A stretch of DNA of 64,000 nt from Bacteroidota bacterium (GTDB lineage: Bacteria > Bacteroidota > Bacteroidia > Chitinophagales > Chitinophagaceae): positions 186,001-250,000 of the forward strand of contig VGFK01000003.1 of NCBI GenBank assembly GCA_016868895.1. Reading direction: 5' to 3'. Shown in pieces: positions 1 through 64,000 of the stretch; position 1 is the first letter of the stretch; the number at the start of each line of letters is the position of its first letter. The notes beneath the pieces were generated by a model. The model made no database searches and was not told the DNA's origin. It was given only the letters and a program-made list of their open reading frames with translations. The position numbers and the translations under genes were made by a program.

Positions 1-2033
1 TGGTGAACAAAGATCACCCACAGGTGATAGAAATTTGGAACAACGTATTCATTCAGTACAACCGCATGAAGGATGGAAGTCTTCAGCCGCTTGCTTCCAC
101 GCATGTGGATACGGGTATGGGACTGGAACGACTGGTCCGGGTACTGCAAGGCAAGTCCTCGAACTACGACACGGATATTTTTTCAGGAACGATTTCTGCT
201 GTTGAGAAAATTTCCGGGAAAAAATATGAAGGAACCGATGCAAAAAAAGATGTGGCATTCCGGGTGCTGGCCGATCATATTCGCGCCATTGCCTTTACCA
301 TAGCCGACGGGCAGCTTCCTTCCAATACCGGCGCAGGGTATGTCATTCGTCGTATTCTTCGCAGGGCCGTACGGTATTATTACTCCTATCTGGAAGTCAA
401 CAGTCCTATGCTGTATCAACTTCTACCGGGACTGGCATCGCAGTTCAGCGATGTATTTGGAGAACTGCAGGCGCAGTTGGCATTTGTTGAAAAGGTCGTA
501 AAAGAAGAAGAAGAAACGTTCTTGAAGACTTTGGGTAAAGGATTGAAAAAAATTGAGGATGTCGTATCCACTGCCAGAACAACAGGCGTAATCGATGGTG
601 TTGCTGCATTTGAGCTATACGACACTTATGGGTTTCCGATTGACTTAACCCGGCTCATTGCACAAGAGCAAGGACTGACGGTTGACGAAAAAGCATTTGA
701 TGCAGAAATGGCTGCTCAAAAAAATCGCAGCAAAAAAGCAACTTCTTCTGACGTAGGCGATTGGATACAGGTGAGTTCAGCAGATGCACCCTCTTCTTTT
801 ATCGGATATGATCACATCACAGCCACCACACAGTTACTTCGCTACCGAAAGGTAAGCGCAAAGGGACAATCGTATTATCAGCTGGTGCTTGCCCAAACTC
901 CATTTTACGCAGAGAGCGGTGGACAGGTTGGAGATACCGGTACCCTCTCCATGAATGGTATAGTTTTGGAAATTACCGATACAAAAAAAGAAAACGATCT
1001 GTTTGTTCATTGTGTTGCTGAGCTTCCTGAACACATTGAGACGACGGTTGTTGCTGCTGTCAATGCAGCACGCAGGAAGGAAATTGCAGCGCATCACACC
1101 CTCACGCATTTGATCCATGCTGCATTGCGCCACATACTTGGAACGCATGTAGCGCAGAAGGGTTCCTTGGTGAATGAGGGGGGTACGCGATTTGATTTTT
1201 CTCATTTTGCAAAGATGACCGATGAGGAGATGATTGCAGTTGAGCACATGGTCAACCAAAAGATTCGCGAAAATATTCCTGTCGTGATTCGCACCATGCC
1301 CAAAGAAGAAGCACTTCAGCTGGGAGCCATGGCATTGTTTGGAGAGAAATATGGTGATCGGGTAAGAGTAGTAACCATTGACCCCACTTATTCCGTTGAA
1401 CTCTGCGGGGGCACGCATGTGATGTATACCGGCGAATTGGGTCAATGTCTGATTACTTCTGAATCGGGTATCGCAGCCGGAGTGCGCAGGATTGAAGCGG
1501 TATGCGCCGAAGCTGCTGAACAAGAAGTCGTCAATCAACGTCGCACTCTTAACACAATCAAGGAAGGGCTAAAGCATCCCCAAGACCTTGTTAAGGCGCT
1601 GGAGGGACAAGCGGAAGAACTCTTGGGTCTTCGCAAGCAGCTGGAATCGGCCGAAGCAAAAGCGTTGGTTCAATTAACACACGAATTATCTTCAGCCATA
1701 GAGATGCACAACGGTCGTGCATTCTTGGGCTCCATCATTGAAGTATCTTCCCCGGATGCATTAAAAAAATTGTGTAACGAACTGCGTACTGCCTCAGACA
1801 ATCGATTGGTGGTTCTTGCCACAGCGATTTCCGGTAAACCTTATGTAGCAGTCGGACTCTCCGATGCATTGCAACAATCATCTGGACTCGATGCGGGGCA
1901 ACTCATAAAATCAATTGTTGCTCCGATGATCAAGGGAGGTGGCGGTGGACAAAAAACATTGGCAACGGCAGGGGGGCAGGATACCGGCGGGCTACCATCG
2001 GTTATTCCCGCCATACGAGCATTACTTGACTGA
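1..2033 (+). CDS. alaS: Alanine--tRNA ligase, 5' truncated by window edge
   Basis: Charges tRNA-Ala with alanine in the cytoplasm and edits mischarged Ser or Gly. The reading frame is open from the first base, so the GTG at base 3 is not the start; about 200 N-terminal residues lie outside. Visible parts in order are class II motif 3 (GMGLERL) near the left edge, the editing-domain zinc motif HTLTH and its partner CGGTH, then a coiled-coil linker and the DHHA1/C-Ala domain with the glycine run GGGGGQ near the end. The 676 visible residues fit a full length near 870-880. It is followed 57 bases later by gatB on the same strand, so this is a translation-related pair. Confidence 0.97.
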   Translation, partial: VNKDHPQVIEIWNNVFIQYNRMKDGSLQPLASTHVDTGMGLERLVRVLQGKSSNYDTDIFSGTISAVEKISGKKYEGTDAKKDVAFRVLADHIRAIAFTIADGQLPSNTGAGYVIRRILRRAVRYYYSYLEVNSPMLYQLLPGLASQFSDVFGELQAQLAFVEKVVKEEEETFLKTLGKGLKKIEDVVSTARTTGVIDGVAAFELYDTYGFPIDLTRLIAQEQGLTVDEKAFDAEMAAQKNRSKKATSSDVGDWIQVSSADAPSSFIGYDHITATTQLLRYRKVSAKGQSYYQLVLAQTPFYAESGGQVGDTGTLSMNGIVLEITDTKKENDLFVHCVAELPEHIETTVVAAVNAARRKEIAAHHTLTHLIHAALRHILGTHVAQKGSLVNEGGTRFDFSHFAKMTDEEMIAVEHMVNQKIRENIPVVIRTMPKEEALQLGAMALFGEKYGDRVRVVTIDPTYSVELCGGTHVMYTGELGQCLITSESGIAAGVRRIEAVCAEAAEQEVVNQRRTLNTIKEGLKHPQDLVKALEGQAEELLGLRKQLESAEAKALVQLTHELSSAIEMHNGRAFLGSIIEVSSPDALKKLCNELRTASDNRLVVLATAISGKPYVAVGLSDALQQSSGLDAGQLIKSIVAPMIKGGGGGQKTLATAGGQDTGGLPSVIPAIRALLD

Positions 2034-2090
2034 TGCCGCCTTTGCTATCCGGTTCTGATAATTGGGCTAAATTGCAGTCAAATACGCTTA

Positions 2091-3545
2091 GTGGGAACCG
2101 CACACACTACATATGAGGCTGTTATCGGACTTGAGGTGCACGTACAATTGCTGACCCAATCAAAGTTGTTTTCAGGTGACGCCGCCCATTTCAATGAACA
2201 GCCCAATGCCCATGTGAGTCCCATCGTTCTGGCCCACCCGGGCACCCTTCCCCGGATGAACAAGCAGGCGGTTGCAGGAGCAGTGAAAATGGGACTGATC
2301 TGCGGTTCTTCCATCACCCGTACCAATTACTTTGCCCGTAAAAATTATTTCTATCCTGATCTTCCCAAAGGTTATCAGATCTCACAGCACACACACCCCA
2401 TCTGCGAAGGCGGCAGCGTGCGAATATCTACTTCATCTGGAAAAAGAGACGTACGCCTTACCCGGATTCACCTGGAAGAGGATGCAGGAAAGAGCCTCCA
2501 CGATCAAGATCCATCGCTGACTTATCTGGATTACAACCGAGCAGGTGTAGCGCTTATTGAAATTGTAAGCGAACCGGATATGCATACTGCCGAAGAAGCC
2601 GCAGCCTACCTGACACAGATCCGTAAGTTGGTCAAGTGGATTGGCATTTGCGACGGCAATATGGAAGAAGGGAGTATACGGTGCGACGCCAACGTTTCTG
2701 TCCGACCGGTAGGTTCCACTCACCTGGGGACCCGGGTAGAAGTTAAGAACCTCAATTCCATTCGCCACCTCAAACAGGCTGTTCAATTGGAAATAGATCG
2801 ATTGATCAATCTGTCTTTATCAGGAACGTCCATCGTTCAAGAAACGCGCAGTTACGATACAGATGCCGGACTCACGTTTTCAATACGCACGAAGGAAGAT
2901 GCGGACGATTATCGGTATTTCCCTGAACCCGATCTCCCTCCGTTTATTGTTGATGATGCTTTTTTAACTGCTGTCCGTAATCAGTTGCCTGCCCTGCCGG
3001 AAGCAAAAATTGCTCAGTATCTTCAGTTGGAAGGTATTTCGGAGTATGACGCTGAACAGCTTACGGATGAATATGATTTGAGTAATTTTTTCGATGTCAT
3101 TTCACAGAAAACACAGTACCCTAAGTTGCTTGTCAATTTTTTATTGGGACCCGTGCGTTCCTATCTCAATGATGCAAAATTAAAATGGTCTGAACTTCCG
3201 GCGCATCCCGAGGATTGGGAACCATTGTTGAAACTGGTTGCAGAAAACAAAGTCAGTTTCTCACAAGCTGCTCAGTCGCTGCTTCCATCGATTTTGACGG
3301 AAACCAGGGTTGATGTTTTTGAACTGGCCCAGCAGAAATCAATACTGCTCAACACGAATGAAGAGGATCATTTGAATTGGGTAGCAGCGGTGTTGGGCGA
3401 CATGCCCGATAAGGTGTCCGAGTATAAAAAAGGGAAAAAAGGACTAATTGGATTATTTGTGGGGGAAGTAAAGAAACGTTCAAGAGGAAAAGCTGATCCC
3501 AAGAAAACAACTGAGTTATTGATAGAAAAATTAGAAAAAATATAA
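2091..3545 (+). CDS. gatB: Asp-tRNA(Asn)/Glu-tRNA(Gln) amidotransferase subunit B
   Basis: Transamidates Glu-tRNA(Gln) or Asp-tRNA(Asn) together with GatA and GatC. The 484-residue length matches the family. The motifs IGLEVHVQL near the N-terminus, YFYPDLPKGYQISQ, GVALIEIVSEPD and EEGSIRCDANVSV are hallmark GatB blocks, and the C-terminal region is the tRNA-binding tail (YqeY-like). The start is a GTG, because the frame has no ATG upstream of the conserved IGLEVH block. gatA and gatC are not in the window. Only four bases separate its stop from the next gene, so they are probably cotranscribed. Confidence 0.96.
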   Translation: MGTAHTTYEAVIGLEVHVQLLTQSKLFSGDAAHFNEQPNAHVSPIVLAHPGTLPRMNKQAVAGAVKMGLICGSSITRTNYFARKNYFYPDLPKGYQISQHTHPICEGGSVRISTSSGKRDVRLTRIHLEEDAGKSLHDQDPSLTYLDYNRAGVALIEIVSEPDMHTAEEAAAYLTQIRKLVKWIGICDGNMEEGSIRCDANVSVRPVGSTHLGTRVEVKNLNSIRHLKQAVQLEIDRLINLSLSGTSIVQETRSYDTDAGLTFSIRTKEDADDYRYFPEPDLPPFIVDDAFLTAVRNQLPALPEAKIAQYLQLEGISEYDAEQLTDEYDLSNFFDVISQKTQYPKLLVNFLLGPVRSYLNDAKLKWSELPAHPEDWEPLLKLVAENKVSFSQAAQSLLPSILTETRVDVFELAQQKSILLNTNEEDHLNWVAAVLGDMPDKVSEYKKGKKGLIGLFVGEVKKRSRGKADPKKTTELLIEKLEKI

Positions 3546-3549
3546 TCCT

Positions 3550-4683
3550 ATGCGTACGTATGTAATTGTAATTGTACTGATGGTTCAAGCAGTCATCTCT
3601 GGCTGCGGTTCTGTGGGTGATGAACTAGTTGTTCGCATACACTCCATCAACAACCAGCAAGATCAGGTAGTGACCATCGAGGTATTGGAATTGGAGGGAC
3701 AGCCCATTCGTCTTGATTCGATTGCGATTCCATCGGGTACAGCGACCATTGAGCTTAAGGCAGGGGCAGTCGATCCCACTGCTTTGTGCCGCATCAGTTT
3801 CTCAAAACAGCCCATTAGTCTGTTCATTGTCCCCGATCAAGACGAGATGGATCTGCACATCGATCTGGACCAACCCAATCGCTATTGGACCAACTCTCCC
3901 GGTAGCAATTCCTTCAAGTCATTCAACGATGGATTGAATGCTCAACTCAGTCTTACCGAAGGATTGAGAGCATCTATTCTGGCGAAGGGAGATGTCATGG
4001 ACAGCAGTCGAGTTGCCTTGGAAGATACATACCGTCAAAAACTGGAGTCCATCTCTACTTATATGCTTCAGTATGCCGATACCGCACAGTCTGCAGCGGT
4101 GACCATGTATGTGATGGGGATTCTGGTTACACAGAATCTCGTTGATCCTCAGGAAGCTGCAGGTGTGTTGAACAATATTGCAAAACGGTACATGAATATT
4201 TCTCGGGTGATGGAGATGGTCACCAAGTACCGCTCAGCGTTGCAGCCTTCCGGTGGAAGCAGCCTGGTAGGAAAAGAGGCTCCTGTATTTGAATTGCCGG
4301 ATGTGAACGGTCAACCCGTATCCTTGTCATCATTCAGGGGAAAGTACGTGTTGGTTGATTTTTGGGCCAGCTGGTGCAAGCCTTGTCGACAAGAAAACCC
4401 CAATGTGGTTGCAGCATTTGCATCGTTTAAAAACAGGAACTTCACCATCCTGGGTGTTTCATTGGATAAAGCGAAAGAACCTTGGCTTAAAGCAATAGCA
4501 GACGATGGATTGAGTTGGACCCATGTAAGCGATTTAAAATTTTGGGATTCACAAGTGGTTCCTATTTATGGAATTGAAGGAATCCCTTTCAATGTGCTGA
4601 TTGACCCCAATGGCGTAATCATTGCACAAGATCTCAGGGGGGAAGACCTTCCAAAGAAGTTATCGCAGGTGTTACCGCAATAA
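3550..4683 (+). CDS. TlpA-like thioredoxin-fold lipoprotein
   Basis: Predicted lipoprotein thiol-disulfide oxidoreductase facing the periplasm. The N-terminus is a short hydrophobic signal with a lipobox (ISGC, Cys around residue 19). Residues about 25-130 resemble the DUF4369 beta-sandwich often fused to Bacteroidota TlpA proteins. From residue 240 there is an AhpC/TSA-thioredoxin domain with the active-site pair in WCKPC (Cys276 and Cys279) and a cis-Pro region near GIPFNV. Such proteins reduce periplasmic or cytochrome disulfides, or act in redox stress; the substrate cannot be inferred here. It follows gatB by four bases and ends at a strong terminator. Confidence 0.85.
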   Translation: MRTYVIVIVLMVQAVISGCGSVGDELVVRIHSINNQQDQVVTIEVLELEGQPIRLDSIAIPSGTATIELKAGAVDPTALCRISFSKQPISLFIVPDQDEMDLHIDLDQPNRYWTNSPGSNSFKSFNDGLNAQLSLTEGLRASILAKGDVMDSSRVALEDTYRQKLESISTYMLQYADTAQSAAVTMYVMGILVTQNLVDPQEAAGVLNNIAKRYMNISRVMEMVTKYRSALQPSGGSSLVGKEAPVFELPDVNGQPVSLSSFRGKYVLVDFWASWCKPCRQENPNVVAAFASFKNRNFTILGVSLDKAKEPWLKAIADDGLSWTHVSDLKFWDSQVVPIYGIEGIPFNVLIDPNGVIIAQDLRGEDLPKKLSQVLPQ

Positions 4684-4684
4684 A

Positions 4685-4710
4685 AAAAGCGGATCATGTG
4701 ATCCGCTTTT
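4685..4710. terminator. Bidirectional Rho-independent terminator
   Basis: A perfect 12-bp palindrome: AAAAGCGGATCA (4685-4696) and TGATCCGCTTTT (4699-4710) flank a 2-base centre. A-runs and T-runs sit at both ends, so it can terminate the TlpA-like gene on the plus strand and the SusCD operon coming from the right on the minus strand. Confidence 0.85.
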
Positions 4711-4730
4711 AGATGTTGAAGCGCTAGTAA

Positions 4731-5261
4731 TCAGAGCTGGGAAATTCGTAATCCTATGATTTTATAGTTCTCGCTCACTTTGATTCCATTATTGCCACCG
4801 CTCAGTGAAATGTTCAAATCCACAGGAGTAGCCGATGAGGTTCCTGGATTCAACACCTCAACAGCGAATTCTCCAAAGCTGGTATTGGCTGGAATCTTCA
4901 CCGATTGTGAAAATTGAGTGTAGTGTCTGCCTACAACTGCAGTTGTACCGGTAGAGAATACGGTCACAAACACTTCAGCATCGGTGGGCAATTGCTGTCC
5001 CACGAGGTTGATGCGGAATCGTTTGATGCCGGGACTGCGGCGGGTAAGCAATGGATCGGCAGTAGTAGAAGCAGCCCTTCCATACCCAGGTACCCTGGTT
5101 AATATGGGATAGGTCAGTCCTGCGCCGTTTGCATTCCAGGCAGCAGCATCAAACTCAACGACCGGAGCCGTGAATACGGGCAACTCATTTTTCACACAAC
5201 TACCAAACAGCGATGCTGTGGCGATTGCTATAAATAGATTGATAATTTTTTTCATGGTCAT
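4731..5261 (-). CDS. SusCD-associated surface lipoprotein (Calx-beta/DUF4843-like)
   Basis: Third gene of the SusC-SusD operon, six bases after SusD. It encodes 176 residues with a lipoprotein signal (lipobox FGSC) and an all-beta body. The phrase GRHYTQFSQSVKIPANTSFGE has the look of Calx-beta or DUF4843-type immunoglobulin-like domains (a VGxHY segment followed by IPA). Such small lipoproteins after SusD usually sit on the outer membrane surface and may bind the ligand or accessory enzymes. Two ATGs, at 5261 and 5255, are possible starts. The family assignment is tentative. Confidence 0.7.
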   Translation of the reverse strand: MTMKKIINLFIAIATASLFGSCVKNELPVFTAPVVEFDAAAWNANGAGLTYPILTRVPGYGRAASTTADPLLTRRSPGIKRFRINLVGQQLPTDAEVFVTVFSTGTTAVVGRHYTQFSQSVKIPANTSFGEFAVEVLNPGTSSATPVDLNISLSGGNNGIKVSENYKIIGLRISQL

Positions 5262-5267
5262 TAAGTT

Positions 5268-6788
5268 TTAATATCCTGCGTTTTGAACGATCTTCTTATT
5301 TCCGTCTACTTCTCGTGTAGGAATGGGAGCAAGCACCCTGATATCGGTAAAGGCCAGGTTCAGATAATGAGGGGCTTTGTTGATATCACGGCCAAGACGC
5401 TTGAGATCAAAGAAACGATGTCCCTCAAACGCCAGCTCCAACCTGCGTTGGTTCAGCACCTCTTCATACAGCGCTGTGCCTGTTGAGCTAAATGCTGATA
5501 GGCCTCTGTTGGTAGCAATTGTATTCAGGTCGGCCAGTGCAGCGGTAGCATTGAAAACGGATGAACCAGGAGTCGACATTGCTTCAGCCCTATTCAGGTA
5601 CACTTCTGCAATGCGAATGACCGGTAAATTATCCAGGTTGATGAATCCGTTCTTTCCAATGTATTTGGTGCACTCGATCTTGGATGTACCACGGCCTGAA
5701 GTGCCAGGCTCATACAATTGATTCCTTACGTCAACTGAACGAGAAGCGATTGCCGCACTCAAACCAAAGTTGGTTGTGGTATTTCCACCAGGGATGGTGA
5801 TACCCAGCTGAGTCAGCAGGGAAAGGGTGGGGACCAGATCTCCAAAACCACCCGTCACTGTGGTATTGCCTGGAGCAGTAAGTGTAGTGAAGGAGGTCTG
5901 AAGGGATTCATTTACACCATTATTTTCCGCGTTGGTGGCCAATGCAAATTGAAAGAGGGTTTCATTGTGTGAAGCGCCTCTCCATTGTGCAACATAACTA
6001 GATGCGTTGGAAAGTCGGCTGCCCGCCAGTGTGATACAGGCATCTGCCCATTGCTTTGCCTTTGCATAATCCTTCATGTAGAGGTATACACGAGAGAGCA
6101 ATGCCTGAGCAGCAGCTTTGTTGGCAAAGCTCGTACCTGATCCTGGGAAGGTCAGTGCAGCCTCAGCTGCGAGCAAATCTGTAACGATTTGATTATAAAC
6201 AGCTGTGGTGGTAGCCCGTTCTGGAAGCCGCGCAATGGCTGCATCGGAAGAACTCACACCCTTCAAAAGAAGCGGAATTCCACCTTTGTCTTGCGCAGGA
6301 ACTGTTGCCCCAGGCATATAAGAGTAAACCTTAACCAGGTCAAAGTAATACAGTGCTCTCAGGAATTGCATCTGTGCAATCCATGAAGTTTTATCCGCGG
6401 CAGTAATACCGGCATCAGTTGCAGTCGGCACAGCCTCTAACACAAGGTTAGCCTGGTTGATACCGTTGTAGCAAGCCGACCACAGCGCATCACCAAAGTG
6501 TGCACGATAAACGTTGTTGGCTTCTGCAAGGAGTCGACCTGATTTATTGGTGGCAAAACCATTGTCTGCCATTGCCTCTGGAAGTGCAATCAAATCGCGA
6601 CCGTACATCCGCACGCTTTTAAAACGTGAGTATACCGATACCACGGCTGCATTGATACCATCTTTGGTGTTCAAGGCGCTGGTGGCGTCAATCGATTGTC
6701 TTGGACTGATCTCCAAGGCGTCGCGACAAGCACTGAAGCTGGTCAGGACCAATGCGATCAAACTTATTTTCAAAAATGTATGTTTCAT
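5268..6788 (-). CDS. SusD/RagB-family nutrient-binding outer-membrane lipoprotein
   Basis: Surface lipoprotein that captures a nutrient and acts as the lid on the SusC barrel. The ATG at 6788 gives a clean lipoprotein signal ending FSAC and 507 residues; a TTG three codons upstream is less likely. TPR-like helices (ARLPERATTTAVYNQIVTDL) and the C-terminal signature RRLELAFEGHRFFDLKRLG are typical of SusD/RagB. It lies 19 bases downstream of the SusC gene. No glycoside hydrolase, protease or sulfatase adjoins the operon, so the substrate cannot be told; a SusCD pair without enzymes could import peptides or sugars. Confidence 0.95.
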   Translation of the reverse strand: MKHTFLKISLIALVLTSFSACRDALEISPRQSIDATSALNTKDGINAAVVSVYSRFKSVRMYGRDLIALPEAMADNGFATNKSGRLLAEANNVYRAHFGDALWSACYNGINQANLVLEAVPTATDAGITAADKTSWIAQMQFLRALYYFDLVKVYSYMPGATVPAQDKGGIPLLLKGVSSSDAAIARLPERATTTAVYNQIVTDLLAAEAALTFPGSGTSFANKAAAQALLSRVYLYMKDYAKAKQWADACITLAGSRLSNASSYVAQWRGASHNETLFQFALATNAENNGVNESLQTSFTTLTAPGNTTVTGGFGDLVPTLSLLTQLGITIPGGNTTTNFGLSAAIASRSVDVRNQLYEPGTSGRGTSKIECTKYIGKNGFINLDNLPVIRIAEVYLNRAEAMSTPGSSVFNATAALADLNTIATNRGLSAFSSTGTALYEEVLNQRRLELAFEGHRFFDLKRLGRDINKAPHYLNLAFTDIRVLAPIPTREVDGNKKIVQNAGY

Positions 6789-6807
6789 CTTGATCAAGTT
6801 TTATGGA

Positions 6808-9800
6808 TTAAAAGCCAATTTGAATTCCGGCGGTTATATTTCTGCTCTGCGGTATGATACCCGTGGATGTACCGACGAATTCGATATCATAGCTGAACCA
6901 ATCGGAGGAGGTCCAAAGGTTGGTTCCCTGCAGATAGAAGCGTGCGCTTCCAATCTTAAGGCGTCTGATCAGATCGCTGTTCAGATCGTAAGAAAGGGTG
7001 ACGTTCTTCAAGCGGATGTAATCAGCTCTAAACAGTGGTCTGCTTCCCGAGAGCGCACTTGAACCTTTGGTTTCAGCACCGTTGGCATTCATTCTCGGAT
7101 ACCAGGTGATTTGTCCTGGTGTAGTCCATCTATTATCGTATACGTCTACGAAGCTGTTCAGACGGGCAATGTTCTCGATCATGAAGTTTACCTGACCGTC
7201 AGAAGCCACTCTGCCGTACTCATACTGGAAGAATACGTCTAGTGTAAATCCTTTCCAGGTAAAGTTATTGGTCCAACCACCCCAGAAATCAGGCTGAGAG
7301 TCGCCAACATATACACGGTCTCTGTTTTGCGGCTGATAGGTTACGTTGCCCAAGGTATCGTACCACATGGGTCGACCAGTAGCGGCATTCACACCCGCAT
7401 ACTGCTGTGTGAAGATGGAGCCAATTGAGCGACCAACACGGGTGCTGGGATCACCGGGCAATTCAATCAGATCGGCATACAATTTCTTAACCCTGTTGTG
7501 ATTGAAAGTAAAGATGAAGGTGCTGGTCCAGTTGAATCCACCGGGTGAAAGTGAACGAATCGGCTGAACGCCCAGGGTCAACTCGATACCGCGGTTTTGA
7601 ATGGAACCTACGTTACGGGTGATGCTGGAGAAGCCTGTCGTCAATTGCACCGGTTGTGACAACAACAGATCGGCTGTGATTTTATCATATGCCTCTACCG
7701 AACCGAATACTTTGTTATTGAACAATGAGAAGTCAATACCCAAGTTGGTGGTCTTGTTTTTCTCCCACCTCAATTCAGGGTTGGCTAACTGGCTAAAGGT
7801 GATACCGGGTGCTCCGCTATACGGTGAAGCGGCACCATACAGACCCAAACCGTCAAAGTTTCCAATCTGGTCGTTACCGGTGATACCATATGAAGCCCTC
7901 AAGCGCAATGAATTGATCCATTTGCTATTCTCGAGGAATTTCTCATTATCGATGTTCCAAGCCAAACGCAGCGATGGGAACAGACCATAGCGATACTGTT
8001 CACCGAAACGGGATGATCCGTCGTAGCGAAGAATACCACTCACGATGTACTTGCCATCATAATTATAGTTCAGGTTGGTGAACGCACTTTGTCTTCTGTA
8101 ACCGGTGAAGAATTCGGTTGTGGACAACGGCGTTGCTGCAGTGTTCAAGGTAGTGAACTGGAAAGTTGGGAAACCTTCTGCGGTTGCGCCAATGCCTTCC
8201 TGATTTTCTTTTCTGTACTCAAATCCTACCAAACCATCGATTTTGTGCTTGTCTTCAACATTGAAATTGAAGTTCAGGGTTTGAGTAGAGATGAGGTTGG
8301 TATTCCATTCGCTTTCCACCTGACCCAGACCTTTCCGGTTGAATCCATCCGGAGTTCTTGGATCGGTAAAGCGGTTTCCTTGTACCAGACGATAGTCCAA
8401 TCCAAAGAATGCGCGGTAGTTCAACCAGGGCCGGAGCTTGTAGTCGGCAGTAATATTTCCCACCAACTGATTGGTGCGGTTGAAACCCTTATTGAACTCG
8501 TTAACTGCAATCACATTTTGGTTCAGTACACCTGCAATATTTGCAGGGGGAACACCAAAATAGGTTCCATTCGGGTTGTAGATCGCGTTGAACGGAAGTA
8601 CAGTGGCAGAGGCAAACGCAGGACTACCCAGGAATGAACCCGAAGTAGCAAATGGTACGTTTTGATCAAACGTACTGGCATTGATGGACGTGCTCAGGGT
8701 GAGACGATCGGTAGCCTTGTTGGTAAGGTCCAACTTCATGGTCCCCCTTTTGAAATTGGCTTTGGATACGATGGCCTCTTGAACATTATATGAACCGGAT
8801 AAACGGAACGTTGTGCGGTCGTTACCACCTGCTGCACTCAATTCGTAGTTTTGAATGGCGCCGGATTTGAAGGCTGCATCCTGCCAATCATAGGTGGGAA
8901 GCGCATTGATAGCATCCAATGCAGCTTTATCAGTCGTCACGTTTGTGATGGGGATTCTGTACTCATTCAAAACAAAACGACGGATATCCAGGTTGCTGGC
9001 CGGAAGGTTATTCACATTGCCCACTGCTTCAGCTCTGAGCTGAAACAGTTGTTGAGAGTTCAAAACTTCCAATTTGCGGAGAGCAGTCGCCTGTCCAAAA
9101 TATGTATTGAACTGGAACTTGGTTTTACCCGCTTTACCTTTTTTAGTCGTTACGATCACCACACCATTCGATGCTTGCGCACCATAGATCGCTGCCGAAG
9201 CAGCATCTTTTAAGATGTCGATCGACTCAATATCGTTTGGATTTAAAAAAGCCAGAGGATTTGATTCAGTATAGTTTGCGTCACTGCGGGTGTTCAACTG
9301 TACACCATCAATGACAAACAACGGCTGCGTACCCGCCAGGAATGAACCGGTACCGCGGATGCGGATGTTGATACCGCCACCGGGGATACCGTTGTTGGCT
9401 TGAACCAATACACCGGCTGCACGTCCTTGCAGTGCCTTATCCAATGAAGGGTTGGGAAGGTTTTCGATCTCCTTGCCTCTAACGGTGGAAACCGCACCTG
9501 CTTCGTCTCGCTTTCTTCTGGTTTGATAGCCGGTGATGATCACCTCTTCCATTTTGCGGTCATCCATTTCCATGGTGACACTGACCGTTCCGTTTGCAGG
9601 AATGACGACTTCCTGTGCTGCTAAACCAACAGCTGAAATGATCAACGCTTTTGCTGAAGTAGGTACGCTGAAACTGAAATTACCACTTGCATTTGTTGTG
9701 GTTCCCAATCGGCTGCCTTTCACAATCACCGATGCATTGGCAATTGCATTGCCGGATGCATCCGCAACCTTACCGGAGACCGTCCGATTTTGTGCGGACA

Positions 9801-9852
9801 ATTGTCCCGCAAAAAGCAGAACCCCGCACAAAAGAATCAAGATTTTTCTCAT
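6808..9852 (-). CDS. SusC/RagA-family TonB-linked outer-membrane transporter
   Basis: TonB-dependent barrel that imports the ligand held by the SusD partner. It has 1014 residues: a signal peptide ending LSAQ (about residue 20), a CarboxypepD_reg-like beta domain (NRTVSGKVADASGN), a TonB-box-like stretch before the plug (VIITGYQ), a plug domain with the SusC signatures GRAAGV and PLFVIDGV, then a 22-strand barrel ending in a terminal aromatic (Phe). It is the first gene of a three-gene minus-strand operon with SusD and a small lipoprotein. The 221-base upstream region holds a candidate promoter. No anti-sigma/ECF pair adjoins it. Confidence 0.96.
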   Translation of the reverse strand: MRKILILLCGVLLFAGQLSAQNRTVSGKVADASGNAIANASVIVKGSRLGTTTNASGNFSFSVPTSAKALIISAVGLAAQEVVIPANGTVSVTMEMDDRKMEEVIITGYQTRRKRDEAGAVSTVRGKEIENLPNPSLDKALQGRAAGVLVQANNGIPGGGINIRIRGTGSFLAGTQPLFVIDGVQLNTRSDANYTESNPLAFLNPNDIESIDILKDAASAAIYGAQASNGVVIVTTKKGKAGKTKFQFNTYFGQATALRKLEVLNSQQLFQLRAEAVGNVNNLPASNLDIRRFVLNEYRIPITNVTTDKAALDAINALPTYDWQDAAFKSGAIQNYELSAAGGNDRTTFRLSGSYNVQEAIVSKANFKRGTMKLDLTNKATDRLTLSTSINASTFDQNVPFATSGSFLGSPAFASATVLPFNAIYNPNGTYFGVPPANIAGVLNQNVIAVNEFNKGFNRTNQLVGNITADYKLRPWLNYRAFFGLDYRLVQGNRFTDPRTPDGFNRKGLGQVESEWNTNLISTQTLNFNFNVEDKHKIDGLVGFEYRKENQEGIGATAEGFPTFQFTTLNTAATPLSTTEFFTGYRRQSAFTNLNYNYDGKYIVSGILRYDGSSRFGEQYRYGLFPSLRLAWNIDNEKFLENSKWINSLRLRASYGITGNDQIGNFDGLGLYGAASPYSGAPGITFSQLANPELRWEKNKTTNLGIDFSLFNNKVFGSVEAYDKITADLLLSQPVQLTTGFSSITRNVGSIQNRGIELTLGVQPIRSLSPGGFNWTSTFIFTFNHNRVKKLYADLIELPGDPSTRVGRSIGSIFTQQYAGVNAATGRPMWYDTLGNVTYQPQNRDRVYVGDSQPDFWGGWTNNFTWKGFTLDVFFQYEYGRVASDGQVNFMIENIARLNSFVDVYDNRWTTPGQITWYPRMNANGAETKGSSALSGSRPLFRADYIRLKNVTLSYDLNSDLIRRLKIGSARFYLQGTNLWTSSDWFSYDIEFVGTSTGIIPQSRNITAGIQIGF

Positions 9853-10002
9853 GACTTTTTCTTTGGTTAAATGGATGTTAACGAATTGCGAAAATATGAT
9901 AAGACAACTAATTTGCTCCCTTTGTTGCGTGTTTTACCGGAATATTCCCTCCGGAGCACATTACCGCCTTAAATTATCAATACAATATATAAAAAATAAC
10001 CT

Positions 10003-10032
10003 AAAAATTAGACACGCTCTAATAGAAGTCAA
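10003..10032 (-). promoter_or_regulatory. Candidate promoter of the SusC-SusD operon with dyad
   Basis: Read on the minus strand, TTG (10030-10032) lies 19 bases from TAATTTTT (10003-10010), seven of eight positions matching the Bacteroidota pattern allowing free NN. A small dyad TTAGA-N5-TCTAA (10008-10022) overlaps the box and could be an operator. This would leave a leader of about 145 bases before the SusC start. Nothing else recognisable is seen in 9853-10073, which is AT-rich. Confidence 0.35.
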
Positions 10033-10073
10033 AAAAATCCCATTTTTTTAGTAAAAATAAAAAATTGAATCGT

Positions 10074-12449
10074 TTAAGGCATATATAAGGCCTTTGACCG
10101 CCTGAGCAACAGCAGCAAAACCGGAAGCAGGACCAAATTGGTCACTGTGGCGGTCAGCAGGGTAAAGGAAGTCAGCCAGCCCAGGGCTTGCGTGCTGCCA
10201 AAGCCGCTGGCGACAAAAATGATGAACCCTGCAATCAAAACCAAAGAGGTATACACTATGCTAATCCCCGTTTCACGGATGGTCTCGGCAACGGTAGCTA
10301 CTACTTCACCCTTGTTATGGGGGAGTACCTGTTTGTAGTTGACCAGAAAACGGATCGTAATGTCAATGGCTATGCCCAGGGCCACACTGAAGACGAGCAC
10401 CGTGGAGGGCTTGATGGCTACTCCGGCCCAACCCATCAACCCGGCGGTCATGATCAGCGGAATCAGATTGGGGATGAGGGAGCACACCACTATCCGAACC
10501 GATCGAAACAGGTACAGCATGCATAGGGCGATGAACAAAAATGCCCAGAGGATGCTTTCTTGGAGTCCGCTGATGATGAAGCGGTTTCCTTCCAAAAATG
10601 TTATGCTGGATCCGGTAAGGGTTATTGTGGTCTTGCTGGTATCGAACACTTCCATGGCATCGCCTTTCAGTTGATCGATGAGTTGTGGCATAGCGGTGCT
10701 GCCGATATCGGCCATGTTGACGCTGATGCGGGTGGTTTGCCGATTGCTGTCGATGAACGACGTCATCAATCGTTCAAACGTTCCATTGTTTTCTTTCTTT
10801 CCTTTTCCTGGTTTGAGGTAATCGGCTAAAAAGGCACCATCAAACGCATTGGGCATGGAATAATTATTGCTGTCCCCATCATAAAATCCCTGGCGTGCAA
10901 ATTTGAGTCCCTCTGCCAGCGAAAGTGGTTTTGCCAACTCCGGATAGTGCCTGAGGCTATCGCTAAACGCCGCTACTTTTTCATATATATTCAGTGCCCG
11001 TGATCCGGCAATGCCATTTTTTTTGCGCGTGTCCACTAAAATTTCCAATGGCAATACTCCTCCGAAATGCTGTTCAAAGAAGCGCAAGTCCGTAATGATC
11101 TTGTCTTTGGTCGGCAGGTCATCCACGATGAACGAACGGGTTTGCAAACGAAGAATACCGGCAACTGAAAAAGCCAATGCAACCAGGGTGAATGCATAAA
11201 TGATCTTTTTGTGTCCAAATACCCATTGCTCAATTTTCCCCAACATGGAGAGCAGCCAAGGATTTTCTAAATACCGCACATGCCGGGGTTGGGGTGCAGG
11301 TAGATAAAGCAGTACGATCGGAATCAACACGAGCGATATGAAAAACAATCCCATGATGTTGATCCCTGCCACCATTCCAAATTCTTTCAGGATCATGCTT
11401 TTGGTCAGGGCAAATACGGCGAAACCCAGTGCAGCACTGATGTTACAGAACAAGGTGACCACTCCCATCTTGCTCACCATTTCTACAATTGCACTTCGCT
11501 TATCACCGGATTTCACATAAGAGGTATGGAACTTGTTCAGAAAATAAATGCAGTTGGGTATTCCAATCACTACAACCAACGGAGGAATCAATGCCGTCAG
11601 CAACGTGATGGAATAGCCAAACAAATGAATAGTAGCCAAACTATACACCACTCCTATGATCACTACTCCGAGTGAAAGAAGAATCGTGCCGATGGATCGG
11701 AAGAACAGAAAGAGAATCAATGCAGAAAGCAGCAATGATCCGGCGAGGAACCAATTCAATTCACGGGCGATGCGCATGGCTACATTGGTGCGGATCAGTG
11801 GGAGTCCGCTCAGGTGCACATCGAGTTGTGCATCCTGTACAAAGGCCGCAGTTATTTTTTCAATGGCTCCAACTATTTGCTCTCTTTTTTTGGACCCTAG
11901 CACCTCTTTGCTGATCCGCAATCCGATGAGATAGGCATTGGATGCTGGATTGTAAATAAGACCCTTGTAAAACGGAAGGTTCCTGAATGAGTCACCGAGG
12001 CTGTCCAATGCAGATTGATTCTGGATACCGGGCGGAAAAATTTTTATCGCCTGCAGTTGTCCAGTGCTGTCGTTTTTGTTCAGGGCGACTGATCGGTGCA
12101 CACTAATAATATCATCCACACCTTCAACCCTTCGCAACTCCTCTTCCAGCGCACCGATCCGGTTGAACGTGCGTAGGGTAAAAAATTCATCTGTTATAAA
12201 ACCAAGGGTCAGTAAATTTCCATCCTCTCCAAAAGTCTTCTTGAACTGTACGTAATATTGGTATTGCGGATGATCAGTGGGAATGGCTTTTGCAAATTCA
12301 TAACTCATCTGCACCTTGCTGGCCTGATAGCCCATTGCCGTAGTGAGCGCAATGAATATACCCAAGAGGGCAAACCTGTAGCGAAGAATCCATTCACCCG
12401 TGCGCTGCCACATCTTTTTTTGCAAAGGAAACGAATAATTGGATGGCAT
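10074..12449 (-). CDS. MMPL/RND-superfamily transporter
   Basis: Large inner-membrane exporter of 791 residues with internal duplication: each half has one membrane helix, a long extracytoplasmic loop, then a group of about five helices. Visible helix clusters are around residues 230-380 (LLLSALILFLFFRSIG; LIPPLVVVIGIPNCIYF) and 625-785. The fold is that of MMPL or hopanoid-type RND permeases rather than the 1000-residue AcrB type, and no membrane-fusion or outer-membrane partner adjoins it. The substrate is unknown; lipids are a common cargo of the family. Its start codon is within 30 bases of the divergent PorZ-like gene, so the two share a very small control region. Confidence 0.85.
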   Translation of the reverse strand: MPSNYSFPLQKKMWQRTGEWILRYRFALLGIFIALTTAMGYQASKVQMSYEFAKAIPTDHPQYQYYVQFKKTFGEDGNLLTLGFITDEFFTLRTFNRIGALEEELRRVEGVDDIISVHRSVALNKNDSTGQLQAIKIFPPGIQNQSALDSLGDSFRNLPFYKGLIYNPASNAYLIGLRISKEVLGSKKREQIVGAIEKITAAFVQDAQLDVHLSGLPLIRTNVAMRIARELNWFLAGSLLLSALILFLFFRSIGTILLSLGVVIIGVVYSLATIHLFGYSITLLTALIPPLVVVIGIPNCIYFLNKFHTSYVKSGDKRSAIVEMVSKMGVVTLFCNISAALGFAVFALTKSMILKEFGMVAGINIMGLFFISLVLIPIVLLYLPAPQPRHVRYLENPWLLSMLGKIEQWVFGHKKIIYAFTLVALAFSVAGILRLQTRSFIVDDLPTKDKIITDLRFFEQHFGGVLPLEILVDTRKKNGIAGSRALNIYEKVAAFSDSLRHYPELAKPLSLAEGLKFARQGFYDGDSNNYSMPNAFDGAFLADYLKPGKGKKENNGTFERLMTSFIDSNRQTTRISVNMADIGSTAMPQLIDQLKGDAMEVFDTSKTTITLTGSSITFLEGNRFIISGLQESILWAFLFIALCMLYLFRSVRIVVCSLIPNLIPLIMTAGLMGWAGVAIKPSTVLVFSVALGIAIDITIRFLVNYKQVLPHNKGEVVATVAETIRETGISIVYTSLVLIAGFIIFVASGFGSTQALGWLTSFTLLTATVTNLVLLPVLLLLLRRSKALYMP

Positions 12450-12468
12450 TTCACATTTGTTACTTTTA
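12439..12468 (+). promoter_or_regulatory. Candidate promoter of the PorZ-like gene
   Basis: TTG (12439-12441), 19-base spacer, TACTTTTA (12461-12468): one mismatch to TAnnTTTG. The expected transcription start is about seven bases before or at the ATG at 12476, so the leader would be nearly absent. The -33 element lies inside the first codons of the divergent MMPL gene. Confidence 0.45.
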
Positions 12469-12475
12469 CGACGCG

Positions 12476-14752
12476 ATGCGCACCATGATCATTTTTGGAC
12501 TCTTGCTTTGTTGGCACTTTTCAGGTGCTCAATGGCTGCCACCGATTGGCGCGTGGCGGGATCATGCACCCCTGTCGCAGGTCAATCACATCGAGTCAAT
12601 TGACGGAAACATCTGGGTGGGAACCAGGGGAGGAATTTATCGCTATGCCATCACAGACAAATCATTTCATTTTTTTTCTCGCTCCACCGGACTCTCCGAT
12701 GTGGGCATCGTCCACACCGCAGTGGATGCGGCTTCGGGTAAGATCCTCGCAGTTTACGCCAACTCCAATCTCGATCTGATCGAAAATGATCGCGTCCGAA
12801 ACATTCCCGATGTGCTGTTGAGTAAAGTGCAGGGCGACAAGACCATTCGCGGTGTAACCTGGATCGGTGGCGATGCCTTTCTCTCATCTGGAATCGGAAT
12901 CATTGTAGTGAACCCCAATCAATATGAAATACGCGGCACGTACCGGTTGGGAACAAACGGTCAAGCCATCCCCGTGAGCTCAACGGCTTTGTACAATGGA
13001 AGGATTTTTGCAGCGACTGCTGAGGGACTCAAATCTGCTGCTTATCCTTCCACACAACTCAATGATTTTCGCAATTGGAAAAACGAACCGACCGAAGTAC
13101 TCTTTACCGGAACCGAACAACTGCTTACCTGGAACAACCGATTGATCGTTCGAAAAGCAGATACGGTACTGGTATCCGAAAACAACCGCTGGTTGCATTG
13201 GCCCAATCTTCCAACCGGTATTCTTCACATGGGGACATCTGCCGGAAAAATCTATTTTGCTTTCAAACAGGGTTCGCAGCAGGGATATGCTGTGTATTCT
13301 ACCCTGGTGGCTTCCCCAACGCTCATTTCTTCTCCACGCATGGCAGATCCTTACACCTGTTGGATCGAAGGATCTGCTTATTGGCTGGGTGATTCAAAAA
13401 GAGGAGTGATTGTACTGCAAAATGGAAACTCGACTGTCCTCGAAACCGGCCGTCCATCCGGGTTATCATGGGGATTTGGCATTGCAGAGCCAGATCGCAT
13501 CGCGCTGGTCTCCGGATGGCCCACCCCTTGGATGCGTGCGGCTGGTCCCGCCGCCGGTCGCTATGTGTTCGAAAATGAACAGTGGACAAGCAGCACCTCA
13601 TTGAACGTTCCAGCGCTGGAGAATTTTACCAACCTGCATTCACTGGTGCGCGATCCTGCAACTGGAGATTATTTTATTTCCTCGTACGGAAAAGGGTTGC
13701 TTCAGTGGGATAAGAACGATAAGCTTACTCTGTATGCAGCAAATTCACCCATCGCAGCAGCGGCCGGTTCTCCCAACGAATACCGGGTTGCAGGAATGGC
13801 ATTTGACAACAACTTGAATCTATGGATCGCCAATCCGGGTACGCTCGAAAATTTACTGGTTAGAAAAAAGGATGCTAGCTGGAAAAAATTCATCGTTCCT
13901 TTTACTCAAACCAACTATGCCATCACGCGAATTGCCACCGATGGTAACCGAAAGTGGATCGTGAGCGAATCCGATGGTGTTTTTTGTTTTGATGATGGAG
14001 GAACAATTGATCAAACTTCAGACGATCGATGGCGGCAGTTCCGTCAAGGATTGGGCAGGGGTAACCTTCCTTCTTCCAGTGCACGATGCGTGGCCATCGA
14101 TCGAAATGGATTTGCGTGGATTGGAACCAATAAAGGACTGGCCATTGTTCAGTGCGTAGATGAACTCTTTACCAATCCCAGTTGCGAGGCCATTCTGCCG
14201 GTTGTGCAGCAGGATAATTTCGCGGGACTCTTGCTTTCGGAAGAAACGATCAATGATATACAAGTGGATGGAGCCGACCGCAAATGGGTCGCTACGCACA
14301 ATGGTGTTTGGTTACTGAGTGCGGATGCACAGAAAGTCATCTACCGATTTGATACAAAAAATAGTCCCCTTTTAAGCGACAGTGTTCGTTCAGTACTCAT
14401 TGAGCCCAAGTCGGGAGAAGTTTTTTTTATGACTGAACAAGGCATTGTTTCCTTTAGGAGTACGGCCACTGCTCCGGCTGAAGAAAAAACAAAACCGTTT
14501 GTTTTCCCAAATCCAGTACCATCTGGATTCAATGGCACCATCGCCATTCGCAATCTTCCTGAAAATGCCTGGGTGCGGATTGTTGAATTGAACGGTCGAC
14601 TCGTACACCAAACGCGATCATTGGGTGGTCAAGCCATTTGGAACGGTAAAAATTACAAAGGTGAACGGGCCAGCTCCGGCACCTACCTCATTTTTGTTTC
14701 CAACGAAGACAATACCTTCCAGGTTGCTGGAAAGATTTTCTTCATCAACTAA
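12476..14752 (+). CDS. porZ: PorZ-like two-beta-propeller protein with T9SS sorting domain
   Basis: The ATG at 12476 gives a signal peptide (hydrophobic core IFGLLLCW, cleavage after SGAQ) and 758 residues. The body is two arrays of propeller-like repeats of the two-component-regulator type (for example IDGNIWVGTRGGIYRY, RNGFAWIGTNKGLAIV, ADRKWVATHNGVWLL). The last 80 residues form a type IX sorting domain (FPNPVPSGF, RIVELNGRLV, SSGTYLI, AGKIFFIN). This length and domain order match PorZ, a surface component of the T9SS attachment complex that takes part in anionic-LPS anchoring. A paralogous propeller protein is the main alternative. It overlaps recO by one base (TAATG). Confidence 0.7.
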   Translation: MRTMIIFGLLLCWHFSGAQWLPPIGAWRDHAPLSQVNHIESIDGNIWVGTRGGIYRYAITDKSFHFFSRSTGLSDVGIVHTAVDAASGKILAVYANSNLDLIENDRVRNIPDVLLSKVQGDKTIRGVTWIGGDAFLSSGIGIIVVNPNQYEIRGTYRLGTNGQAIPVSSTALYNGRIFAATAEGLKSAAYPSTQLNDFRNWKNEPTEVLFTGTEQLLTWNNRLIVRKADTVLVSENNRWLHWPNLPTGILHMGTSAGKIYFAFKQGSQQGYAVYSTLVASPTLISSPRMADPYTCWIEGSAYWLGDSKRGVIVLQNGNSTVLETGRPSGLSWGFGIAEPDRIALVSGWPTPWMRAAGPAAGRYVFENEQWTSSTSLNVPALENFTNLHSLVRDPATGDYFISSYGKGLLQWDKNDKLTLYAANSPIAAAAGSPNEYRVAGMAFDNNLNLWIANPGTLENLLVRKKDASWKKFIVPFTQTNYAITRIATDGNRKWIVSESDGVFCFDDGGTIDQTSDDRWRQFRQGLGRGNLPSSSARCVAIDRNGFAWIGTNKGLAIVQCVDELFTNPSCEAILPVVQQDNFAGLLLSEETINDIQVDGADRKWVATHNGVWLLSADAQKVIYRFDTKNSPLLSDSVRSVLIEPKSGEVFFMTEQGIVSFRSTATAPAEEKTKPFVFPNPVPSGFNGTIAIRNLPENAWVRIVELNGRLVHQTRSLGGQAIWNGKNYKGERASSGTYLIFVSNEDNTFQVAGKIFFIN

Positions 14753-15498
14753 TGCATGTGATCCAATCGACGAAAGCCATCATTCTGCGAACAGTCAAAT
14801 ACGGTGAGACTTCTCTCATTGTTTCTGCGTTTACAGAAAAATTTGGCTTGCAGCAATACATGGTAAAAGGTGTGCGCAGTGCTAAAAAAGGGGGAGTGGT
14901 TTCATCGGCGCATCTGCAGATCGGCAACCTGATTGAATTGGTTGCGCCACACAACTACTCCACCTCATTGCAGTATATCAAGGAAGCTCGGCAATTGGTT
15001 TATTATGAACACCTGTTCAGTGATGTGATCAAAAACGCAATTCTTTCGTTTATGATTGAACTGCTGCAAAAGTGCATCAAGCAACCTGATCCCTCACCCG
15101 AATTGTTTCTGTTTTTAGAAGATATGTTGAGCGGCCTCGATCGAGCAACATCTACCGAAGCTGCCAACATTCCGATTTTTTTCTGTCTTCACTTGGCGCA
15201 TTTTTTTGGTTTCCGATTACTGGATACCTATTCAGATGATCATGCAATTGTTGATCTGCGTGAAGGACAATTCGTTTCCCATCTGCCTCTGCACGAACAC
15301 GTCATGATTGAGCCAGAGAGTGGGCACATTGCACAACTTTTACGGGTGATGCAGCTGAATGAATTGGAGATGATCCGATTGAATCGTGCCACCCGGAACA
15401 AGCTGATCGACGGCTGTTTGGAATTTTATGCCTTGCATATCCAGCCTTTTGGAACCATGCGCAGCTTACCGGTCGTTCGCAGTTTACTGGATGTTTGA
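14752..15498 (+). CDS. recO: DNA repair protein RecO
   Basis: Recombination mediator that helps RecF/RecR load RecA at single-stranded gaps. It has 248 residues: an N-terminal OB-fold (STKAIILRTVKYGETSLIVSAFTEKFG, then YMVKGVRS), followed by the helical RecO_C domain. The four-cysteine zinc site of some RecO proteins is not evident. Translation is coupled to the PorZ-like gene, since its ATG shares a base with the upstream TAA stop. The stop abuts the convergent amidohydrolase stop with no spacer. Confidence 0.92.
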   Translation: MHVIQSTKAIILRTVKYGETSLIVSAFTEKFGLQQYMVKGVRSAKKGGVVSSAHLQIGNLIELVAPHNYSTSLQYIKEARQLVYYEHLFSDVIKNAILSFMIELLQKCIKQPDPSPELFLFLEDMLSGLDRATSTEAANIPIFFCLHLAHFFGFRLLDTYSDDHAIVDLREGQFVSHLPLHEHVMIEPESGHIAQLLRVMQLNELEMIRLNRATRNKLIDGCLEFYALHIQPFGTMRSLPVVRSLLDV

Positions 15499-16677
15499 TC
15501 AGAGCAAACGACGGGGATTCAGCTGATCATCGAGTGCAACCACGCCCGGGTGCTTTCCTTTTTCAAAACTTCCTAACATGTCTTGCCGACCCAGTGCTTC
15601 TGCCCCGTTAAGGGTTGCCCATTGCAACACAGTACTGAGCGGAATCTCCGGAAAGCATTCCCGGATCACCCGAATTTCTGCAGCAATGCTGAGTTGCCAA
15701 TTGCTGCTATAGCTGTCGGTACCGAGTACCAAGTGCGCTCCCTGATTCATCAACATGGTGATAGGGGGAAGACGGTTTTCAATATAGCGGTTAGCATTTA
15801 CGCAGAGGCAAAAGTGAATGCCTGCTAACTGCGTGCGCCCATACTCAAGAGCAAAAGCAATATCTTCTTCGGGAATGAAGGTATTGTGCACGAGCAGCAT
15901 GCGTTGTCCGTTGGTAAAGTGTGGGAGGCAGGACTGCAACGCTGATTTTCCGGTAACGGGAAAAGGAGAGGCATCAAATCCGAATAATTTTAAGAACGAA
16001 AGGTAGTCGCCTTTGCCGGTTCTGTACAACTCATCTTCAGCAGGATGTTCCTGGTTGTGCATGGAGATGATGGCCCCAGGTGTCAGTCGGTTTATTTCTG
16101 TGAACGTTCGATCACTGATGGTGTAGGGCGCATGCGGGACCAATGCCGATTTAAAGTGATCGGTTTCAACATCGGCAGTAGCGTCCATGAACGATTGCAG
16201 AACGTTGCGGTATTGATTCAACCGGGTTTCTGAAAGTTCATCGCTGAAGCTGAGTACTTCGACAAAATTGTTCCACTTGATTTTACTTTTCTTTTTTGTT
16301 GCAAGGGTATTGTCTGTGTTGCCGATATCTCCAACGGCAACAATTCCCTCCTCGTACATTTCCTGTTCGGCTTTTTCAATCCGGTCCAAAATGATCTCCA
16401 TGGGGAAATCCCGCTTGCCCACCACATCCAGTAAAAAGGGAATCAGTCCCGTATGCGGCGGAATGACATCTTTGAGGTGACTCAATTCCAAATGACAATG
16501 CGCATTGATGAATCCCGGGGTGATCAATCCATCCACTTCTTCAATTCCTTCACCGGCATCTTCAAGCGAAACCACACCTTCAACGCATCCTTCTTCTGTC
16601 ATGACCAATACGTGATCGTTGTTGAACAGTTCACGTCCGTTGAAGAGTCGCTTGCCCCTGAACTTCCGGTATTTCAT
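15499..16677 (-). CDS. Amidohydrolase-superfamily metal-dependent hydrolase
   Basis: Cytoplasmic TIM-barrel hydrolase or deaminase of 392 residues. The metal-binding HxH is His60-Cys-His62 in [12 protein letters not shown]; further signature segments are SMHNQE (substrate Glu), LVHNTF and the metal-binding Asp in LGTDSYSSN. The flanking beta-sandwich is split between N- and C-termini. This resembles the ATZ/TRZ and aminodeoxyfutalosine- or adenosine-type deaminase group, but the substrate cannot be assigned from the sequence. It is a single gene, convergent with recO and divergent from prfA. Confidence 0.82.
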
Positions 16678-16689
16678 CCTTAAATGATT

Positions 16690-16697
16690 TAGCTTTG
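16690..16697 (+). promoter_or_regulatory. Candidate -7 box for prfA
   Basis: TAGCTTTG is a full match to TAnnTTTG, 40 bases before the prfA ATG. No clear TTG lies at the usual distance upstream, so the -33 element is weak or absent. Confidence 0.45.
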
Positions 16698-16737
16698 CGC
16701 ACGAAATTACTCAATAAAGAGGTTATCCTTTTTTACC

Positions 16738-17796
16738 ATGCTGGACCGACTGGAAGCGATTAAGGCAAAATTTGATGATATTGGAGTGGCACTCACCAAC
16801 CCAGAGGTGGTGAGCAACAACAAGCGTTTCAGTCAGCTTTCGAAAGAGTACCGGTCGATGGAAAAGATTGTGCTGGCCTACGAGCGGTACAAAAAGTTAT
16901 TATCTGATCTGGAATTCAATAAAGAGGCGTTGAATGGCGACGACGAAGAGCTGCGTGAATTGGCCAAAGGGGAGTCGGCTGGGTTAGAAGAACAAATTCA
17001 GACCATTGAAAAAGACATCAGAAACCTGCTCATTCCCAAAGATCCCCAAGATGAAAAAAATGCCATTCTGGAAATCCGTGCGGGTACCGGAGGTGACGAA
17101 GCTTCTTTGTTTGCGGGAGATTTGCTCCGCATGTACATCCGCTACTGCGAAGGCAGGGGATGGAAAACGGCCGTATTGAATGAAAGTGAAGGAACCGTGG
17201 GCGGTTACAAGGAGGTGCAATTGGAAGTAACGGGAGAGGATGTGTACGGTACGCTCAAATTTGAAAGTGGCGTACACCGGGTACAGCGTGTTCCGGAGAC
17301 GGAAGCCAGCGGTCGCGTTCATACCAGTGCGGCTACCGTGGCCGTGATGCCGGAAGCTGAAGAGGTGGATGTGGAGATTCGGGAAGCAGATGTCAAAATG
17401 GAAACCGCCCGAAGCGGTGGAGCAGGGGGACAAAACGTCAACAAAGTGGAAACCAAGGTCATGCTGACCCACATCCCTACCGGGACCGTCGTTATTTGTC
17501 AGACCGAACGCACCCAGCTCGGTAACCGCGAAAAAGCCATGCAAATGCTCCGAACACGTCTTTATGAGGAGCAAGTCAGAAAACAAGAGGACGAAATTGC
17601 CCGCCACCGGAAAAGCCTGGTCAGTACCGGCGATCGTTCCGCCAAGATCCGTACCTACAACTTTCCTCAAGGCAGAGTGACCGACCACCGGATCGGCATG
17701 ACCCTCTATAACCTTCAAGAAGTTCTCAATGGGGGCATCGAAGAACTCATCGATGCACTTCAATTTGCAGAAAACTCCAGTAAACTCACCCAGTAA
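16738..17796 (+). CDS. prfA: Peptide chain release factor 1
   Basis: Recognises UAA/UAG and triggers peptide release. It has 352 residues. The peptidyl-hydrolysis motif GGQ is in [14 protein letters not shown]. The anticodon-like tripeptide region reads [13 protein letters not shown]; the PxT form (PET) identifies RF1, where RF2 would have SPF. It is a stand-alone gene with a candidate promoter 40 bases upstream. No prmC (hemK) methyltransferase follows. Confidence 0.95.
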
Positions 17797-17955
17797 GGGC
17801 GTGATTTTCCTTTCTGTTAAAAAGTATTTTCTCTTTTTAATTGGTCTTTAACAATTCCAAGAGCCCAATTAACGTCTATATATTGTGCGGGTATTGAATG
17901 CCTGCCGACAAAAACGAAATTTTAGTTTTCTCATAAGCAGTTAGTTTTGGTTACG
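17797..17955 (+). other. Intergenic region, possible small-RNA transcript
   Basis: 159 bases between prfA and the hairpin terminator at 17956. It contains a 7-bp stem (GCGGGTA/TGCCTGC around 17887-17905, with wobble pairs) and a smaller AAAAC/GTTTT stem after it. No open reading frame of note and no tRNA are seen. A poor match to a promoter (TATATATTG region near 17877) precedes the first stem. A 90-100 base RNA is possible; it may equally be the 3' untranslated region of prfA. Confidence 0.3.
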
Positions 17956-17981
17956 GCCCCTATTTCCATAGGGGCTTTTTT
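17956..17981 (+). terminator. Rho-independent terminator (plus strand)
   Basis: GCCCCTAT (17956-17963), loop TTCC, ATAGGGGC (17968-17975), then six T. The T-run exists only for plus-strand transcription. The hairpin overlaps the last codons of the convergent VanZ-like gene. Confidence 0.8.
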
Positions 17982-18337
17982 ATGGCCAGCCAGGAACCGG
18001 CTAATGAGCCTATTGCATCTGCAACCCCATCCCAATAAGAAAAGGTTCGGTGGGTAAAGTACAACTGATAATATTCCATCCCCATTCCAAACGCAGAACA
18101 GACAACAATGATCAGGATAACCATCTTGGAGCGTGTCTCGTTTCTGTGGTTCACTGCCCAAAGGGTCCATAAGTAGGACAGAACAAAGAATATTCCGAAA
18201 TGTATCGGTTTATCGATGCCGTAAACTTTCCAGATGGAGGATAGCCCATCAACACTGGAGGGATCAAAACTCAAGAGGTAAAAGACGCAAAGCGTCCATG
18301 TGAGTGGAAGGACTATGCCTTTGAAAAACGTCGCCAT
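17960..18337 (-). CDS. VanZ-like membrane protein
   Basis: Small integral membrane protein of 125 residues with about four helices (LPLTWTLCVFYLLS, HFGIFFVLSYLWTLW, MVILIIVVCSAFGMGMEYYQ, DAIGSLAGSWLA). The DKPIHFGIFFVLS and ADAIGSLAG segments fit the VanZ family, named for teicoplanin resistance but mostly of unknown role in other genomes. It follows gcvH by four bases on the same strand, a neighbour pair common in Bacteroidota. Its last codons lie in the plus-strand terminator. Confidence 0.8.
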   Translation of the reverse strand: MATFFKGIVLPLTWTLCVFYLLSFDPSSVDGLSSIWKVYGIDKPIHFGIFFVLSYLWTLWAVNHRNETRSKMVILIIVVCSAFGMGMEYYQLYFTHRTFSYWDGVADAIGSLAGSWLAIKKPLWK

Positions 18338-18341
18338 ACCA

Positions 18342-18722
18342 TCAGGCTCCGATCAGGGCCTTGTAAGCGGTTGCATCCATCAGGGTGTTGAGCTGAGCCG
18401 GATCACTGACACGCACCTTGACCATCCAGCCACCTCCGTAAGGGTCCTGGTTGACCAGTTCTGGCTGGCTATCCAGGCTATTGTTTTTTTCCAGAATGGT
18501 ACCGGACATGGGTAAAAACAAATCGCTTACCGTTTTCACCGCCTCCACTGTTCCAAATACTGCGTCGGAAGACAGCTCTTTGCCAATGGTCGTGATGTCC
18601 ACAAATACGATATCCCCCAATTCGCCCTGCGCAAATTCGGTTATGCCGACAGTGGCTACATCGCCTTCAACGGATACCCACTCGTGTTCTTTGGTGTAGC
18701 GGAGTTGTTCTGGAAAATTCAT
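18342..18722 (-). CDS. gcvH: Glycine cleavage system H protein
   Basis: Lipoylated shuttle protein that carries the aminomethyl group between P, T and L proteins of glycine cleavage. It has 126 residues. The lipoyl-attachment Lys63 sits in VEAVKTVSD, and the N-terminal YTKEHEWV block is diagnostic. gcvP and gcvT are not in the window. It is transcribed after the cyclophilin gene (26-base gap) and before vanZ-like. Confidence 0.96.
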
Positions 18723-18748
18723 TTCGGTTTATTTTTTGCAAGTTTAAG

Positions 18749-19447
18749 TCATTCTTTTCTACGGACCATACTCGTTTTTTTGATTCGAATATCGGTTAGT
18801 GGTCGATCGCCTCCCTGTCTCCCGCTGGTCGGGGTATTCGCAATCCTATCCAATACGCCGTACCCCCTCACCAACTCTCCAAAAATCGTATAGGTTTGAT
18901 CCAGGTGTGGAGCGCCTCCACTGGTTTTGTATACCTGTCGTCTTTCTTCCATTAATTTCCTGCCTCCGAGCCGATGAATTTCTACAGAATCGAGCGCTCG
19001 ATCATTGAAGACTTTTCCCTGCACAATATAAAATTGAACGCCACTGCTTTTTCGCTCGGGATTGACATTATCGCCCATCCGGGCAGCTGCCAACACTCCT
19101 CGTTTGTGGTAAAGGTCGTTTCGGATTTCTGCAGGCACCGTGTAGGACGCCAGTGAGCTCGTTGTATCGAAACCGGATTTGGTTTTTCCATCTCCTGCTT
19201 GAATCACAAACCCTGCAATGACCCGGTGAAAGCTGATGCCCTCATAATAGTTGGACTTGATGAGTCGAATGAAATTATCGCGGTGCAACGGCGTGGAATC
19301 GTTGAGCCGCAGGATCATGACCCCCGAATCGGTTACCATTTTCACGTCTTTCCTGAGATCCGATCTGCTGATCTTGGCTATCGGTTGGGCATGCAGTTCA
19401 GTCGCAATCAACAGCAAGCTCACTGCTGTTACAAAAAATGTATTCAT
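18749..19447 (-). CDS. Secreted cyclophilin-type peptidylprolyl isomerase
   Basis: Catalyses prolyl cis-trans isomerisation, probably in the periplasm. The ATG at 19447 gives a signal peptide (TAVSLLLIATELHAQ) and 233 residues; a longer upstream start would bury it. Cyclophilin blocks are ISFHRVIAGFVIQAGD, VQFYIVQG and TIFGELVRGYGVLDRIA. The start overlaps the stop of the preceding 115-residue gene by four bases (ATGA), so the two are translationally coupled. Confidence 0.9.
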   Translation of the reverse strand: MNTFFVTAVSLLLIATELHAQPIAKISRSDLRKDVKMVTDSGVMILRLNDSTPLHRDNFIRLIKSNYYEGISFHRVIAGFVIQAGDGKTKSGFDTTSSLASYTVPAEIRNDLYHKRGVLAAARMGDNVNPERKSSGVQFYIVQGKVFNDRALDSVEIHRLGGRKLMEERRQVYKTSGGAPHLDQTYTIFGELVRGYGVLDRIANTPTSGRQGGDRPLTDIRIKKTSMVRRKE

Positions 19448-19791
19448 ATGAATCCATTCTGTGTAAAATAAAAAAGAATATGATCTTTCATGAACTGCTC
19501 TTGCTCGATCAGCGACATGGGCTTCAGTTCTTTTATCTGTCGGAAATGCGGCCATCCGTCTTCGTCCGCACCTTCCTGCACATAATATCCGCCTGAAGCA
19601 AGAACCGTGCAGACGGCAACGTGCATCAGATCCTGTTTCTGCTCTTTGGTGAACTTTTTACCCGCACCTTCCAGCTCCTGAACCCCAATTAAAAATAAGA
19701 TAGATTCCAGATCCGGCTTTTTCCCAAACCGATTCATCAATTGTTCTTCCAGCTTCCACCAGCGAATTTGCAAATCATCGGATGCATTCAT
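19444..19791 (-). CDS. Conserved-looking protein of unknown function
   Basis: I do not recognise this family. It encodes 115 residues, probably cytoplasmic and mostly helical, with no signal peptide or membrane segment. It is rich in charged residues (KLEEQLMNRFGKKPDLESILFLIGVQELEG). The region AGKKFTKEQKQDLMHVAVCTVLASGGYY is the most compact part. It has a full-consensus promoter four bases upstream of its ATG and overlaps the cyclophilin gene by four bases, so it is expressed together with that gene and perhaps gcvH. Confidence 0.75.
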   Translation of the reverse strand: MNASDDLQIRWWKLEEQLMNRFGKKPDLESILFLIGVQELEGAGKKFTKEQKQDLMHVAVCTVLASGGYYVQEGADEDGWPHFRQIKELKPMSLIEQEQFMKDHILFYFTQNGFI

Positions 19792-19795
19792 GCGG

Positions 19796-19826
19796 CAAAG
19801 CTAAACAACTAAGGCATCTGACACAA
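19796..19826 (-). promoter_or_regulatory. Full-consensus promoter of the minus-strand cyclophilin operon
   Basis: On the minus strand TTG (19824-19826) is 20 bases from TAGCTTTG (19796-19803), an exact match to the Bacteroidota consensus. The ATG of the 115-residue gene begins four bases after the box, predicting a leaderless or nearly leaderless mRNA. Confidence 0.65.
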
Positions 19827-19844
19827 CCCATGTTTTTGATTGTG

Positions 19845-19852
19845 TATCTTTG
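19845..19852 (+). promoter_or_regulatory. Candidate -7 box of serS
   Basis: TATCTTTG, an exact TAnnTTTG, 14 bases before the serS ATG at 19867. It faces away from the divergent promoter at 19796-19826. No TTG lies at the standard distance. Confidence 0.55.
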
Positions 19853-19866
19853 CTCAAAATTTAGGA

Positions 19867-21138
19867 ATGCTTCAACCGGGATTTATCCGAGCCAACAAAG
19901 AGAAGGTCATCGCTGGATTGCAAAAAAAACAGTTCAAGGAATTGGATCTGGTGGATAAGGTCATTGCGCTGGATGACCAACGCAAAAGCATTCAGGTGCA
20001 GTCCGACGAACTGCTGGCCAAACGCAATGCCGTTTCAAAAGAAATTGGTGCGTTGATGAGCAAAGGTGAAAAAGCAGCTGCCGAAGCAAAAAAGGCCGAA
20101 GTATCGGCAATGAAAGATCAAATCGATCAGCTTTCAACTCAACTGAGCGAAACGGAATCCATGTTGGATGGCATGCTATACCGCCTTCCTAATCTTCCTG
20201 CCGAAGCAGTTCCCTCAGGCTCAACTGCAGAAGACAATGCGGTGCTGAGACAAGCAGGGGTTATCCCTCAGCTTCCAGAACAGGCGCTCTGTCATTGGGA
20301 CCTCATCACCCGCTATGACCTGGTTGATTTTCAAACTGGAGTAAAGATCACAGGAAGCGGCTTTCCGCTATACAAAGGAAAGGGAGCGAAGTTGCAACGA
20401 GCCTTGATCCACTATTTTTTGGATTACAATACGGCTGCAGGATATACCGAATACCTTCCTCCTCATCTGGTCAACAGCGCTTCTGCCTTTGGTACGGGAC
20501 AGCTTCCGGATAAAGAGGGACAAATGTATCATGTTGTAGCGGATGAGCTGTACCTGATTCCCACTGCAGAAGTTCCGGTTACCAATATTTATCGCGACGA
20601 AATTGTTCCAGCTGCAGCATTGCCGGTGAAAATGACGGCATACACTCCTTGCTTTCGAAGAGAAGCAGGAAGTTTTGGCAAAGATGTCAGGGGACTCAAC
20701 CGTGTGCATCAATTTGACAAGGTTGAAATTGTAACCCTGACCGAAGCGGATAAGAGTTATGCTGCTCTGGAGGAAATGGTCCTGCACGTAGAACGGCTGA
20801 TCCAGTCGCTTGAATTGCCCTACCGCATTTTACTCTTGTGTGGCGGCGATATGTCTTTTGCATCGGCCATGACCTATGATTTCGAGGTCTACAGTACGGC
20901 ACAGCAAAAGTGGCTGGAAGTGAGTTCGGTTTCTAATTTTGAATCGTACCAGACCAACCGGATGAAGATCCGCACAAAAGATGAAACGGGTAAAACCCAG
21001 CTGTTGCATTCGCTGAACGGCAGTTCGCTGGCGCTGCCCCGCATTTTGGCGAGCCTATTGGAGAACAATCAGGATGCAAATGGCATTCGAATTCCTGAGG
21101 TGCTTCAACCTTATTTTGGCGCAGCAACCATTTCTTGA
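19867..21138 (+). CDS. serS: Serine--tRNA ligase
   Basis: Charges tRNA-Ser and tRNA-Sec-type acceptors with serine. It has 423 residues from the ATG at 19867; the upstream in-frame ATG at 19840 lies before the -7 box and is excluded. The N-terminal coiled-coil arm (residues about 25-100, ending QLSETESMLDGMLYRLPNLP) is followed by class II motif 2 (TPCFRREAGSFGKD) and motif 3 (NGSSLALPRILASLLE). The 3' end overlaps the convergent AlkB-like gene by 28 bases. Confidence 0.97.
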   Translation: MLQPGFIRANKEKVIAGLQKKQFKELDLVDKVIALDDQRKSIQVQSDELLAKRNAVSKEIGALMSKGEKAAAEAKKAEVSAMKDQIDQLSTQLSETESMLDGMLYRLPNLPAEAVPSGSTAEDNAVLRQAGVIPQLPEQALCHWDLITRYDLVDFQTGVKITGSGFPLYKGKGAKLQRALIHYFLDYNTAAGYTEYLPPHLVNSASAFGTGQLPDKEGQMYHVVADELYLIPTAEVPVTNIYRDEIVPAAALPVKMTAYTPCFRREAGSFGKDVRGLNRVHQFDKVEIVTLTEADKSYAALEEMVLHVERLIQSLELPYRILLLCGGDMSFASAMTYDFEVYSTAQQKWLEVSSVSNFESYQTNRMKIRTKDETGKTQLLHSLNGSSLALPRILASLLENNQDANGIRIPEVLQPYFGAATIS

Positions 21139-22181
21139 TGGCGTCCTTGAAATTGCTCCATCTTCTTGTGCATCACCGCAAACCACAATGGGGGGATGAG
21201 CGACAAAACCATCATTCCAGGATATCCGGTTGGCATTTGCGGAGCCTCTTCATGATGGCGCAAGATTTGGTACTTGCGACTGGCAATGTAATGGTGATCG
21301 CTGTGCCGCGATAGTTCAAAAAGAAGGAGTCGGCCCAACACATGACTGCTGTTCCAACTGTGTTCAGGCATAGCTCGCTCGTACCCGCTCTCTGTTTTCT
21401 TCCGCTCCAGTCCATAATGTTCAATGTAGTTCACGGTTTCCAACAGTAAAAATCCAATGGTCGCTGCCAATAAAAAGGAAAGCAGCACAAAGGTTCCAAA
21501 AGCAATGTATATCGCAACGACGAATAGCACTTGCAAAAATTGGAACTGAATCATTTGGTTGCTCCAATGCACGACTGGTTTTCCGGATTTACGCTGATCA
21601 TCTGCAGCAATTTTCCAGGCAGAAAGGTAAGAGAAGACTACCGACCGAAAATAAAATTGATAAACGCTTTCTCCTTTGCGCGCACTACTCGGGTCCTCAT
21701 GCGTAGACACATGCTTGTGATGGCCTTTGTTGTGCTCAATATAAAAATGCATGTACAGGGAAGTCAGCAACAGCAGCTTCGCGATGTTGCGTTCGTATAA
21801 ATGTTTACGATGACCCAGTTCGTGGCCTACATTGATTCCAAACGAACCACAGAGCAATCCCATGACCAGCACTCTGCCTGTCCATTCGAGCGTGGTGAGT
21901 CCGGGTTCTTGCACCGACTGAAAGAAAAGATACAGCGCGCCATATTGAAGTGGCAATATGATGTACAGCCAGAAGTCGTATGCCCGATCTTCTTTAGCCA
22001 TTTGCTCTTCTGCTTGCGACATATTCGCTGGGGCGGCGGGGAAGAGCAATTCCACTACAGGTACAAACACAAAAGCAAATAGCAAGGGCCACCATACCAC
22101 CCAACCGGTATCCGTGAATGCAAACCAGCTCAATGCGTAAATGCACATGGGCAGACTGAACTTGAGCGCGCTGATGTTCAT
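21111..22181 (-). CDS. AlkB-like membrane di-iron hydroxylase (alkane 1-monooxygenase family)
   Basis: Integral-membrane non-haem di-iron oxygenase that hydroxylates alkyl chains, taking electrons from rubredoxin. It has 356 residues with several membrane helices. The histidine motifs are HELGH (120-124), EHNKGHHKHV (149-158) followed by THEDPSSAR, the AlkB-specific NYIEHYGL, and RHSDHH near 290. The THEDPSSAR and NYIEHYGL blocks favour AlkB over general fatty-acid desaturases. No rubredoxin or rubredoxin reductase is nearby. It follows the OPT transporter by two bases and is probably in that operon. Confidence 0.85.
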   Translation of the reverse strand: MNISALKFSLPMCIYALSWFAFTDTGWVVWWPLLFAFVFVPVVELLFPAAPANMSQAEEQMAKEDRAYDFWLYIILPLQYGALYLFFQSVQEPGLTTLEWTGRVLVMGLLCGSFGINVGHELGHRKHLYERNIAKLLLLTSLYMHFYIEHNKGHHKHVSTHEDPSSARKGESVYQFYFRSVVFSYLSAWKIAADDQRKSGKPVVHWSNQMIQFQFLQVLFVVAIYIAFGTFVLLSFLLAATIGFLLLETVNYIEHYGLERKKTESGYERAMPEHSWNSSHVLGRLLLFELSRHSDHHYIASRKYQILRHHEEAPQMPTGYPGMMVLSLIPPLWFAVMHKKMEQFQGRHQEMVAAPK

Positions 22182-22183
22182 GG

Positions 22184-24235
22184 TTATTCTTTTTGAAGGG
22201 CTTCCTCTTTGCTATTGGCAACGTGATAGAGGATGTAGGCCATTACAAAGAAAAGCAATGTACCCAACACCGCATAACCTTGTTCACCCAAAATGCGGGA
22301 AATCGGTCCTTCCAGGTTCAACGTGTTCAAGGCAGAAGCAACCCCTTCATTGGCTGAAAGGAATGCAACGATCACACCTGCAATAGCGCCACCTGCTACC
22401 AGTCCCGTTGCAAAAAGATTACCCTTGCGCAGGTCTTCTTCCTCTTGATTTTTTTCACCCGAATGTTTGCGATCGACCCAGCCCCGAATGGCTCCGCCGA
22501 TGAAGATGGGAAGCGTTGTGGATAGCGGAAGGTAAATACCGATGGCAAAACTCAAGGCTTTGATGCCGCAGAGCTCCATCACAATGGCAATGGCCACTCC
22601 CACCAAAACAAATTGCCAGTCAAGGTTGAACGAAAGAATGCCCTTGATGAGTGTCGCCATCAGTGTGGCCTGAGGAGCTGAATATTTTTCCGTGCCGATG
22701 GCATGCTGGATTCCGTTGCTGAGCATTTCCTGGGTTGGGGTATCCAACACTTTGATGGTAAAACCAATAGCAATGGAGGAAACAATGGCCCCAATGAACA
22801 GAGCAATTTGTTGCGCCCTTGGTGTTGCCCCCAGGATGTATCCTGTTTTTAAATCTTGGGAAGTGGCGCCTGCATTTGCCGCTGCAATGCAGATCATGCC
22901 GCCAACGACCAGTGCCATGGGTTCGTATACTTTGCCGGTCCAACCCACTGCAATGAATACTAAACAGGTGCCCATGATGGTGGCAATGGTCATGCCGGAA
23001 ATTGGATTATTCGAAGAGCCGATGAGTCCCACAATGCGGGAGGAGACGGTCACAAAAAATGCACCGAAAATCACAACCAAAACGCCGAGGAGTAATTTGC
23101 TCAAGGCCCCATCGCCCGGAACCTGAGGAAGAATGGTCATCAGGAGCACAAGGCCCAAACTGCCCCACAGCACGATTTTGATGGATAAGTCACGATCGGT
23201 GCGGATTGATGGTCCCGAAGCTGCCGCATTCTTTCCAAGGCTGCCTACGCTGCCCTTGAATGAACTGATGATGGTCGGGATGGTTTTGATCAGCGTAATG
23301 AATCCACCTGCTGCAACTGCACCAGCGCCGATTTGTCGGACAAACGCCCTGTATATCGCAACGGACCAATCGCTGAACTGGTGTGTTACTGGATCCCATC
23401 CGCCCGGACCTCCTGCGGTGTGCAGGTCCGATAAATATCCCAATTTGACCAATTGCTGTGCCACCACATCGCCCGGAACAACGGTCGCCAACAATGGGTT
23501 GAAAACAAACCATGTCAGCACACTGCCCGCTACCAGCACTCCGGCAATCTTGGGACCAATGATGTAACCTACTCCCAAGTATTCGGGAGTGATTTCACCG
23601 CTGATTTTTGCCGACGGCAGGTATTTATTGGCCTGAGCAGTCATGAACGAGGGCGTCTCGGCAATCACATGAAAAACTTTCTGCAAAAACGCGTAGACCG
23701 TTGCCAAGCCCAATCCTGCAAATGCTGTCTTTGCAAAATTTCCGCCTTTCTCACCGGCTTTCAAGACAGAGGCGCATGCTGTTCCTTCCGGATACGGAAG
23801 TGTTTCGTGTTCTTTAACAATGAGCGCACTGCGAAGCGGAATCATCATGAGTGTACCCAGCATGCCTCCAAAAATCGCCAGGATCAAAATGGTGAGGTAG
23901 TTGAAATAGTTTGCACTTCCGGATTCACTTAAAAATAAAAATCCGGGCAAGGTGAAAACAACTCCTGCTGCGATGCTTTCGCCAGCCGAGCCTGTCGTTT
24001 GGATGATGTTGTTCTCTAGAATGGTGGTGCGTAAAAACAGTTTGCTGAGGGCGATGGACATCACAGCGATGGGTATGGAAGCGGAGACGGTAAGACCTGC
24101 TTTGAGTGCGAGGTAAACCGTGGCGGCACCAAAGATCACGCCAAAACAAGCGCCTGTGATGACGGCTTTCCAGGTGAATTCGTGCATGGCGTTTTCCGGT
24201 GCAATGAAAGGAGTAAAGCGTTTGTTGTTGGACAT
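22184..24235 (-). CDS. OPT-family oligopeptide transporter
   Basis: Proton-coupled importer with about 16 membrane helices; 683 residues. The family signatures are seen in NIIQTTGSAGESIAAGVVFTLP near residue 85 and in ATSQDLKTGYILGATPRAQQ near 455. The OPT group includes peptide and metal-chelate (YSL-like) transporters; the bacterial subfamily here looks peptide-type. It sits 16 bases after the POT peptide transporter gene and two bases before the AlkB-like gene, so the region appears devoted to peptide import with one hydroxylase. Confidence 0.9.
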   Translation of the reverse strand: MSNNKRFTPFIAPENAMHEFTWKAVITGACFGVIFGAATVYLALKAGLTVSASIPIAVMSIALSKLFLRTTILENNIIQTTGSAGESIAAGVVFTLPGFLFLSESGSANYFNYLTILILAIFGGMLGTLMMIPLRSALIVKEHETLPYPEGTACASVLKAGEKGGNFAKTAFAGLGLATVYAFLQKVFHVIAETPSFMTAQANKYLPSAKISGEITPEYLGVGYIIGPKIAGVLVAGSVLTWFVFNPLLATVVPGDVVAQQLVKLGYLSDLHTAGGPGGWDPVTHQFSDWSVAIYRAFVRQIGAGAVAAGGFITLIKTIPTIISSFKGSVGSLGKNAAASGPSIRTDRDLSIKIVLWGSLGLVLLMTILPQVPGDGALSKLLLGVLVVIFGAFFVTVSSRIVGLIGSSNNPISGMTIATIMGTCLVFIAVGWTGKVYEPMALVVGGMICIAAANAGATSQDLKTGYILGATPRAQQIALFIGAIVSSIAIGFTIKVLDTPTQEMLSNGIQHAIGTEKYSAPQATLMATLIKGILSFNLDWQFVLVGVAIAIVMELCGIKALSFAIGIYLPLSTTLPIFIGGAIRGWVDRKHSGEKNQEEEDLRKGNLFATGLVAGGAIAGVIVAFLSANEGVASALNTLNLEGPISRILGEQGYAVLGTLLFFVMAYILYHVANSKEEALQKE

Positions 24236-24251
24236 GGTTGCGGGTTTTGAA

Positions 24252-25757
24252 TCAGTCCTTCATGAGCGACTGCAACTTGCGGGATAAAAAGAACAGGATG
24301 AAGGCGGCAATCCCCGACATGATCACAAACATCATGAAGAAGTCATAATTATCGGTTATTGGTACACCCAGAATGTGTTTGGCTTTTCCTGCTTCCGGAT
24401 AGAGTTTGCTCAAGGAGCCTGCCAAGTAATTGGCAAATGCATTGGCGGTGAACCATACTGCCATGAGCAGTGATGCGAATTTGAGTGGTGCCAGTTTGTT
24501 GACAAGTGACAAACCGATGGGCGACAAACACAGTTCACCGGCAGTATGCAGGGCATACATGCCAACCAGCCATACCATGCTGACCTTGATGCCGGGTTGA
24601 ACCCCTTTCACACCAAATGCAATCCAGAGGTACCCCAGTGCAAGCAGAAGAAGTCCCCATGCCATCTTTGTAGGAGAGGAAGGATCATTTTTACCCAGTC
24701 GCACCCAGAACCATGCAAAGATGGGGGCAAATGCTACAATGAAAATGGCATTGAGCGATGCAAAAAAACTGGCAGGTACCACATAAAATCCGAGATCGCG
24801 GTTGGTTTGTTCGTCCGCAAAAAAAGTAAGTGAAGCGCCGGCTTGTTCATAAGCGCTCCAGAAAAAGATGACAAAAAATGAAACGGCGAAGATGACGGCA
24901 ACTTTACTTTTTTCAAGTCGCGAAAGTGTTTTATCGCTGAAAACAATTGTGCCAATGATCAGGATGCAGGCTACGAGTAAATAAAAAAGATTGACTTTTC
25001 CCCCGCTAGAGTCCAGGTACAATAACGCTGTGGCGATGCCGATGAGTCCCATCATGACCACCAATCCAACTAGCGGATGCCTGCTCCAACGGGGAGCAGC
25101 TGCAGGGATCAATCCCAATGTAATGTTTGCGGGATCCACCACATGTTTTCGGTGGTACAGCAATTGGATCAGAACGGAAAACAGCATGCCAATCCCCCCT
25201 GCTAGAAATGCCCATTTAAAATCAGCAGGATTACCGGTATCGCCTACAAATCCGCAGACAAAGGGTCCGATGGCCGCACCCACGTTGATGCCCATGTAGA
25301 AAATGGTGTACGCGGCATCAATTCTGCCATCGCCTTTCGGATAGAGTTGTCCCACCAGCGCAGAAATATTGGGCTTGAAAAATCCATTTCCAGTAATCAT
25401 GAACCCCAGTCCTGTAAAGAATAAAATGCTGGAAAGTCCCGAATCGGTGGCATAGGTGCTGCCGCAGAAGAATAAAATGAATTCTCCAATGGCCATGACC
25501 AGTCCTCCCAAGATGATGGAACGCTGATTGCCCCAGAAGCGATCTGCAAAATAACCTCCGATCAACGGGGTCAAGTAGACCAGGCTGGTGTATCCTCCGT
25601 AGAGTTGGGAGGAGAATTCTTTTGAAAAAAGAAGGGCTTTGGTCATGAACAGGATCAGGATTGCGCGCATGCCATAGTAGTTGAAACGTTCCCACATTTC
25701 AGTGGCAAACAGCACGTACAATCCCTTGGGATGCGAAGCAGCGTTGGAAGTCGACAT
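24252..25757 (-). CDS. POT-family peptide MFS transporter
   Basis: Proton-driven di- and tripeptide importer of the major facilitator type with 12-14 helices; 501 residues from the ATG at 25757 (an upstream TTG is less likely). The E-x-x-E-R-F motif is in ATEMWERFNYYGMRAILILF, and the second POT motif region is FFKPNISALVGQLY with FYMGINVGA. It is the first gene of the minus-strand set with OPT and the AlkB-like gene. It is divergent from purD, with a 53-base gap. Confidence 0.93.
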   Translation of the reverse strand: MSTSNAASHPKGLYVLFATEMWERFNYYGMRAILILFMTKALLFSKEFSSQLYGGYTSLVYLTPLIGGYFADRFWGNQRSIILGGLVMAIGEFILFFCGSTYATDSGLSSILFFTGLGFMITGNGFFKPNISALVGQLYPKGDGRIDAAYTIFYMGINVGAAIGPFVCGFVGDTGNPADFKWAFLAGGIGMLFSVLIQLLYHRKHVVDPANITLGLIPAAAPRWSRHPLVGLVVMMGLIGIATALLYLDSSGGKVNLFYLLVACILIIGTIVFSDKTLSRLEKSKVAVIFAVSFFVIFFWSAYEQAGASLTFFADEQTNRDLGFYVVPASFFASLNAIFIVAFAPIFAWFWVRLGKNDPSSPTKMAWGLLLLALGYLWIAFGVKGVQPGIKVSMVWLVGMYALHTAGELCLSPIGLSLVNKLAPLKFASLLMAVWFTANAFANYLAGSLSKLYPEAGKAKHILGVPITDNYDFFMMFVIMSGIAAFILFFLSRKLQSLMKD

Positions 25758-25770
25758 GAACAATGTTTTG

Positions 25771-25803
25771 TTGGTACCTCAAAATACACAATTTGTATCT
25801 TCG
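25771..25803 (+). promoter_or_regulatory. Candidate promoter of purD
   Basis: TTG (25771-25773), 22-base spacer, TATCTTCG (25796-25803), one mismatch to TAnnTTTG. The ATG at 25811 starts seven bases after the box. Confidence 0.45.
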
Positions 25804-25810
25804 CGCCACG

Positions 25811-27094
25811 ATGAATATTCTTCTTTTAGGCAGTGGAGGTCGTGAACATGCACTCGCATGGAAAATCAGCCAAAGTCATCACTGCAACAGCCTGTTCATA
25901 GCGCCCGGCAATCCCGGCACTGCACAGTACGGCGAAAATATTTCAATAGACCTGAATGATTTTCCGGCCATTGCTGCGGTCTGCAGGGATAAAAAAATTG
26001 AGATGGTGGTGGTGGGACCGGAAGATCCGCTGGTGAACGGGGTCTATGATTTTTTTCAAGAGCATGCATCCCTGTCATCCATCATTGTAGTAGGACCATC
26101 CGCTGCTGCTGCACAACTGGAAGGAAGCAAGGCATTTGCCAAGGCATTCATGCAACGAAACGGCATTCCCACTGCAGCCTACCGGGAGTTTACAGTCGAC
26201 ACCTACAACGAAGGAGTGCTCTACATCTCATCGCACGCTCTTCCAATTGTGTTGAAAGCAGACGGACTCGCGGCGGGCAAAGGAGTCGTCATTGCACAAT
26301 CGCATGAAGAAGCAATGGCCACCTTCCAATCCATGATCAAAGACGCGCAATTTGGGAAAGCAAGTGAGCGCGTAGTGATCGAGCAATTCCTTACTGGAGT
26401 TGAACTCAGTGTATTTGCATTAACCGATGGGCGTGATTTTGTGTTGCTGCCGGAAGCAAAGGATTACAAACGCATTGGAGAGGCGGATAGCGGTCTCAAC
26501 ACCGGCGGCATGGGTGCGGTGAGTCCCGTTCCATTTGCTCAAGGCGCGTTCATGGAAAAGGTCGTGGAAAAGGTAGTGCGTTCCACCATTGCCGGTCTTG
26601 AGAAAGAAGGGTTGGTGTACCATGGTTTTGTGTTTTTCGGATTGATCAACGTGAACGGTGAGCCCTATGTGATTGAATACAATTGCCGCATGGGCGACCC
26701 TGAAACAGAGGTGGTCATGCCCCGACTTCAAACCGATCTGATCGAACTGTTTTTGGCCATGCAAGAGGGCCGGTTATCTTCCGCATCCGTAAACATTGAT
26801 CCACGATCTGCCGCTACGGTAGTGGTGGTCAGCGGCGGTTATCCTGGAACCTTCGAAAAAGGTAAAGTCATTGATGGAATTGAATCAGCGGGAGGTGAAC
26901 AGACGCTGGTATTCTACGCCGGTATAGCTGAGAAAGAGGGCCGGTTGGTGACCAGCGGTGGAAGAGTTGCAGCCATCACTTCGTATGGAGAAACCATTGC
27001 CCATGCGGTTGACCAATCGCTTTCTGTCATCCAGCAGTTTAGCTTTGAAAATATGGTGCATCGCCGAGACATCGGCTATGAATTTAAAATTTAG
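25811..27094 (+). CDS. purD: Phosphoribosylamine--glycine ligase
   Basis: Second step of purine synthesis: joins glycine to phosphoribosylamine with ATP. It has 427 residues. N-terminal Rossmann-like part (LLLGSGGREHALAWK), an ATP-grasp domain (VLKADGLAAGKGV, then GLNTGGMGAVSP, and EYNCRMGDPETEVV) and a C-terminal GARS_C domain. The upstream in-frame start at 25763 lies before the promoter box and is excluded. It is a single gene ahead of the mre cluster. Confidence 0.97.
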   Translation: MNILLLGSGGREHALAWKISQSHHCNSLFIAPGNPGTAQYGENISIDLNDFPAIAAVCRDKKIEMVVVGPEDPLVNGVYDFFQEHASLSSIIVVGPSAAAAQLEGSKAFAKAFMQRNGIPTAAYREFTVDTYNEGVLYISSHALPIVLKADGLAAGKGVVIAQSHEEAMATFQSMIKDAQFGKASERVVIEQFLTGVELSVFALTDGRDFVLLPEAKDYKRIGEADSGLNTGGMGAVSPVPFAQGAFMEKVVEKVVRSTIAGLEKEGLVYHGFVFFGLINVNGEPYVIEYNCRMGDPETEVVMPRLQTDLIELFLAMQEGRLSSASVNIDPRSAATVVVVSGGYPGTFEKGKVIDGIESAGGEQTLVFYAGIAEKEGRLVTSGGRVAAITSYGETIAHAVDQSLSVIQQFSFENMVHRRDIGYEFKI

Positions 27095-27164
27095 TTAAGG
27101 CCAAAATTCATGATGGATATTTGGTTGAATTACTTGACATTTGTAGGAATCAAACGAGCACTGC

Positions 27165-28190
27165 ATGGGACTTTTTTCATGGTTCACCCAAGATATAGCG
27201 ATTGACCTTGGAACGGCCAATACGCTTATCATTCATAACGATGAAATCGTTGTGAATGAACCTTCTATTGTGGCGCTGGACCGTAACAATCCCAAGCAGC
27301 TATTGGCCGTTGGAAAGAAGGCCTTGCTCATGCACGAAAAAACGCACGAGAACATTCGCACAGTTCGCCCGTTAAAAGATGGAGTAATCGCGGATTTCAA
27401 TGCGGCTGAATTGATGATTCGGGAAATGATCAAATTGATCTATCCCAAAAAACCCTTATTTCCGCCCAGTTGGAAAATGATGATTTGCATCCCCTCCAGC
27501 ATCACCGAAGTTGAAAAACGTGCGGTTCGGGACAGTGCAGAGCAAGCAGGGGCAAAAGAAGTATACCTGATTCACGAACCCATGGCTGCTGCATTGGGTA
27601 TTGGCATCGATGTAACAGAACCCATCGGAAATATGATCATTGATATTGGAGGAGGTACAACGGGAATTACCGTAATCGCTCTTGCCGGTATTGTTTGTGA
27701 TCAATCCATTCGTATTGCCGGGGACGAATTCACTGCTGATATCATGGAAGCGCTGCGCCGTTATCACAGCCTCCTGATTGGTGAACGCACGGCAGAGCAG
27801 ATCAAGATCAATGTCGGTGCTGCGATGAAAGACCTTGACAATCCACCAGATGACCTACCGGTGAATGGTCGCGATCTTGTTACCGGAATTCCCAAACAGA
27901 TCATGGTCAGTTATCAGGAGATTGCAGAAGCATTGGATAAATCCATTTTCAAAATAGAAGAAGCGATTCTCAAGGCACTCGAAACGACTCCTCCCGAATT
28001 GGCAGCGGATATCTACCGCAGGGGATTGTACATCACCGGAGGCGGATCGTTGCTGCGCGGATTGGACAAGCGGCTGTCACAAAAGATCAAACTTCCTGTT
28101 CAAGTTGCTGAAGATCCCCTGAAAAGCGTCGTACGGGGAACCGGTATTGCGCTGAAAAATTATCAGAACTATCCTTTCATCATGAGATGA
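27165..28190 (+). CDS. mreB: Rod shape-determining protein MreB
   Basis: Actin-like filament protein that steers lateral wall synthesis. It has 341 residues. The phosphate-binding and connecting motifs are IDLGTANTLI, IDIGGGTTGITVIAL (phosphate 2) and ITGGGSLLRGLD (adenosine). It is the first gene of the elongasome cluster mreB-mreC-mreD-mrdA-rodA. The 70-base gap after purD shows no convincing terminator. Confidence 0.97.
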   Translation: MGLFSWFTQDIAIDLGTANTLIIHNDEIVVNEPSIVALDRNNPKQLLAVGKKALLMHEKTHENIRTVRPLKDGVIADFNAAELMIREMIKLIYPKKPLFPPSWKMMICIPSSITEVEKRAVRDSAEQAGAKEVYLIHEPMAAALGIGIDVTEPIGNMIIDIGGGTTGITVIALAGIVCDQSIRIAGDEFTADIMEALRRYHSLLIGERTAEQIKINVGAAMKDLDNPPDDLPVNGRDLVTGIPKQIMVSYQEIAEALDKSIFKIEEAILKALETTPPELAADIYRRGLYITGGGSLLRGLDKRLSQKIKLPVQVAEDPLKSVVRGTGIALKNYQNYPFIMR

Positions 28191-28221
28191 TGGGTCACCG
28201 CTCTTAAAGAGTAACACTTCC

Positions 28222-29070
28222 ATGCGCAATGTTTTCTTATTTCTGAGGCGTTACTCGATCTTCCTTAGATTTTTGGTCATGCAAGTCATTGCGCTGATCA
28301 TGTTGTTCAGTAAAAATCGGTTTCATCAATCCTATCTGGGCATGGTGTCCAAAGAGCTTGCGGGTGCCATTAATACCCGCGTCAATGCAGTGGAATCTTT
28401 CTTTTCTTTGAGCCAACAAAATGATGCACTGCGGGAACAGAATGCCGAGCTGCTCTCTCTATTGCCCAGCGGCTCGGTCTGGGCAGATTCAACGGGACTC
28501 TTGGTGCAGGACACCGCATGGAGTGACTCCGTTCGAACACTTCGTCAGTTTGTCTACTTGCCGGCTAAAGTGATTTCTAATTCTGTATTCCTGCCTCAAA
28601 ACCATGTGATCCTCCATCGTGGTTCAGATCAGGGAATTGAACCCAATATGGCAGTCGTCAGCAGAGACGGGATCATTGGGACGGTTGTGCACGTGAGCAA
28701 GAACATGTCAGGGGTGATGAGTTTGCTCAATAATGAATCGATCGTCATTGCCATGCTCAAAAAAGGGAGTGGATTGGGTGAAATTTCCTGGGATGGCAAT
28801 GATCCGTATGCGTTAACGCTGTCCAAAATACCAAAGACCGTGAAAGTAGCGTTGGGCGATACCGTTGTGACCAGTCCCTACAGCGACCGTTTCCCTCCCG
28901 GATCAAAGATTGGAAAGGTGGTTGAAGTGGATCAGGATCAAGAGACCAATACCTATATTTTAACGGTGCGTCCGTTTGTCGATTTCAATACGGTCCAACA
29001 TGCATTTGTGGTCAGAAATGTATTGGAGAATGAAATGGATGCCATCCGAAAAAAATTCAAAAAGGAATGA
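28222..29070 (+). CDS. mreC: Rod shape-determining protein MreC
   Basis: Periplasmic scaffold that links MreB with PBP2 and RodA. It has 282 residues: an N-terminal membrane helix (FLVMQVIALIMLFS), a coiled coil (residues about 50-80, rich in Gln/Glu/Asn) and a beta-barrel body with the family blocks ISRDGIIGTVVHVS-like and TSPYSDRFPPGSKIGKV. It starts 31 bases after mreB and overlaps mreD by four bases (ATGA). Confidence 0.93.
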   Translation: MRNVFLFLRRYSIFLRFLVMQVIALIMLFSKNRFHQSYLGMVSKELAGAINTRVNAVESFFSLSQQNDALREQNAELLSLLPSGSVWADSTGLLVQDTAWSDSVRTLRQFVYLPAKVISNSVFLPQNHVILHRGSDQGIEPNMAVVSRDGIIGTVVHVSKNMSGVMSLLNNESIVIAMLKKGSGLGEISWDGNDPYALTLSKIPKTVKVALGDTVVTSPYSDRFPPGSKIGKVVEVDQDQETNTYILTVRPFVDFNTVQHAFVVRNVLENEMDAIRKKFKKE

Positions 29071-29588
29071 GCCCGCTGATCAAACATATCATTCGTGGGA
29101 TCATTCTCTTGCTGGTGCAACTGTTCCTGATCAAAAATATTCCCCCGCTGCATCAATTCATTGTCCCATACATCTACTTTGTCTTTCTGATTTGGCTTCC
29201 TTTCCGGGTTACGCGCATGCAGTTGCTGTACATCGCATTTGTTTGGGGCTACGTGGTTGATATGTTTTACCAGACACCCGGTCTTCATCTGGCGGCCTGT
29301 GTACTGTTGGCGTATGCGCGACCGGCGCTGGTGGATTTTCTGTTGCCAAAAGATTCTACAGAATGGGGCAGTGAAGAGCCCTCTCGGGCAACGATGGGAC
29401 AGGTTCCTTATTTCGTTTATGTCCTTATCTTGACCATGGTGCACCACGCTTGGCTCATCCTATTGGAGTGGATCCAGTTTGGAAGCTTTTTTTATTTCAT
29501 GGGAAAGCTGATCGCCACCACGACTGTGAGCATGTTGCTGGTGGTCATCGCTGATCTTTTATTCAATCGGAAAGCATCTCGGCGATAA
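29067..29588 (+). CDS. mreD: Rod shape-determining protein MreD
   Basis: Integral membrane partner of MreC; 173 residues with about five helices (IIRGIILLLVQLFLIK, YIYFVFLIWLPF, LILTMVHHAWLILLEW). The low conservation is normal for MreD; the call rests on size, hydropathy and the position between mreC and mrdA. Its start overlaps the mreC stop (ATGA). Confidence 0.85.
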   Translation: MSPLIKHIIRGIILLLVQLFLIKNIPPLHQFIVPYIYFVFLIWLPFRVTRMQLLYIAFVWGYVVDMFYQTPGLHLAACVLLAYARPALVDFLLPKDSTEWGSEEPSRATMGQVPYFVYVLILTMVHHAWLILLEWIQFGSFFYFMGKLIATTTVSMLLVVIADLLFNRKASRR

Positions 29589-29601
29589 GCCCGAATTGGC
29601 G

Positions 29602-29609
29602 TAGTTTTG
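29602..29609 (+). promoter_or_regulatory. Candidate internal -7 box before mrdA
   Basis: TAGTTTTG, an exact TAnnTTTG, in the 42-base gap between mreD and mrdA, 21 bases before the ATG. mrdA-rodA may therefore have their own promoter besides read-through from mreB. Confidence 0.45.
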
Positions 29610-29630
29610 CGGTGAAATCGCATACCCCAA

Positions 29631-31553
29631 ATGTCCACATTCAACCAGTCCAGGCAAAACTTCATCCGATTGTTGTTTCTGCTGGCGTTTTTGGTGCTGC
29701 TGGTGCGACTTTTCTTCCTTCAGTTAACCTCTAAGCAATACGATATTCTTGCACTCGACAATGCAGTAAGCAAGAATGTAATTTTTCCCGATCGTGGAAT
29801 CATTTTTGATCGAAAAGGGCGTTCCATTTTGGAAAATACCTTGACCTATGACCTGATGATCAATCCCACCCAACTCAAAGGAATTGATACGGCTGGTCTG
29901 TGCAAGATTCTGAACATCGATCGGGAAGAGTTCAGAGAACGGGTAGTTGCTGCCATCCTCCGAAATGGACGGTATCGACCCTCTGTTTTCGAATCCTCGC
30001 TTCCCATTGAATTATTTGTTCAGTTACAGGAAAATATTTTCCGCTTTGATCCCGGTTTCTTTTTGCAAGAGCGACCTATTCGTTCCTATCCCTATAAAGC
30101 TGCAGCGCATATCCTGGGGTATGTGGGTGAAGTGGATTCCAACATCCTGAAAAAAACAAATTATTACTACCAGATTGGAGATTACATGGGTCTAAGTGGA
30201 CTGGAACGGTTTTATGAAAACATATTGATGGGCCAACGGGGCGTTCGCTACCTGCTCAAAGACAATAAGAACCGTATTGTTGGTCCCTATGAAAAAGGAA
30301 CATTTGATTCCGTTGCAATTGCGGGAAGAAACCTGACTACCTATATTGATATTGATGTTCAGGTCCTGGCGGAACGATTGCTCAAGAATAAATTGGGTGC
30401 AATTGTTGCAATTGAACCGCAAACAGGTGGCATCATCGCAATGGCCAGTGGTCCCACCTACGATCCCAACCTGCTAGCTGGAAGCCTACGCCGAAGCAAT
30501 TTTTCATCGATGCTGCGCGATACAGCACGACCCCTGTTCAACCGTGCGATCAAAGGACAATACCCTCCGGGTTCAACCATCAAACCGATGGGTGCACTTA
30601 TTGCATTGGATGAAGGTGTGATCACCCCCGAATACGGTATCTCCTGCAATGGCGCTTATTTTGGATGCAGAAGACCCATCCGGTGCACCCACGAAACTCC
30701 AGGCCATGCCTCTAACCTGCGTCTTGCTCTAGCCAATTCGTGTAACAGTTATTTTTCCCATATCTACCGATTGGCCGTGGATAATCCGCGGCTCGATGGC
30801 ACCACCAATGGGTACTTAAAATGGAAAAATTACATGAACTCGTTTGGAATGGGTGTGAGATTGGGAGTGGACTTGCCCAGCGAAGACCGAGGGTTGATTG
30901 CTGATACAAGTTTTTATAACCGATTGTACAACCGCTACTGGAATTCATGCACCAACGTATTCCTCGGAATTGGTCAAGGTGAAATGCAGGCCACCCCACT
31001 GCAGATGGCCAATATGATGTGCATCATTGCCAACAAAGGGTATTATTATACGCCACATTTTGTCTCTTCTATTGAAGAAGAAACATCGCGCGATACCATC
31101 CTTCATCCCTATCAAGTCAAGCACCAGGTTACTTCCATTCCTGGATCCATTTATGATATTGTTCAGTTGGGTATGCAAGATGTAATAGAAAGTGGAACCG
31201 GTCGCGTAGCCCGTATAGAAGGCATAGCCGTTGCCGGAAAAACCGGTACTGCCGAGAATTACGGCATCATTCAGGGAAGGAGGGAGAAGCTCAAGGATCA
31301 CTCCTGGTTTGTATGTTTCGCTCCCCGCGAGAACCCCAAGATAGCAGTTGCGGTAATTGTAGAGAATGCTGGATTCGGGGCCACGTGGGCGGGACCCATG
31401 GCGGGACTGATCATGGAAAAGTACCTCAAGGATACGTTGTCGGTGGAACGCTGGAAGGAAGTTGAACGCATTGAGTCGCAGGAAATCATCCTGCCCATTG
31501 TGAAATACAAACGCAACCGATTGGATTCGTTGCGCCGATCCAAAAATGATTAA
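29631..31553 (+). CDS. mrdA: Penicillin-binding protein 2 (elongasome transpeptidase)
   Basis: Class B PBP that cross-links peptidoglycan during cell elongation with RodA. It has 640 residues: N-terminal anchor helix (LLFLLAFLVLLVRLFFLQL), the dimerisation/pedestal domain, then the transpeptidase domain with catalytic Ser315 in GSTIKP, the S370-C-N372 triad and K537-T-G in GKTGTAENYG. It lies between mreD and rodA (21-base gap). Confidence 0.97.
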   Translation: MSTFNQSRQNFIRLLFLLAFLVLLVRLFFLQLTSKQYDILALDNAVSKNVIFPDRGIIFDRKGRSILENTLTYDLMINPTQLKGIDTAGLCKILNIDREEFRERVVAAILRNGRYRPSVFESSLPIELFVQLQENIFRFDPGFFLQERPIRSYPYKAAAHILGYVGEVDSNILKKTNYYYQIGDYMGLSGLERFYENILMGQRGVRYLLKDNKNRIVGPYEKGTFDSVAIAGRNLTTYIDIDVQVLAERLLKNKLGAIVAIEPQTGGIIAMASGPTYDPNLLAGSLRRSNFSSMLRDTARPLFNRAIKGQYPPGSTIKPMGALIALDEGVITPEYGISCNGAYFGCRRPIRCTHETPGHASNLRLALANSCNSYFSHIYRLAVDNPRLDGTTNGYLKWKNYMNSFGMGVRLGVDLPSEDRGLIADTSFYNRLYNRYWNSCTNVFLGIGQGEMQATPLQMANMMCIIANKGYYYTPHFVSSIEEETSRDTILHPYQVKHQVTSIPGSIYDIVQLGMQDVIESGTGRVARIEGIAVAGKTGTAENYGIIQGRREKLKDHSWFVCFAPRENPKIAVAVIVENAGFGATWAGPMAGLIMEKYLKDTLSVERWKEVERIESQEIILPIVKYKRNRLDSLRRSKND

Positions 31554-31574
31554 ACCTGTAGCACGATTGAACGG

Positions 31575-32912
31575 ATGAGGAACGATTCATTTGAAATATC
31601 AAAAGGCATCGATTGGGTGATGGTGTTGCTGTATATGGTTCTGGTGATCATGGGCATTGCCAGTATTTTTGCAACTACCTATCGGGATGAAGCGGTAATC
31701 AAAGGGTTTCTTTCATTAAATACCGATTATAGTCGACAGCTCATCTATTTCATCCTCTGTCTTGTCATTGGCTCCGTGATTCTTCTCACGGATAGTAAAT
31801 TTTTTACAGCGACGGCCAATCTCTTCTATGGATTTGGAATTGTTCTCCTGCTGCTTGTATTTCCGTTCCATACCGATGTGAAAGGAACAGAATCCATCAT
31901 TCGATTTTCCGGATTTCAATTGCAACCGGCAGAGTTATGTAAACTTTTTGCCAACCTGGCGCTGGCCAAGTATCTATCCATTCCGGATATGAATTTTAAA
32001 AAGTTGCGCGCACAAGTGATTGCTGCTGCAATTGTGTTATTTCCGGCACTGATGGCCATTATGCAAAGTGAAACGGGTCTGGCACTTGTTTATTTTTCTT
32101 TTTTCCTGGTCATGTACCGCGAAGGAATGCCTTCGGCCATATTGTTGATTGCATTTTCATTGGCCTTGTTGGCAGTGCTCACGCTGTTGATCAATAAAGA
32201 TGTATTAGCAGTACTGCTCACTGTAGTAGCAGCGTTGAGCATCAATGAGTTGAAGTTGCAGATCAAGCGCAACAGGCGTCTGTTGTATACTATCATAGTA
32301 ATTTGGATTGTTGCGGTCGGCTTTCAGCGCTTTGCGGTTCCTTATATTTTCTCAAATGTCCTCAAGCCCTACCAGGTCCAGCGCATCTATGCTACCGTTG
32401 GGAAGGATATGGAAGTGGATGAATCCACCATGAGTGAAGAAGACATCAAGAAAATGGAAGATCGAAAAAAAGCCAGCACGTACAACGTGAAACAAAGCAA
32501 AATCGCAATTGGATCCGGTGGATTTTTGGGGAAGGGCTTGATGAAGGGAACCCAGACGAGGTATGATTTTGTGCCCGAGCAGCGAACGGATTTTATTTTT
32601 TGCACCATAGGCGAAGGATTTGGGTTCATGGGCAGCATTGTTTTCTTGGGGTTGTATCTTTTTCTACTGTTGCGGATCATCACCATGGCTGAACGGCAAC
32701 GGAGTTTGTTCAGCAGGGCATATGCCTATGGGGTGGCATCTGTTTTATTCTTTCACATCTTCATCAACATCGGAATGACCATTGGGATTGTTCCGGTCAT
32801 TGGCATTCCCTTGCCCTTTATGAGTTATGGGGGGACTTCACTGGTGACCTTTACTGCAATGTTGTTCATACTGATTCGATTGGATGCTGACCGACAAATG
32901 ATTTTGAGATAA
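31575..32912 (+). CDS. rodA: SEDS-family peptidoglycan glycosyltransferase RodA
   Basis: Polymerises lipid II into glycan strands, paired with PBP2. It has 445 residues and about ten helices, and carries the SEDS signatures FQLQPAELCKLF and the C-terminal block INIGMTIGIVPVIGIPLPFMSYGGTS-type region. The cytoplasmic loop around residues 270-310 (MEVDESTMSEEDIKKMEDRKK) is unusually charged and longer than in enterobacterial RodA. It is the last gene of the elongasome cluster. Confidence 0.96.
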   Translation: MRNDSFEISKGIDWVMVLLYMVLVIMGIASIFATTYRDEAVIKGFLSLNTDYSRQLIYFILCLVIGSVILLTDSKFFTATANLFYGFGIVLLLLVFPFHTDVKGTESIIRFSGFQLQPAELCKLFANLALAKYLSIPDMNFKKLRAQVIAAAIVLFPALMAIMQSETGLALVYFSFFLVMYREGMPSAILLIAFSLALLAVLTLLINKDVLAVLLTVVAALSINELKLQIKRNRRLLYTIIVIWIVAVGFQRFAVPYIFSNVLKPYQVQRIYATVGKDMEVDESTMSEEDIKKMEDRKKASTYNVKQSKIAIGSGGFLGKGLMKGTQTRYDFVPEQRTDFIFCTIGEGFGFMGSIVFLGLYLFLLLRIITMAERQRSLFSRAYAYGVASVLFFHIFINIGMTIGIVPVIGIPLPFMSYGGTSLVTFTAMLFILIRLDADRQMILR

Positions 32913-32919
32913 CACCCAC

Positions 32920-33660
32920 ATGACCATCCTGCCACTTTCTGAAGGAGCATTTACCATCGACAGCACAAAAGTGTTTGTGCCGTTTGATCCAGCGAGCGAT
33001 GATCTTCAGCAACGCCCCAAAGGAAGTTTACTGGTAGAGATCCAACCCTTTCTGGTTGTAACCCGGCAGGATGTTATTCTATTGGACGCAGGATTGGGGT
33101 ACAGTACACAGGGTGTGCTGCAGATTCATGCTCATCTCGCTGAACACGGGTATACAGCCAGTGATGTGACCAAAGTGTTGTTGTCGCATCTGCACCGGGA
33201 TCATGCCGGAGGCATCAGCATGCTGGATGCCGTCAATGGAACGTGGAGACCTTCTTTTCCCCAGGCACATCATTACGTACATCGCGCAGAACTCGAATTT
33301 GCGCTGAGTGGAACTTCGGCTTCTTATGAGCCGGATCCGCTTCATTTTCTACCATCCTTTGAACACCTCATTGTGTTGGAAGATGAAGGGATGATCGATG
33401 GATATATCCGTCATGCATTGACCGGAGGACACAGTCCTTTTCATCAGGTGTTCTGGATCACGGAAGGCGCCGATACGGTATTTTTTGGCGGAGATGAAGC
33501 GCCTCAATTGCAGCAAATGAAAACGAAGTTCGTTGCCAAATACGACCACGATGGAAAACGCGCGATGCACCTGCGGCAACAGTGGTGGATCGAAGCACAG
33601 GAACAACAATGGACAATCTTGTTCTATCACGATATTGCGACGCCCTTTGCACGACCGTAA
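32920..33660 (+). CDS. Metallo-beta-lactamase-fold hydrolase
   Basis: 246-residue MBL-fold protein with the zinc motif His90-Leu-His92-Arg-Asp94-His95 in SHLHRDHAGG, a further His in TGGHSPFH and Asp in FFGGDEAP. There is no signal peptide. The family includes lactonases, glyoxalase II-like enzymes and other hydrolases; the substrate is not deducible. It starts seven bases after rodA, so it is likely cotranscribed, though a link to wall growth is not shown. Confidence 0.82.
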   Translation: MTILPLSEGAFTIDSTKVFVPFDPASDDLQQRPKGSLLVEIQPFLVVTRQDVILLDAGLGYSTQGVLQIHAHLAEHGYTASDVTKVLLSHLHRDHAGGISMLDAVNGTWRPSFPQAHHYVHRAELEFALSGTSASYEPDPLHFLPSFEHLIVLEDEGMIDGYIRHALTGGHSPFHQVFWITEGADTVFFGGDEAPQLQQMKTKFVAKYDHDGKRAMHLRQQWWIEAQEQQWTILFYHDIATPFARP

Positions 33661-33750
33661 TGATTGCCTGCGAGAGAGTTGTTTTAAATTTTCAAATTTC
33701 ACCGTAGAGTTAGGTAGGTAATATTATGATAATCCGTAACGTAGGGGCGT
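33661..33750. other. Short AT-rich intergenic stretch
   Basis: Together with 33781-33830 this is the space between the plus-strand MBL gene and the minus-strand sigma-factor operon. Apart from the minus-strand terminator at 33751-33780 nothing recognisable is seen. Confidence 0.4.
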
Positions 33751-33780
33751 AAAAAAGGCCAACCCTAAAGAGAGCTAGCC
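33751..33780 (-). terminator. Rho-independent terminator of the ECF sigma operon
   Basis: On the minus strand GGCTAGCTC (33772-33780) pairs with GGGTTGGCC (33757-33765) through nine pairs including wobbles, loop of six, followed by six T (33751-33756). It lies 50 bases after the stop of the last gene. Confidence 0.7.
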
Positions 33781-33830
33781 GTTGCTAACCTATGAAAAAC
33801 AACAGGTAAAATTAAATATGAAAATTTACT

Positions 33831-34265
33831 CTATGAACCTTTTTTTCTGGACTCAAACTGCTTTTTTTCTGCCTGTCTCTTCTGAAACTCCCTTCTGACC
33901 AGGGATTTGAACTCACCCTCTGCCTCGAATACTTTATTGGCCCGGTCCTGGTTCACCACCTTGGAAAAGTCTTCCCTGTATTTTTTACGCAGATCCAGCA
34001 TGCGCTGCTGTTTTTCCAGGTTGTCGCTCATTTTTTTACCCTCAACGGTCACAGATTTGAGTTCGTTACGGTACTGATTGAAAATGGGCCAGAATTTTTG
34101 TGCTTCGTTGGGACTGAGATTCAATTCTTTGGTGATGAAGGCCATTTCCATAGCCTGGATTTTTTTGATCTCTGCTAATCGTGCCTCTCGGTCCGGTCGG
34201 GGAGGCTGTGCATGCAATTGGGCAGCAACAGTAAATAGCAGGAAGGTCGTCAACACTGTTCTCAT
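33831..34265 (-). CDS. Small periplasmic charged helical protein (Spy/CpxP-like)
   Basis: 144 residues with a signal peptide (LTTFLLFTVAAQLHAQ). The mature part is highly charged and helical. The segment ITKELNLSPNEAQKFWPIFNQY is like the LTxxQ-type helices of Spy/CpxP periplasmic sensors and chaperones, but the match is weak. It is the last of the sigma factor, anti-sigma-like and periplasmic protein set, ten bases after the membrane gene. By its position it may be an accessory sensor of envelope stress; this is inference. Confidence 0.65.
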   Translation of the reverse strand: MRTVLTTFLLFTVAAQLHAQPPRPDREARLAEIKKIQAMEMAFITKELNLSPNEAQKFWPIFNQYRNELKSVTVEGKKMSDNLEKQQRMLDLRKKYREDFSKVVNQDRANKVFEAEGEFKSLVRREFQKRQAEKKQFESRKKGS

Positions 34266-34274
34266 ACAAAAGGG

Positions 34275-34892
34275 TTAAAGGTTGAGTGCCGGCTGTTCTT
34301 CAATCCCGGCATAGGTCATGTAATATTTAATCTCTTTTTCTGGCATTTCAGAAAGCAATTGATTGATGGTCAATTCATTGATATCCACCAACCAATTACC
34401 GGTTTTTTCAATATCGGTATCCTCCTTATCAGCCGTCAGGTTCCATTCCTCCAGGTATTCCGTAAAGGCGCCCTCTGAAATGGATACCGAAGGTTCCATT
34501 GCTTCCGCAATAGCTACTTCCTGTTGATCGGCCTGCTTCAAATTTTGGAAAACAAACGTAATAATTATTCCCATGAGACAAGCAGCTGCGGCATACTTTA
34601 ACATCGTTTTTAAACGACCGGTTGATGCCATGGAAACTAGGTTTCCGCGGTTGATAGGAGGCCTAAATTGATTGAAATACCCTTCCGGCACCTCGAAAGG
34701 ATGCTTGTCCCTGAGTTCGGCTAAAATTGGTGAAAGCGATTCGTTATCAATGACTTGTGAATGAATTTTCTGCATCAATCGTTCTGAGAACTGGGCAAAA
34801 TAGCCCTCGGGAGTCCGAAACGGAGCGTCTGTTGCATCCAAGGGGAAACCCGGTGCCAATTCCCTCAATTCGGTATCGATGTTGCTATTCAT
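34275..34892 (-). CDS. Putative anti-sigma factor (membrane protein)
   Basis: 205 residues. The N-terminal cytoplasmic part carries the motif PEGYF twice (residues 28-32 and 69-73, each in a PFxxPEGYFxQF context), then one membrane helix at about 97-117 (YAAAACLMGIIITFVF) and a periplasmic tail. It follows the ECF sigma gene by 33 bases, the usual place for its anti-sigma factor. It lacks the ZAS zinc motif, so the assignment depends on position and topology. The PEGYF repeat is common in such Bacteroidota proteins, to my knowledge without known function. Confidence 0.65.
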   Translation of the reverse strand: MNSNIDTELRELAPGFPLDATDAPFRTPEGYFAQFSERLMQKIHSQVIDNESLSPILAELRDKHPFEVPEGYFNQFRPPINRGNLVSMASTGRLKTMLKYAAAACLMGIIITFVFQNLKQADQQEVAIAEAMEPSVSISEGAFTEYLEEWNLTADKEDTDIEKTGNWLVDINELTINQLLSEMPEKEIKYYMTYAGIEEQPALNL

Positions 34893-34925
34893 TGCTTGAG
34901 TTAGACAGATGCGGTTTAGCAGGGT

Positions 34926-35477
34926 TTAATGGTTGAGCACGTACTCCTCTATCTTTTTAACAGCATGGTGGTAACTGGCTTTCAGGGCTCCGACCGAGGT
35001 ATCCAGTAACTGGCTCATTTCCTCGTAGGGCATTTCTTCATAGTAGCGGAGTTGAAATACCTGTCGCTGCTTTTCGGGTAATTGCAGGATAGCCATCTGG
35101 AGTTTCCAGATGGTTTTGTTTTCATCAAAGTCTTTTTCGGCTCTTAGTTTTTCTTCAAGGTGATCGTGCACGTTGTCCAATGAAATAGATGCGCGTCTTT
35201 TTTGTTGATCCAAGAAGGTAAGCGATTCGTTGGATGCAATCTTGAATAACCAGGTATAGAGTTTTGCATCCTCTCGAAAACCGTCCAGTCCATTCCAAGC
35301 TTTGATGAATACGTTTTGCATCACATCGTCTGCGTCATCATGGCTGACCACCATCCGCCTGATTTGCCAGTATACTTTTTCCTGGTACCATTTTACGATG
35401 GTGGTGAATGCGGCTTCACGTTGCTCGCCTGATTTGAACAACCGAACCAGTTCGGTATCGTCTAGCGCGTGCATCAT
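34926..35477 (-). CDS. ECF RNA polymerase sigma factor
   Basis: 183-residue sigma-70 family factor of the extracytoplasmic type. Region 2 (DADDVMQNVFIKAWNGL, then YTWLFKIASNESLTFL) and region 4 (LPEKQRQVFQLRYYEEMPYEEMSQLLDTS) are both complete. Two ATGs, at 35477 and 35474, are possible starts. The start shares a base with the upstream transketolase stop (TAATG). The membrane and periplasmic genes behind it suggest signalling from the envelope. Its target promoters are not known. Confidence 0.93.
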   Translation of the reverse strand: MMHALDDTELVRLFKSGEQREAAFTTIVKWYQEKVYWQIRRMVVSHDDADDVMQNVFIKAWNGLDGFREDAKLYTWLFKIASNESLTFLDQQKRRASISLDNVHDHLEEKLRAEKDFDENKTIWKLQMAILQLPEKQRQVFQLRYYEEMPYEEMSQLLDTSVGALKASYHHAVKKIEEYVLNH

Positions 35478-36439
35478 TAAGCCGACTTTCTACTGATCGC
35501 TTTTTCAGCAGCCGCTGCAATGTGTGCAGCATCCAGTCCGTATTTTTTTAAGAGTTCAAGGGGTTTTCCGCTTTCTCCAAATGTATCCTGTGTTCCGATC
35601 ATTTCAATGGGAACTGGCAGTGCAGCTGCGGCAACCTGCGCAATGCTGTCGCCCAATCCTCCGATCACGTTGTGTTCTTCAGCAGTGACTGCACAACGGG
35701 TTTTGGAAAGGGAGTGCACAATGGCTTCTTTATCGATGGGTTTAATGGTATGAATATTGATGACTTCTGCGGAAATGCCTTTTTCCTTGAGCAGTTGGGC
35801 AGCTTCGATGGCAATCCACACCAGGTGTCCGCATGCAAAAATGCTTACATCACTGCCTTCAGCAAGCAGTTGTGCTTTGCCGATTTCAAAGGGAGCATCA
35901 GCAGGTGTGAAAATCGGCCATACGGGTCGACCGAAACGCAGGTACACCGGACCTTCGTGATCGGCGATGGCAAGGGTAGCGGCTTTGGTTTGGTTATAAT
36001 CACAAGGGACAATAACCGTCATGCCGGGAAGCATCTTCATCAACCCAATGTCTTCCAAAATCTGGTGCGTGGCACCGTCTTCCCCCAGTGTGAGTCCCGC
36101 ATGCGATGCGCAGATTTTTACATTTTTTCCAGCGTAGGCAATGGATTGACGAATTTGATCGTAGACCCTTCCTGTTGAAAAATTCGCAAACGTGGTGGTA
36201 AACGGAATTTTACCCCCGATGGTCAGTCCCGCAGCGATTCCCATCATATTGGCTTCTGCAATTCCACACTGGATGAATCGATCCGGAAATGCTTTGATGA
36301 ATGCATTCAGTTTAAGTGAGCCGGCAAGATCGGCAGTCAGTGCCACCACATTGGGATTTTTTTGTCCCAATTCAAACATTCCATCGCCAAACCCACTGCG
36401 GGTATCTTTTTGTCCCGTAACCTGAATACTGTCAAGCAT
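35477..36439 (-). CDS. Transketolase C-terminal (pyrimidine-binding) subunit
   Basis: Split transketolase: 321 residues corresponding to the pyrimidine and C-terminal domains. The thiamine-pyrophosphate Glu is in [18 protein letters not shown], and the block [14 protein letters not shown] is the transketolase-like pyrimidine domain signature. The ATG at 36439 is preferred to a TTG two codons earlier. The usual partner (N-terminal, diphosphate-binding subunit) is not beside it: galE is upstream and the ECF sigma gene downstream. It would have to assemble with a subunit coded elsewhere. Confidence 0.88.
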
Positions 36440-36508
36440 GATCAAGGATTTATCCGCAAGATAACATCAAATGCGGCTTTTTGGGAAGAAGCTGTTGTTG
36501 AAATTTTA

Positions 36509-37570
36509 TTAATTCAGCAGATGCGAGCGGAGTTCCAGGTGTTTGGGAAGGTCTTTGATCGACTGCTCCCATTTCCAAGCCGTTGTCATGATGTCATTCA
36601 AAGTATAGCGGGGTATCCAACCCAGCACCTCTCTGGCTTTATCGTTATTGGCGTAAATCGCAATTACATCTCCTGGTCTTCGTTGTCCAATACGATAGGC
36701 AAGTGAATGTCCGGTACTGGATTCAAACGCGTGTATGGTTTCCATCACTGTTACGCCGTTACCTGTTCCTACATTGAAGACTTCACAGTTGCTTTCGGAA
36801 TGTTTTTCGAAGAGATGATTCAATGCCAGGGTATGCGCATGGGCCAGATCGCAGACATGGATCATATCCCGGATGCAAGAGCCGTCGCGCGTTGGATAAT
36901 CGTTTCCGAAGACGACCACTTCTTTTATTTTTCCGATAGCCGTCTGCGTGATGACCGGAACAAGGTTCTGAGGTCGATCGATGGGCAGTTCTCCAATGTG
37001 CGCGGAAGGATGGGCTCCGGCAGGATTGAAATACCGCAGCAAAACCGATCGCGTTGAAGGATGAGCCTGTGCAAAGGCTTCTATCATTTGTTCGCCCATC
37101 TGCTTGGTGAGGCCGTATGGTGATTCTGCGTTTTTGCGTGGACTTTCCTCTGTTACGGGAATGGCATCCGGATTGCCGTATACCGTACAGGAGGACGAGA
37201 AAACAAAGTGTTGGATGGAGAACTCTTCCATGCAACGAAGGATATGGATCAGCGAGGTAAGGTTGTTGTGAAAATACAACAGGGGCTTTTCGACGGATTC
37301 ACCCACGGCTTTGTAAGCCGCAAAATGAATGACGCCAACCAATGCCGTATTTTCTTCGAAAATGGCACGGGTTTCATCGAAGTTGCAGAGGTCAACTTTG
37401 TAATTCTTAATTTTCTTTCCAGTGATTTTTTCTACTCCCTCCAGCATGCCGGGTGTAGAACGGGAATTGTTATCGGCCGAGATGACTTCGTATCCATTTT
37501 CAAGGAGGTCAACGATGGTGTGTGACCCAATGTATCCCGTTCCTCCAGTAACCAGAATTTGTTTTCTCAT
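36509..37570 (-). CDS. galE: UDP-glucose 4-epimerase
   Basis: Interconverts UDP-glucose and UDP-galactose with bound NAD. It has 353 residues from the ATG at 37570 (a TTG two codons earlier is less likely). Rossmann motif GGTGYIGSH, catalytic Ser in FSSSCTVYG and Tyr-x3-Lys in SPYGLTKQ, and GalE-type tails NVGTGNGVTVME and RRPGDV. It starts six bases after the rfbA stop, so they form a nucleotide-sugar pair. Confidence 0.95.
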   Translation of the reverse strand: MRKQILVTGGTGYIGSHTIVDLLENGYEVISADNNSRSTPGMLEGVEKITGKKIKNYKVDLCNFDETRAIFEENTALVGVIHFAAYKAVGESVEKPLLYFHNNLTSLIHILRCMEEFSIQHFVFSSSCTVYGNPDAIPVTEESPRKNAESPYGLTKQMGEQMIEAFAQAHPSTRSVLLRYFNPAGAHPSAHIGELPIDRPQNLVPVITQTAIGKIKEVVVFGNDYPTRDGSCIRDMIHVCDLAHAHTLALNHLFEKHSESNCEVFNVGTGNGVTVMETIHAFESSTGHSLAYRIGQRRPGDVIAIYANNDKAREVLGWIPRYTLNDIMTTAWKWEQSIKDLPKHLELRSHLLN

Positions 37571-37576
37571 GTCCAA

Positions 37577-38437
37577 TCAGCTGATCAGGTTCATCAAATA
37601 GCTGCCGTATCCACTTTTCAGGAGCGGTGTGGCCAGTGTTTTCAATTGTTGATCATCGATGAAGCCTTTTCTCCAGGCGATTTCTTCGATGCAGGCGACT
37701 TTAATGCCTTGTCGCTGTTCAATCACCTGAATGAATTGAGAGGCTTGCATGAGGGAATCGAATGTGCCCGTATCCAGCCAGGCGGTTCCACGATCAAGCA
37801 CCGATACTTTTAGTTTTCCTCTTCTTAAATATTCCAAATTCACATCGGTGATTTCATATTCACCCCGTGGAGAGGGCTTGATGTTTTTTGCAATGTCGAC
37901 CACCTGGTTGTCGTAGAAGTAGAGGCCGGGGACGGCATACTTGCTTTTGGGTTGCTGGGGTTTTTCTTCTATGGAAATGGCATTCATGTGTTGATCAAAT
38001 TCCACCACACCGTAGCGTTCGGGATCACTGACCTGATAGGCGTACACGATTCCACCATCGGGTTGGTTGTTTTCTTCCAGAGTTTTGCCCAGCCCCATTC
38101 CATAAAAAATATTATCGCCCAACACCAACGCACAACTATCGTCCCCAATGAACGATTCTCCTATGACAAATGCCTGTGCCAACCCATTGGGCAGGGGTTG
38201 TTCGGAATAGCTGAAATTCAATCCCAGGTGATGTCCCTCTCCAAATAATTTCCTGAACTGGGGCAGGTCCTGAGGGGTAGAAATGATGAGGATGTCCCGG
38301 ATACCTGAAAGCATCAGGGTAGAAAGCGGATAGTAAATCATTGGTTTGTCGTACACCGGCATGATCTGCTTGCTGATCGCGTAGGTAATGGGGTAGAGTC
38401 GGGTGCCGGATCCTCCAGCCAAAATGATGCCTTTCAT
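37577..38437 (-). CDS. rfbA: Glucose-1-phosphate thymidylyltransferase
   Basis: First step of dTDP-L-rhamnose and related sugar synthesis: dTTP + glucose-1-P to dTDP-glucose. It has 287 residues from the ATG at 38437; an upstream in-frame TTG would add six residues. Signature [11 protein letters not shown] near the start, then [11 protein letters not shown] and LGDNIFYG. rfbB, rfbC and rfbD are not here; galE follows. The shared 138-base region with the divergent TonB receptor holds the 11-bp repeats. Confidence 0.95.
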
Positions 38438-38488
38438 GTTAAGCGTTGATTCCACAAAGATCCTGTTTTTTTTGACATTTTGTCTACC

Positions 38489-38554
38489 GTTAACATTGGC
38501 GTAACATACCGGTTACAATTGCGTAACGCATGGCTAACGCCCAATTAACGATAC
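38489..38554 (+). promoter_or_regulatory. Six tandem 11-bp repeats, Pho-box-like operator
   Basis: Six contiguous 11-base units start at 38489, 38500, 38511, 38522, 38533 and 38544. Their first seven bases read GTTAACA, CGTAACA, GGTTACA, CGTAACG, GCTAACG and ATTAACG: five of six share TAAC at unit positions 3-6, and the third has TTAC there. The 11-bp period (one helical turn) with a TTAACA-like core is the classic arrangement of PhoB/PhoP-family binding sites. The array ends five bases before the -7-like box of the TonB receptor gene, in the place of a -33 element, as expected for an activator. Confidence 0.6.
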
Positions 38555-38559
38555 TGAAA

Positions 38560-38567
38560 TTCCTTTG
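38560..38567 (+). promoter_or_regulatory. Candidate -7 box of the TonB-dependent receptor gene
   Basis: TTCCTTTG, one mismatch from TAnnTTTG, nine bases before the ATG at 38576. There is no TTG at the standard distance; the 11-bp repeats lie there instead. Confidence 0.45.
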
Positions 38568-38575
38568 CAAAACAA

Positions 38576-41401
38576 ATGAAGGATATGCCAAGGAAGTTTA
38601 CGGTTTCGTTGTTTATCATCACTTTTTCACTTGCGTTCTTGCAAACCGTCCTGGCTCAGGGCATTCGGTTGCAGGGAAAAGTGATCAATACCAAAAACGA
38701 ACCGGTTTCAGGGGCCTCAATTGTAATCGAGGAATTGAAGCGAACCCTGGTGGCGGATCTGGAAGGTCAATTCTCCACATCGGTGGAACCGGGTAAAAAA
38801 TACACCCTTACAGTTTCCAGTGTTGGGTACAGTACCAAAGTTGTGAGCGATGTGGACGTGGCTGCGGGAGCCGACAATACGGTGAGTATTGTGTTGGAAC
38901 CACAGTCCAAAAACAGCGAAGCCATTGTAATTCGATCCACCAGAAGGCAAGAGAGTACAGTCGCCCTGCTCACCTTCCAACGCAGCAATGCATCGTTATC
39001 CAGCGGACTGGCAGCGGATTTCATTCGCAGGACTCCAGATAAAAATACCGGTGAAGTATTGAAGCGTGTCAGCGGTGCTGCAGTACAAGACAATCGATTT
39101 GTTGTGGTGCGCGGGTTATCGGACCGTTACAACTCAGCCATGCTAAACTCTGCGCTGCTTCCCAGTTCGGAGCCGGATAAAAAAGCGTTTTCATTTGATA
39201 TGTTTCCTGCAGCGTTGATCGATAATATTGTGATCAATAAAACGGCTACTCCTGAATACACCGGTGAATTCTCAGGCGGACTGGTGCAGGTCAATACCCG
39301 TGATATACCGGCAAAAGATATTATTTCTGTGGGTTTTGGGTTGGGGTACAACAATCAATCCACATTCCGCCCCTTCACGTCCAACAAGCGCAACGCCTAT
39401 GATTGGTTGGGGTTTGACGATGGCACACGCAATATTCCGGATAGTTTTCCTGCTACTGCCCAGGAGTACCGTGCATTGGGTAAAGATGCAGCGGGGTTAA
39501 AAAAACAAATTGAGTTGACGCAGCTTTTCCGTGGAGATGTGTATGTTCCCTATACAACCACTGCAGCTCCAATCAAGACCTTCAATTTTACATATGCACA
39601 GAATCATAAGCTAAAGAAGGGTGGTAATCTGGGCACTTTAGTAGGCATCAATTATAGAAATGCCATGCTCAAGTACAATGTAGAACGCTCGTTCTTTGAA
39701 TCAGATGGAACCACTGTTTTCAAATTCAATGATGAACAAAATCGGTACCAAACCAATCTGGGCGGTGTTGTCAATATCGCATGGGTAAAAGGAAAGCATA
39801 AGGTTTCCTTTAAAAACCTGTTCAATCAATTGTACGAGGATAACTATTATACCCGCACAGGATACAATACCAATCGGCAAAACGATATTTTATTTTATTC
39901 ATCTTATTTGAATCAGCGTTCGCTGTTCAGTTCTCAGTTGGAGGGCGAACATCAATTATCGCGTTCCGGCATCAAATTCAAATGGAATGGAAATGCGGCG
40001 TACAATTGGAAAACCCAGCCTGATTTAAGAAGTGCCTTATATGCAAGGGCCATCAATACCAATCAGCCGTTTGAAATTGACCCCGATGATACCCGCAGAT
40101 TTTACAGCGATTTGAAGGATTACAGTGCAGGTACGGGTGGACAATTCATTGTGCCGATGAACTGGGGTGGAAAAGACAAGCAAACCTTGAAGTTTGGGGG
40201 GTCTACGCTCGTGCGGTTTCGCGATTTCCGAAGCAGAATTTTCAGGTACAACATCACCAACTTCAATTCATTTGTAGCGGCCAATGCCAAGAAGCCAGTT
40301 GATAAAGCATTTTTCTATGATAACATGGGGGAGTCGGGATACATCCTGGAAGATTTCACCAATAACCAAGACCGCTACTTTGGGGTGTCTGTCCTGAACG
40401 CAGCCTATACACAATTGGACAATAAGTTTGGTCCTTTCAGAATGATCTGGGGCCTTCGGGCTGAAAATTTTCAGCAATTGCTTACCTCCAAAGAGCAAAC
40501 CGGGAGAAGAAGTACTCGCCTCACTGAGAAGTGGGATGTTCTTCCATCCGCCAATGTGCTGTTGAATCTCAGTGCCAAACAAAATCTCCGCCTTTCTGCC
40601 AGTCGGACAGTCGCCCGCCCAGAATTCCGTGAACTCGCACCATTTGCTTTCTATGATTATGAAATGAATTATGGCACACAGGGTGATACTGCATTGAGAA
40701 GGTCATCGGTTTTGAATTATGATCTTCGTTATGAGCTTTATCCAAAGGGTGGTGAAGCCACCAGTGTGGGAGTGTTTTACAAAGACTTCACCGATCCTAT
40801 AGAATTCCGACTCGATCCCGGAAGTAATGCGGACAACCGTCGTTATTTCTACCAAAACGCAGTCAGTGCCCGCACACTTGGTTTTGAGATTGAAGTTCGA
40901 AAAGGACTTGATTTTATCGATGCATCACTCAAAGATTTCAGCCTATTCGGAAATTATACCTACTTGCGTTCACAGGTGGTATTTGACGACCTCGGTGCAG
41001 ATCAAAAGCAAATCAAAGCAAATCGTCCGTTGCAGGGACAATCGCCTTATTTGATCAATGCCGGTATCCAATACAACGGTAACTCGTTCAATGCATCCCT
41101 GATGTACAATCGCGTGGGCCAGCGCCTGACACTGGTGGGTAACGAGGAATTTCCTAACGTATACGAACGACCACGTAACCAGCTGGATCTTCAGCTTTCT
41201 AAAAAGGTGTTCAACAACCAAGGGGAGTTCCGCATCAACTTTCAGGATATGCTGAATAACACATTTTTCTTCTATGAAAACGTAGACGAGAATACAGCGT
41301 ACACCAAGGGAGTGGATCGGCTTTTCAACGCATACACGCCAGGTTCTACCATAACAGTAGGATTTACCTATGATTTTGAAATCGGAAAAAACAGAAAATA
41401 A
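38576..41401 (+). CDS. TonB-dependent receptor with CarboxypepD_reg N-domain
   Basis: Outer-membrane active transporter of 941 residues (starts at 38576 or 38585 both give the signal peptide ending FLQTVLAQ). An N-terminal beta-sandwich (RLQGKVINTKNEPVSGASIVIE) is followed by a plug domain (VVVRGLSDRYNSAMLNS) and a barrel with a terminal TFTYDFEIGKNRK-like end. It lacks the SusC-type GRxxGV/PLxVIDG signatures and a SusD partner. The next gene, 19 bases on, encodes a lipoprotein. Upstream Pho-box-like repeats and the adjacent two-component system suggest control by an environmental signal, possibly phosphate. Confidence 0.9.
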   Translation: MKDMPRKFTVSLFIITFSLAFLQTVLAQGIRLQGKVINTKNEPVSGASIVIEELKRTLVADLEGQFSTSVEPGKKYTLTVSSVGYSTKVVSDVDVAAGADNTVSIVLEPQSKNSEAIVIRSTRRQESTVALLTFQRSNASLSSGLAADFIRRTPDKNTGEVLKRVSGAAVQDNRFVVVRGLSDRYNSAMLNSALLPSSEPDKKAFSFDMFPAALIDNIVINKTATPEYTGEFSGGLVQVNTRDIPAKDIISVGFGLGYNNQSTFRPFTSNKRNAYDWLGFDDGTRNIPDSFPATAQEYRALGKDAAGLKKQIELTQLFRGDVYVPYTTTAAPIKTFNFTYAQNHKLKKGGNLGTLVGINYRNAMLKYNVERSFFESDGTTVFKFNDEQNRYQTNLGGVVNIAWVKGKHKVSFKNLFNQLYEDNYYTRTGYNTNRQNDILFYSSYLNQRSLFSSQLEGEHQLSRSGIKFKWNGNAAYNWKTQPDLRSALYARAINTNQPFEIDPDDTRRFYSDLKDYSAGTGGQFIVPMNWGGKDKQTLKFGGSTLVRFRDFRSRIFRYNITNFNSFVAANAKKPVDKAFFYDNMGESGYILEDFTNNQDRYFGVSVLNAAYTQLDNKFGPFRMIWGLRAENFQQLLTSKEQTGRRSTRLTEKWDVLPSANVLLNLSAKQNLRLSASRTVARPEFRELAPFAFYDYEMNYGTQGDTALRRSSVLNYDLRYELYPKGGEATSVGVFYKDFTDPIEFRLDPGSNADNRRYFYQNAVSARTLGFEIEVRKGLDFIDASLKDFSLFGNYTYLRSQVVFDDLGADQKQIKANRPLQGQSPYLINAGIQYNGNSFNASLMYNRVGQRLTLVGNEEFPNVYERPRNQLDLQLSKKVFNNQGEFRINFQDMLNNTFFFYENVDENTAYTKGVDRLFNAYTPGSTITVGFTYDFEIGKNRK

Positions 41402-41420
41402 CGCAATAAAAACAGCAATT

Positions 41421-42800
41421 ATGAAAAGAATCGTTTTTGGTTTAGTGACACTCATGATGTTGGCAACAACTTCATGCATCAAGGTCAATTTCCAGGAGAC
41501 CATTAACAATAATGGTACCGGTGGTGGCGGCACAACTGATCCCCAGGACCCCGCTACCAACGGAGGTGTGATTCAGGGAATTTTGAATAAAAGCTATTAC
41601 CTCCCTAAAGGGAAATACACCCTCAAGGGATATGTGTATGTTACCGATGGCAACACATTGACCATTGCTCCTGGCAGTGTGGTAGTCAGCGACATCACCG
41701 AGAAAGGCGCCTTGATCATTGAAAGAGGTGCTAAGCTCATTGCTGATGGCCGTGCTACACTCCCCATTGTTTTCACCAGCGGTAAGGCTATTGGACAGCG
41801 TACACCCGGTGATTGGGGTGGAATCATTTTATTGGGCAAAGCTCCCACCAATCGTCCACTTGATCCGGCCCCGGTCATCGAAGGTGGAGTTGGCCGTAAA
41901 TACGGTGGAACAGATCCCAATGATGACAGTGGAATACTCCGTTATGTACGCATCGAGTTTGCTGGTATTGCTGCTGAGCCCGGTTCGGAGATCAATGGAT
42001 TGACCATGGGTGGGGTAGGTTCTGGCACAATCATTGAAAATGTTCAGGTGTCGTTTGGTAACGATGATGCATATGAATTTTTTGGAGGAACCGTGAACTG
42101 CAAGAACTTGATTGCGTTTGCTACTGCGGATGATGATTTCGATTTTGACTTTGGCTATAGTGGTCGTATTCAATACGGCATTGCGTGCCGCAAACCTGAT
42201 TTTGTTGATGGTGGTGATGCCGGTAATGGAATCGAGTGCGATAACGATGGAACCGGAACTATCACCTCACCCATTACGCGACCTGTTCTCAGTAATTTTA
42301 CATTTGTTGGTCCCAATAACGCACCCGGTACAGCAGCCAATCATAATTTTGGAAACCGCTGGAGAAGATCTACACAGTTTGTGCTTCGGAATTCTATTAT
42401 GATCGGATGGCAAAAAGCAGGATTTTCGCTAGAGTCAGATAATACTATTCGTTCTTATTTTACGGATAACACATCAGAGTTCAAGAATAATCTTTTGCAT
42501 GCTGTTGCACTACCATACCGTACTGGAAATGCAGCAATCGCAACAAATGATCAGTTAAAGGCAAAAGCTGAGTCTGAAGGATGCATCACCTATGCAAGCG
42601 GGGACGATGTTCAGTTGACGGCACCTTATTATTCTCTTACGCCTAATTTCCTTCCTAAGACCGGTTCTCCGGCTTTAACTGGTGCAAGCTATACCGGATT
42701 GAATGCCTTTTTCACTACCGGAACCTTCCGTGGTGCAATGGGTGCAACGGATTGGACGAAGGGTTGGGCCAACTGGGATCCGCAGACAGTAGCATACTAA
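41421..42800 (+). CDS. Lipoprotein with predicted beta-helix, partner of the TonB receptor
   Basis: Outer-membrane lipoprotein of 459 residues (ATG at 41421; lipobox ATTSC), then a low-complexity Gly/Asn/Thr linker and a repetitive beta-rich body. Segments such as GALIIERGAKLIADG, LPIVFTSGKA and GDWGGIILLGKAPTN resemble right-handed beta-helix rungs. I recall homologues in other Bacteroidota annotated as hypothetical or, wrongly, as multidrug transporters. It probably binds or caps the ligand of the TonB receptor 19 bases upstream, in the way SusD serves SusC; this is inference. It ends at a terminator. Confidence 0.75.
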   Translation: MKRIVFGLVTLMMLATTSCIKVNFQETINNNGTGGGGTTDPQDPATNGGVIQGILNKSYYLPKGKYTLKGYVYVTDGNTLTIAPGSVVVSDITEKGALIIERGAKLIADGRATLPIVFTSGKAIGQRTPGDWGGIILLGKAPTNRPLDPAPVIEGGVGRKYGGTDPNDDSGILRYVRIEFAGIAAEPGSEINGLTMGGVGSGTIIENVQVSFGNDDAYEFFGGTVNCKNLIAFATADDDFDFDFGYSGRIQYGIACRKPDFVDGGDAGNGIECDNDGTGTITSPITRPVLSNFTFVGPNNAPGTAANHNFGNRWRRSTQFVLRNSIMIGWQKAGFSLESDNTIRSYFTDNTSEFKNNLLHAVALPYRTGNAAIATNDQLKAKAESEGCITYASGDDVQLTAPYYSLTPNFLPKTGSPALTGASYTGLNAFFTTGTFRGAMGATDWTKGWANWDPQTVAY

Positions 42801-42835
42801 AAAAGAAAGCCGATATCAGGCTTTTAATTGCAACC

Positions 42836-42863
42836 GCCCCGGTATTCTTACTGGGGCTTTTTT
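42836..42863 (+). terminator. Rho-independent terminator after the receptor-lipoprotein operon
   Basis: GCCCCGGT (42836-42843) pairs with ACTGGGGC (42850-42857) with one wobble, then six T. A weaker hairpin AAAGCC/GGCTTT (42806-42824) lies just before it. Confidence 0.75.
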
Positions 42864-42869
42864 GTAAGA

Positions 42870-43913
42870 TTATCCGCATTTCAGGGTAAACCCAAACGTA
42901 GTGCCAACCCCCGGGGTGCTTCGGGCATGGATGATTTGTCCGTGTGCTTCGATGATGTGTTTGCAAATGGCCAGTCCCAGCCCCGTGCCGCCAATGTTGC
43001 GGCTTCTTCCGTAATCTGTTCGATAGAACCGTTCAAAGATCCTGGGAAGGTGTTCTTCTGCGATTCCGATGCCATCGTCGCTGATTTCAATGAGGGCAGT
43101 CGCACCGTCTGTCTTGTATATACTGGCTTCCACTTTTCCATCCTGGTTTCCGTACTTGATGGCATTGTCTACCAGGTTCGTGACCACCTGCCTGATCTTT
43201 TCTTTGTCTGCCAGTACGACTACCGGTTGCTCGCACCCTTTTTTAATGAGGCACTGGGTATTTTTTGATTCCACTTTTATGGACAGCGTTTCAAAGACTT
43301 CCACGATGAGATCCTGTATTATGAATTGCTGCTGATGAAGTTCTTGCTTTCCGCTTTCCAATCGGGTGATCTCATCCAAATCCGAAATCAGGTGAATCAA
43401 TCGCTCGGTGTTTTTAAAGGCATTGTTCAAAAAGCGGGTTCGAACTTCTGGATTTTCCGAAGCGCCCGCAATCAATGTCTCCAGATATCCTTGGATAGCA
43501 AAAGCGGGAGTTTTGAATTCATGGGATAGGTTCTGTAAGAATTCTTTACGGAATGCTTCATTGCGCTCCAGCACCTCCATCTCAGCTTTGCGTTGATCTG
43601 CCCATTGCAATACTTCTTCCCCCACTTCATCGATGCTTTGCTTGGGTAGCAGTTTATTGAGGTAAAACTCTTCCCGTTTGGAAGCTTTGGTCTGATGGAT
43701 GAATTTATAAATTAGTTTTATTTTCCTTTCAACAAACTCAGTGATGAGATACCGGGCAAGAAAAAAGCTGATGCCCATCCCAATAGATCCGGACACGAGT
43801 GCAGCAACAAGGTTTCCATTCACCAACAACACAATGAGGAAAATCAACAGCGCCGATACCAGCGCTATGATGAATGAAATTCCTTTGGGTGTAGGGTTCT
43901 TGGAAGAGAACAT
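42870..43913 (-). CDS. Sensor histidine kinase, PhoR-like
   Basis: Membrane kinase of 347 residues. Two N-terminal helices (about 12-32 and 35-55) with almost no periplasmic loop, a linker coiled coil, phosphoacceptor His131 in NLSHEF, N-box NLVDNAIKYG, G1 box DDGIGI, F-box FERFYRTD and G2 box GGTGLGLAI. The missing extracellular sensor domain matches PhoR-type kinases that sense through other proteins. It follows the response regulator by 16 bases and is convergent with the receptor-lipoprotein operon. Confidence 0.9.
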   Translation of the reverse strand: MFSSKNPTPKGISFIIALVSALLIFLIVLLVNGNLVAALVSGSIGMGISFFLARYLITEFVERKIKLIYKFIHQTKASKREEFYLNKLLPKQSIDEVGEEVLQWADQRKAEMEVLERNEAFRKEFLQNLSHEFKTPAFAIQGYLETLIAGASENPEVRTRFLNNAFKNTERLIHLISDLDEITRLESGKQELHQQQFIIQDLIVEVFETLSIKVESKNTQCLIKKGCEQPVVVLADKEKIRQVVTNLVDNAIKYGNQDGKVEASIYKTDGATALIEISDDGIGIAEEHLPRIFERFYRTDYGRSRNIGGTGLGLAICKHIIEAHGQIIHARSTPGVGTTFGFTLKCG

Positions 43914-43929
43914 GCTGCAATCTACGAAA

Positions 43930-44610
43930 TCAGATCTCGAATTTGTATCCTACTCCCTTTACGGTAGTGATACAGTCGATTCCCAGCTTCTGTCTGATCT
44001 TTCTTACGTGAACATCAATGGTACGATCGCCGACAATCACTTCTGATCCCCAAATCGTATTTAAAATCTCGCTGCGCAAAAAAACCCTGCCGGGCTTGGA
44101 AGCCAGAAAATTCAGGAGTTCAAATTCTTTTTTGGCCAGGGGAACTGGCTGTCCCTGGAAATACACCATGTATTCTTCCGGTACAATGCGGAGATCTCCA
44201 ATTTCGATGGAAGTAGAACTTTCCTGTACATGGGTTCTGCGCAAAAGCGATTGGACCTTGGAGACCATCAGTTTGGGAGAGATCGGTTTGCTGATGAAAT
44301 CATCCGCCCCGTATTCCAATCCTTTCACATGGGAGAGTTCGTCATTCAATGCAGTTAAAAAAATGATCAGTGTTTTTTGATACTCGGGTTGTCCGCGCAG
44401 AATCTTGCACACTTCGATTCCATTTTTCTTAGGCATCATGATATCCAATATGATCAGATCGGGTTTCTGTTCTTTTGCCTTGATCAATGCTTGATCACCA
44501 TCTTTAGCAGTGATGACGTCGTATCCATGTAGCTGTAGGTTGTAACTGATGATTTCCAGGATATCCGCTTCATCATCTGCAATCAGGACTTTTTTGCCGG
44601 CCGGAGCCAT
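43930..44610 (-). CDS. OmpR/PhoB-family response regulator
   Basis: 226 residues: receiver domain with acidic pair DDE, phosphoacceptor Asp56 in LIILDIMMP, Thr and Lys switch residues (FLTAL, FISKPIS), then a winged-helix DNA-binding domain (LLNFLASKPGRVFLRSEILNTIWG, RTIDVHVRKIRQKLG). The ATG at 44610 is chosen because an upstream TTG overlaps the -7 box. It is the first gene of a two-gene operon with the histidine kinase. PhoB-family proteins bind 11-bp direct repeats, which are present before the TonB receptor gene 5.9 kb away. Confidence 0.93.
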   Translation of the reverse strand: MAPAGKKVLIADDEADILEIISYNLQLHGYDVITAKDGDQALIKAKEQKPDLIILDIMMPKKNGIEVCKILRGQPEYQKTLIIFLTALNDELSHVKGLEYGADDFISKPISPKLMVSKVQSLLRRTHVQESSTSIEIGDLRIVPEEYMVYFQGQPVPLAKKEFELLNFLASKPGRVFLRSEILNTIWGSEVIVGDRTIDVHVRKIRQKLGIDCITTVKGVGYKFEI

Positions 44611-44628
44611 GGAATCGTAGGTTTCAAG

Positions 44629-44662
44629 CAAAGTTAGTCAACTGCCCCTGTATACTCAGCAA
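44629..44662 (-). promoter_or_regulatory. Promoter of the response regulator-kinase operon
   Basis: On the minus strand TTG (44660-44662), spacer of 23, TAACTTTG (44629-44636), an exact -7 consensus, 18 bases upstream of the ATG at 44610. Confidence 0.55.
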
Positions 44663-44714
44663 CCATTCATTACCAAATTGTTAACTCACCCTTCCGGACC
44701 TTCTGAATTAATAG

Positions 44715-44722
44715 TAGTTTTG
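44715..44722 (+). promoter_or_regulatory. Candidate -7 box of the 731-residue secreted protein gene
   Basis: TAGTTTTG, exact TAnnTTTG, six bases before the ATG at 44729. No TTG at the standard distance. Confidence 0.5.
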
Positions 44723-44728
44723 TACCAG

Positions 44729-46921
44729 ATGATGCGTAGAGGACTTCTCCCATTGCTACTGGTTTTCATTGCTGCTGGTGTACGTGCTCAGGTACAGGAG
44801 GGGGGAGATGCGCGCACCAATGATATTCGTCGCGTTCAGGTTCACGAGGAAATCGATGCGCTTCAGTTTCGCATTTCGCTGATCGATGGAAAGAATGATG
44901 GTCGGGTTGGACTCACCCGCGATTCTTCCATCAACATGCTGCTGACCGAGATTTTCGGACAACATACAGATCATCTGCAGGATGCAATTGAATGGGATTC
45001 GGCAACCGATCACCGGATCAAGCTCAAGTATTTGACGGGACTCAAACTGGCGCTTGACGGGTACTACCGAAATGTCAGAAACTTCCGCATGCTCCCGGAA
45101 GAGGGAGCGGAACTGATGCAGGCGTATAGTTTATATTATGCGCTTGACCGCTCAGGGAAGAGCATCGCGCCCAGTGTGTATAACTATCATTATATCATCA
45201 ATTCGATACTGATTGGAAACGCGACGGTATTTTTTGAAAACCCGGGACTGCAACAGGCGCAGGCACGACTCTTTCGTCAGTATGCAGAAATCAATCCTGC
45301 AGATATCCTGCCACGGATAGAAAAATATTTGGACGAACCATTTGCGGATAGTCTGCTCATCATTGCAGCTCATGCGGCGCCGGAAAAATTTTACGACTAT
45401 GCCGCTTCTGGAGAAACACAGATTGGAAGAAAAATCAGAACCATCGATGAGCCGTTTGTTCAATTGATTGTGAAGATATCGAGCGATAAAAGCGGTCGAC
45501 TCATTTTTCCATTTGTACACTCCATTGTGCGCAACCGAATTTCTATCGACAGCATCAAAGGGTTCATACCCGATGATATCCGGTATTACAAACTTCTGAT
45601 CCGAACCCAGTTGCAGTACCTCGATGACATAGTTGCCGGAGATTACCCCATGCTGTACTCCGAAATGGGAAGCATGATCAAGCGCAAGGCGGAAGAAATA
45701 TTCATCAACGAAATCAATGCGCTTCACGATTCTCCCGATGAAGTACGGTTCAGGATCTTGCAACCATTGATGGCGCGTGAATTGTATTACATTCTTGTAA
45801 CGGGAGAAGATGTGATCTACACCTCCAGTTTCACAGGCGTGTACAGCCGCATGCTCAACCGCTCTCCTTACAAAACGGGGGATAGCCTTCTGGCCAGTGT
45901 GCGATACGATCGGTTCCGAAAATTCATTCGCATGGCAGCGGGGTATAACCGACTCGATCTTTTCTTGTCGACCCTCTCTTCCGACAGGGCCAGTAGCATC
46001 ATGCAGGAATTTGTGAGAGGATTGGACAACAGTGCCAGTCTGGAAGATGCTGTGGATGTGGCCGACTCCTACAGCAGCATCCGTGATCCGGAATTGCAAC
46101 TGCTGATCCGCAAAGAAATCGACAGCAGCCTTCAGGTGTATAAAGACCGAGGATCCCGAAGAGGAGAGGCGATCTACGACATCCTCCGATTGCTGTTCAT
46201 TTCTGTCAGCGACAGCAGCAACGAGCTTTCTGCCAAATACCGTATCCCTCCTGCCTATCAACTTCCCCGCACTGCACTATCGGATAGCGGTGGACTCGTT
46301 GTGCAGCAAGTATTTTTTTATGGAGATCAGGATGGCATCAATTCCTACTCCAATTTTCTTTCCATGTTCCGGGGTAAAAAAGAATGGAAGGTGGTGCAGC
46401 AGCCCAGTTGGGTGGAGATCCGGTCGGGCGGACCTCAGCCTGTTGCAATTTTTGCCAATAAGCCCTTGGATAATTCAAAAGGGGATGATCCCGATGCAAA
46501 AGCACAAAAATTGCTGAGTGAGTACCTGGCCGAAAATGGACTCCGGCCCGGAATCGTCATTCACCGAGGCCACAGTTACCATCTCCGGTATACCCTGGAG
46601 CAGTTGCCAAGCTCTGCACGATTGGTGGTGTTGGGATCGTGTGGGAGTTATCAAAACCTGGATGCTGTTTTGAAAAAATGTCCGGATGCGCAAATTGTTT
46701 CTTCAAAAGAAGTTGGTAGCGCATTGGTCAACGAGCCCATTCTTCGTGCATTAAATGAATCGTTGCGCAAAGACAAACAAATTGACTGGATCCGCATGTG
46801 GGACCGCCTGGAGAAAATACTATCAGATGGAATAGCCAAAGAGCGATTTGAAAACTATATTCCTCCGCACAAGAACCTGGGAGCCTTGTTCATCACTGCT
46901 TATAATAACCGGGAGCTATAA
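44729..46921 (+). CDS. Large secreted protein of unknown function with possible His/Cys peptidase-like C-terminus
   Basis: 731 residues from the ATG at 44729 (or 730 from 44732) with a signal peptide (GLLPLLLVFIAAGVRAQ). I do not recognise the main body (about residues 25-560), which is helical with no clear motif. Near the C-terminus a hydrophobic strand leads to His612 (GIVIHRGHSYH) and, 26 residues on, a second strand to Cys638 (LVVLGSCGSYQ). This strand-His, helix, strand-Cys order is seen in clan CD peptidases (caspase, gingipain) and CHAT domains. No T9SS tail is present, so it probably stays in the periplasm. It precedes an MsbA-like exporter by 13 bases. Confidence 0.6.
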   Translation: MMRRGLLPLLLVFIAAGVRAQVQEGGDARTNDIRRVQVHEEIDALQFRISLIDGKNDGRVGLTRDSSINMLLTEIFGQHTDHLQDAIEWDSATDHRIKLKYLTGLKLALDGYYRNVRNFRMLPEEGAELMQAYSLYYALDRSGKSIAPSVYNYHYIINSILIGNATVFFENPGLQQAQARLFRQYAEINPADILPRIEKYLDEPFADSLLIIAAHAAPEKFYDYAASGETQIGRKIRTIDEPFVQLIVKISSDKSGRLIFPFVHSIVRNRISIDSIKGFIPDDIRYYKLLIRTQLQYLDDIVAGDYPMLYSEMGSMIKRKAEEIFINEINALHDSPDEVRFRILQPLMARELYYILVTGEDVIYTSSFTGVYSRMLNRSPYKTGDSLLASVRYDRFRKFIRMAAGYNRLDLFLSTLSSDRASSIMQEFVRGLDNSASLEDAVDVADSYSSIRDPELQLLIRKEIDSSLQVYKDRGSRRGEAIYDILRLLFISVSDSSNELSAKYRIPPAYQLPRTALSDSGGLVVQQVFFYGDQDGINSYSNFLSMFRGKKEWKVVQQPSWVEIRSGGPQPVAIFANKPLDNSKGDDPDAKAQKLLSEYLAENGLRPGIVIHRGHSYHLRYTLEQLPSSARLVVLGSCGSYQNLDAVLKKCPDAQIVSSKEVGSALVNEPILRALNESLRKDKQIDWIRMWDRLEKILSDGIAKERFENYIPPHKNLGALFITAYNNREL

Positions 46922-46934
46922 ATGAAATGCTGCA

Positions 46935-48728
46935 GTGAGTGATGTTGCTTCCAAAAAAAAGAGTGTTGATCTGCGTTTGTTGCGCAGGATCTTTACCTAT
47001 TCGCGCCCTTATGCCAGGGTATTTTACACTTCTACTTTTCTGGCCATTGCGCTTGCCGTGCTTTCTCCTGTTCGACCGCTATTGATCAATGAAACCCTGC
47101 GTCGGGTTTCAGCTGTGCCGGTCGACGTACCCGCGGTGCTGAATTTTTTATCGATCATTACGCTCATTCAAGTAGGTCTATTGCTGGTAGAAACCGGCTT
47201 GCGATTTTTATTTTCCTATCTCACCTCATGGCTTGGGTATAAAGTAGTCAAAGACATGCGAGTGCTTGTGTACCAGAAAATTCTTTCACTCAATCTTCGT
47301 CAATTTGACAAGACGCCTATTGGAACGTTGACTACCCGGACCATCAACGATATGGAGGCGATCAATGATATTTTTGCAGAAGGCCTGATTCCGATTTTGG
47401 CCGATCTCCTCGCAATTGTTGCTGTCTTAACTGCCATGTTCTACACCGACTGGCAACTCACGTTTTTTTGCCTGATCCCCTTTCCCATTTTACTGGTTGC
47501 TACGTATGTGTTCAAAGAGAGTGTCAACCGGTCATTCACCAAAGTCCGCAATGCCATTGCAGCGCTGAACGCATTTGTTCAGGAGCACCTGAGTGGCATG
47601 ACCGTGATCCAGGCATTCAATGCAGAAGACCGGGAGTTCAAGAAGTTTCAACAGATCAATCAAAAACACCGGGATGCCAACATACAGGCCATATTCGCCT
47701 ATTCGGTTTTTTTCCCTGTGGTGGAGATTGTATTGGCGGTTGCCATGGGATTACTGGTCGGGTATGCTGCGCGCGAAGCCTATACAATGGATCAGGGTGC
47801 ATCGGTTGAACTTGCCGGTAAAGTGGTGGCATTTACCCTTTTGCTCAACCTGCTTTTTCGTCCCCTGCGGGTGATTGCCGATAAGTTCAACGTGTTACAA
47901 ATGGGCATGGTGGCCGGGGAGCGGGTCCTGGTCGTGCTGGACAATCCCGATGTGCTCCAAGATGCCCCGGGGGCCGTGGATCATCGGGTTCAGGGAAATG
48001 TCCGGTTTGATCAAGTCTGTTTTGAATATGTGCAGGGGCACCCTGTATTGAAGGGTGTCAGTTTTGAGGTCAATACCGGCGAAACATTGGCAATCGTTGG
48101 CCATACCGGAAGCGGAAAATCCACCATCATCCAATTGATCAGTCGGTTGTACCAGCATCAACAAGGAACAATCTGGGTCGATGGCCTCCCCATTGAACAG
48201 ATCCAGGTCGCTTCCCTTCGGAGGGGGATGGCCGTGGTCCTGCAGGATGTGTTTTTGTTTTCCGGCTCGATCATGGACAATGTTACCCTCCGCAATCCCT
48301 CGATTCATCGGGATGCTGTGATCAACGCAGCACAGCTCATTGGCATCCATGACTTTATCCTCCAGCTTCCAGGGGGGTATGATTATCATGTCATGGAAAG
48401 GGGGGCAACGCTTTCCATGGGGCAGCGACAGTTACTGTCTTTTCTGAGGGCTTTGTTGTTCGATCCAGCCATTTTGGTGCTGGACGAGGCTACATCTTCG
48501 GTGGATACCCAAACGGAGCAACTGATCCAGCATGCCATTGGCGTTTTGACGGCTGGTCGGACTGCAATTGTAATTGCCCATCGGCTCTCCACCATTCGCC
48601 GGGCCCACCGGATTCTGGTCATGGACAAAGGAGAAGTCCGGGAGATTGGAACCCACGAAGATTTACTGGAAAATGAGGGTCATTATGCCCAATTCATCCG
48701 CCTGCAAACCCAGGCTGTTCCTGCTTGA
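46935..48728 (+). CDS. ABC transporter, MsbA-like permease-ATPase fusion
   Basis: Homodimeric exporter of 597 residues with a GTG start (an ATG at 46922 leads into an early stop). N-terminal six-helix ABC membrane domain (about 1-320), then the ATPase domain with Walker A GHTGSGKST, signature LSMGQRQLLS, Walker B ILVLDEATSS and H-loop AHRLST. It belongs to the lipid/multidrug exporter group; in Bacteroidota such proteins often act as MsbA. It lies 13 bases after the secreted protein gene. Confidence 0.92.
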   Translation: MSDVASKKKSVDLRLLRRIFTYSRPYARVFYTSTFLAIALAVLSPVRPLLINETLRRVSAVPVDVPAVLNFLSIITLIQVGLLLVETGLRFLFSYLTSWLGYKVVKDMRVLVYQKILSLNLRQFDKTPIGTLTTRTINDMEAINDIFAEGLIPILADLLAIVAVLTAMFYTDWQLTFFCLIPFPILLVATYVFKESVNRSFTKVRNAIAALNAFVQEHLSGMTVIQAFNAEDREFKKFQQINQKHRDANIQAIFAYSVFFPVVEIVLAVAMGLLVGYAAREAYTMDQGASVELAGKVVAFTLLLNLLFRPLRVIADKFNVLQMGMVAGERVLVVLDNPDVLQDAPGAVDHRVQGNVRFDQVCFEYVQGHPVLKGVSFEVNTGETLAIVGHTGSGKSTIIQLISRLYQHQQGTIWVDGLPIEQIQVASLRRGMAVVLQDVFLFSGSIMDNVTLRNPSIHRDAVINAAQLIGIHDFILQLPGGYDYHVMERGATLSMGQRQLLSFLRALLFDPAILVLDEATSSVDTQTEQLIQHAIGVLTAGRTAIVIAHRLSTIRRAHRILVMDKGEVREIGTHEDLLENEGHYAQFIRLQTQAVPA

Positions 48729-48769
48729 TTTTTTTCCCCAAGGCCAATGGGAATTCGGCGCTCTGGTAC

Positions 48770-48777
48770 TATCTTTG
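48770..48777 (+). promoter_or_regulatory. Candidate -7 box of the ATP synthase operon
   Basis: TATCTTTG, exact TAnnTTTG, 20 bases before the atpB ATG at 48798. The -33 element is not clear. Confidence 0.5.
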
Positions 48778-48797
48778 CGCAAATTTTCAGGGAGCAT

Positions 48798-50143
<1,346 letters not shown>

Positions 50144-50228
50144 TCGGTATTGCGAAAACGAACAACTGCATCCAGAGCACAGGGCCAGGGTGCAGTTCAT
50201 TGAAACAACAACTTAATAATACATCGTT

Positions 50229-50732
50229 ATGGATCTTTTATTACCTGGTTTTGGTCTGCTGGTCTGGACGCTGATCGCTTTTGCGATCGTGTTCTATGTC
50301 CTCCGGAAGTACGCCTGGAAAATCATTTTGCAATCGCTCGATGAGCGAGAGAAAGGGATTGCCGAGTCGTTGGATTCTGCCAAGAAAGTAAAGGCAGAAA
50401 TGGCGCTGCTCAAAAGTGAGAACGAAGCGCTGATGGCCAAGGCAAGGGAAGAGCGGGCGCAAATGTTGAAAGAAGCCAAGGAGACCAAGGAGCGCATCGT
50501 AAACGAGGCGAAGGATCAGGCCAAGGCAGAAGCCGCAAAGATCATTGCTGATGCACAGTCGGCTATTCACAGTCAGAAGATGGCAGCCCTGACGGATGTA
50601 AAAAATCAGATCGGCACCATGGTCATTGAGGTGGCAGAAAAAGTCATCCGCAAACAATTGGAGAATAAATCTGAACAAGAACGATACATTAAAGAAATGG
50701 CTGGTGAACTTCACCAGTTTGGAAAACAATAG
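50229..50732 (+). CDS. atpF: F0F1 ATP synthase subunit b
   Basis: Peripheral stalk, 167 residues: membrane helix (FGLLVWTLIAFAIVFYVL) and a long Lys/Glu/Ala-rich coiled coil (about 35-150). The 85-base gap after atpE is the largest in the operon and carries no obvious gene. Confidence 0.95.
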   Translation: MDLLLPGFGLLVWTLIAFAIVFYVLRKYAWKIILQSLDEREKGIAESLDSAKKVKAEMALLKSENEALMAKAREERAQMLKEAKETKERIVNEAKDQAKAEAAKIIADAQSAIHSQKMAALTDVKNQIGTMVIEVAEKVIRKQLENKSEQERYIKEMAGELHQFGKQ

Positions 50733-50737
50733 ACCCC

Positions 50738-51301
50738 ATGCGTCAGTCCAAAGTTGCTAAACGCTATGCAAAGGCCCTCTTCGATCTGGCTCTTGAAACA
50801 AAGAAGCTGGAGGAAGTGAAGAATGACCTCATGGTCATTCGTGGTGCGCATCATGCTCAACTCAGTCTTCTGCTCGCCTCACCGGTAGTTTCCGGCGAGA
50901 AAAAAAACCAGCTTTTTGATGCCGTATTTGCACAACACATCCAGCCCTTGACCCAATCGTTTTTCCGCCTCATTTTTCACAAAGGCAGGGCAGTGGTGAT
51001 CCAAAATATTGTCGACTCATTTTTGGACATGTACCGTCAGCACAAAGGCATTCGTGTGGTGGAAGTGACTACGGCTGTCGCTGTTACCGATGAGGTGCGT
51101 GCAGCCATTCTCAAACAGCTGGAGGAAAATTCGATGTTGAAGGGAATGAGCATCGAATTGAAAGAAAAGGTCGATCCATCGATATTGGGTGGATTGGTGG
51201 TGCAGGTCGATGATAAACTTTTTGATGCCAGCATTCGCCACGATTTGCAATTCATCAAGCGTCAGTTCATTAAAAACATGTACGTAAGCGAGATCGGATA
51301 A
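50738..51301 (+). CDS. atpH: F0F1 ATP synthase subunit delta
   Basis: Stalk subunit linking b to the alpha/beta head. 187 residues; N-terminal helical domain (VAKRYAKALFDLALE) and C-terminal KVDPSILGGLVVQVDDKLFDASI, the OSCP/delta signature. It starts five bases after atpF. Confidence 0.95.
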   Translation: MRQSKVAKRYAKALFDLALETKKLEEVKNDLMVIRGAHHAQLSLLLASPVVSGEKKNQLFDAVFAQHIQPLTQSFFRLIFHKGRAVVIQNIVDSFLDMYRQHKGIRVVEVTTAVAVTDEVRAAILKQLEENSMLKGMSIELKEKVDPSILGGLVVQVDDKLFDASIRHDLQFIKRQFIKNMYVSEIG

Positions 51302-51331
51302 GATACATCATCATTTTTTAAATACTACTTT

Positions 51332-52909
51332 ATGATAGAGATTAAGCCCGACGAAATTTCAGCGATACTCCGCCAGCAGCTGAGTAATTTCAATACTTCA
51401 GCTGAGTTGGAAGAAGTTGGAACCGTCCTGCAAGTGGGCGACGGAATTGCCCGTGTATACGGATTGAACAATGTAAAATCGGGTGAACTCGTTGAGTTCG
51501 AAAATGGTGTTCGCGCCATTGCCCTGAACCTGGAAGAGGATAACGTGGGTGTGGTATTGATGGGTGAAGGGAACGACATCAAAGAAGGTTCTACAGTAAA
51601 GCGCACAGGGGTGATTGCTTCGATCAAAGCCGGAATGGGTGTCATTGGTCGTGTCATCAACACCTTGGGTGAACCCATTGATGGCAAGGGTCCCATCGCC
51701 GGTGATCTGTATGAAATGCCACTCGAGCGCAAGGCTCCCGGTGTCATCTTCCGTGAGCCGGTGAAAGAGCCGTTGCAAACAGGATTAAAAGCGATTGACG
51801 CGATGATCCCTATTGGAAGGGGTCAGCGTGAGTTGATCATTGGAGATCGTCAGACCGGTAAGACGGCGATTGCCATTGATACCATCATCAACCAAAAAGA
51901 ATTTTACAAGGCCGGAAAACCGGTGTACTGTATATATGTTGCTATTGGACAGAAAGCTTCTACCATCGCAGGTGTGATGAAGACGCTAGAAGACAATGGT
52001 GCGATGGACTACACCGTGATTGTAGCCGCTCCGGCTGCGGATCCCGCTCCACTTCAGTTCTATGCTCCGTTTGCCGGTGCTGCAATTGGAGAATTCTTGC
52101 GCGACACGGGAAATGCTGCATTGATTGTATACGATGATCTTTCCAAGCAGGCGGTGGCCTACCGTGAAGTATCGTTGTTGCTTCGTCGTCCTCCTGGTCG
52201 CGAGGCTTACCCTGGTGATGTCTTCTACCTCCACAGCCGTTTATTGGAAAGAGCAGCAAAGGTGATCAGCAAAGACGAAGTGGCCCAAAACATGAACGAC
52301 CTTCCTCCCAGCATCAAGCATTTGGTGAAAGGGGGTGGATCGCTCACGGCACTTCCCATCATTGAGACACAGGCCGGCGACGTATCCGCGTATATTCCTA
52401 CCAATGTGATTTCGATTACCGATGGACAAATCTTCCTTGAGTCGAATCTGTTCAATGCCGGTATTCGTCCAGCCATCAACGTGGGTATCTCTGTAAGCCG
52501 CGTAGGCGGTAATGCCCAAATCAAGTCGATGAAGAAAGTAGCCGGAACCCTCAAATTGGATCAGGCACTGTACCGTGAGCTGGAGGCGTTTTCGAAGTTT
52601 GGTGGCGACCTGGATGCGGCAACCAAGTCGGTGATCGATAAAGGCGCGCGGAACGTGGAGATCCTCAAGCAAGGGCAGTACCAGCCCGTTGCTGTGGAAA
52701 AGCAGGTAGCCATCATTTACTTGGGTACCCAGGGATTGTTGCGTGATCTGCCCGTCAAATCCGTGAAAGAATTTGAAGAGCAGTTCCTGAGTGAGATGGA
52801 AACCAAGCATCCTGAGATACTGGCTGAGTTCAAGAAAGGGAACTTGCCGGAAGAGGGACTGAAGACCATGGCTGCCTTTGCTCAGTCGCTCGTTGCACAG
52901 TTTAAATAA
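51332..52909 (+). CDS. atpA: F0F1 ATP synthase subunit alpha
   Basis: Non-catalytic nucleotide-binding subunit, 525 residues. P-loop GDRQTGKTA, the ATPase alpha/beta signature [14 protein letters not shown], and the N-terminal beta-barrel ([14 protein letters not shown]). It lies 30 bases after atpH. Usually atpG (gamma) follows in this group; here a strong terminator and an unrelated ABC transporter do, so gamma, beta and epsilon must be coded elsewhere. Confidence 0.97.
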
Positions 52910-52927
52910 TTATTGATTTCATTATGT

Positions 52928-52956
52928 AAAAGGTCCCATCGCATGGGACCTTTTTT
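52928..52956 (+). terminator. Rho-independent terminator after atpA
   Basis: AAAAGGTCCCAT (52928-52939), loop of three, ATGGGACCTTTT (52943-52954): 12 perfect pairs, then a T-run to 52956. It lies 18 bases behind the atpA stop. Confidence 0.9.
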
Positions 52957-52968
52957 GTTTTCCCCCTT

Positions 52969-52976
52969 TACCTTTG
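52969..52976 (+). promoter_or_regulatory. Candidate -7 box of the ABC-2 transporter pair
   Basis: TACCTTTG, exact TAnnTTTG, five bases before the ATG at 52982. A very short leader is predicted, and it supports that ATG over the longer upstream frame, which would run through the terminator. Confidence 0.5.
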
Positions 52977-52981
52977 CTCAT

Positions 52982-53905
52982 ATGCCGGACTGCATCCTTC
53001 GAACCCACTCCTTATCCAAATCCTTTGGAGATTTTCGTGCGGTGCAGGATCTCAATATTGAAGTCCGGCCCGGAGAAGTGTACGGATTTTTAGGTCAAAA
53101 TGGTGCCGGTAAATCCACTACGCTGCGCATGGTGCTTTCCCTGATTCGTTCCAGCTCAGGTTCCATAGAACTTTTTGGAAAGTCGCTGGACAAGGAACGG
53201 AAGTATATTTTATCCCGCATCGGTGCTGTAGTAGAAAAACCGGAACTCTACGGCTATTTATCGGCATATAAAAACCTGGAGATATTTGCACGGATGAGCG
53301 GGATCAGGGCCGACCGACAGCTGCTGATGAAGACCCTGAATTGGGTAGGATTGGAAAGTAGGGCAAACGATCCGGTAAAGGTCTACTCCCAAGGTATGAA
53401 GCAACGGCTGGGTATTGCCGTTGCATTGGTGCACGATCCTGAGTTGATCATATTGGATGAGCCCACCAACGGGTTGGATCCGCAAGGCATCAGCGATATC
53501 CGAAACATGATCCTTGATCTCAGTCGCAACAAAGGAAAAACAGTGATCGTTTCTTCGCACCTGCTTTCAGAAATTGAACAGGTGGCGGACAGTTTGCTCA
53601 TCATCCACAAGGGGAAAAAGGCAGTCGAAGGGAAAGTGGTTGATCTGTTGCGACCTGAAAAAAGCAGGGTGGAATGGTGGGTGAGCGATAGCGACCGTGC
53701 CTTGTCTGTACTGCATGAAAAAAATCTTGCAGCGGAATTCACCCGGGTAGACATGACAAAATTCATTGCCGTAATGCCTGCTGCTGCAACAGCGGAAGTG
53801 AATGCGCTGCTGGTACAGCACCAAATTGAAGTTCAAGCGATTCGTTCAATGAATGCCTTAGAAGCCTATTTTTTATCCTTAACCTCCGAGCATGCGGTTC
53901 AGTGA
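52982..53905 (+). CDS. ABC transporter ATP-binding protein (ABC-2/NatA-like)
   Basis: 307-residue ATPase. Walker A GQNGAGKST, signature SQGMKQRLGIA, Walker B LIILDEPTNGLDP, H-loop SSHLLSE and a C-terminal extension of about 80 residues, as in NatA-type subunits of bacitracin or sodium exporters. It drives the permease coded immediately downstream (14-base overlap). The substrate is unknown. Confidence 0.93.
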   Translation: MPDCILRTHSLSKSFGDFRAVQDLNIEVRPGEVYGFLGQNGAGKSTTLRMVLSLIRSSSGSIELFGKSLDKERKYILSRIGAVVEKPELYGYLSAYKNLEIFARMSGIRADRQLLMKTLNWVGLESRANDPVKVYSQGMKQRLGIAVALVHDPELIILDEPTNGLDPQGISDIRNMILDLSRNKGKTVIVSSHLLSEIEQVADSLLIIHKGKKAVEGKVVDLLRPEKSRVEWWVSDSDRALSVLHEKNLAAEFTRVDMTKFIAVMPAAATAEVNALLVQHQIEVQAIRSMNALEAYFLSLTSEHAVQ

Positions 53906-54773
53906 TTTGGTCCATATAGAGCTGTATAAAATCTTTCGCAAGCCGCGAACCTATATTGCGTTTGCCGCCATCACGGCTATTGTTTCCATCATCCAATTGG
54001 GTTTTTATGCCGATGGGAAAAGCTTTATGCAATTCGGACTGCAATCGCTTTCCGATTCATTTGAAATTCAAGGTAACATTTTGAATGGCTACCTGATGAC
54101 CTACCTCATCCTGCAGCTCTTGCTGGTCCATGTACCCTTGTTGATTGTATTGGTCTCCGGGGACATGATTTCGGGTGAAGCTGCACAGGGCACGCTGCGG
54201 TTGCTGCTGACTAAGCCGGTGAGTCGGACTACTTTGTTGCTTGGAAAATTTACAGCAACGGTCATCTATTCTCTGCTCTTGCTGACATGGATGGCCATCT
54301 GGGCACTCGGATTTTCGCTCGTCATTTTTGGTGCAGACGATATGTTGATCATGAAGAGTGAAGTGGTGACTCAGATCCTGAGTTCAGACATCCTCTGGCG
54401 CTATATCCTTGCATTTGGATATGCTGCTCTGGCCATGACTACAGTTGCAGCTCTGGGATTTCTGTTGAGTATTTTTGCAGAAAATTCCATTGGTCCCATC
54501 ATTGCCACGATGAGCATCATCATTGTGTTCACCATCCTGAACTCACTGGATCTTCCTTTTTTCAATTCCATCAAGTACTACCTTTTCACTACCCATATGC
54601 TGGGATGGAAAGGATTCTTTGATGTGCAGCTCAATGAGGACAATCAGCAAATCGTGGGCAGCATCGAAAACCTGCCTGCAATCATTTACTCAGCCTTGAT
54701 GCTGTTCGGCCATATTCTGGCATATCTGTTTCTTTCTTTTCTGTTCTTTCGAAAGAAAGACATCCTGAGTTGA
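53892..54773 (+). CDS. ABC-2 type transporter permease
   Basis: 293 residues with about six membrane helices (YIAFAAITAIVSIIQLGF, LILQLLLVHVPLLIVLV, LLLTWMAIWALGFSLVIF, IIATMSIIIVFTIL). The block SGEAAQGTLRLLLTKPVSR is the ABC-2 cytoplasmic coupling helix region. Its start overlaps the ATPase gene by 14 bases. It is convergent with the Pmp3-like gene, stop to stop. Confidence 0.9.
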   Translation: MRFSDLVHIELYKIFRKPRTYIAFAAITAIVSIIQLGFYADGKSFMQFGLQSLSDSFEIQGNILNGYLMTYLILQLLLVHVPLLIVLVSGDMISGEAAQGTLRLLLTKPVSRTTLLLGKFTATVIYSLLLLTWMAIWALGFSLVIFGADDMLIMKSEVVTQILSSDILWRYILAFGYAALAMTTVAALGFLLSIFAENSIGPIIATMSIIIVFTILNSLDLPFFNSIKYYLFTTHMLGWKGFFDVQLNEDNQQIVGSIENLPAIIYSALMLFGHILAYLFLSFLFFRKKDILS

Positions 54774-55178
54774 TCAGGCATTACCGGTGACCACCAGCAG
54801 TGAATAGATCATTCCAGGAAGGAAAAAGATCAGGGTCAGCAACAAGGAGATCCAGAATTTAGTCGTGACTTTATTCTCGAAGATCACCACACCAATGGGG
54901 GGGATGAGAATCGCAAAAATGATGGCGAGTAATTTATTGCTGTCAATGCTCTCTCCATCTTTCAATTGATCACGGTATTGTTGAACTGCACGGTTCACCG
55001 CCATGGATTTTTCTTTGCGTTCCTGCTTGGATAGCTGCTTGAAACGGAGAGCTGCTGTTTCAATGGTCGCTTCAGTGGATGCAGGTTCAGCTGATGATGA
55101 AGCGGGCAAAATGGCTGCCTGAGCAATGGATGCACCGAATAAGGTTGCGGCACAGAAAAACAGAATATATTTTTTCAT
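54774..55178 (-). CDS. YqaE/Pmp3-family membrane protein with secreted N-region
   Basis: 134 residues from the ATG at 55178 with a signal-like start (YILFFCAATLFGASIAQA), an Ala/Ser/Glu-rich segment, a charged helix, and a C-terminal hairpin (LLAIIFAILIPPIGVVIFE, FWISLLLTLIFFLPGMIYSLLVV) matching Pmp3/UPF0057. Pmp3 proteins affect membrane potential and stress tolerance in yeast and plants; the bacterial role is unclear. The extended form with a signal peptide is common in Bacteroidota. Confidence 0.85.
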   Translation of the reverse strand: MKKYILFFCAATLFGASIAQAAILPASSSAEPASTEATIETAALRFKQLSKQERKEKSMAVNRAVQQYRDQLKDGESIDSNKLLAIIFAILIPPIGVVIFENKVTTKFWISLLLTLIFFLPGMIYSLLVVTGNA

Positions 55179-55266
55179 GGAATCAGGTTTGATGCAAAGA
55201 TAAACACTGGTGCTGTGCAATGTGCATCCTGAATTTCATTATTTTCATCCGATCAATTTCTTCCAT

Positions 55267-56652
55267 ATGAAAAAGGGTTTCTTGCTATTCGGAATGGTTC
55301 ATTGTCTTGTTCTGGTGGGATTTGCAGATGTGCGACTTCCGGCAATCATTGGTTCACACATGGTGCTGCAGCAAAGGGCAACCGTAAAGCTATGGGGCTG
55401 GTCGGCTCCGGCTGAAAAAATTTCAATCACTGTATCCTGGGACACAGCGCAGTATTCAGTCACGGCCAGTCGCGGTGCTCGCTGGATCTCCGAAATAAAA
55501 ACGCCGACTGCCGGTGGTCCGTACACGATCACCATCAAAGGGCGCAATACACTTGTGTTGGAGGATGTCATGGTGGGAGAGGTATGGGTATGCGGGGGAC
55601 AAAGCAACATGGAGTGGTCGGCGGATCAGGGACTCAAGCAATCCAAGGAGGAATCCCCATCTGCAACCAATAAAAAAATTCGATTCTTCTATGTTCCCAA
55701 ATCCACCAGCCAATATCTGCAAGATGATGTACAGGCCCGCTGGGTGGTCTGCAATCCGGAAGACATGCTGCATTTCAGCGCCATTGGATATTTTTTTGGG
55801 AAACAGGTTTCAGCTCAGACGGGCTTTCCTGTAGGATTGATCAACAGCAATTGGGGCGGAACGCCGGCTGAAGTATGGACGCCCGCTGAATTGGTATACA
55901 ACGATCCTGATTTACGAAAAGCTGCAGAGCAATTGCAGCCCTCACAATGGTGGCCGCATATTCGTGGAGAAGCCTACAATGCCATGATTCATCCGCTGAC
56001 CAACTTCGCGATTGCGGGTGTGATCTGGTACCAGGGAGAAAGCAACGTGGGTACTCATTGGGGATACCGTCGTTTATTCACGTCCATGATTGAAAGCTGG
56101 AGATCAGCATGGAACAATCGGTTCCCGTTTTATTTTGTACAAATTGCACCTTATGCCTATGGCGATACACACATCAATGCTGCATTCCTCCGGGAAGCAC
56201 AGACGCAGGCAGCAGCTCATTCCAAAACAGGGATGGTTGTGATCAGCGATCTGGTTGACAATATCAACGACATTCACCCCAGTTTGAAAAAAGAAGTAGC
56301 AGAACGGTTGGCTGCTTATGCGTTGGGTGATACGTATGGTGTTGCGGGACTTCATTACAAAAGTCCTCAATACGCCAGCCATACCCGTGAAAAGGGAGCG
56401 ATTCGCATTCATTTCCATCACGTGCCCAACGGATTGATATCAAAAGGAGGTGCACCGACTGACTTTCAGATTGCAGGATCGGATGGTCGTTTTGTCCCGG
56501 CAAAAGCAATCATTGAAGGGAAAACCGTTCTGGTGTTCAGTACAGAAATCAAGGAACCGGTGGATGTGCGCTTTGGATTCACCAATACATCCATGCCCAA
56601 TCTCTTTTCAGCAGAAGGGTTACCGGTGAACCTGTTCCGGACAGATCAATAA
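55267..56652 (+). CDS. Sialate O-acetylesterase (SGNH-type)
   Basis: Removes acetyl groups from sialic acids or other acetylated sugars, probably in the periplasm. It has 461 residues from the ATG at 55267, with a signal peptide (GFLLFGMVHCLVLVGFA). The Ser nucleophile is in VCGGQSNMEW, block II in IWYQGESNVG, and the His/Asp block in DINDIHPSLKKEVAERLA. The N-terminal beta-sandwich resembles that of related esterases. It overlaps the convergent oxidoreductase gene by seven bases. Confidence 0.92.
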   Translation: MKKGFLLFGMVHCLVLVGFADVRLPAIIGSHMVLQQRATVKLWGWSAPAEKISITVSWDTAQYSVTASRGARWISEIKTPTAGGPYTITIKGRNTLVLEDVMVGEVWVCGGQSNMEWSADQGLKQSKEESPSATNKKIRFFYVPKSTSQYLQDDVQARWVVCNPEDMLHFSAIGYFFGKQVSAQTGFPVGLINSNWGGTPAEVWTPAELVYNDPDLRKAAEQLQPSQWWPHIRGEAYNAMIHPLTNFAIAGVIWYQGESNVGTHWGYRRLFTSMIESWRSAWNNRFPFYFVQIAPYAYGDTHINAAFLREAQTQAAAHSKTGMVVISDLVDNINDIHPSLKKEVAERLAAYALGDTYGVAGLHYKSPQYASHTREKGAIRIHFHHVPNGLISKGGAPTDFQIAGSDGRFVPAKAIIEGKTVLVFSTEIKEPVDVRFGFTNTSMPNLFSAEGLPVNLFRTDQ

Positions 56653-57959
56653 AACTTCGTAACTCCGGGTACGGCTACTTTATACTCTCCGTTGGCATCG
56701 GGCAAGGAGCGCGGTAGGGTATCCCAGGTATAAGCTGTGGGTTGAAGGTCCATTCCGCATTGCAGGGCTTTATCCCACTCGATCATTTTACCGCTGTATG
56801 TAGCCATTCTTCCCAGAATGGAGGTCATGGTACTTTTCGCGCCATTCTCTGTATCTGCAAATCTATATTCTCCTTTTGCTATGGCTGCAAAGAGTTCATC
56901 GTGCTCACTTTGATACGGATCGTTTTCGGTTTTTCGATCGAATTGATACACGACAGCACCTTTGTTGTCTCTGATATTGGCTGCTCCGCAGTAAATCTTT
57001 CCTTTGGTGCCGACGATCAACTCATCCACTTTTGACATGGTACTTTTGATGTGGCGGCACTGACTGTTCAGAATCGATCCGTCGGCATAATGAAATTCTA
57101 CATAGTGATGATCGAAAATTTCGCCATGGTCTTTTCCTTTTCTGACTTCCCGGCCCCCCATGCCTTGGGCGCGAACAGGGTAGGATCCCTTGAACCAGTT
57201 CACCACATCAATATTGTGAATGTGCTGCTCGGTGATGTGATCGCCACAGAGCCAGTTGAAATAATACCAGTTGCGCATTTGGTATTCCATTTCGGTTTGT
57301 CCGGGTTTTCTGGGATTGACCCACACGCCGTCGTTGTTCCACCAGGCTTGGGCAGAAGTAATCTCACCAATCATCTCTTTGCGCTTGAATAATTCCCGGT
57401 AGGAATGTTGATAGTGGCGTTGGAGTCCCACCACCACATTCAATTTTTTTGCTTTGGCCTGCTCCGCTATGGTCAATACTTTTTTTATGCCTTCGGTATC
57501 GGTCGCCACCGGCTTTTCCATGAAGATGTGCTTGTTCTGTTTGACAGCCTCTTCAAAATGCAGGGGACGAAAACCGGGGGGAGTTGTCAAAATGACCACA
57601 TCGGCCAACGGGATCGCTTTTTGGTATCCATCGAATCCAACAAATTGCCGATCTGCCGGAACATCCACCATGGATGCGGGCAAACCTGACTCGCTGAGTT
57701 CATTCACAATATTTTTGAGAGCGGAATCCAATCGATCCTTGAATGCATCCGCCATTGCGACGAGTTTCACGTTTTGTTTGCTCTTCAATGCCTGCACTGC
57801 TGCTCCGGTTCCGCGTCCGCCGCATCCAATCAAGGCCACTTTGATTTCTCCAGTGGCACCGGAAAAATAGTTGGCTTGCGATAAGGCAGGAGCGGCTACG
57901 ATGCCCGTGGTGATGAGTCCTGTTTGGTGTACAAATTTTCTTCTGTTGGAAAGTGCCAT
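56646..57959 (-). CDS. Gfo/Idh/MocA-family oxidoreductase
   Basis: NAD(P)-dependent sugar dehydrogenase, 437 residues. An N-terminal twin-arginine-like segment (SNRRKFVHQTG with TTGIVAAPAL) suggests export of a folded, cofactor-loaded enzyme. Nucleotide motif ALIGCGGRGTGA and the EKPVATD block are family hallmarks. It is 19 bases after the FGE-fold gene, so an operon of two. The substrate is not inferable; periplasmic members often act on glycans. Confidence 0.9.
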   Translation of the reverse strand: MALSNRRKFVHQTGLITTGIVAAPALSQANYFSGATGEIKVALIGCGGRGTGAAVQALKSKQNVKLVAMADAFKDRLDSALKNIVNELSESGLPASMVDVPADRQFVGFDGYQKAIPLADVVILTTPPGFRPLHFEEAVKQNKHIFMEKPVATDTEGIKKVLTIAEQAKAKKLNVVVGLQRHYQHSYRELFKRKEMIGEITSAQAWWNNDGVWVNPRKPGQTEMEYQMRNWYYFNWLCGDHITEQHIHNIDVVNWFKGSYPVRAQGMGGREVRKGKDHGEIFDHHYVEFHYADGSILNSQCRHIKSTMSKVDELIVGTKGKIYCGAANIRDNKGAVVYQFDRKTENDPYQSEHDELFAAIAKGEYRFADTENGAKSTMTSILGRMATYSGKMIEWDKALQCGMDLQPTAYTWDTLPRSLPDANGEYKVAVPGVTKFY

Positions 57960-57978
57960 TGGTTTGGTTTTAAGTGGG

Positions 57979-58932
57979 TCAGTTACCCAGATACAATTTA
58001 TAGAATTTTTCTGCTTCTTCCGCAGAGGGTTGATGGATGGGACGTACTACGCGAAATCCAACGAACATGCCATCGGTCAGCCACCACCTGCTTTTGGGGA
58101 TTTGGGGATCACGTTTGTTCCAGCTGGGATGAGATGCACTTCGGTATCCCGATCGTAAGGTTGGTGCATCGTCCAGGTACGAACCCCCGCGAATGCTTCG
58201 CGGGTAACGCGCAGCAGGGGTGATCAACGGATCTACTGTTCCATCTGCAAGGTTGTTCAAGTAGGAAGAGTCGTATTGATCTGCAGTCCATTCAGCGAGA
58301 TTGCCCAGCATGTCGTAAAGTCCCCATGCATTTGGTTTTTTGGTTCCTACCCGTTGGTACTTGCCTTTGCTGTTGGACTTGAACCAAGCGTATTGTCCCA
58401 ATACAGTAGCATCGTTTCCAAAAAAATAGGACGTGGTGGAGCTCGCGCGGCAGGCATATTCCCATTCCGCTTCTGTGGGCAGTCGATAGAACATTCCTGT
58501 TTGTTGGTAAAGCCAGCGACAAAACACCATGGCGGCATCCACGCTCATGCTGTTGGCAGGAAATCCTCCTTCCTTTCCCATGTTCCAACTCAAATCAATA
58601 TACTGGGCCGTTGGACGCGTTACTGCATCCACTTTTGAACCCTGTGAAATTTCTTCGTTTCTGAAAAAGACGTTGAATTGATCATGCGTGACTTCTACTG
58701 CGCCCATCCAAAAGCCGGAGATGGCAATGGTTTTGGCGGGACGCTCATTCTGGCGCGCCGCATTGTTTTTACCCATGGTGAATGTTCCGCCAGGTATATT
58801 GACGAGCTTCATGGGTACATCTGATCCGGGCAAGAGAATGGTTTCAGTGGGACGACTTTGAGAAAACGCCGAGGTATTCAGCACCGCGCTGATCAACAGA
58901 CACCCGCACCACAGGGGATTTATATTCAACAC
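57979..58932 (-). CDS. FGE/sulfatase-modifying-factor-fold secreted protein
   Basis: 317 residues with a signal peptide; the start is a GTG at 58932 (no ATG at the N-terminus). It has the FGE-fold blocks IPGGTFTMGKN, GAVEVTHDQFN, YRLPTEAEWEYACRA, GNLAEWTADQ, IRGGSYLDD and the final GFRVVRP. The catalytic cysteine region of true formylglycine-generating enzymes reads LRSGYRSASHP here and has no cysteine, so it is probably a binding or structural homologue rather than a sulfatase activator. It is divergent from the TIM-barrel gene. Confidence 0.85.
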   Translation of the reverse strand: MLNINPLWCGCLLISAVLNTSAFSQSRPTETILLPGSDVPMKLVNIPGGTFTMGKNNAARQNERPAKTIAISGFWMGAVEVTHDQFNVFFRNEEISQGSKVDAVTRPTAQYIDLSWNMGKEGGFPANSMSVDAAMVFCRWLYQQTGMFYRLPTEAEWEYACRASSTTSYFFGNDATVLGQYAWFKSNSKGKYQRVGTKKPNAWGLYDMLGNLAEWTADQYDSSYLNNLADGTVDPLITPAARYPRSIRGGSYLDDAPTLRSGYRSASHPSWNKRDPQIPKSRWWLTDGMFVGFRVVRPIHQPSAEEAEKFYKLYLGN

Positions 58933-58941
58933 CGTGTATTT

Positions 58942-58966
58942 GATACAATTTTAATTAAATTGTATC
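58942..58966. promoter_or_regulatory. Perfect 10-bp inverted repeat between divergent genes
   Basis: GATACAATTT (58942-58951) and AAATTGTATC (58957-58966) around TAATT. The repeat lies ten bases upstream of the FGE-fold gene start and 31 upstream of the TIM-barrel isomerase ATG. The 25-bp symmetry suggests a dimeric repressor or activator site controlling both directions. No regulator gene is next to it. Confidence 0.5.
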
Positions 58967-58997
58967 GATCAATCATCGTTTCACCAAAAAACTCTTC

Positions 58998-59915
58998 ATG
59001 CAACGAAGAAATTTTATCCGGGGTACAGCGCTGACCTCTTTAGCAGGATTGACGGGGTTTTCTTCTGCCTCCACATCGTTTCTGCAGGCTCCTGCAGCAG
59101 CCACATTCAACATGGATTATGCTTTTCATGATGGAATGTTTGCTGCCCATGCTGGTCGTGACTTCATTGATCAGATCAAATTTGGTCATGAACACGGATT
59201 TCGCTCCATTGAGGACAACGGAATGATGGGCCGATCCACCGAGATGCAATCAAAGATTGGTGATACACTGGCAAAGCTGGACATGAATATGGGCGTTTTT
59301 GTGATCACAACTGATTCGTGGCATTGGAAATTGAGTTTGACAACGGGCAAGCAAGAGTTCAAGGATGTGATTGTCCGTGATTGCAAGACCGCAGTAGAAG
59401 TGGCCAAGCGCTGCAATGCAAAATGGATGACCGTGGTTCCAGGCAACTTCGATCGATCTATTCCGCTTGATATCCAAACTGCACATGTGATCGATGCATT
59501 ACGCAGGGGGACAGAAATTTTAGAGAAACATGGATTGGTAATGGTGCTTGAACCGTTGAGTGATAATCCGGATTTATTCTTACGGTATTCTACACAGTCG
59601 TACATGATTTGCAAGGCGGTCAACAGTCCTTCGTGTAAAATTCTGTTTGACATGTACCACATGCAGCGCAATGAAGGAAATATCATGGCCAACATCGATA
59701 AGACCTGGGAAGAAATTGGATATTTTCAGATTGGAGATAATCCAGGACGAAATGAACCGACTACCGGTGAAATGAATTATAAAAATATATTCAAGCACAT
59801 TCACAAGAAAGGATTCAGGGGGATAATGGGTATGGAACATGGTAATTCAATAAAAGGCAAAGAAGGGGAATTGGCGCTGATCAAGGCCTATCGCGATTCG
59901 GATAGTTTTCTGTAA
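58998..59915 (+). CDS. TIM-barrel sugar isomerase/epimerase-like protein (hydroxypyruvate isomerase type)
   Basis: 305 residues. An N-terminal twin-arginine signal (RRNFIRGTALTSLAGLTGF) implies export as a folded enzyme. The AP_endonuc_2/xylose-isomerase-like barrel shows Glu in LVMVLEPLSD, metal residues in FDMYHMQRNEGN, GDNPGRNEPTTGEM and GMEHGNS, as in hydroxypyruvate isomerases. It may act on a sugar or sugar acid with the nearby dehydrogenase and FGE-fold protein. It starts 31 bases after the inverted repeat. Confidence 0.85.
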   Translation: MQRRNFIRGTALTSLAGLTGFSSASTSFLQAPAAATFNMDYAFHDGMFAAHAGRDFIDQIKFGHEHGFRSIEDNGMMGRSTEMQSKIGDTLAKLDMNMGVFVITTDSWHWKLSLTTGKQEFKDVIVRDCKTAVEVAKRCNAKWMTVVPGNFDRSIPLDIQTAHVIDALRRGTEILEKHGLVMVLEPLSDNPDLFLRYSTQSYMICKAVNSPSCKILFDMYHMQRNEGNIMANIDKTWEEIGYFQIGDNPGRNEPTTGEMNYKNIFKHIHKKGFRGIMGMEHGNSIKGKEGELALIKAYRDSDSFL

Positions 59916-59950
59916 GGTGAACGATTAACGTCAATAAGTGTTGTAAGAAC

Positions 59951-60649
59951 ATGCGTCATTTCCTGTTGATTTCAATTTTATTCTTTTCAGCTGCTGTCAA
60001 GCTGCAAGCGCAGTCAGTCGACGAAGTAGTGCAGGCACTTCGGACAAAGCTGACTTCGGTCAAAGACTATGAAGCAGTCGGCAAATTAAAAACCGATGTA
60101 GCATTTTTAAAAATACCGCTGTCGACGGTCCGCATATACTACCGTTCCCCTGATCAGTTCAGAATCAAAAAAGAAAAAGGAGTTTCCGTTCTTCCCAAAG
60201 GGGGCATCAAGGTCAATATGGGCACACTGCTTGCAGTCGGAAATCAAACGGCATTGGCTTCCGGCAGGATCAAATGGAAGGGGGCAGATTTGGCTATTGT
60301 AAAATTGATTCCCAATGATCCTGAATCGGATATTGTCTTGACTACGCTGTATGTCGATGATCAACGCATGCTGATCCGAAAGTCCATCACTACAACCCGA
60401 GAGAACGGAACCTATGAGATGGAGATGGAGTATGGGAAATATGCAAAATGGGGACTTCCTGATAAAACGGTCGTTCTGTTCAACACCAAAGAATACAAAT
60501 TACCCAAAGGGATTACGTTTGAGTACGATCCCGGCTCGGTGAGTAAAAAAGAAAAAGTACCCCCCTCCACAAAGGGAAGAATTGAGTTGTATTACGACGG
60601 TTATGAAATCAACAAGGGACTGAAAAACGATGTTTTTTTAGAGAAATAG
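59951..60649 (+). CDS. Periplasmic LolA-like/outer-membrane lipoprotein-sorting fold protein
   Basis: 232 residues with a signal peptide (LLISILFFSAAVKLQAQ). The rest resembles the LolA/LolB-like beta half-barrel (KTDVAFLKIPLSTVRIYYRSPDQFRIK), with no catalytic motif. Members bind or shuttle lipids; the match is weak and function is not established. It lies 35 bases after the isomerase gene. Confidence 0.6.
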   Translation: MRHFLLISILFFSAAVKLQAQSVDEVVQALRTKLTSVKDYEAVGKLKTDVAFLKIPLSTVRIYYRSPDQFRIKKEKGVSVLPKGGIKVNMGTLLAVGNQTALASGRIKWKGADLAIVKLIPNDPESDIVLTTLYVDDQRMLIRKSITTTRENGTYEMEMEYGKYAKWGLPDKTVVLFNTKEYKLPKGITFEYDPGSVSKKEKVPPSTKGRIELYYDGYEINKGLKNDVFLEK

Positions 60650-60655
60650 ACTGGA

Positions 60656-61432
60656 TCAAAATCTCCATCCCAGCGAAATACCGGTTCGAACACCTGCCCA
60701 AACACTGTTAGCGGTCAGTGTTATTTTGTCGGGGCGTTTAACGACGGTTTCTTTTAAAAACGGAATACCGGCACTGGACAAACTGGTTTTGGCTTCTTCA
60801 GCAAAGAGTTGTCCCAATGCCTCCAGATTTTCCTGTTGTTCTGCACTCATGGCATACTGGGGCTTCCCTTCTATTTTCAATTTACTGCTTCCGTAATGGG
60901 GACCCAAAAATTGAACGTCAAGGACAAATCGTTTACCAAGATTCCATTGTGCACCCAATAGCAATCCAAAAGAACTCGGTCGGATGCGCGCACTCAAGCG
61001 CAAGGTATCATCCAGTCCACTATCTGTTACAAAATCCAATCCCAATCCACCAGCGCTGTAACTGGCGCTGCGATAAAAGGGCGACACATAAAATCCTTTT
61101 CCATACCCTTTCTTTCCGAAATAGAACCTCAGTTCCGGAGTGAAGGCGTGGTGAAAAAAATTCAGTTTGTTCAGAGTTTCCTGTGTGTTTGGGTTGCGGG
61201 ATCCAATCATGGACCGAAAGGGTACACCTCCCCATGGGATGGTTTTGTATGAAAAACCAATGGCAATGTGTTGGGTCAGCAACCGCTCGTATTGTCCGCT
61301 TAACGCAATGCCAACAACATTGAGCTTTACAAGATTTTTCTTGGGCTTGAGTGTGATTCCCACACTGTCTTGTGATCTTGAATTAAAAACTGAGAAGATG
61401 ATAAAAAATAATAATAAGAGCCGTTTGAACAT
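60656..61432 (-). CDS. Outer-membrane beta-barrel protein (DUF3575-like)
   Basis: 258 residues with a signal peptide (LLLLFFIIFSVFNSRSQ) and alternating-pattern strands (KLNVVGIALSGQYERLL, AIGFSYKTIPW, GFYVSPFYRSASYSAGG) ending in WRF. The Bacteroidota DUF3575-type porin-like family is the best fit. It follows pdxA by 14 bases, probably cotranscribed; no functional link is evident. Confidence 0.7.
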   Translation of the reverse strand: MFKRLLLLFFIIFSVFNSRSQDSVGITLKPKKNLVKLNVVGIALSGQYERLLTQHIAIGFSYKTIPWGGVPFRSMIGSRNPNTQETLNKLNFFHHAFTPELRFYFGKKGYGKGFYVSPFYRSASYSAGGLGLDFVTDSGLDDTLRLSARIRPSSFGLLLGAQWNLGKRFVLDVQFLGPHYGSSKLKIEGKPQYAMSAEQQENLEALGQLFAEEAKTSLSSAGIPFLKETVVKRPDKITLTANSVWAGVRTGISLGWRF

Positions 61433-61446
61433 GGCTCCAATAAAAG

Positions 61447-62532
61447 TTATTCTTCAATTTTTTCATCTACTGCATTGGCAACGACCTGTGCAGAGATTTT
61501 GCGAAGGGGATTGCTGGTTCGTTCTGCGAAGGAGTTTTGCTCTTCATATATATCGATTGCTGTATAAATGGCCTGTCTAAAGGAAGACTCATCGGCCATG
61601 TTCTTGCCGGCAATGTCAAATGCTGTGCCGTGATCGGGTGAAGTGCGGATCACGGGAAGTCCCGCTGTAAAGTTGGTGCCTTCCCCCAGTGCAAGGGATT
61701 TAAAGGGAATCAATCCCTGATCGTGGTACATGGCCAAGACGGCGTCAAAGGTTTCGTGATGGCCCCGTGCAAAAAATGCATCGGCGCTGTAGGGTCCCAT
61801 GACGATGCAGTCGCTTCGTTTCGCTTCAAGGACTGCGGGACGAATGATTTCTTTTTCTTCTCTGCCCACCAGTCCCTCATCCCCCGCATGCGGATTGAGT
61901 CCCAACACTGCAATGCGTGGCCGATCGATACCAAAATCTTTTTTCAACGACGTTTTCAGCAAGTTGATTTTTTGAATGATCTGCTCTTTGTTGATGTGTT
62001 TTGCTACGTCTCCGATCGCTACGTGTTCGGTCAGGAGGGCAACCTTCATGTTTGCTGCTGTCATCAACATGATGACGTCTTTGGCATTGAAGGCCTCTTT
62101 TAGGTAGGGAGTGTGCCCGGTAAACTGAAAGTCCCCCGATTGCATCGTGTGCTTATTCAAGGGGGCTGTGATCAGGGCATCGATTTCGCCGGACTTCAAT
62201 GCTGCGACTGCCGACTGCAATGAGAGCACACCATATTTTCCCCCGGTCTCTGTGGCTTTACCAGGCTCAATGGCTACCTCTTCTTCCCACACGGTGAATA
62301 CATTGAGTTGTTTGGGATGGGCTTTTGAGATTTCCTTGATGCTGTTGCAGTTGATGGTTGTCTCGGGCATCAGCTTTCGGTAAAAATTGATCACCTTGCT
62401 GGAACCAAAGACAATAGGAGTGCACAATTCAGTAATTCTGCTATCGGAAAATGTTCGGATAATCAGCTCGGTGCCGATTCCGTTCAAATCGCCCAACGAA
62501 ATGCCTATGACCGGTCGTTTATTCGTACTCAT
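61447..62532 (-). CDS. pdxA: 4-hydroxythreonine-4-phosphate dehydrogenase
   Basis: Pyridoxal-phosphate synthesis: oxidises 4-phosphohydroxy-L-threonine with NAD. 361 residues. Metal- and substrate-binding motifs: GISLGDLNGIG at the N-terminus, TAPLNKHTMQ, LTEHVAIG, GLNPHAGDEG and YHDQGLIPFK. The start abuts the promoter region of the divergent rsmA. Confidence 0.96.
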   Translation of the reverse strand: MSTNKRPVIGISLGDLNGIGTELIIRTFSDSRITELCTPIVFGSSKVINFYRKLMPETTINCNSIKEISKAHPKQLNVFTVWEEEVAIEPGKATETGGKYGVLSLQSAVAALKSGEIDALITAPLNKHTMQSGDFQFTGHTPYLKEAFNAKDVIMLMTAANMKVALLTEHVAIGDVAKHINKEQIIQKINLLKTSLKKDFGIDRPRIAVLGLNPHAGDEGLVGREEKEIIRPAVLEAKRSDCIVMGPYSADAFFARGHHETFDAVLAMYHDQGLIPFKSLALGEGTNFTAGLPVIRTSPDHGTAFDIAGKNMADESSFRQAIYTAIDIYEEQNSFAERTSNPLRKISAQVVANAVDEKIEE

Positions 62533-62584
62533 GTGCTCCCCATCTGGGGCGGTAAAGGTACAAGGAAAACGGGGATCTTTGTGC

Positions 62585-62592
62585 TATTTTTG
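62585..62592 (+). promoter_or_regulatory. Candidate -7 box of rsmA
   Basis: TATTTTTG, exact TAnnTTTG, directly followed by an ATG at 62593 and another at 62599. The expected transcription start at or just before 62599 makes that ATG the likely, leaderless start. Confidence 0.5.
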
Positions 62593-62598
62593 ATGTCC

Positions 62599-63351
62599 AT
62601 GTACACCCTGAAAAAGTCGCTGGGACAGCATTTTTTAACCGAAAATGCAATTTGTGAACAGATCATAGGCCTTCTCAAAGAGGAACCGTTTGCGCGACTC
62701 TTGGAAGTTGGTCCCGGTGGAGGGGCACTGACCCGCCACCTGTTATCCATTCTGAACATTGATTTTAAGGCAGTTGAAATTGACCGCGAAAAAATCAGTT
62801 ATTTATCTGCCAACTATCCTGCGTTAAACGGAAAGTTGATTGAAGGCAGCATTCTGGATATCCCGAACCCTTTTTCAGAAACGTTTACACTGGTCGGTAA
62901 TTTTCCTTACAATATTTCCTCTCAAATTGTGTTTCGAGTGGTGGAATGGCGCGCATCGATGGAGCGCATGATCGGCATGTTTCAAAAGGAGGTTGCTGAA
63001 CGCATTTGTGCAGCCCCGGGATCAAAAGATTATGGGATCCTCAGTGTAATTGTGCAGGCATATTTTGAAACCTACTATCGGTTTGATGTGTCGCCTGAAT
63101 GCTTCAAGCCCCCTCCCAAGGTCATGAGTGGAGTGATTGTACTGAAGAGCATAGGAAATCCATATGGGATTGCTGATCACGATAAGTTTGTACGATTGGT
63201 GAAGGCTGCATTTGGTCAACGGAGAAAGCAATTGCGCAATCCGCTAAAGTCGTATTTTGATGCAACGGTAATTCACGATGAATTATTTTCAAAGCGTGCA
63301 GAACAACTTTCTGTCGCCGATTTTGTCATGTTACTAAATAAAATGAAGTGA
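62599..63351 (+). CDS. rsmA: 16S rRNA (adenine1518/1519-N6) dimethyltransferase
   Basis: Dimethylates two adenines in the 3' hairpin of 16S rRNA (KsgA). 250 residues from the ATG at 62599 (252 from 62593). Block KSLGQHFLTE, SAM-binding LEVGPGGGALTRHL, and catalytic NFPYNIS. The C-terminus overlaps the following 2-hydroxyacid dehydrogenase gene by four bases (GTGA). Confidence 0.95.
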   Translation: MYTLKKSLGQHFLTENAICEQIIGLLKEEPFARLLEVGPGGGALTRHLLSILNIDFKAVEIDREKISYLSANYPALNGKLIEGSILDIPNPFSETFTLVGNFPYNISSQIVFRVVEWRASMERMIGMFQKEVAERICAAPGSKDYGILSVIVQAYFETYYRFDVSPECFKPPPKVMSGVIVLKSIGNPYGIADHDKFVRLVKAAFGQRRKQLRNPLKSYFDATVIHDELFSKRAEQLSVADFVMLLNKMK

Positions 63352-64000
63352 AACAGCGCGTTCTCATCACGGCGAAGGCCCATCCTTTTCTGGCGGATTT
63401 TTTTTCGCGCAAGAAGTGGGAAGTGGAGGTGCGTGAATCCATTCAATACGATGAGTTGAAGCGCATCATCGGTGATTATACGGGTTTAATTGTGTCGACT
63501 CGTTTATCTATCGATTCGTCCATTTTGGATAGTGCAGCACACTTGAAATGGATCGGCAGGTTAGGAAGCGGAATGGAGATCATTGATGTGGAATATGCAG
63601 AGTCAAAGCAAATAGCCTGTTTCAGTAGTCCCGAAGGCAACTGCACTGCTGTAGCGGAGCATGCACTTGGTTTGGTACTCGTGCTCTATCACCGCATCAT
63701 CGTATCCAGTCAATACGTTAAACAAGGAAATTGGGTACGAGAGGCCAACAGGGGATTGGAACTGAGCGGTAAAACGGTAGGCATCATTGGGTACGGTAAC
63801 ACCGGTTCCAGTTTTGCTCAATTATTGCAGCCTTTTGAAGCGACAGTTTTGGTGTACGATAAGTACAAACAAGGTATTGGAAACGATGGTATTCGCGAAG
63901 TAGCATTAACTGAACTGTTGGAGCATTCAGATGTGGTGAGTCTGCATGTACCCCTCACGGATGAGACCCATCATATGGTCAATGACCAATTTTTCAACAT
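63348..64000 (+). CDS. D-isomer-specific 2-hydroxyacid dehydrogenase, 3' truncated by window edge
   Basis: Open from a GTG at 63348 to the end of the window (217 residues seen) and therefore incomplete. The N-terminal catalytic part (LIVSTRLSIDSSILD, then IGRLGSGMEIIDVEY and CTAVAEHALGLVL) and the NAD-binding motif GIIGYGNTG with LHVPLTDETHH mark the SerA/D-2-hydroxyacid dehydrogenase family. Phosphoglycerate dehydrogenase is one possibility; the rest of the gene would tell. The start overlaps the rsmA stop (GTGA), so translation is coupled. Confidence 0.85.
   Translation, partial: MKQRVLITAKAHPFLADFFSRKKWEVEVRESIQYDELKRIIGDYTGLIVSTRLSIDSSILDSAAHLKWIGRLGSGMEIIDVEYAESKQIACFSSPEGNCTAVAEHALGLVLVLYHRIIVSSQYVKQGNWVREANRGLELSGKTVGIIGYGNTGSSFAQLLQPFEATVLVYDKYKQGIGNDGIREVALTELLEHSDVVSLHVPLTDETHHMVNDQFFN

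Follow-up and report, generated by a model that had tools for sequence, protein, structure and literature searches.

Here we show that a TonB-dependent receptor gene in the 64-kb stretch of DNA analysed in this study (hereafter, the window) is preceded by six head-to-tail 11-bp repeats (38489-38554, forward strand), that this array is conserved and phase-locked to the -7 box upstream of homologous receptors, where six units are the usual size, and that similar arrays recur before pst, phoX and phoB genes of relatives. We propose, with considerable confidence, that the array is a PhoB operator (Pho box) standing in place of the -33 element, which would drive class II activation of the receptor and its partner gene under phosphate starvation; that it acts as a genuine phosphate switch is very probable. 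With less assurance, but more probably than not, Bacteroidota would possess their own kind of Pho box, a TTAACATT-like element of 11-bp period held in phase with the -7 box TTTG, of which the receptor promoter would carry a fixed six-unit (three-dimer) version.

Bacteroidota abound in soil and water, habitats in which phosphate is often growth-limiting. If the proposal is true, spacing by whole 11-bp steps to the -7 box would be a rule for reading much of the phosphate regulon of the class from sequence, and such a phased rule with a fixed -7 distance would aid prediction of phosphate regulons. The six-unit geometry would also offer a direct test of the way in which an OmpR-family activator cooperates with a sigma factor specific for TAnnTTTG. 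Candidate Pho boxes were assessed by three features, namely (i) at least two direct repeat units at an 11-nt period, (ii) a position over the -35 (here -33) region, and (iii) a location before recognised Pho genes.

The array units start at 38489 (GTTAACATTGG), 38500 (CGTAACATACC), 38511 (GGTTACAATTG), 38522 (CGTAACGCATG), 38533 (GCTAACGCCCA) and 38544 (ATTAACGATAC). Runs were scored by adding up a 6-column core matrix at intervals of 11 bp. This matrix was drawn up by eye on the basis of receptor arrays, and the pst, phoX, phoB and PGI loci had no part in building it. The array scores 41.9 in the window, against a highest score of 20.8 and a mean of maxima of 13.6 in 40 first-order Markov shuffles, confirming the six direct repeats at an 11-nt period that the first-pass annotation had reported; other periods served as control (see below). 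The best run elsewhere in the window scores 15.7. When the pattern TAACN7TAACN7TAAC was searched for in the organism's own genome with at most one mismatch, four matches were obtained, all overlapping within the array and on the receptor strand. The same pattern read backwards, used as a control, gave 21 matches (13 forward, 8 reverse), and three-core matches as such are therefore not rare.

The promoter's -7 box, TTCCTTTG (consensus TAnnTTTG; 38560-38567, forward strand), was recognised from its sequence and from the phase lock in relatives, and its TTTG (38564-38567) starts 19 nt past the point at which the core of the last unit begins. In Flavobacterium psychrophilum the -7 box is described as spanning -12 to -5 (PMC9723704); if TTCCTTTG takes the same position, transcription would start near 38572, the array would extend from about -83 to -18, and its last unit would cover about -28 to -18. 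With this spacing the array overlies, by sequence only, the -33 region of the receptor promoter, which bears out an earlier claim to that effect. The predicted combination of a poor -7 box and a -33 place taken by the array suits an activated promoter.

The receptor ATG at 38585 follows the end of the array by 30 bp. This start is likelier than the ATG at 38576 given by the ORF tool, since 38576 reads TTG in a 90% identical homologue (L009) and 38585 is ATG in both. Domain searches and homologue alignment identify the gene (38585-41401, forward strand) as a TonB-dependent receptor with Plug, CarboxypepD_reg and OMP_b-brl_3 domains. The partner gene (41370-42800, forward strand) encodes a protein that is lipoprotein-like by eye and has no Pfam or NCBIfam match; its homologue adjoins the receptor in relatives (70/77 loci among the best 80 of 583 relatives). 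Elsewhere in the window, a second TonB-dependent receptor-like protein of 1014 aa (Plug and CarboxypepD_reg; 6808-9881, reverse strand) has a two-unit site (9882-9861) immediately before its start, with a score of 15.7 that lies inside the shuffled-window range.

Conservation was surveyed in two overlapping sets of receptor promoters. Receptor matches were found in 50 of 60 genomes, giving 56 rows; fragments (G006:C221, G026:C38, G015 and G028) were left unused, and L027 (truncated start) and L029 (51 nt upstream) were dropped, such that 50 regions remained, the window's own included. At period 11, 33 of these 50 regions (own region included) score at least 16, while at periods 8, 9, 10, 12, 13 and 14 the corresponding counts are 0, 1, 0, 0, 0 and 0. 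Arrays at this threshold precede 27 of the 28 better-scoring (closer) homologues, versus 6 of the 22 more distant ones. The second set consisted of the best 80 of 583 relatives, labelled for the most part as Chitinophaga, Pedobacter, Mucilaginibacter and other Chitinophagaceae or Sphingobacteriaceae, with identities of 36-80% and with no Flavobacterium johnsoniae record among the loci; three were dropped for short upstream DNA, leaving 77. Here 70 of the 77 promoters score at least 16 at period 11, compared with 0, 1, 2, 0, 0 and 0 at the other six periods, and it is important to note that the two sets are not independent, the second sharing genomes with the first (e.g. L265 and L011). Nothing scoring at least 12 was found in 5 of the 77 promoters (L313, L314, L316, L320 and L340), four of which are labelled Mucilaginibacter. 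Loss of period and core in orthologous promoters had been named beforehand as an observation that would count against an operator; both are conserved. The array also stays with the receptor in loci where the upstream letters differ and no longer resemble an rfbA start (L024-L026 and L030-L032, by eye), and control of the divergent rfbA is unlikely to be its main role.

The distance between array and -7 box is likewise kept. In the first set, 36 of 38 arrays scoring at least 12 have TTTG 19 nt, or 19 nt plus a multiple of 11, downstream of the base that opens the last core, and among the best 80 of 583 relatives it is in phase in 67 of 72. The exceptions in the latter set are L324, L326 and L327, where the script extended arrays beyond the -7 box, L336 (TTTC) and L333 (a low-complexity run). 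Chance, or a neutral tandem repeat without a role, would explain why the units differ outside the core, as they do in decaying repeats, yet a score of 41.9, when none of 40 shuffles exceeded 20.8, the period control, and the persistence across families of core, period and spacing to TTTG lead us to reject this explanation, to which we assign practically no weight.

Array size was counted on 68 in-phase arrays scoring at least 16, each anchored on its best six units, a choice that favours six. Numbered outwards from the promoter, units 1 to 6 exceed a core score of 2 bits in fractions of 0.93, 0.90, 0.91, 0.68, 0.69 and 0.76 of the arrays; the value drops to 0.04 for unit 7, whose near absence is less affected by the anchor. 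The first-pass annotation had considered six units long for such a site; they are instead the usual size at this promoter, which probably corresponds to three dimers. The averaged unit approximates (G/C)(T/G)TAACATTNN. For comparison, the PHO-box core of Bacillus is TTAACA.

The array's position could also be read as that of a repressor site, at which a regulator spread over about -83 to -18 would exclude polymerase, and the last unit, at about -28 to -18, does lie near the -7 box. However, a weak -7 box with an array at the -33 place suits activation, the phase lock suggests cooperation with polymerase, and the matching genes of F. johnsoniae are reported to rise on phosphate depletion (PMC8115612); we therefore regard repression as very improbable.

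The candidate regulator is encoded close by. The gene at 43930-44610 (reverse strand) encodes a response regulator that domain matches place in the OmpR family, in agreement with the first-pass annotation, and which we propose as the array binder. Its two best NCBIfam models are both PhoB (TIGR02154 and NF053854), with scores under the respective cut-offs (231.0/296.2 and 208.2/270 bits), and we therefore call it PhoB-like. It is accompanied by a short PhoR-like histidine kinase of 347 aa (42870-43913, reverse strand; HisKA and HATPase_c by domain search) in which a search for domains revealed none of a sensor type. Counted by eye, 22 of the 50 receptor-bearing genomes carry the regulator on the receptor's contig and no more than 15 kb away, and among the best 80 of 583 relatives the 8-kb flanks of 16 of 77 loci contain a regulator sharing at least 42% identity across 180 residues. 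Divergent from phoB is an ORF of 747 aa (44678-46921, forward strand) with no Pfam match over cut-off and no NCBIfam match; its stretches HRGHSYH and VVLGSCGS suggest a possible His/Cys peptidase pair. A similar ORF (by eye) adjoins phoBR in a relative, G016 (L131:1359-3557), where near-palindromic TTAACATTAA repeats with an 11-bp period on both strands are also seen between the kinase and the next gene (L131:5530-5580).

If the array answers to phosphate, related elements should be found at other phosphate genes, and in relatives this is the case, though not everywhere. Family, phoX and pst scans were confined to the leading 1600 nt of every oriented locus, a stretch that takes in coding DNA and, where a contig ends, a portion of the gene itself; 30 of 91 matching genomes were sampled for pstC and 30 of 44 for phoX, both within the class, and 30 of 58 for the regulator. 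Among the 30 pstC loci, 22 score at least 12 and 11 at least 16; 22 of 30 reach p <= 0.02 (100 shuffles each), and TT(T/C)G is in phase in 16 of the 22 runs scoring at least 12. The one pst locus labelled as being from the same family as the window (L240 of G094) is without an array (score 6.8). No array scoring at least 17 was found in 30 PstS-family loci, of which only L038 and L056 were checked gene by gene, and the real pst operon L038 scores only 15.5; pstC was then used instead. In the window's own family, 9 of 19 distinct phoX genes score at least 16 and 7 are in phase, with L188 and L205 counted once as a single gene, with the L203 array, which lies near the domain match and possibly inside a coding stretch, included in the count, and with many lower-scoring matches that may not be true PhoX. 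Class-wide, 2 of 30 phoX loci score at least 16, one of which (L160) is from the same family, and none of 6 phytase loci has an array; these counts argue against a uniform phylum-wide regulon. For the control gene PGI, 0 of 49 loci (0/20 and 0/29) score at least 16 and 2 of 49 at least 12, neither in phase, compared with 22 of 30 pst loci at the latter threshold; equal matching of controls had been foreseen as evidence against the motif. Arrays also precede partner-like genes (by eye) in L122 (18.9), L124 (24.2) and L128 (19.3), and an ORF adjoining the one in L124 resembles a PhoD-type phosphatase. The predicted Pho box form is present across much of these Bacteroidota.

A two-unit box, GTTAACAATTT GGTAATGAATG, lies upstream of phoB (44664-44685, reverse strand) and is proposed as an autoregulatory site; its score of 12.5 is not significant alone. 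Homologous phoB promoters have, in 25 of 30 loci, a two-unit box of the form TTAACAATTNNNTAAT as their highest-scoring run, placed 90-105 nt upstream of the start of the conserved receiver motif. TTTG follows at 31 nt in 13 loci and at 32 nt in 7 of the 30, such that 7 of 20 distances miss the phase by one base. Individual phoB boxes score only 10-13.5, and it is therefore their conservation that counts, among loci that are close relatives. An array (16.5) precedes phoB in L129.

The array could instead be bound by another OmpR-family regulator responding to a non-phosphate signal, such as redox or envelope stress. The organism's own genome encodes three OmpR-type DNA-binding (Trans_reg_C) proteins, two of them (L002 and L003) besides that of the window, and sites of Riemerella PhoP contain TTTAACA and are described as resembling the ArcA motif of E. 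coli (PMC9603813). Against this stand the adjacency of the receptor operon to phoBR, with regulator and receptor within 15 kb in the genomes counted above, and the presence of same-form arrays before pst operons and phoX and of a weak box before phoB. We accordingly consider control by L002 or L003 unlikely, if less so than repression, and retain PhoB as the preferred regulator.

The organism's genome, assembled as 1.75 Mb in 11 contigs with a completeness of 95.8%, yielded no match to PstC (TIGR02138) or PhoX (PF05787), and the location of the motif before Pho genes is judged there by the phoB box alone. It does encode a PBP_like_2 (PstS-family) protein (C3:339439-340176); the own-genome PstS-family match, L056, has no pstC beside it within 3.7 kb. 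The organism may lack an ABC phosphate importer, and, with neither PstC nor PhoX detected, its phosphate response may be a reduced one that has the receptor operon among its main outputs.

Taken together, we propose that phosphate starvation would lead the neighbouring kinase to phosphorylate the PhoB-like regulator, three head-to-tail dimers of which would occupy the six units from about -83 to -18. This stack would recruit sigma-A RNA polymerase directly (class II activation), as the poor -7 box and the array over the -33 place suggest, and the phase lock to TTTG would reflect contact between regulator and polymerase. The receptor and partner would then be expressed on phosphate starvation and would probably take up a phosphorus compound. 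The link to phosphate is drawn from the adjoining phoBR, from pst and phoX in relatives, from in vitro binding of B. fragilis PhoB to a 512-bp pstC promoter fragment (PMC3547664), and from induction of the phoBR cluster of F. johnsoniae (PUSIV), in which the TBDT and lipoprotein genes rise by 8.02 and 9.91 log2-fold, respectively, on phosphate depletion (PMC8115612). Conservation of period and core, together with the hits before phosphate genes, supports in silico the view of the first-pass annotation that this is an activator array of an OmpR-family regulator.

Comparison with known systems shows both shared and distinct features. The window matches PUSIV of F. johnsoniae in gene content (phoR, phoB, a TBDT with pf07715, pf13715 and pf14905, and a lipoprotein), and the likeness is one of gene content, the term "pho box" occurring 0 times in the main text of that paper (PMC8115612). 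In Riemerella anatipestifer, of the same phylum, the PhoP DAP-seq motif includes the TTTAACA core shared with the array, and PhoP also binds a TonB-dependent receptor promoter; the published description, unlike the window array, features no long phased array and no phosphate response (PMC9603813). A phoPR double mutant of Riemerella shows 8-fold higher pstS (PMC5399024), and the core alone therefore names neither regulator nor signal; a similar core may be recognised by another of the phylum's OmpR-type regulators. Putative Pho boxes have been noted at plcP clusters of marine bacteria, without a motif given (PMC4796936), and no definition of a Bacteroidota Pho box was found in the open-access literature searched, most subscription papers falling outside its scope. 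As with the Pho boxes of E. coli PhoB and of Bacillus and Streptomyces PhoP, the array consists of 11-nt direct repeat units, which in those systems the effector domain recognises in head-to-tail order, and operators of more than two units are known from the multiple PHO boxes at E. coli ugp and complex operators in Streptomyces (PMC4415409). Its core is TTAACA-like, in contrast to CTGTCAT or GTTCACC in known PHO boxes (PMC4415409), and, unlike these, six units are usual at the receptor promoter and are phase-locked to the Bacteroidota -7 box. As far as the open-access literature searched and the present analyses show, there is no precedent for the core, for six units as the usual size or for the phase rule.
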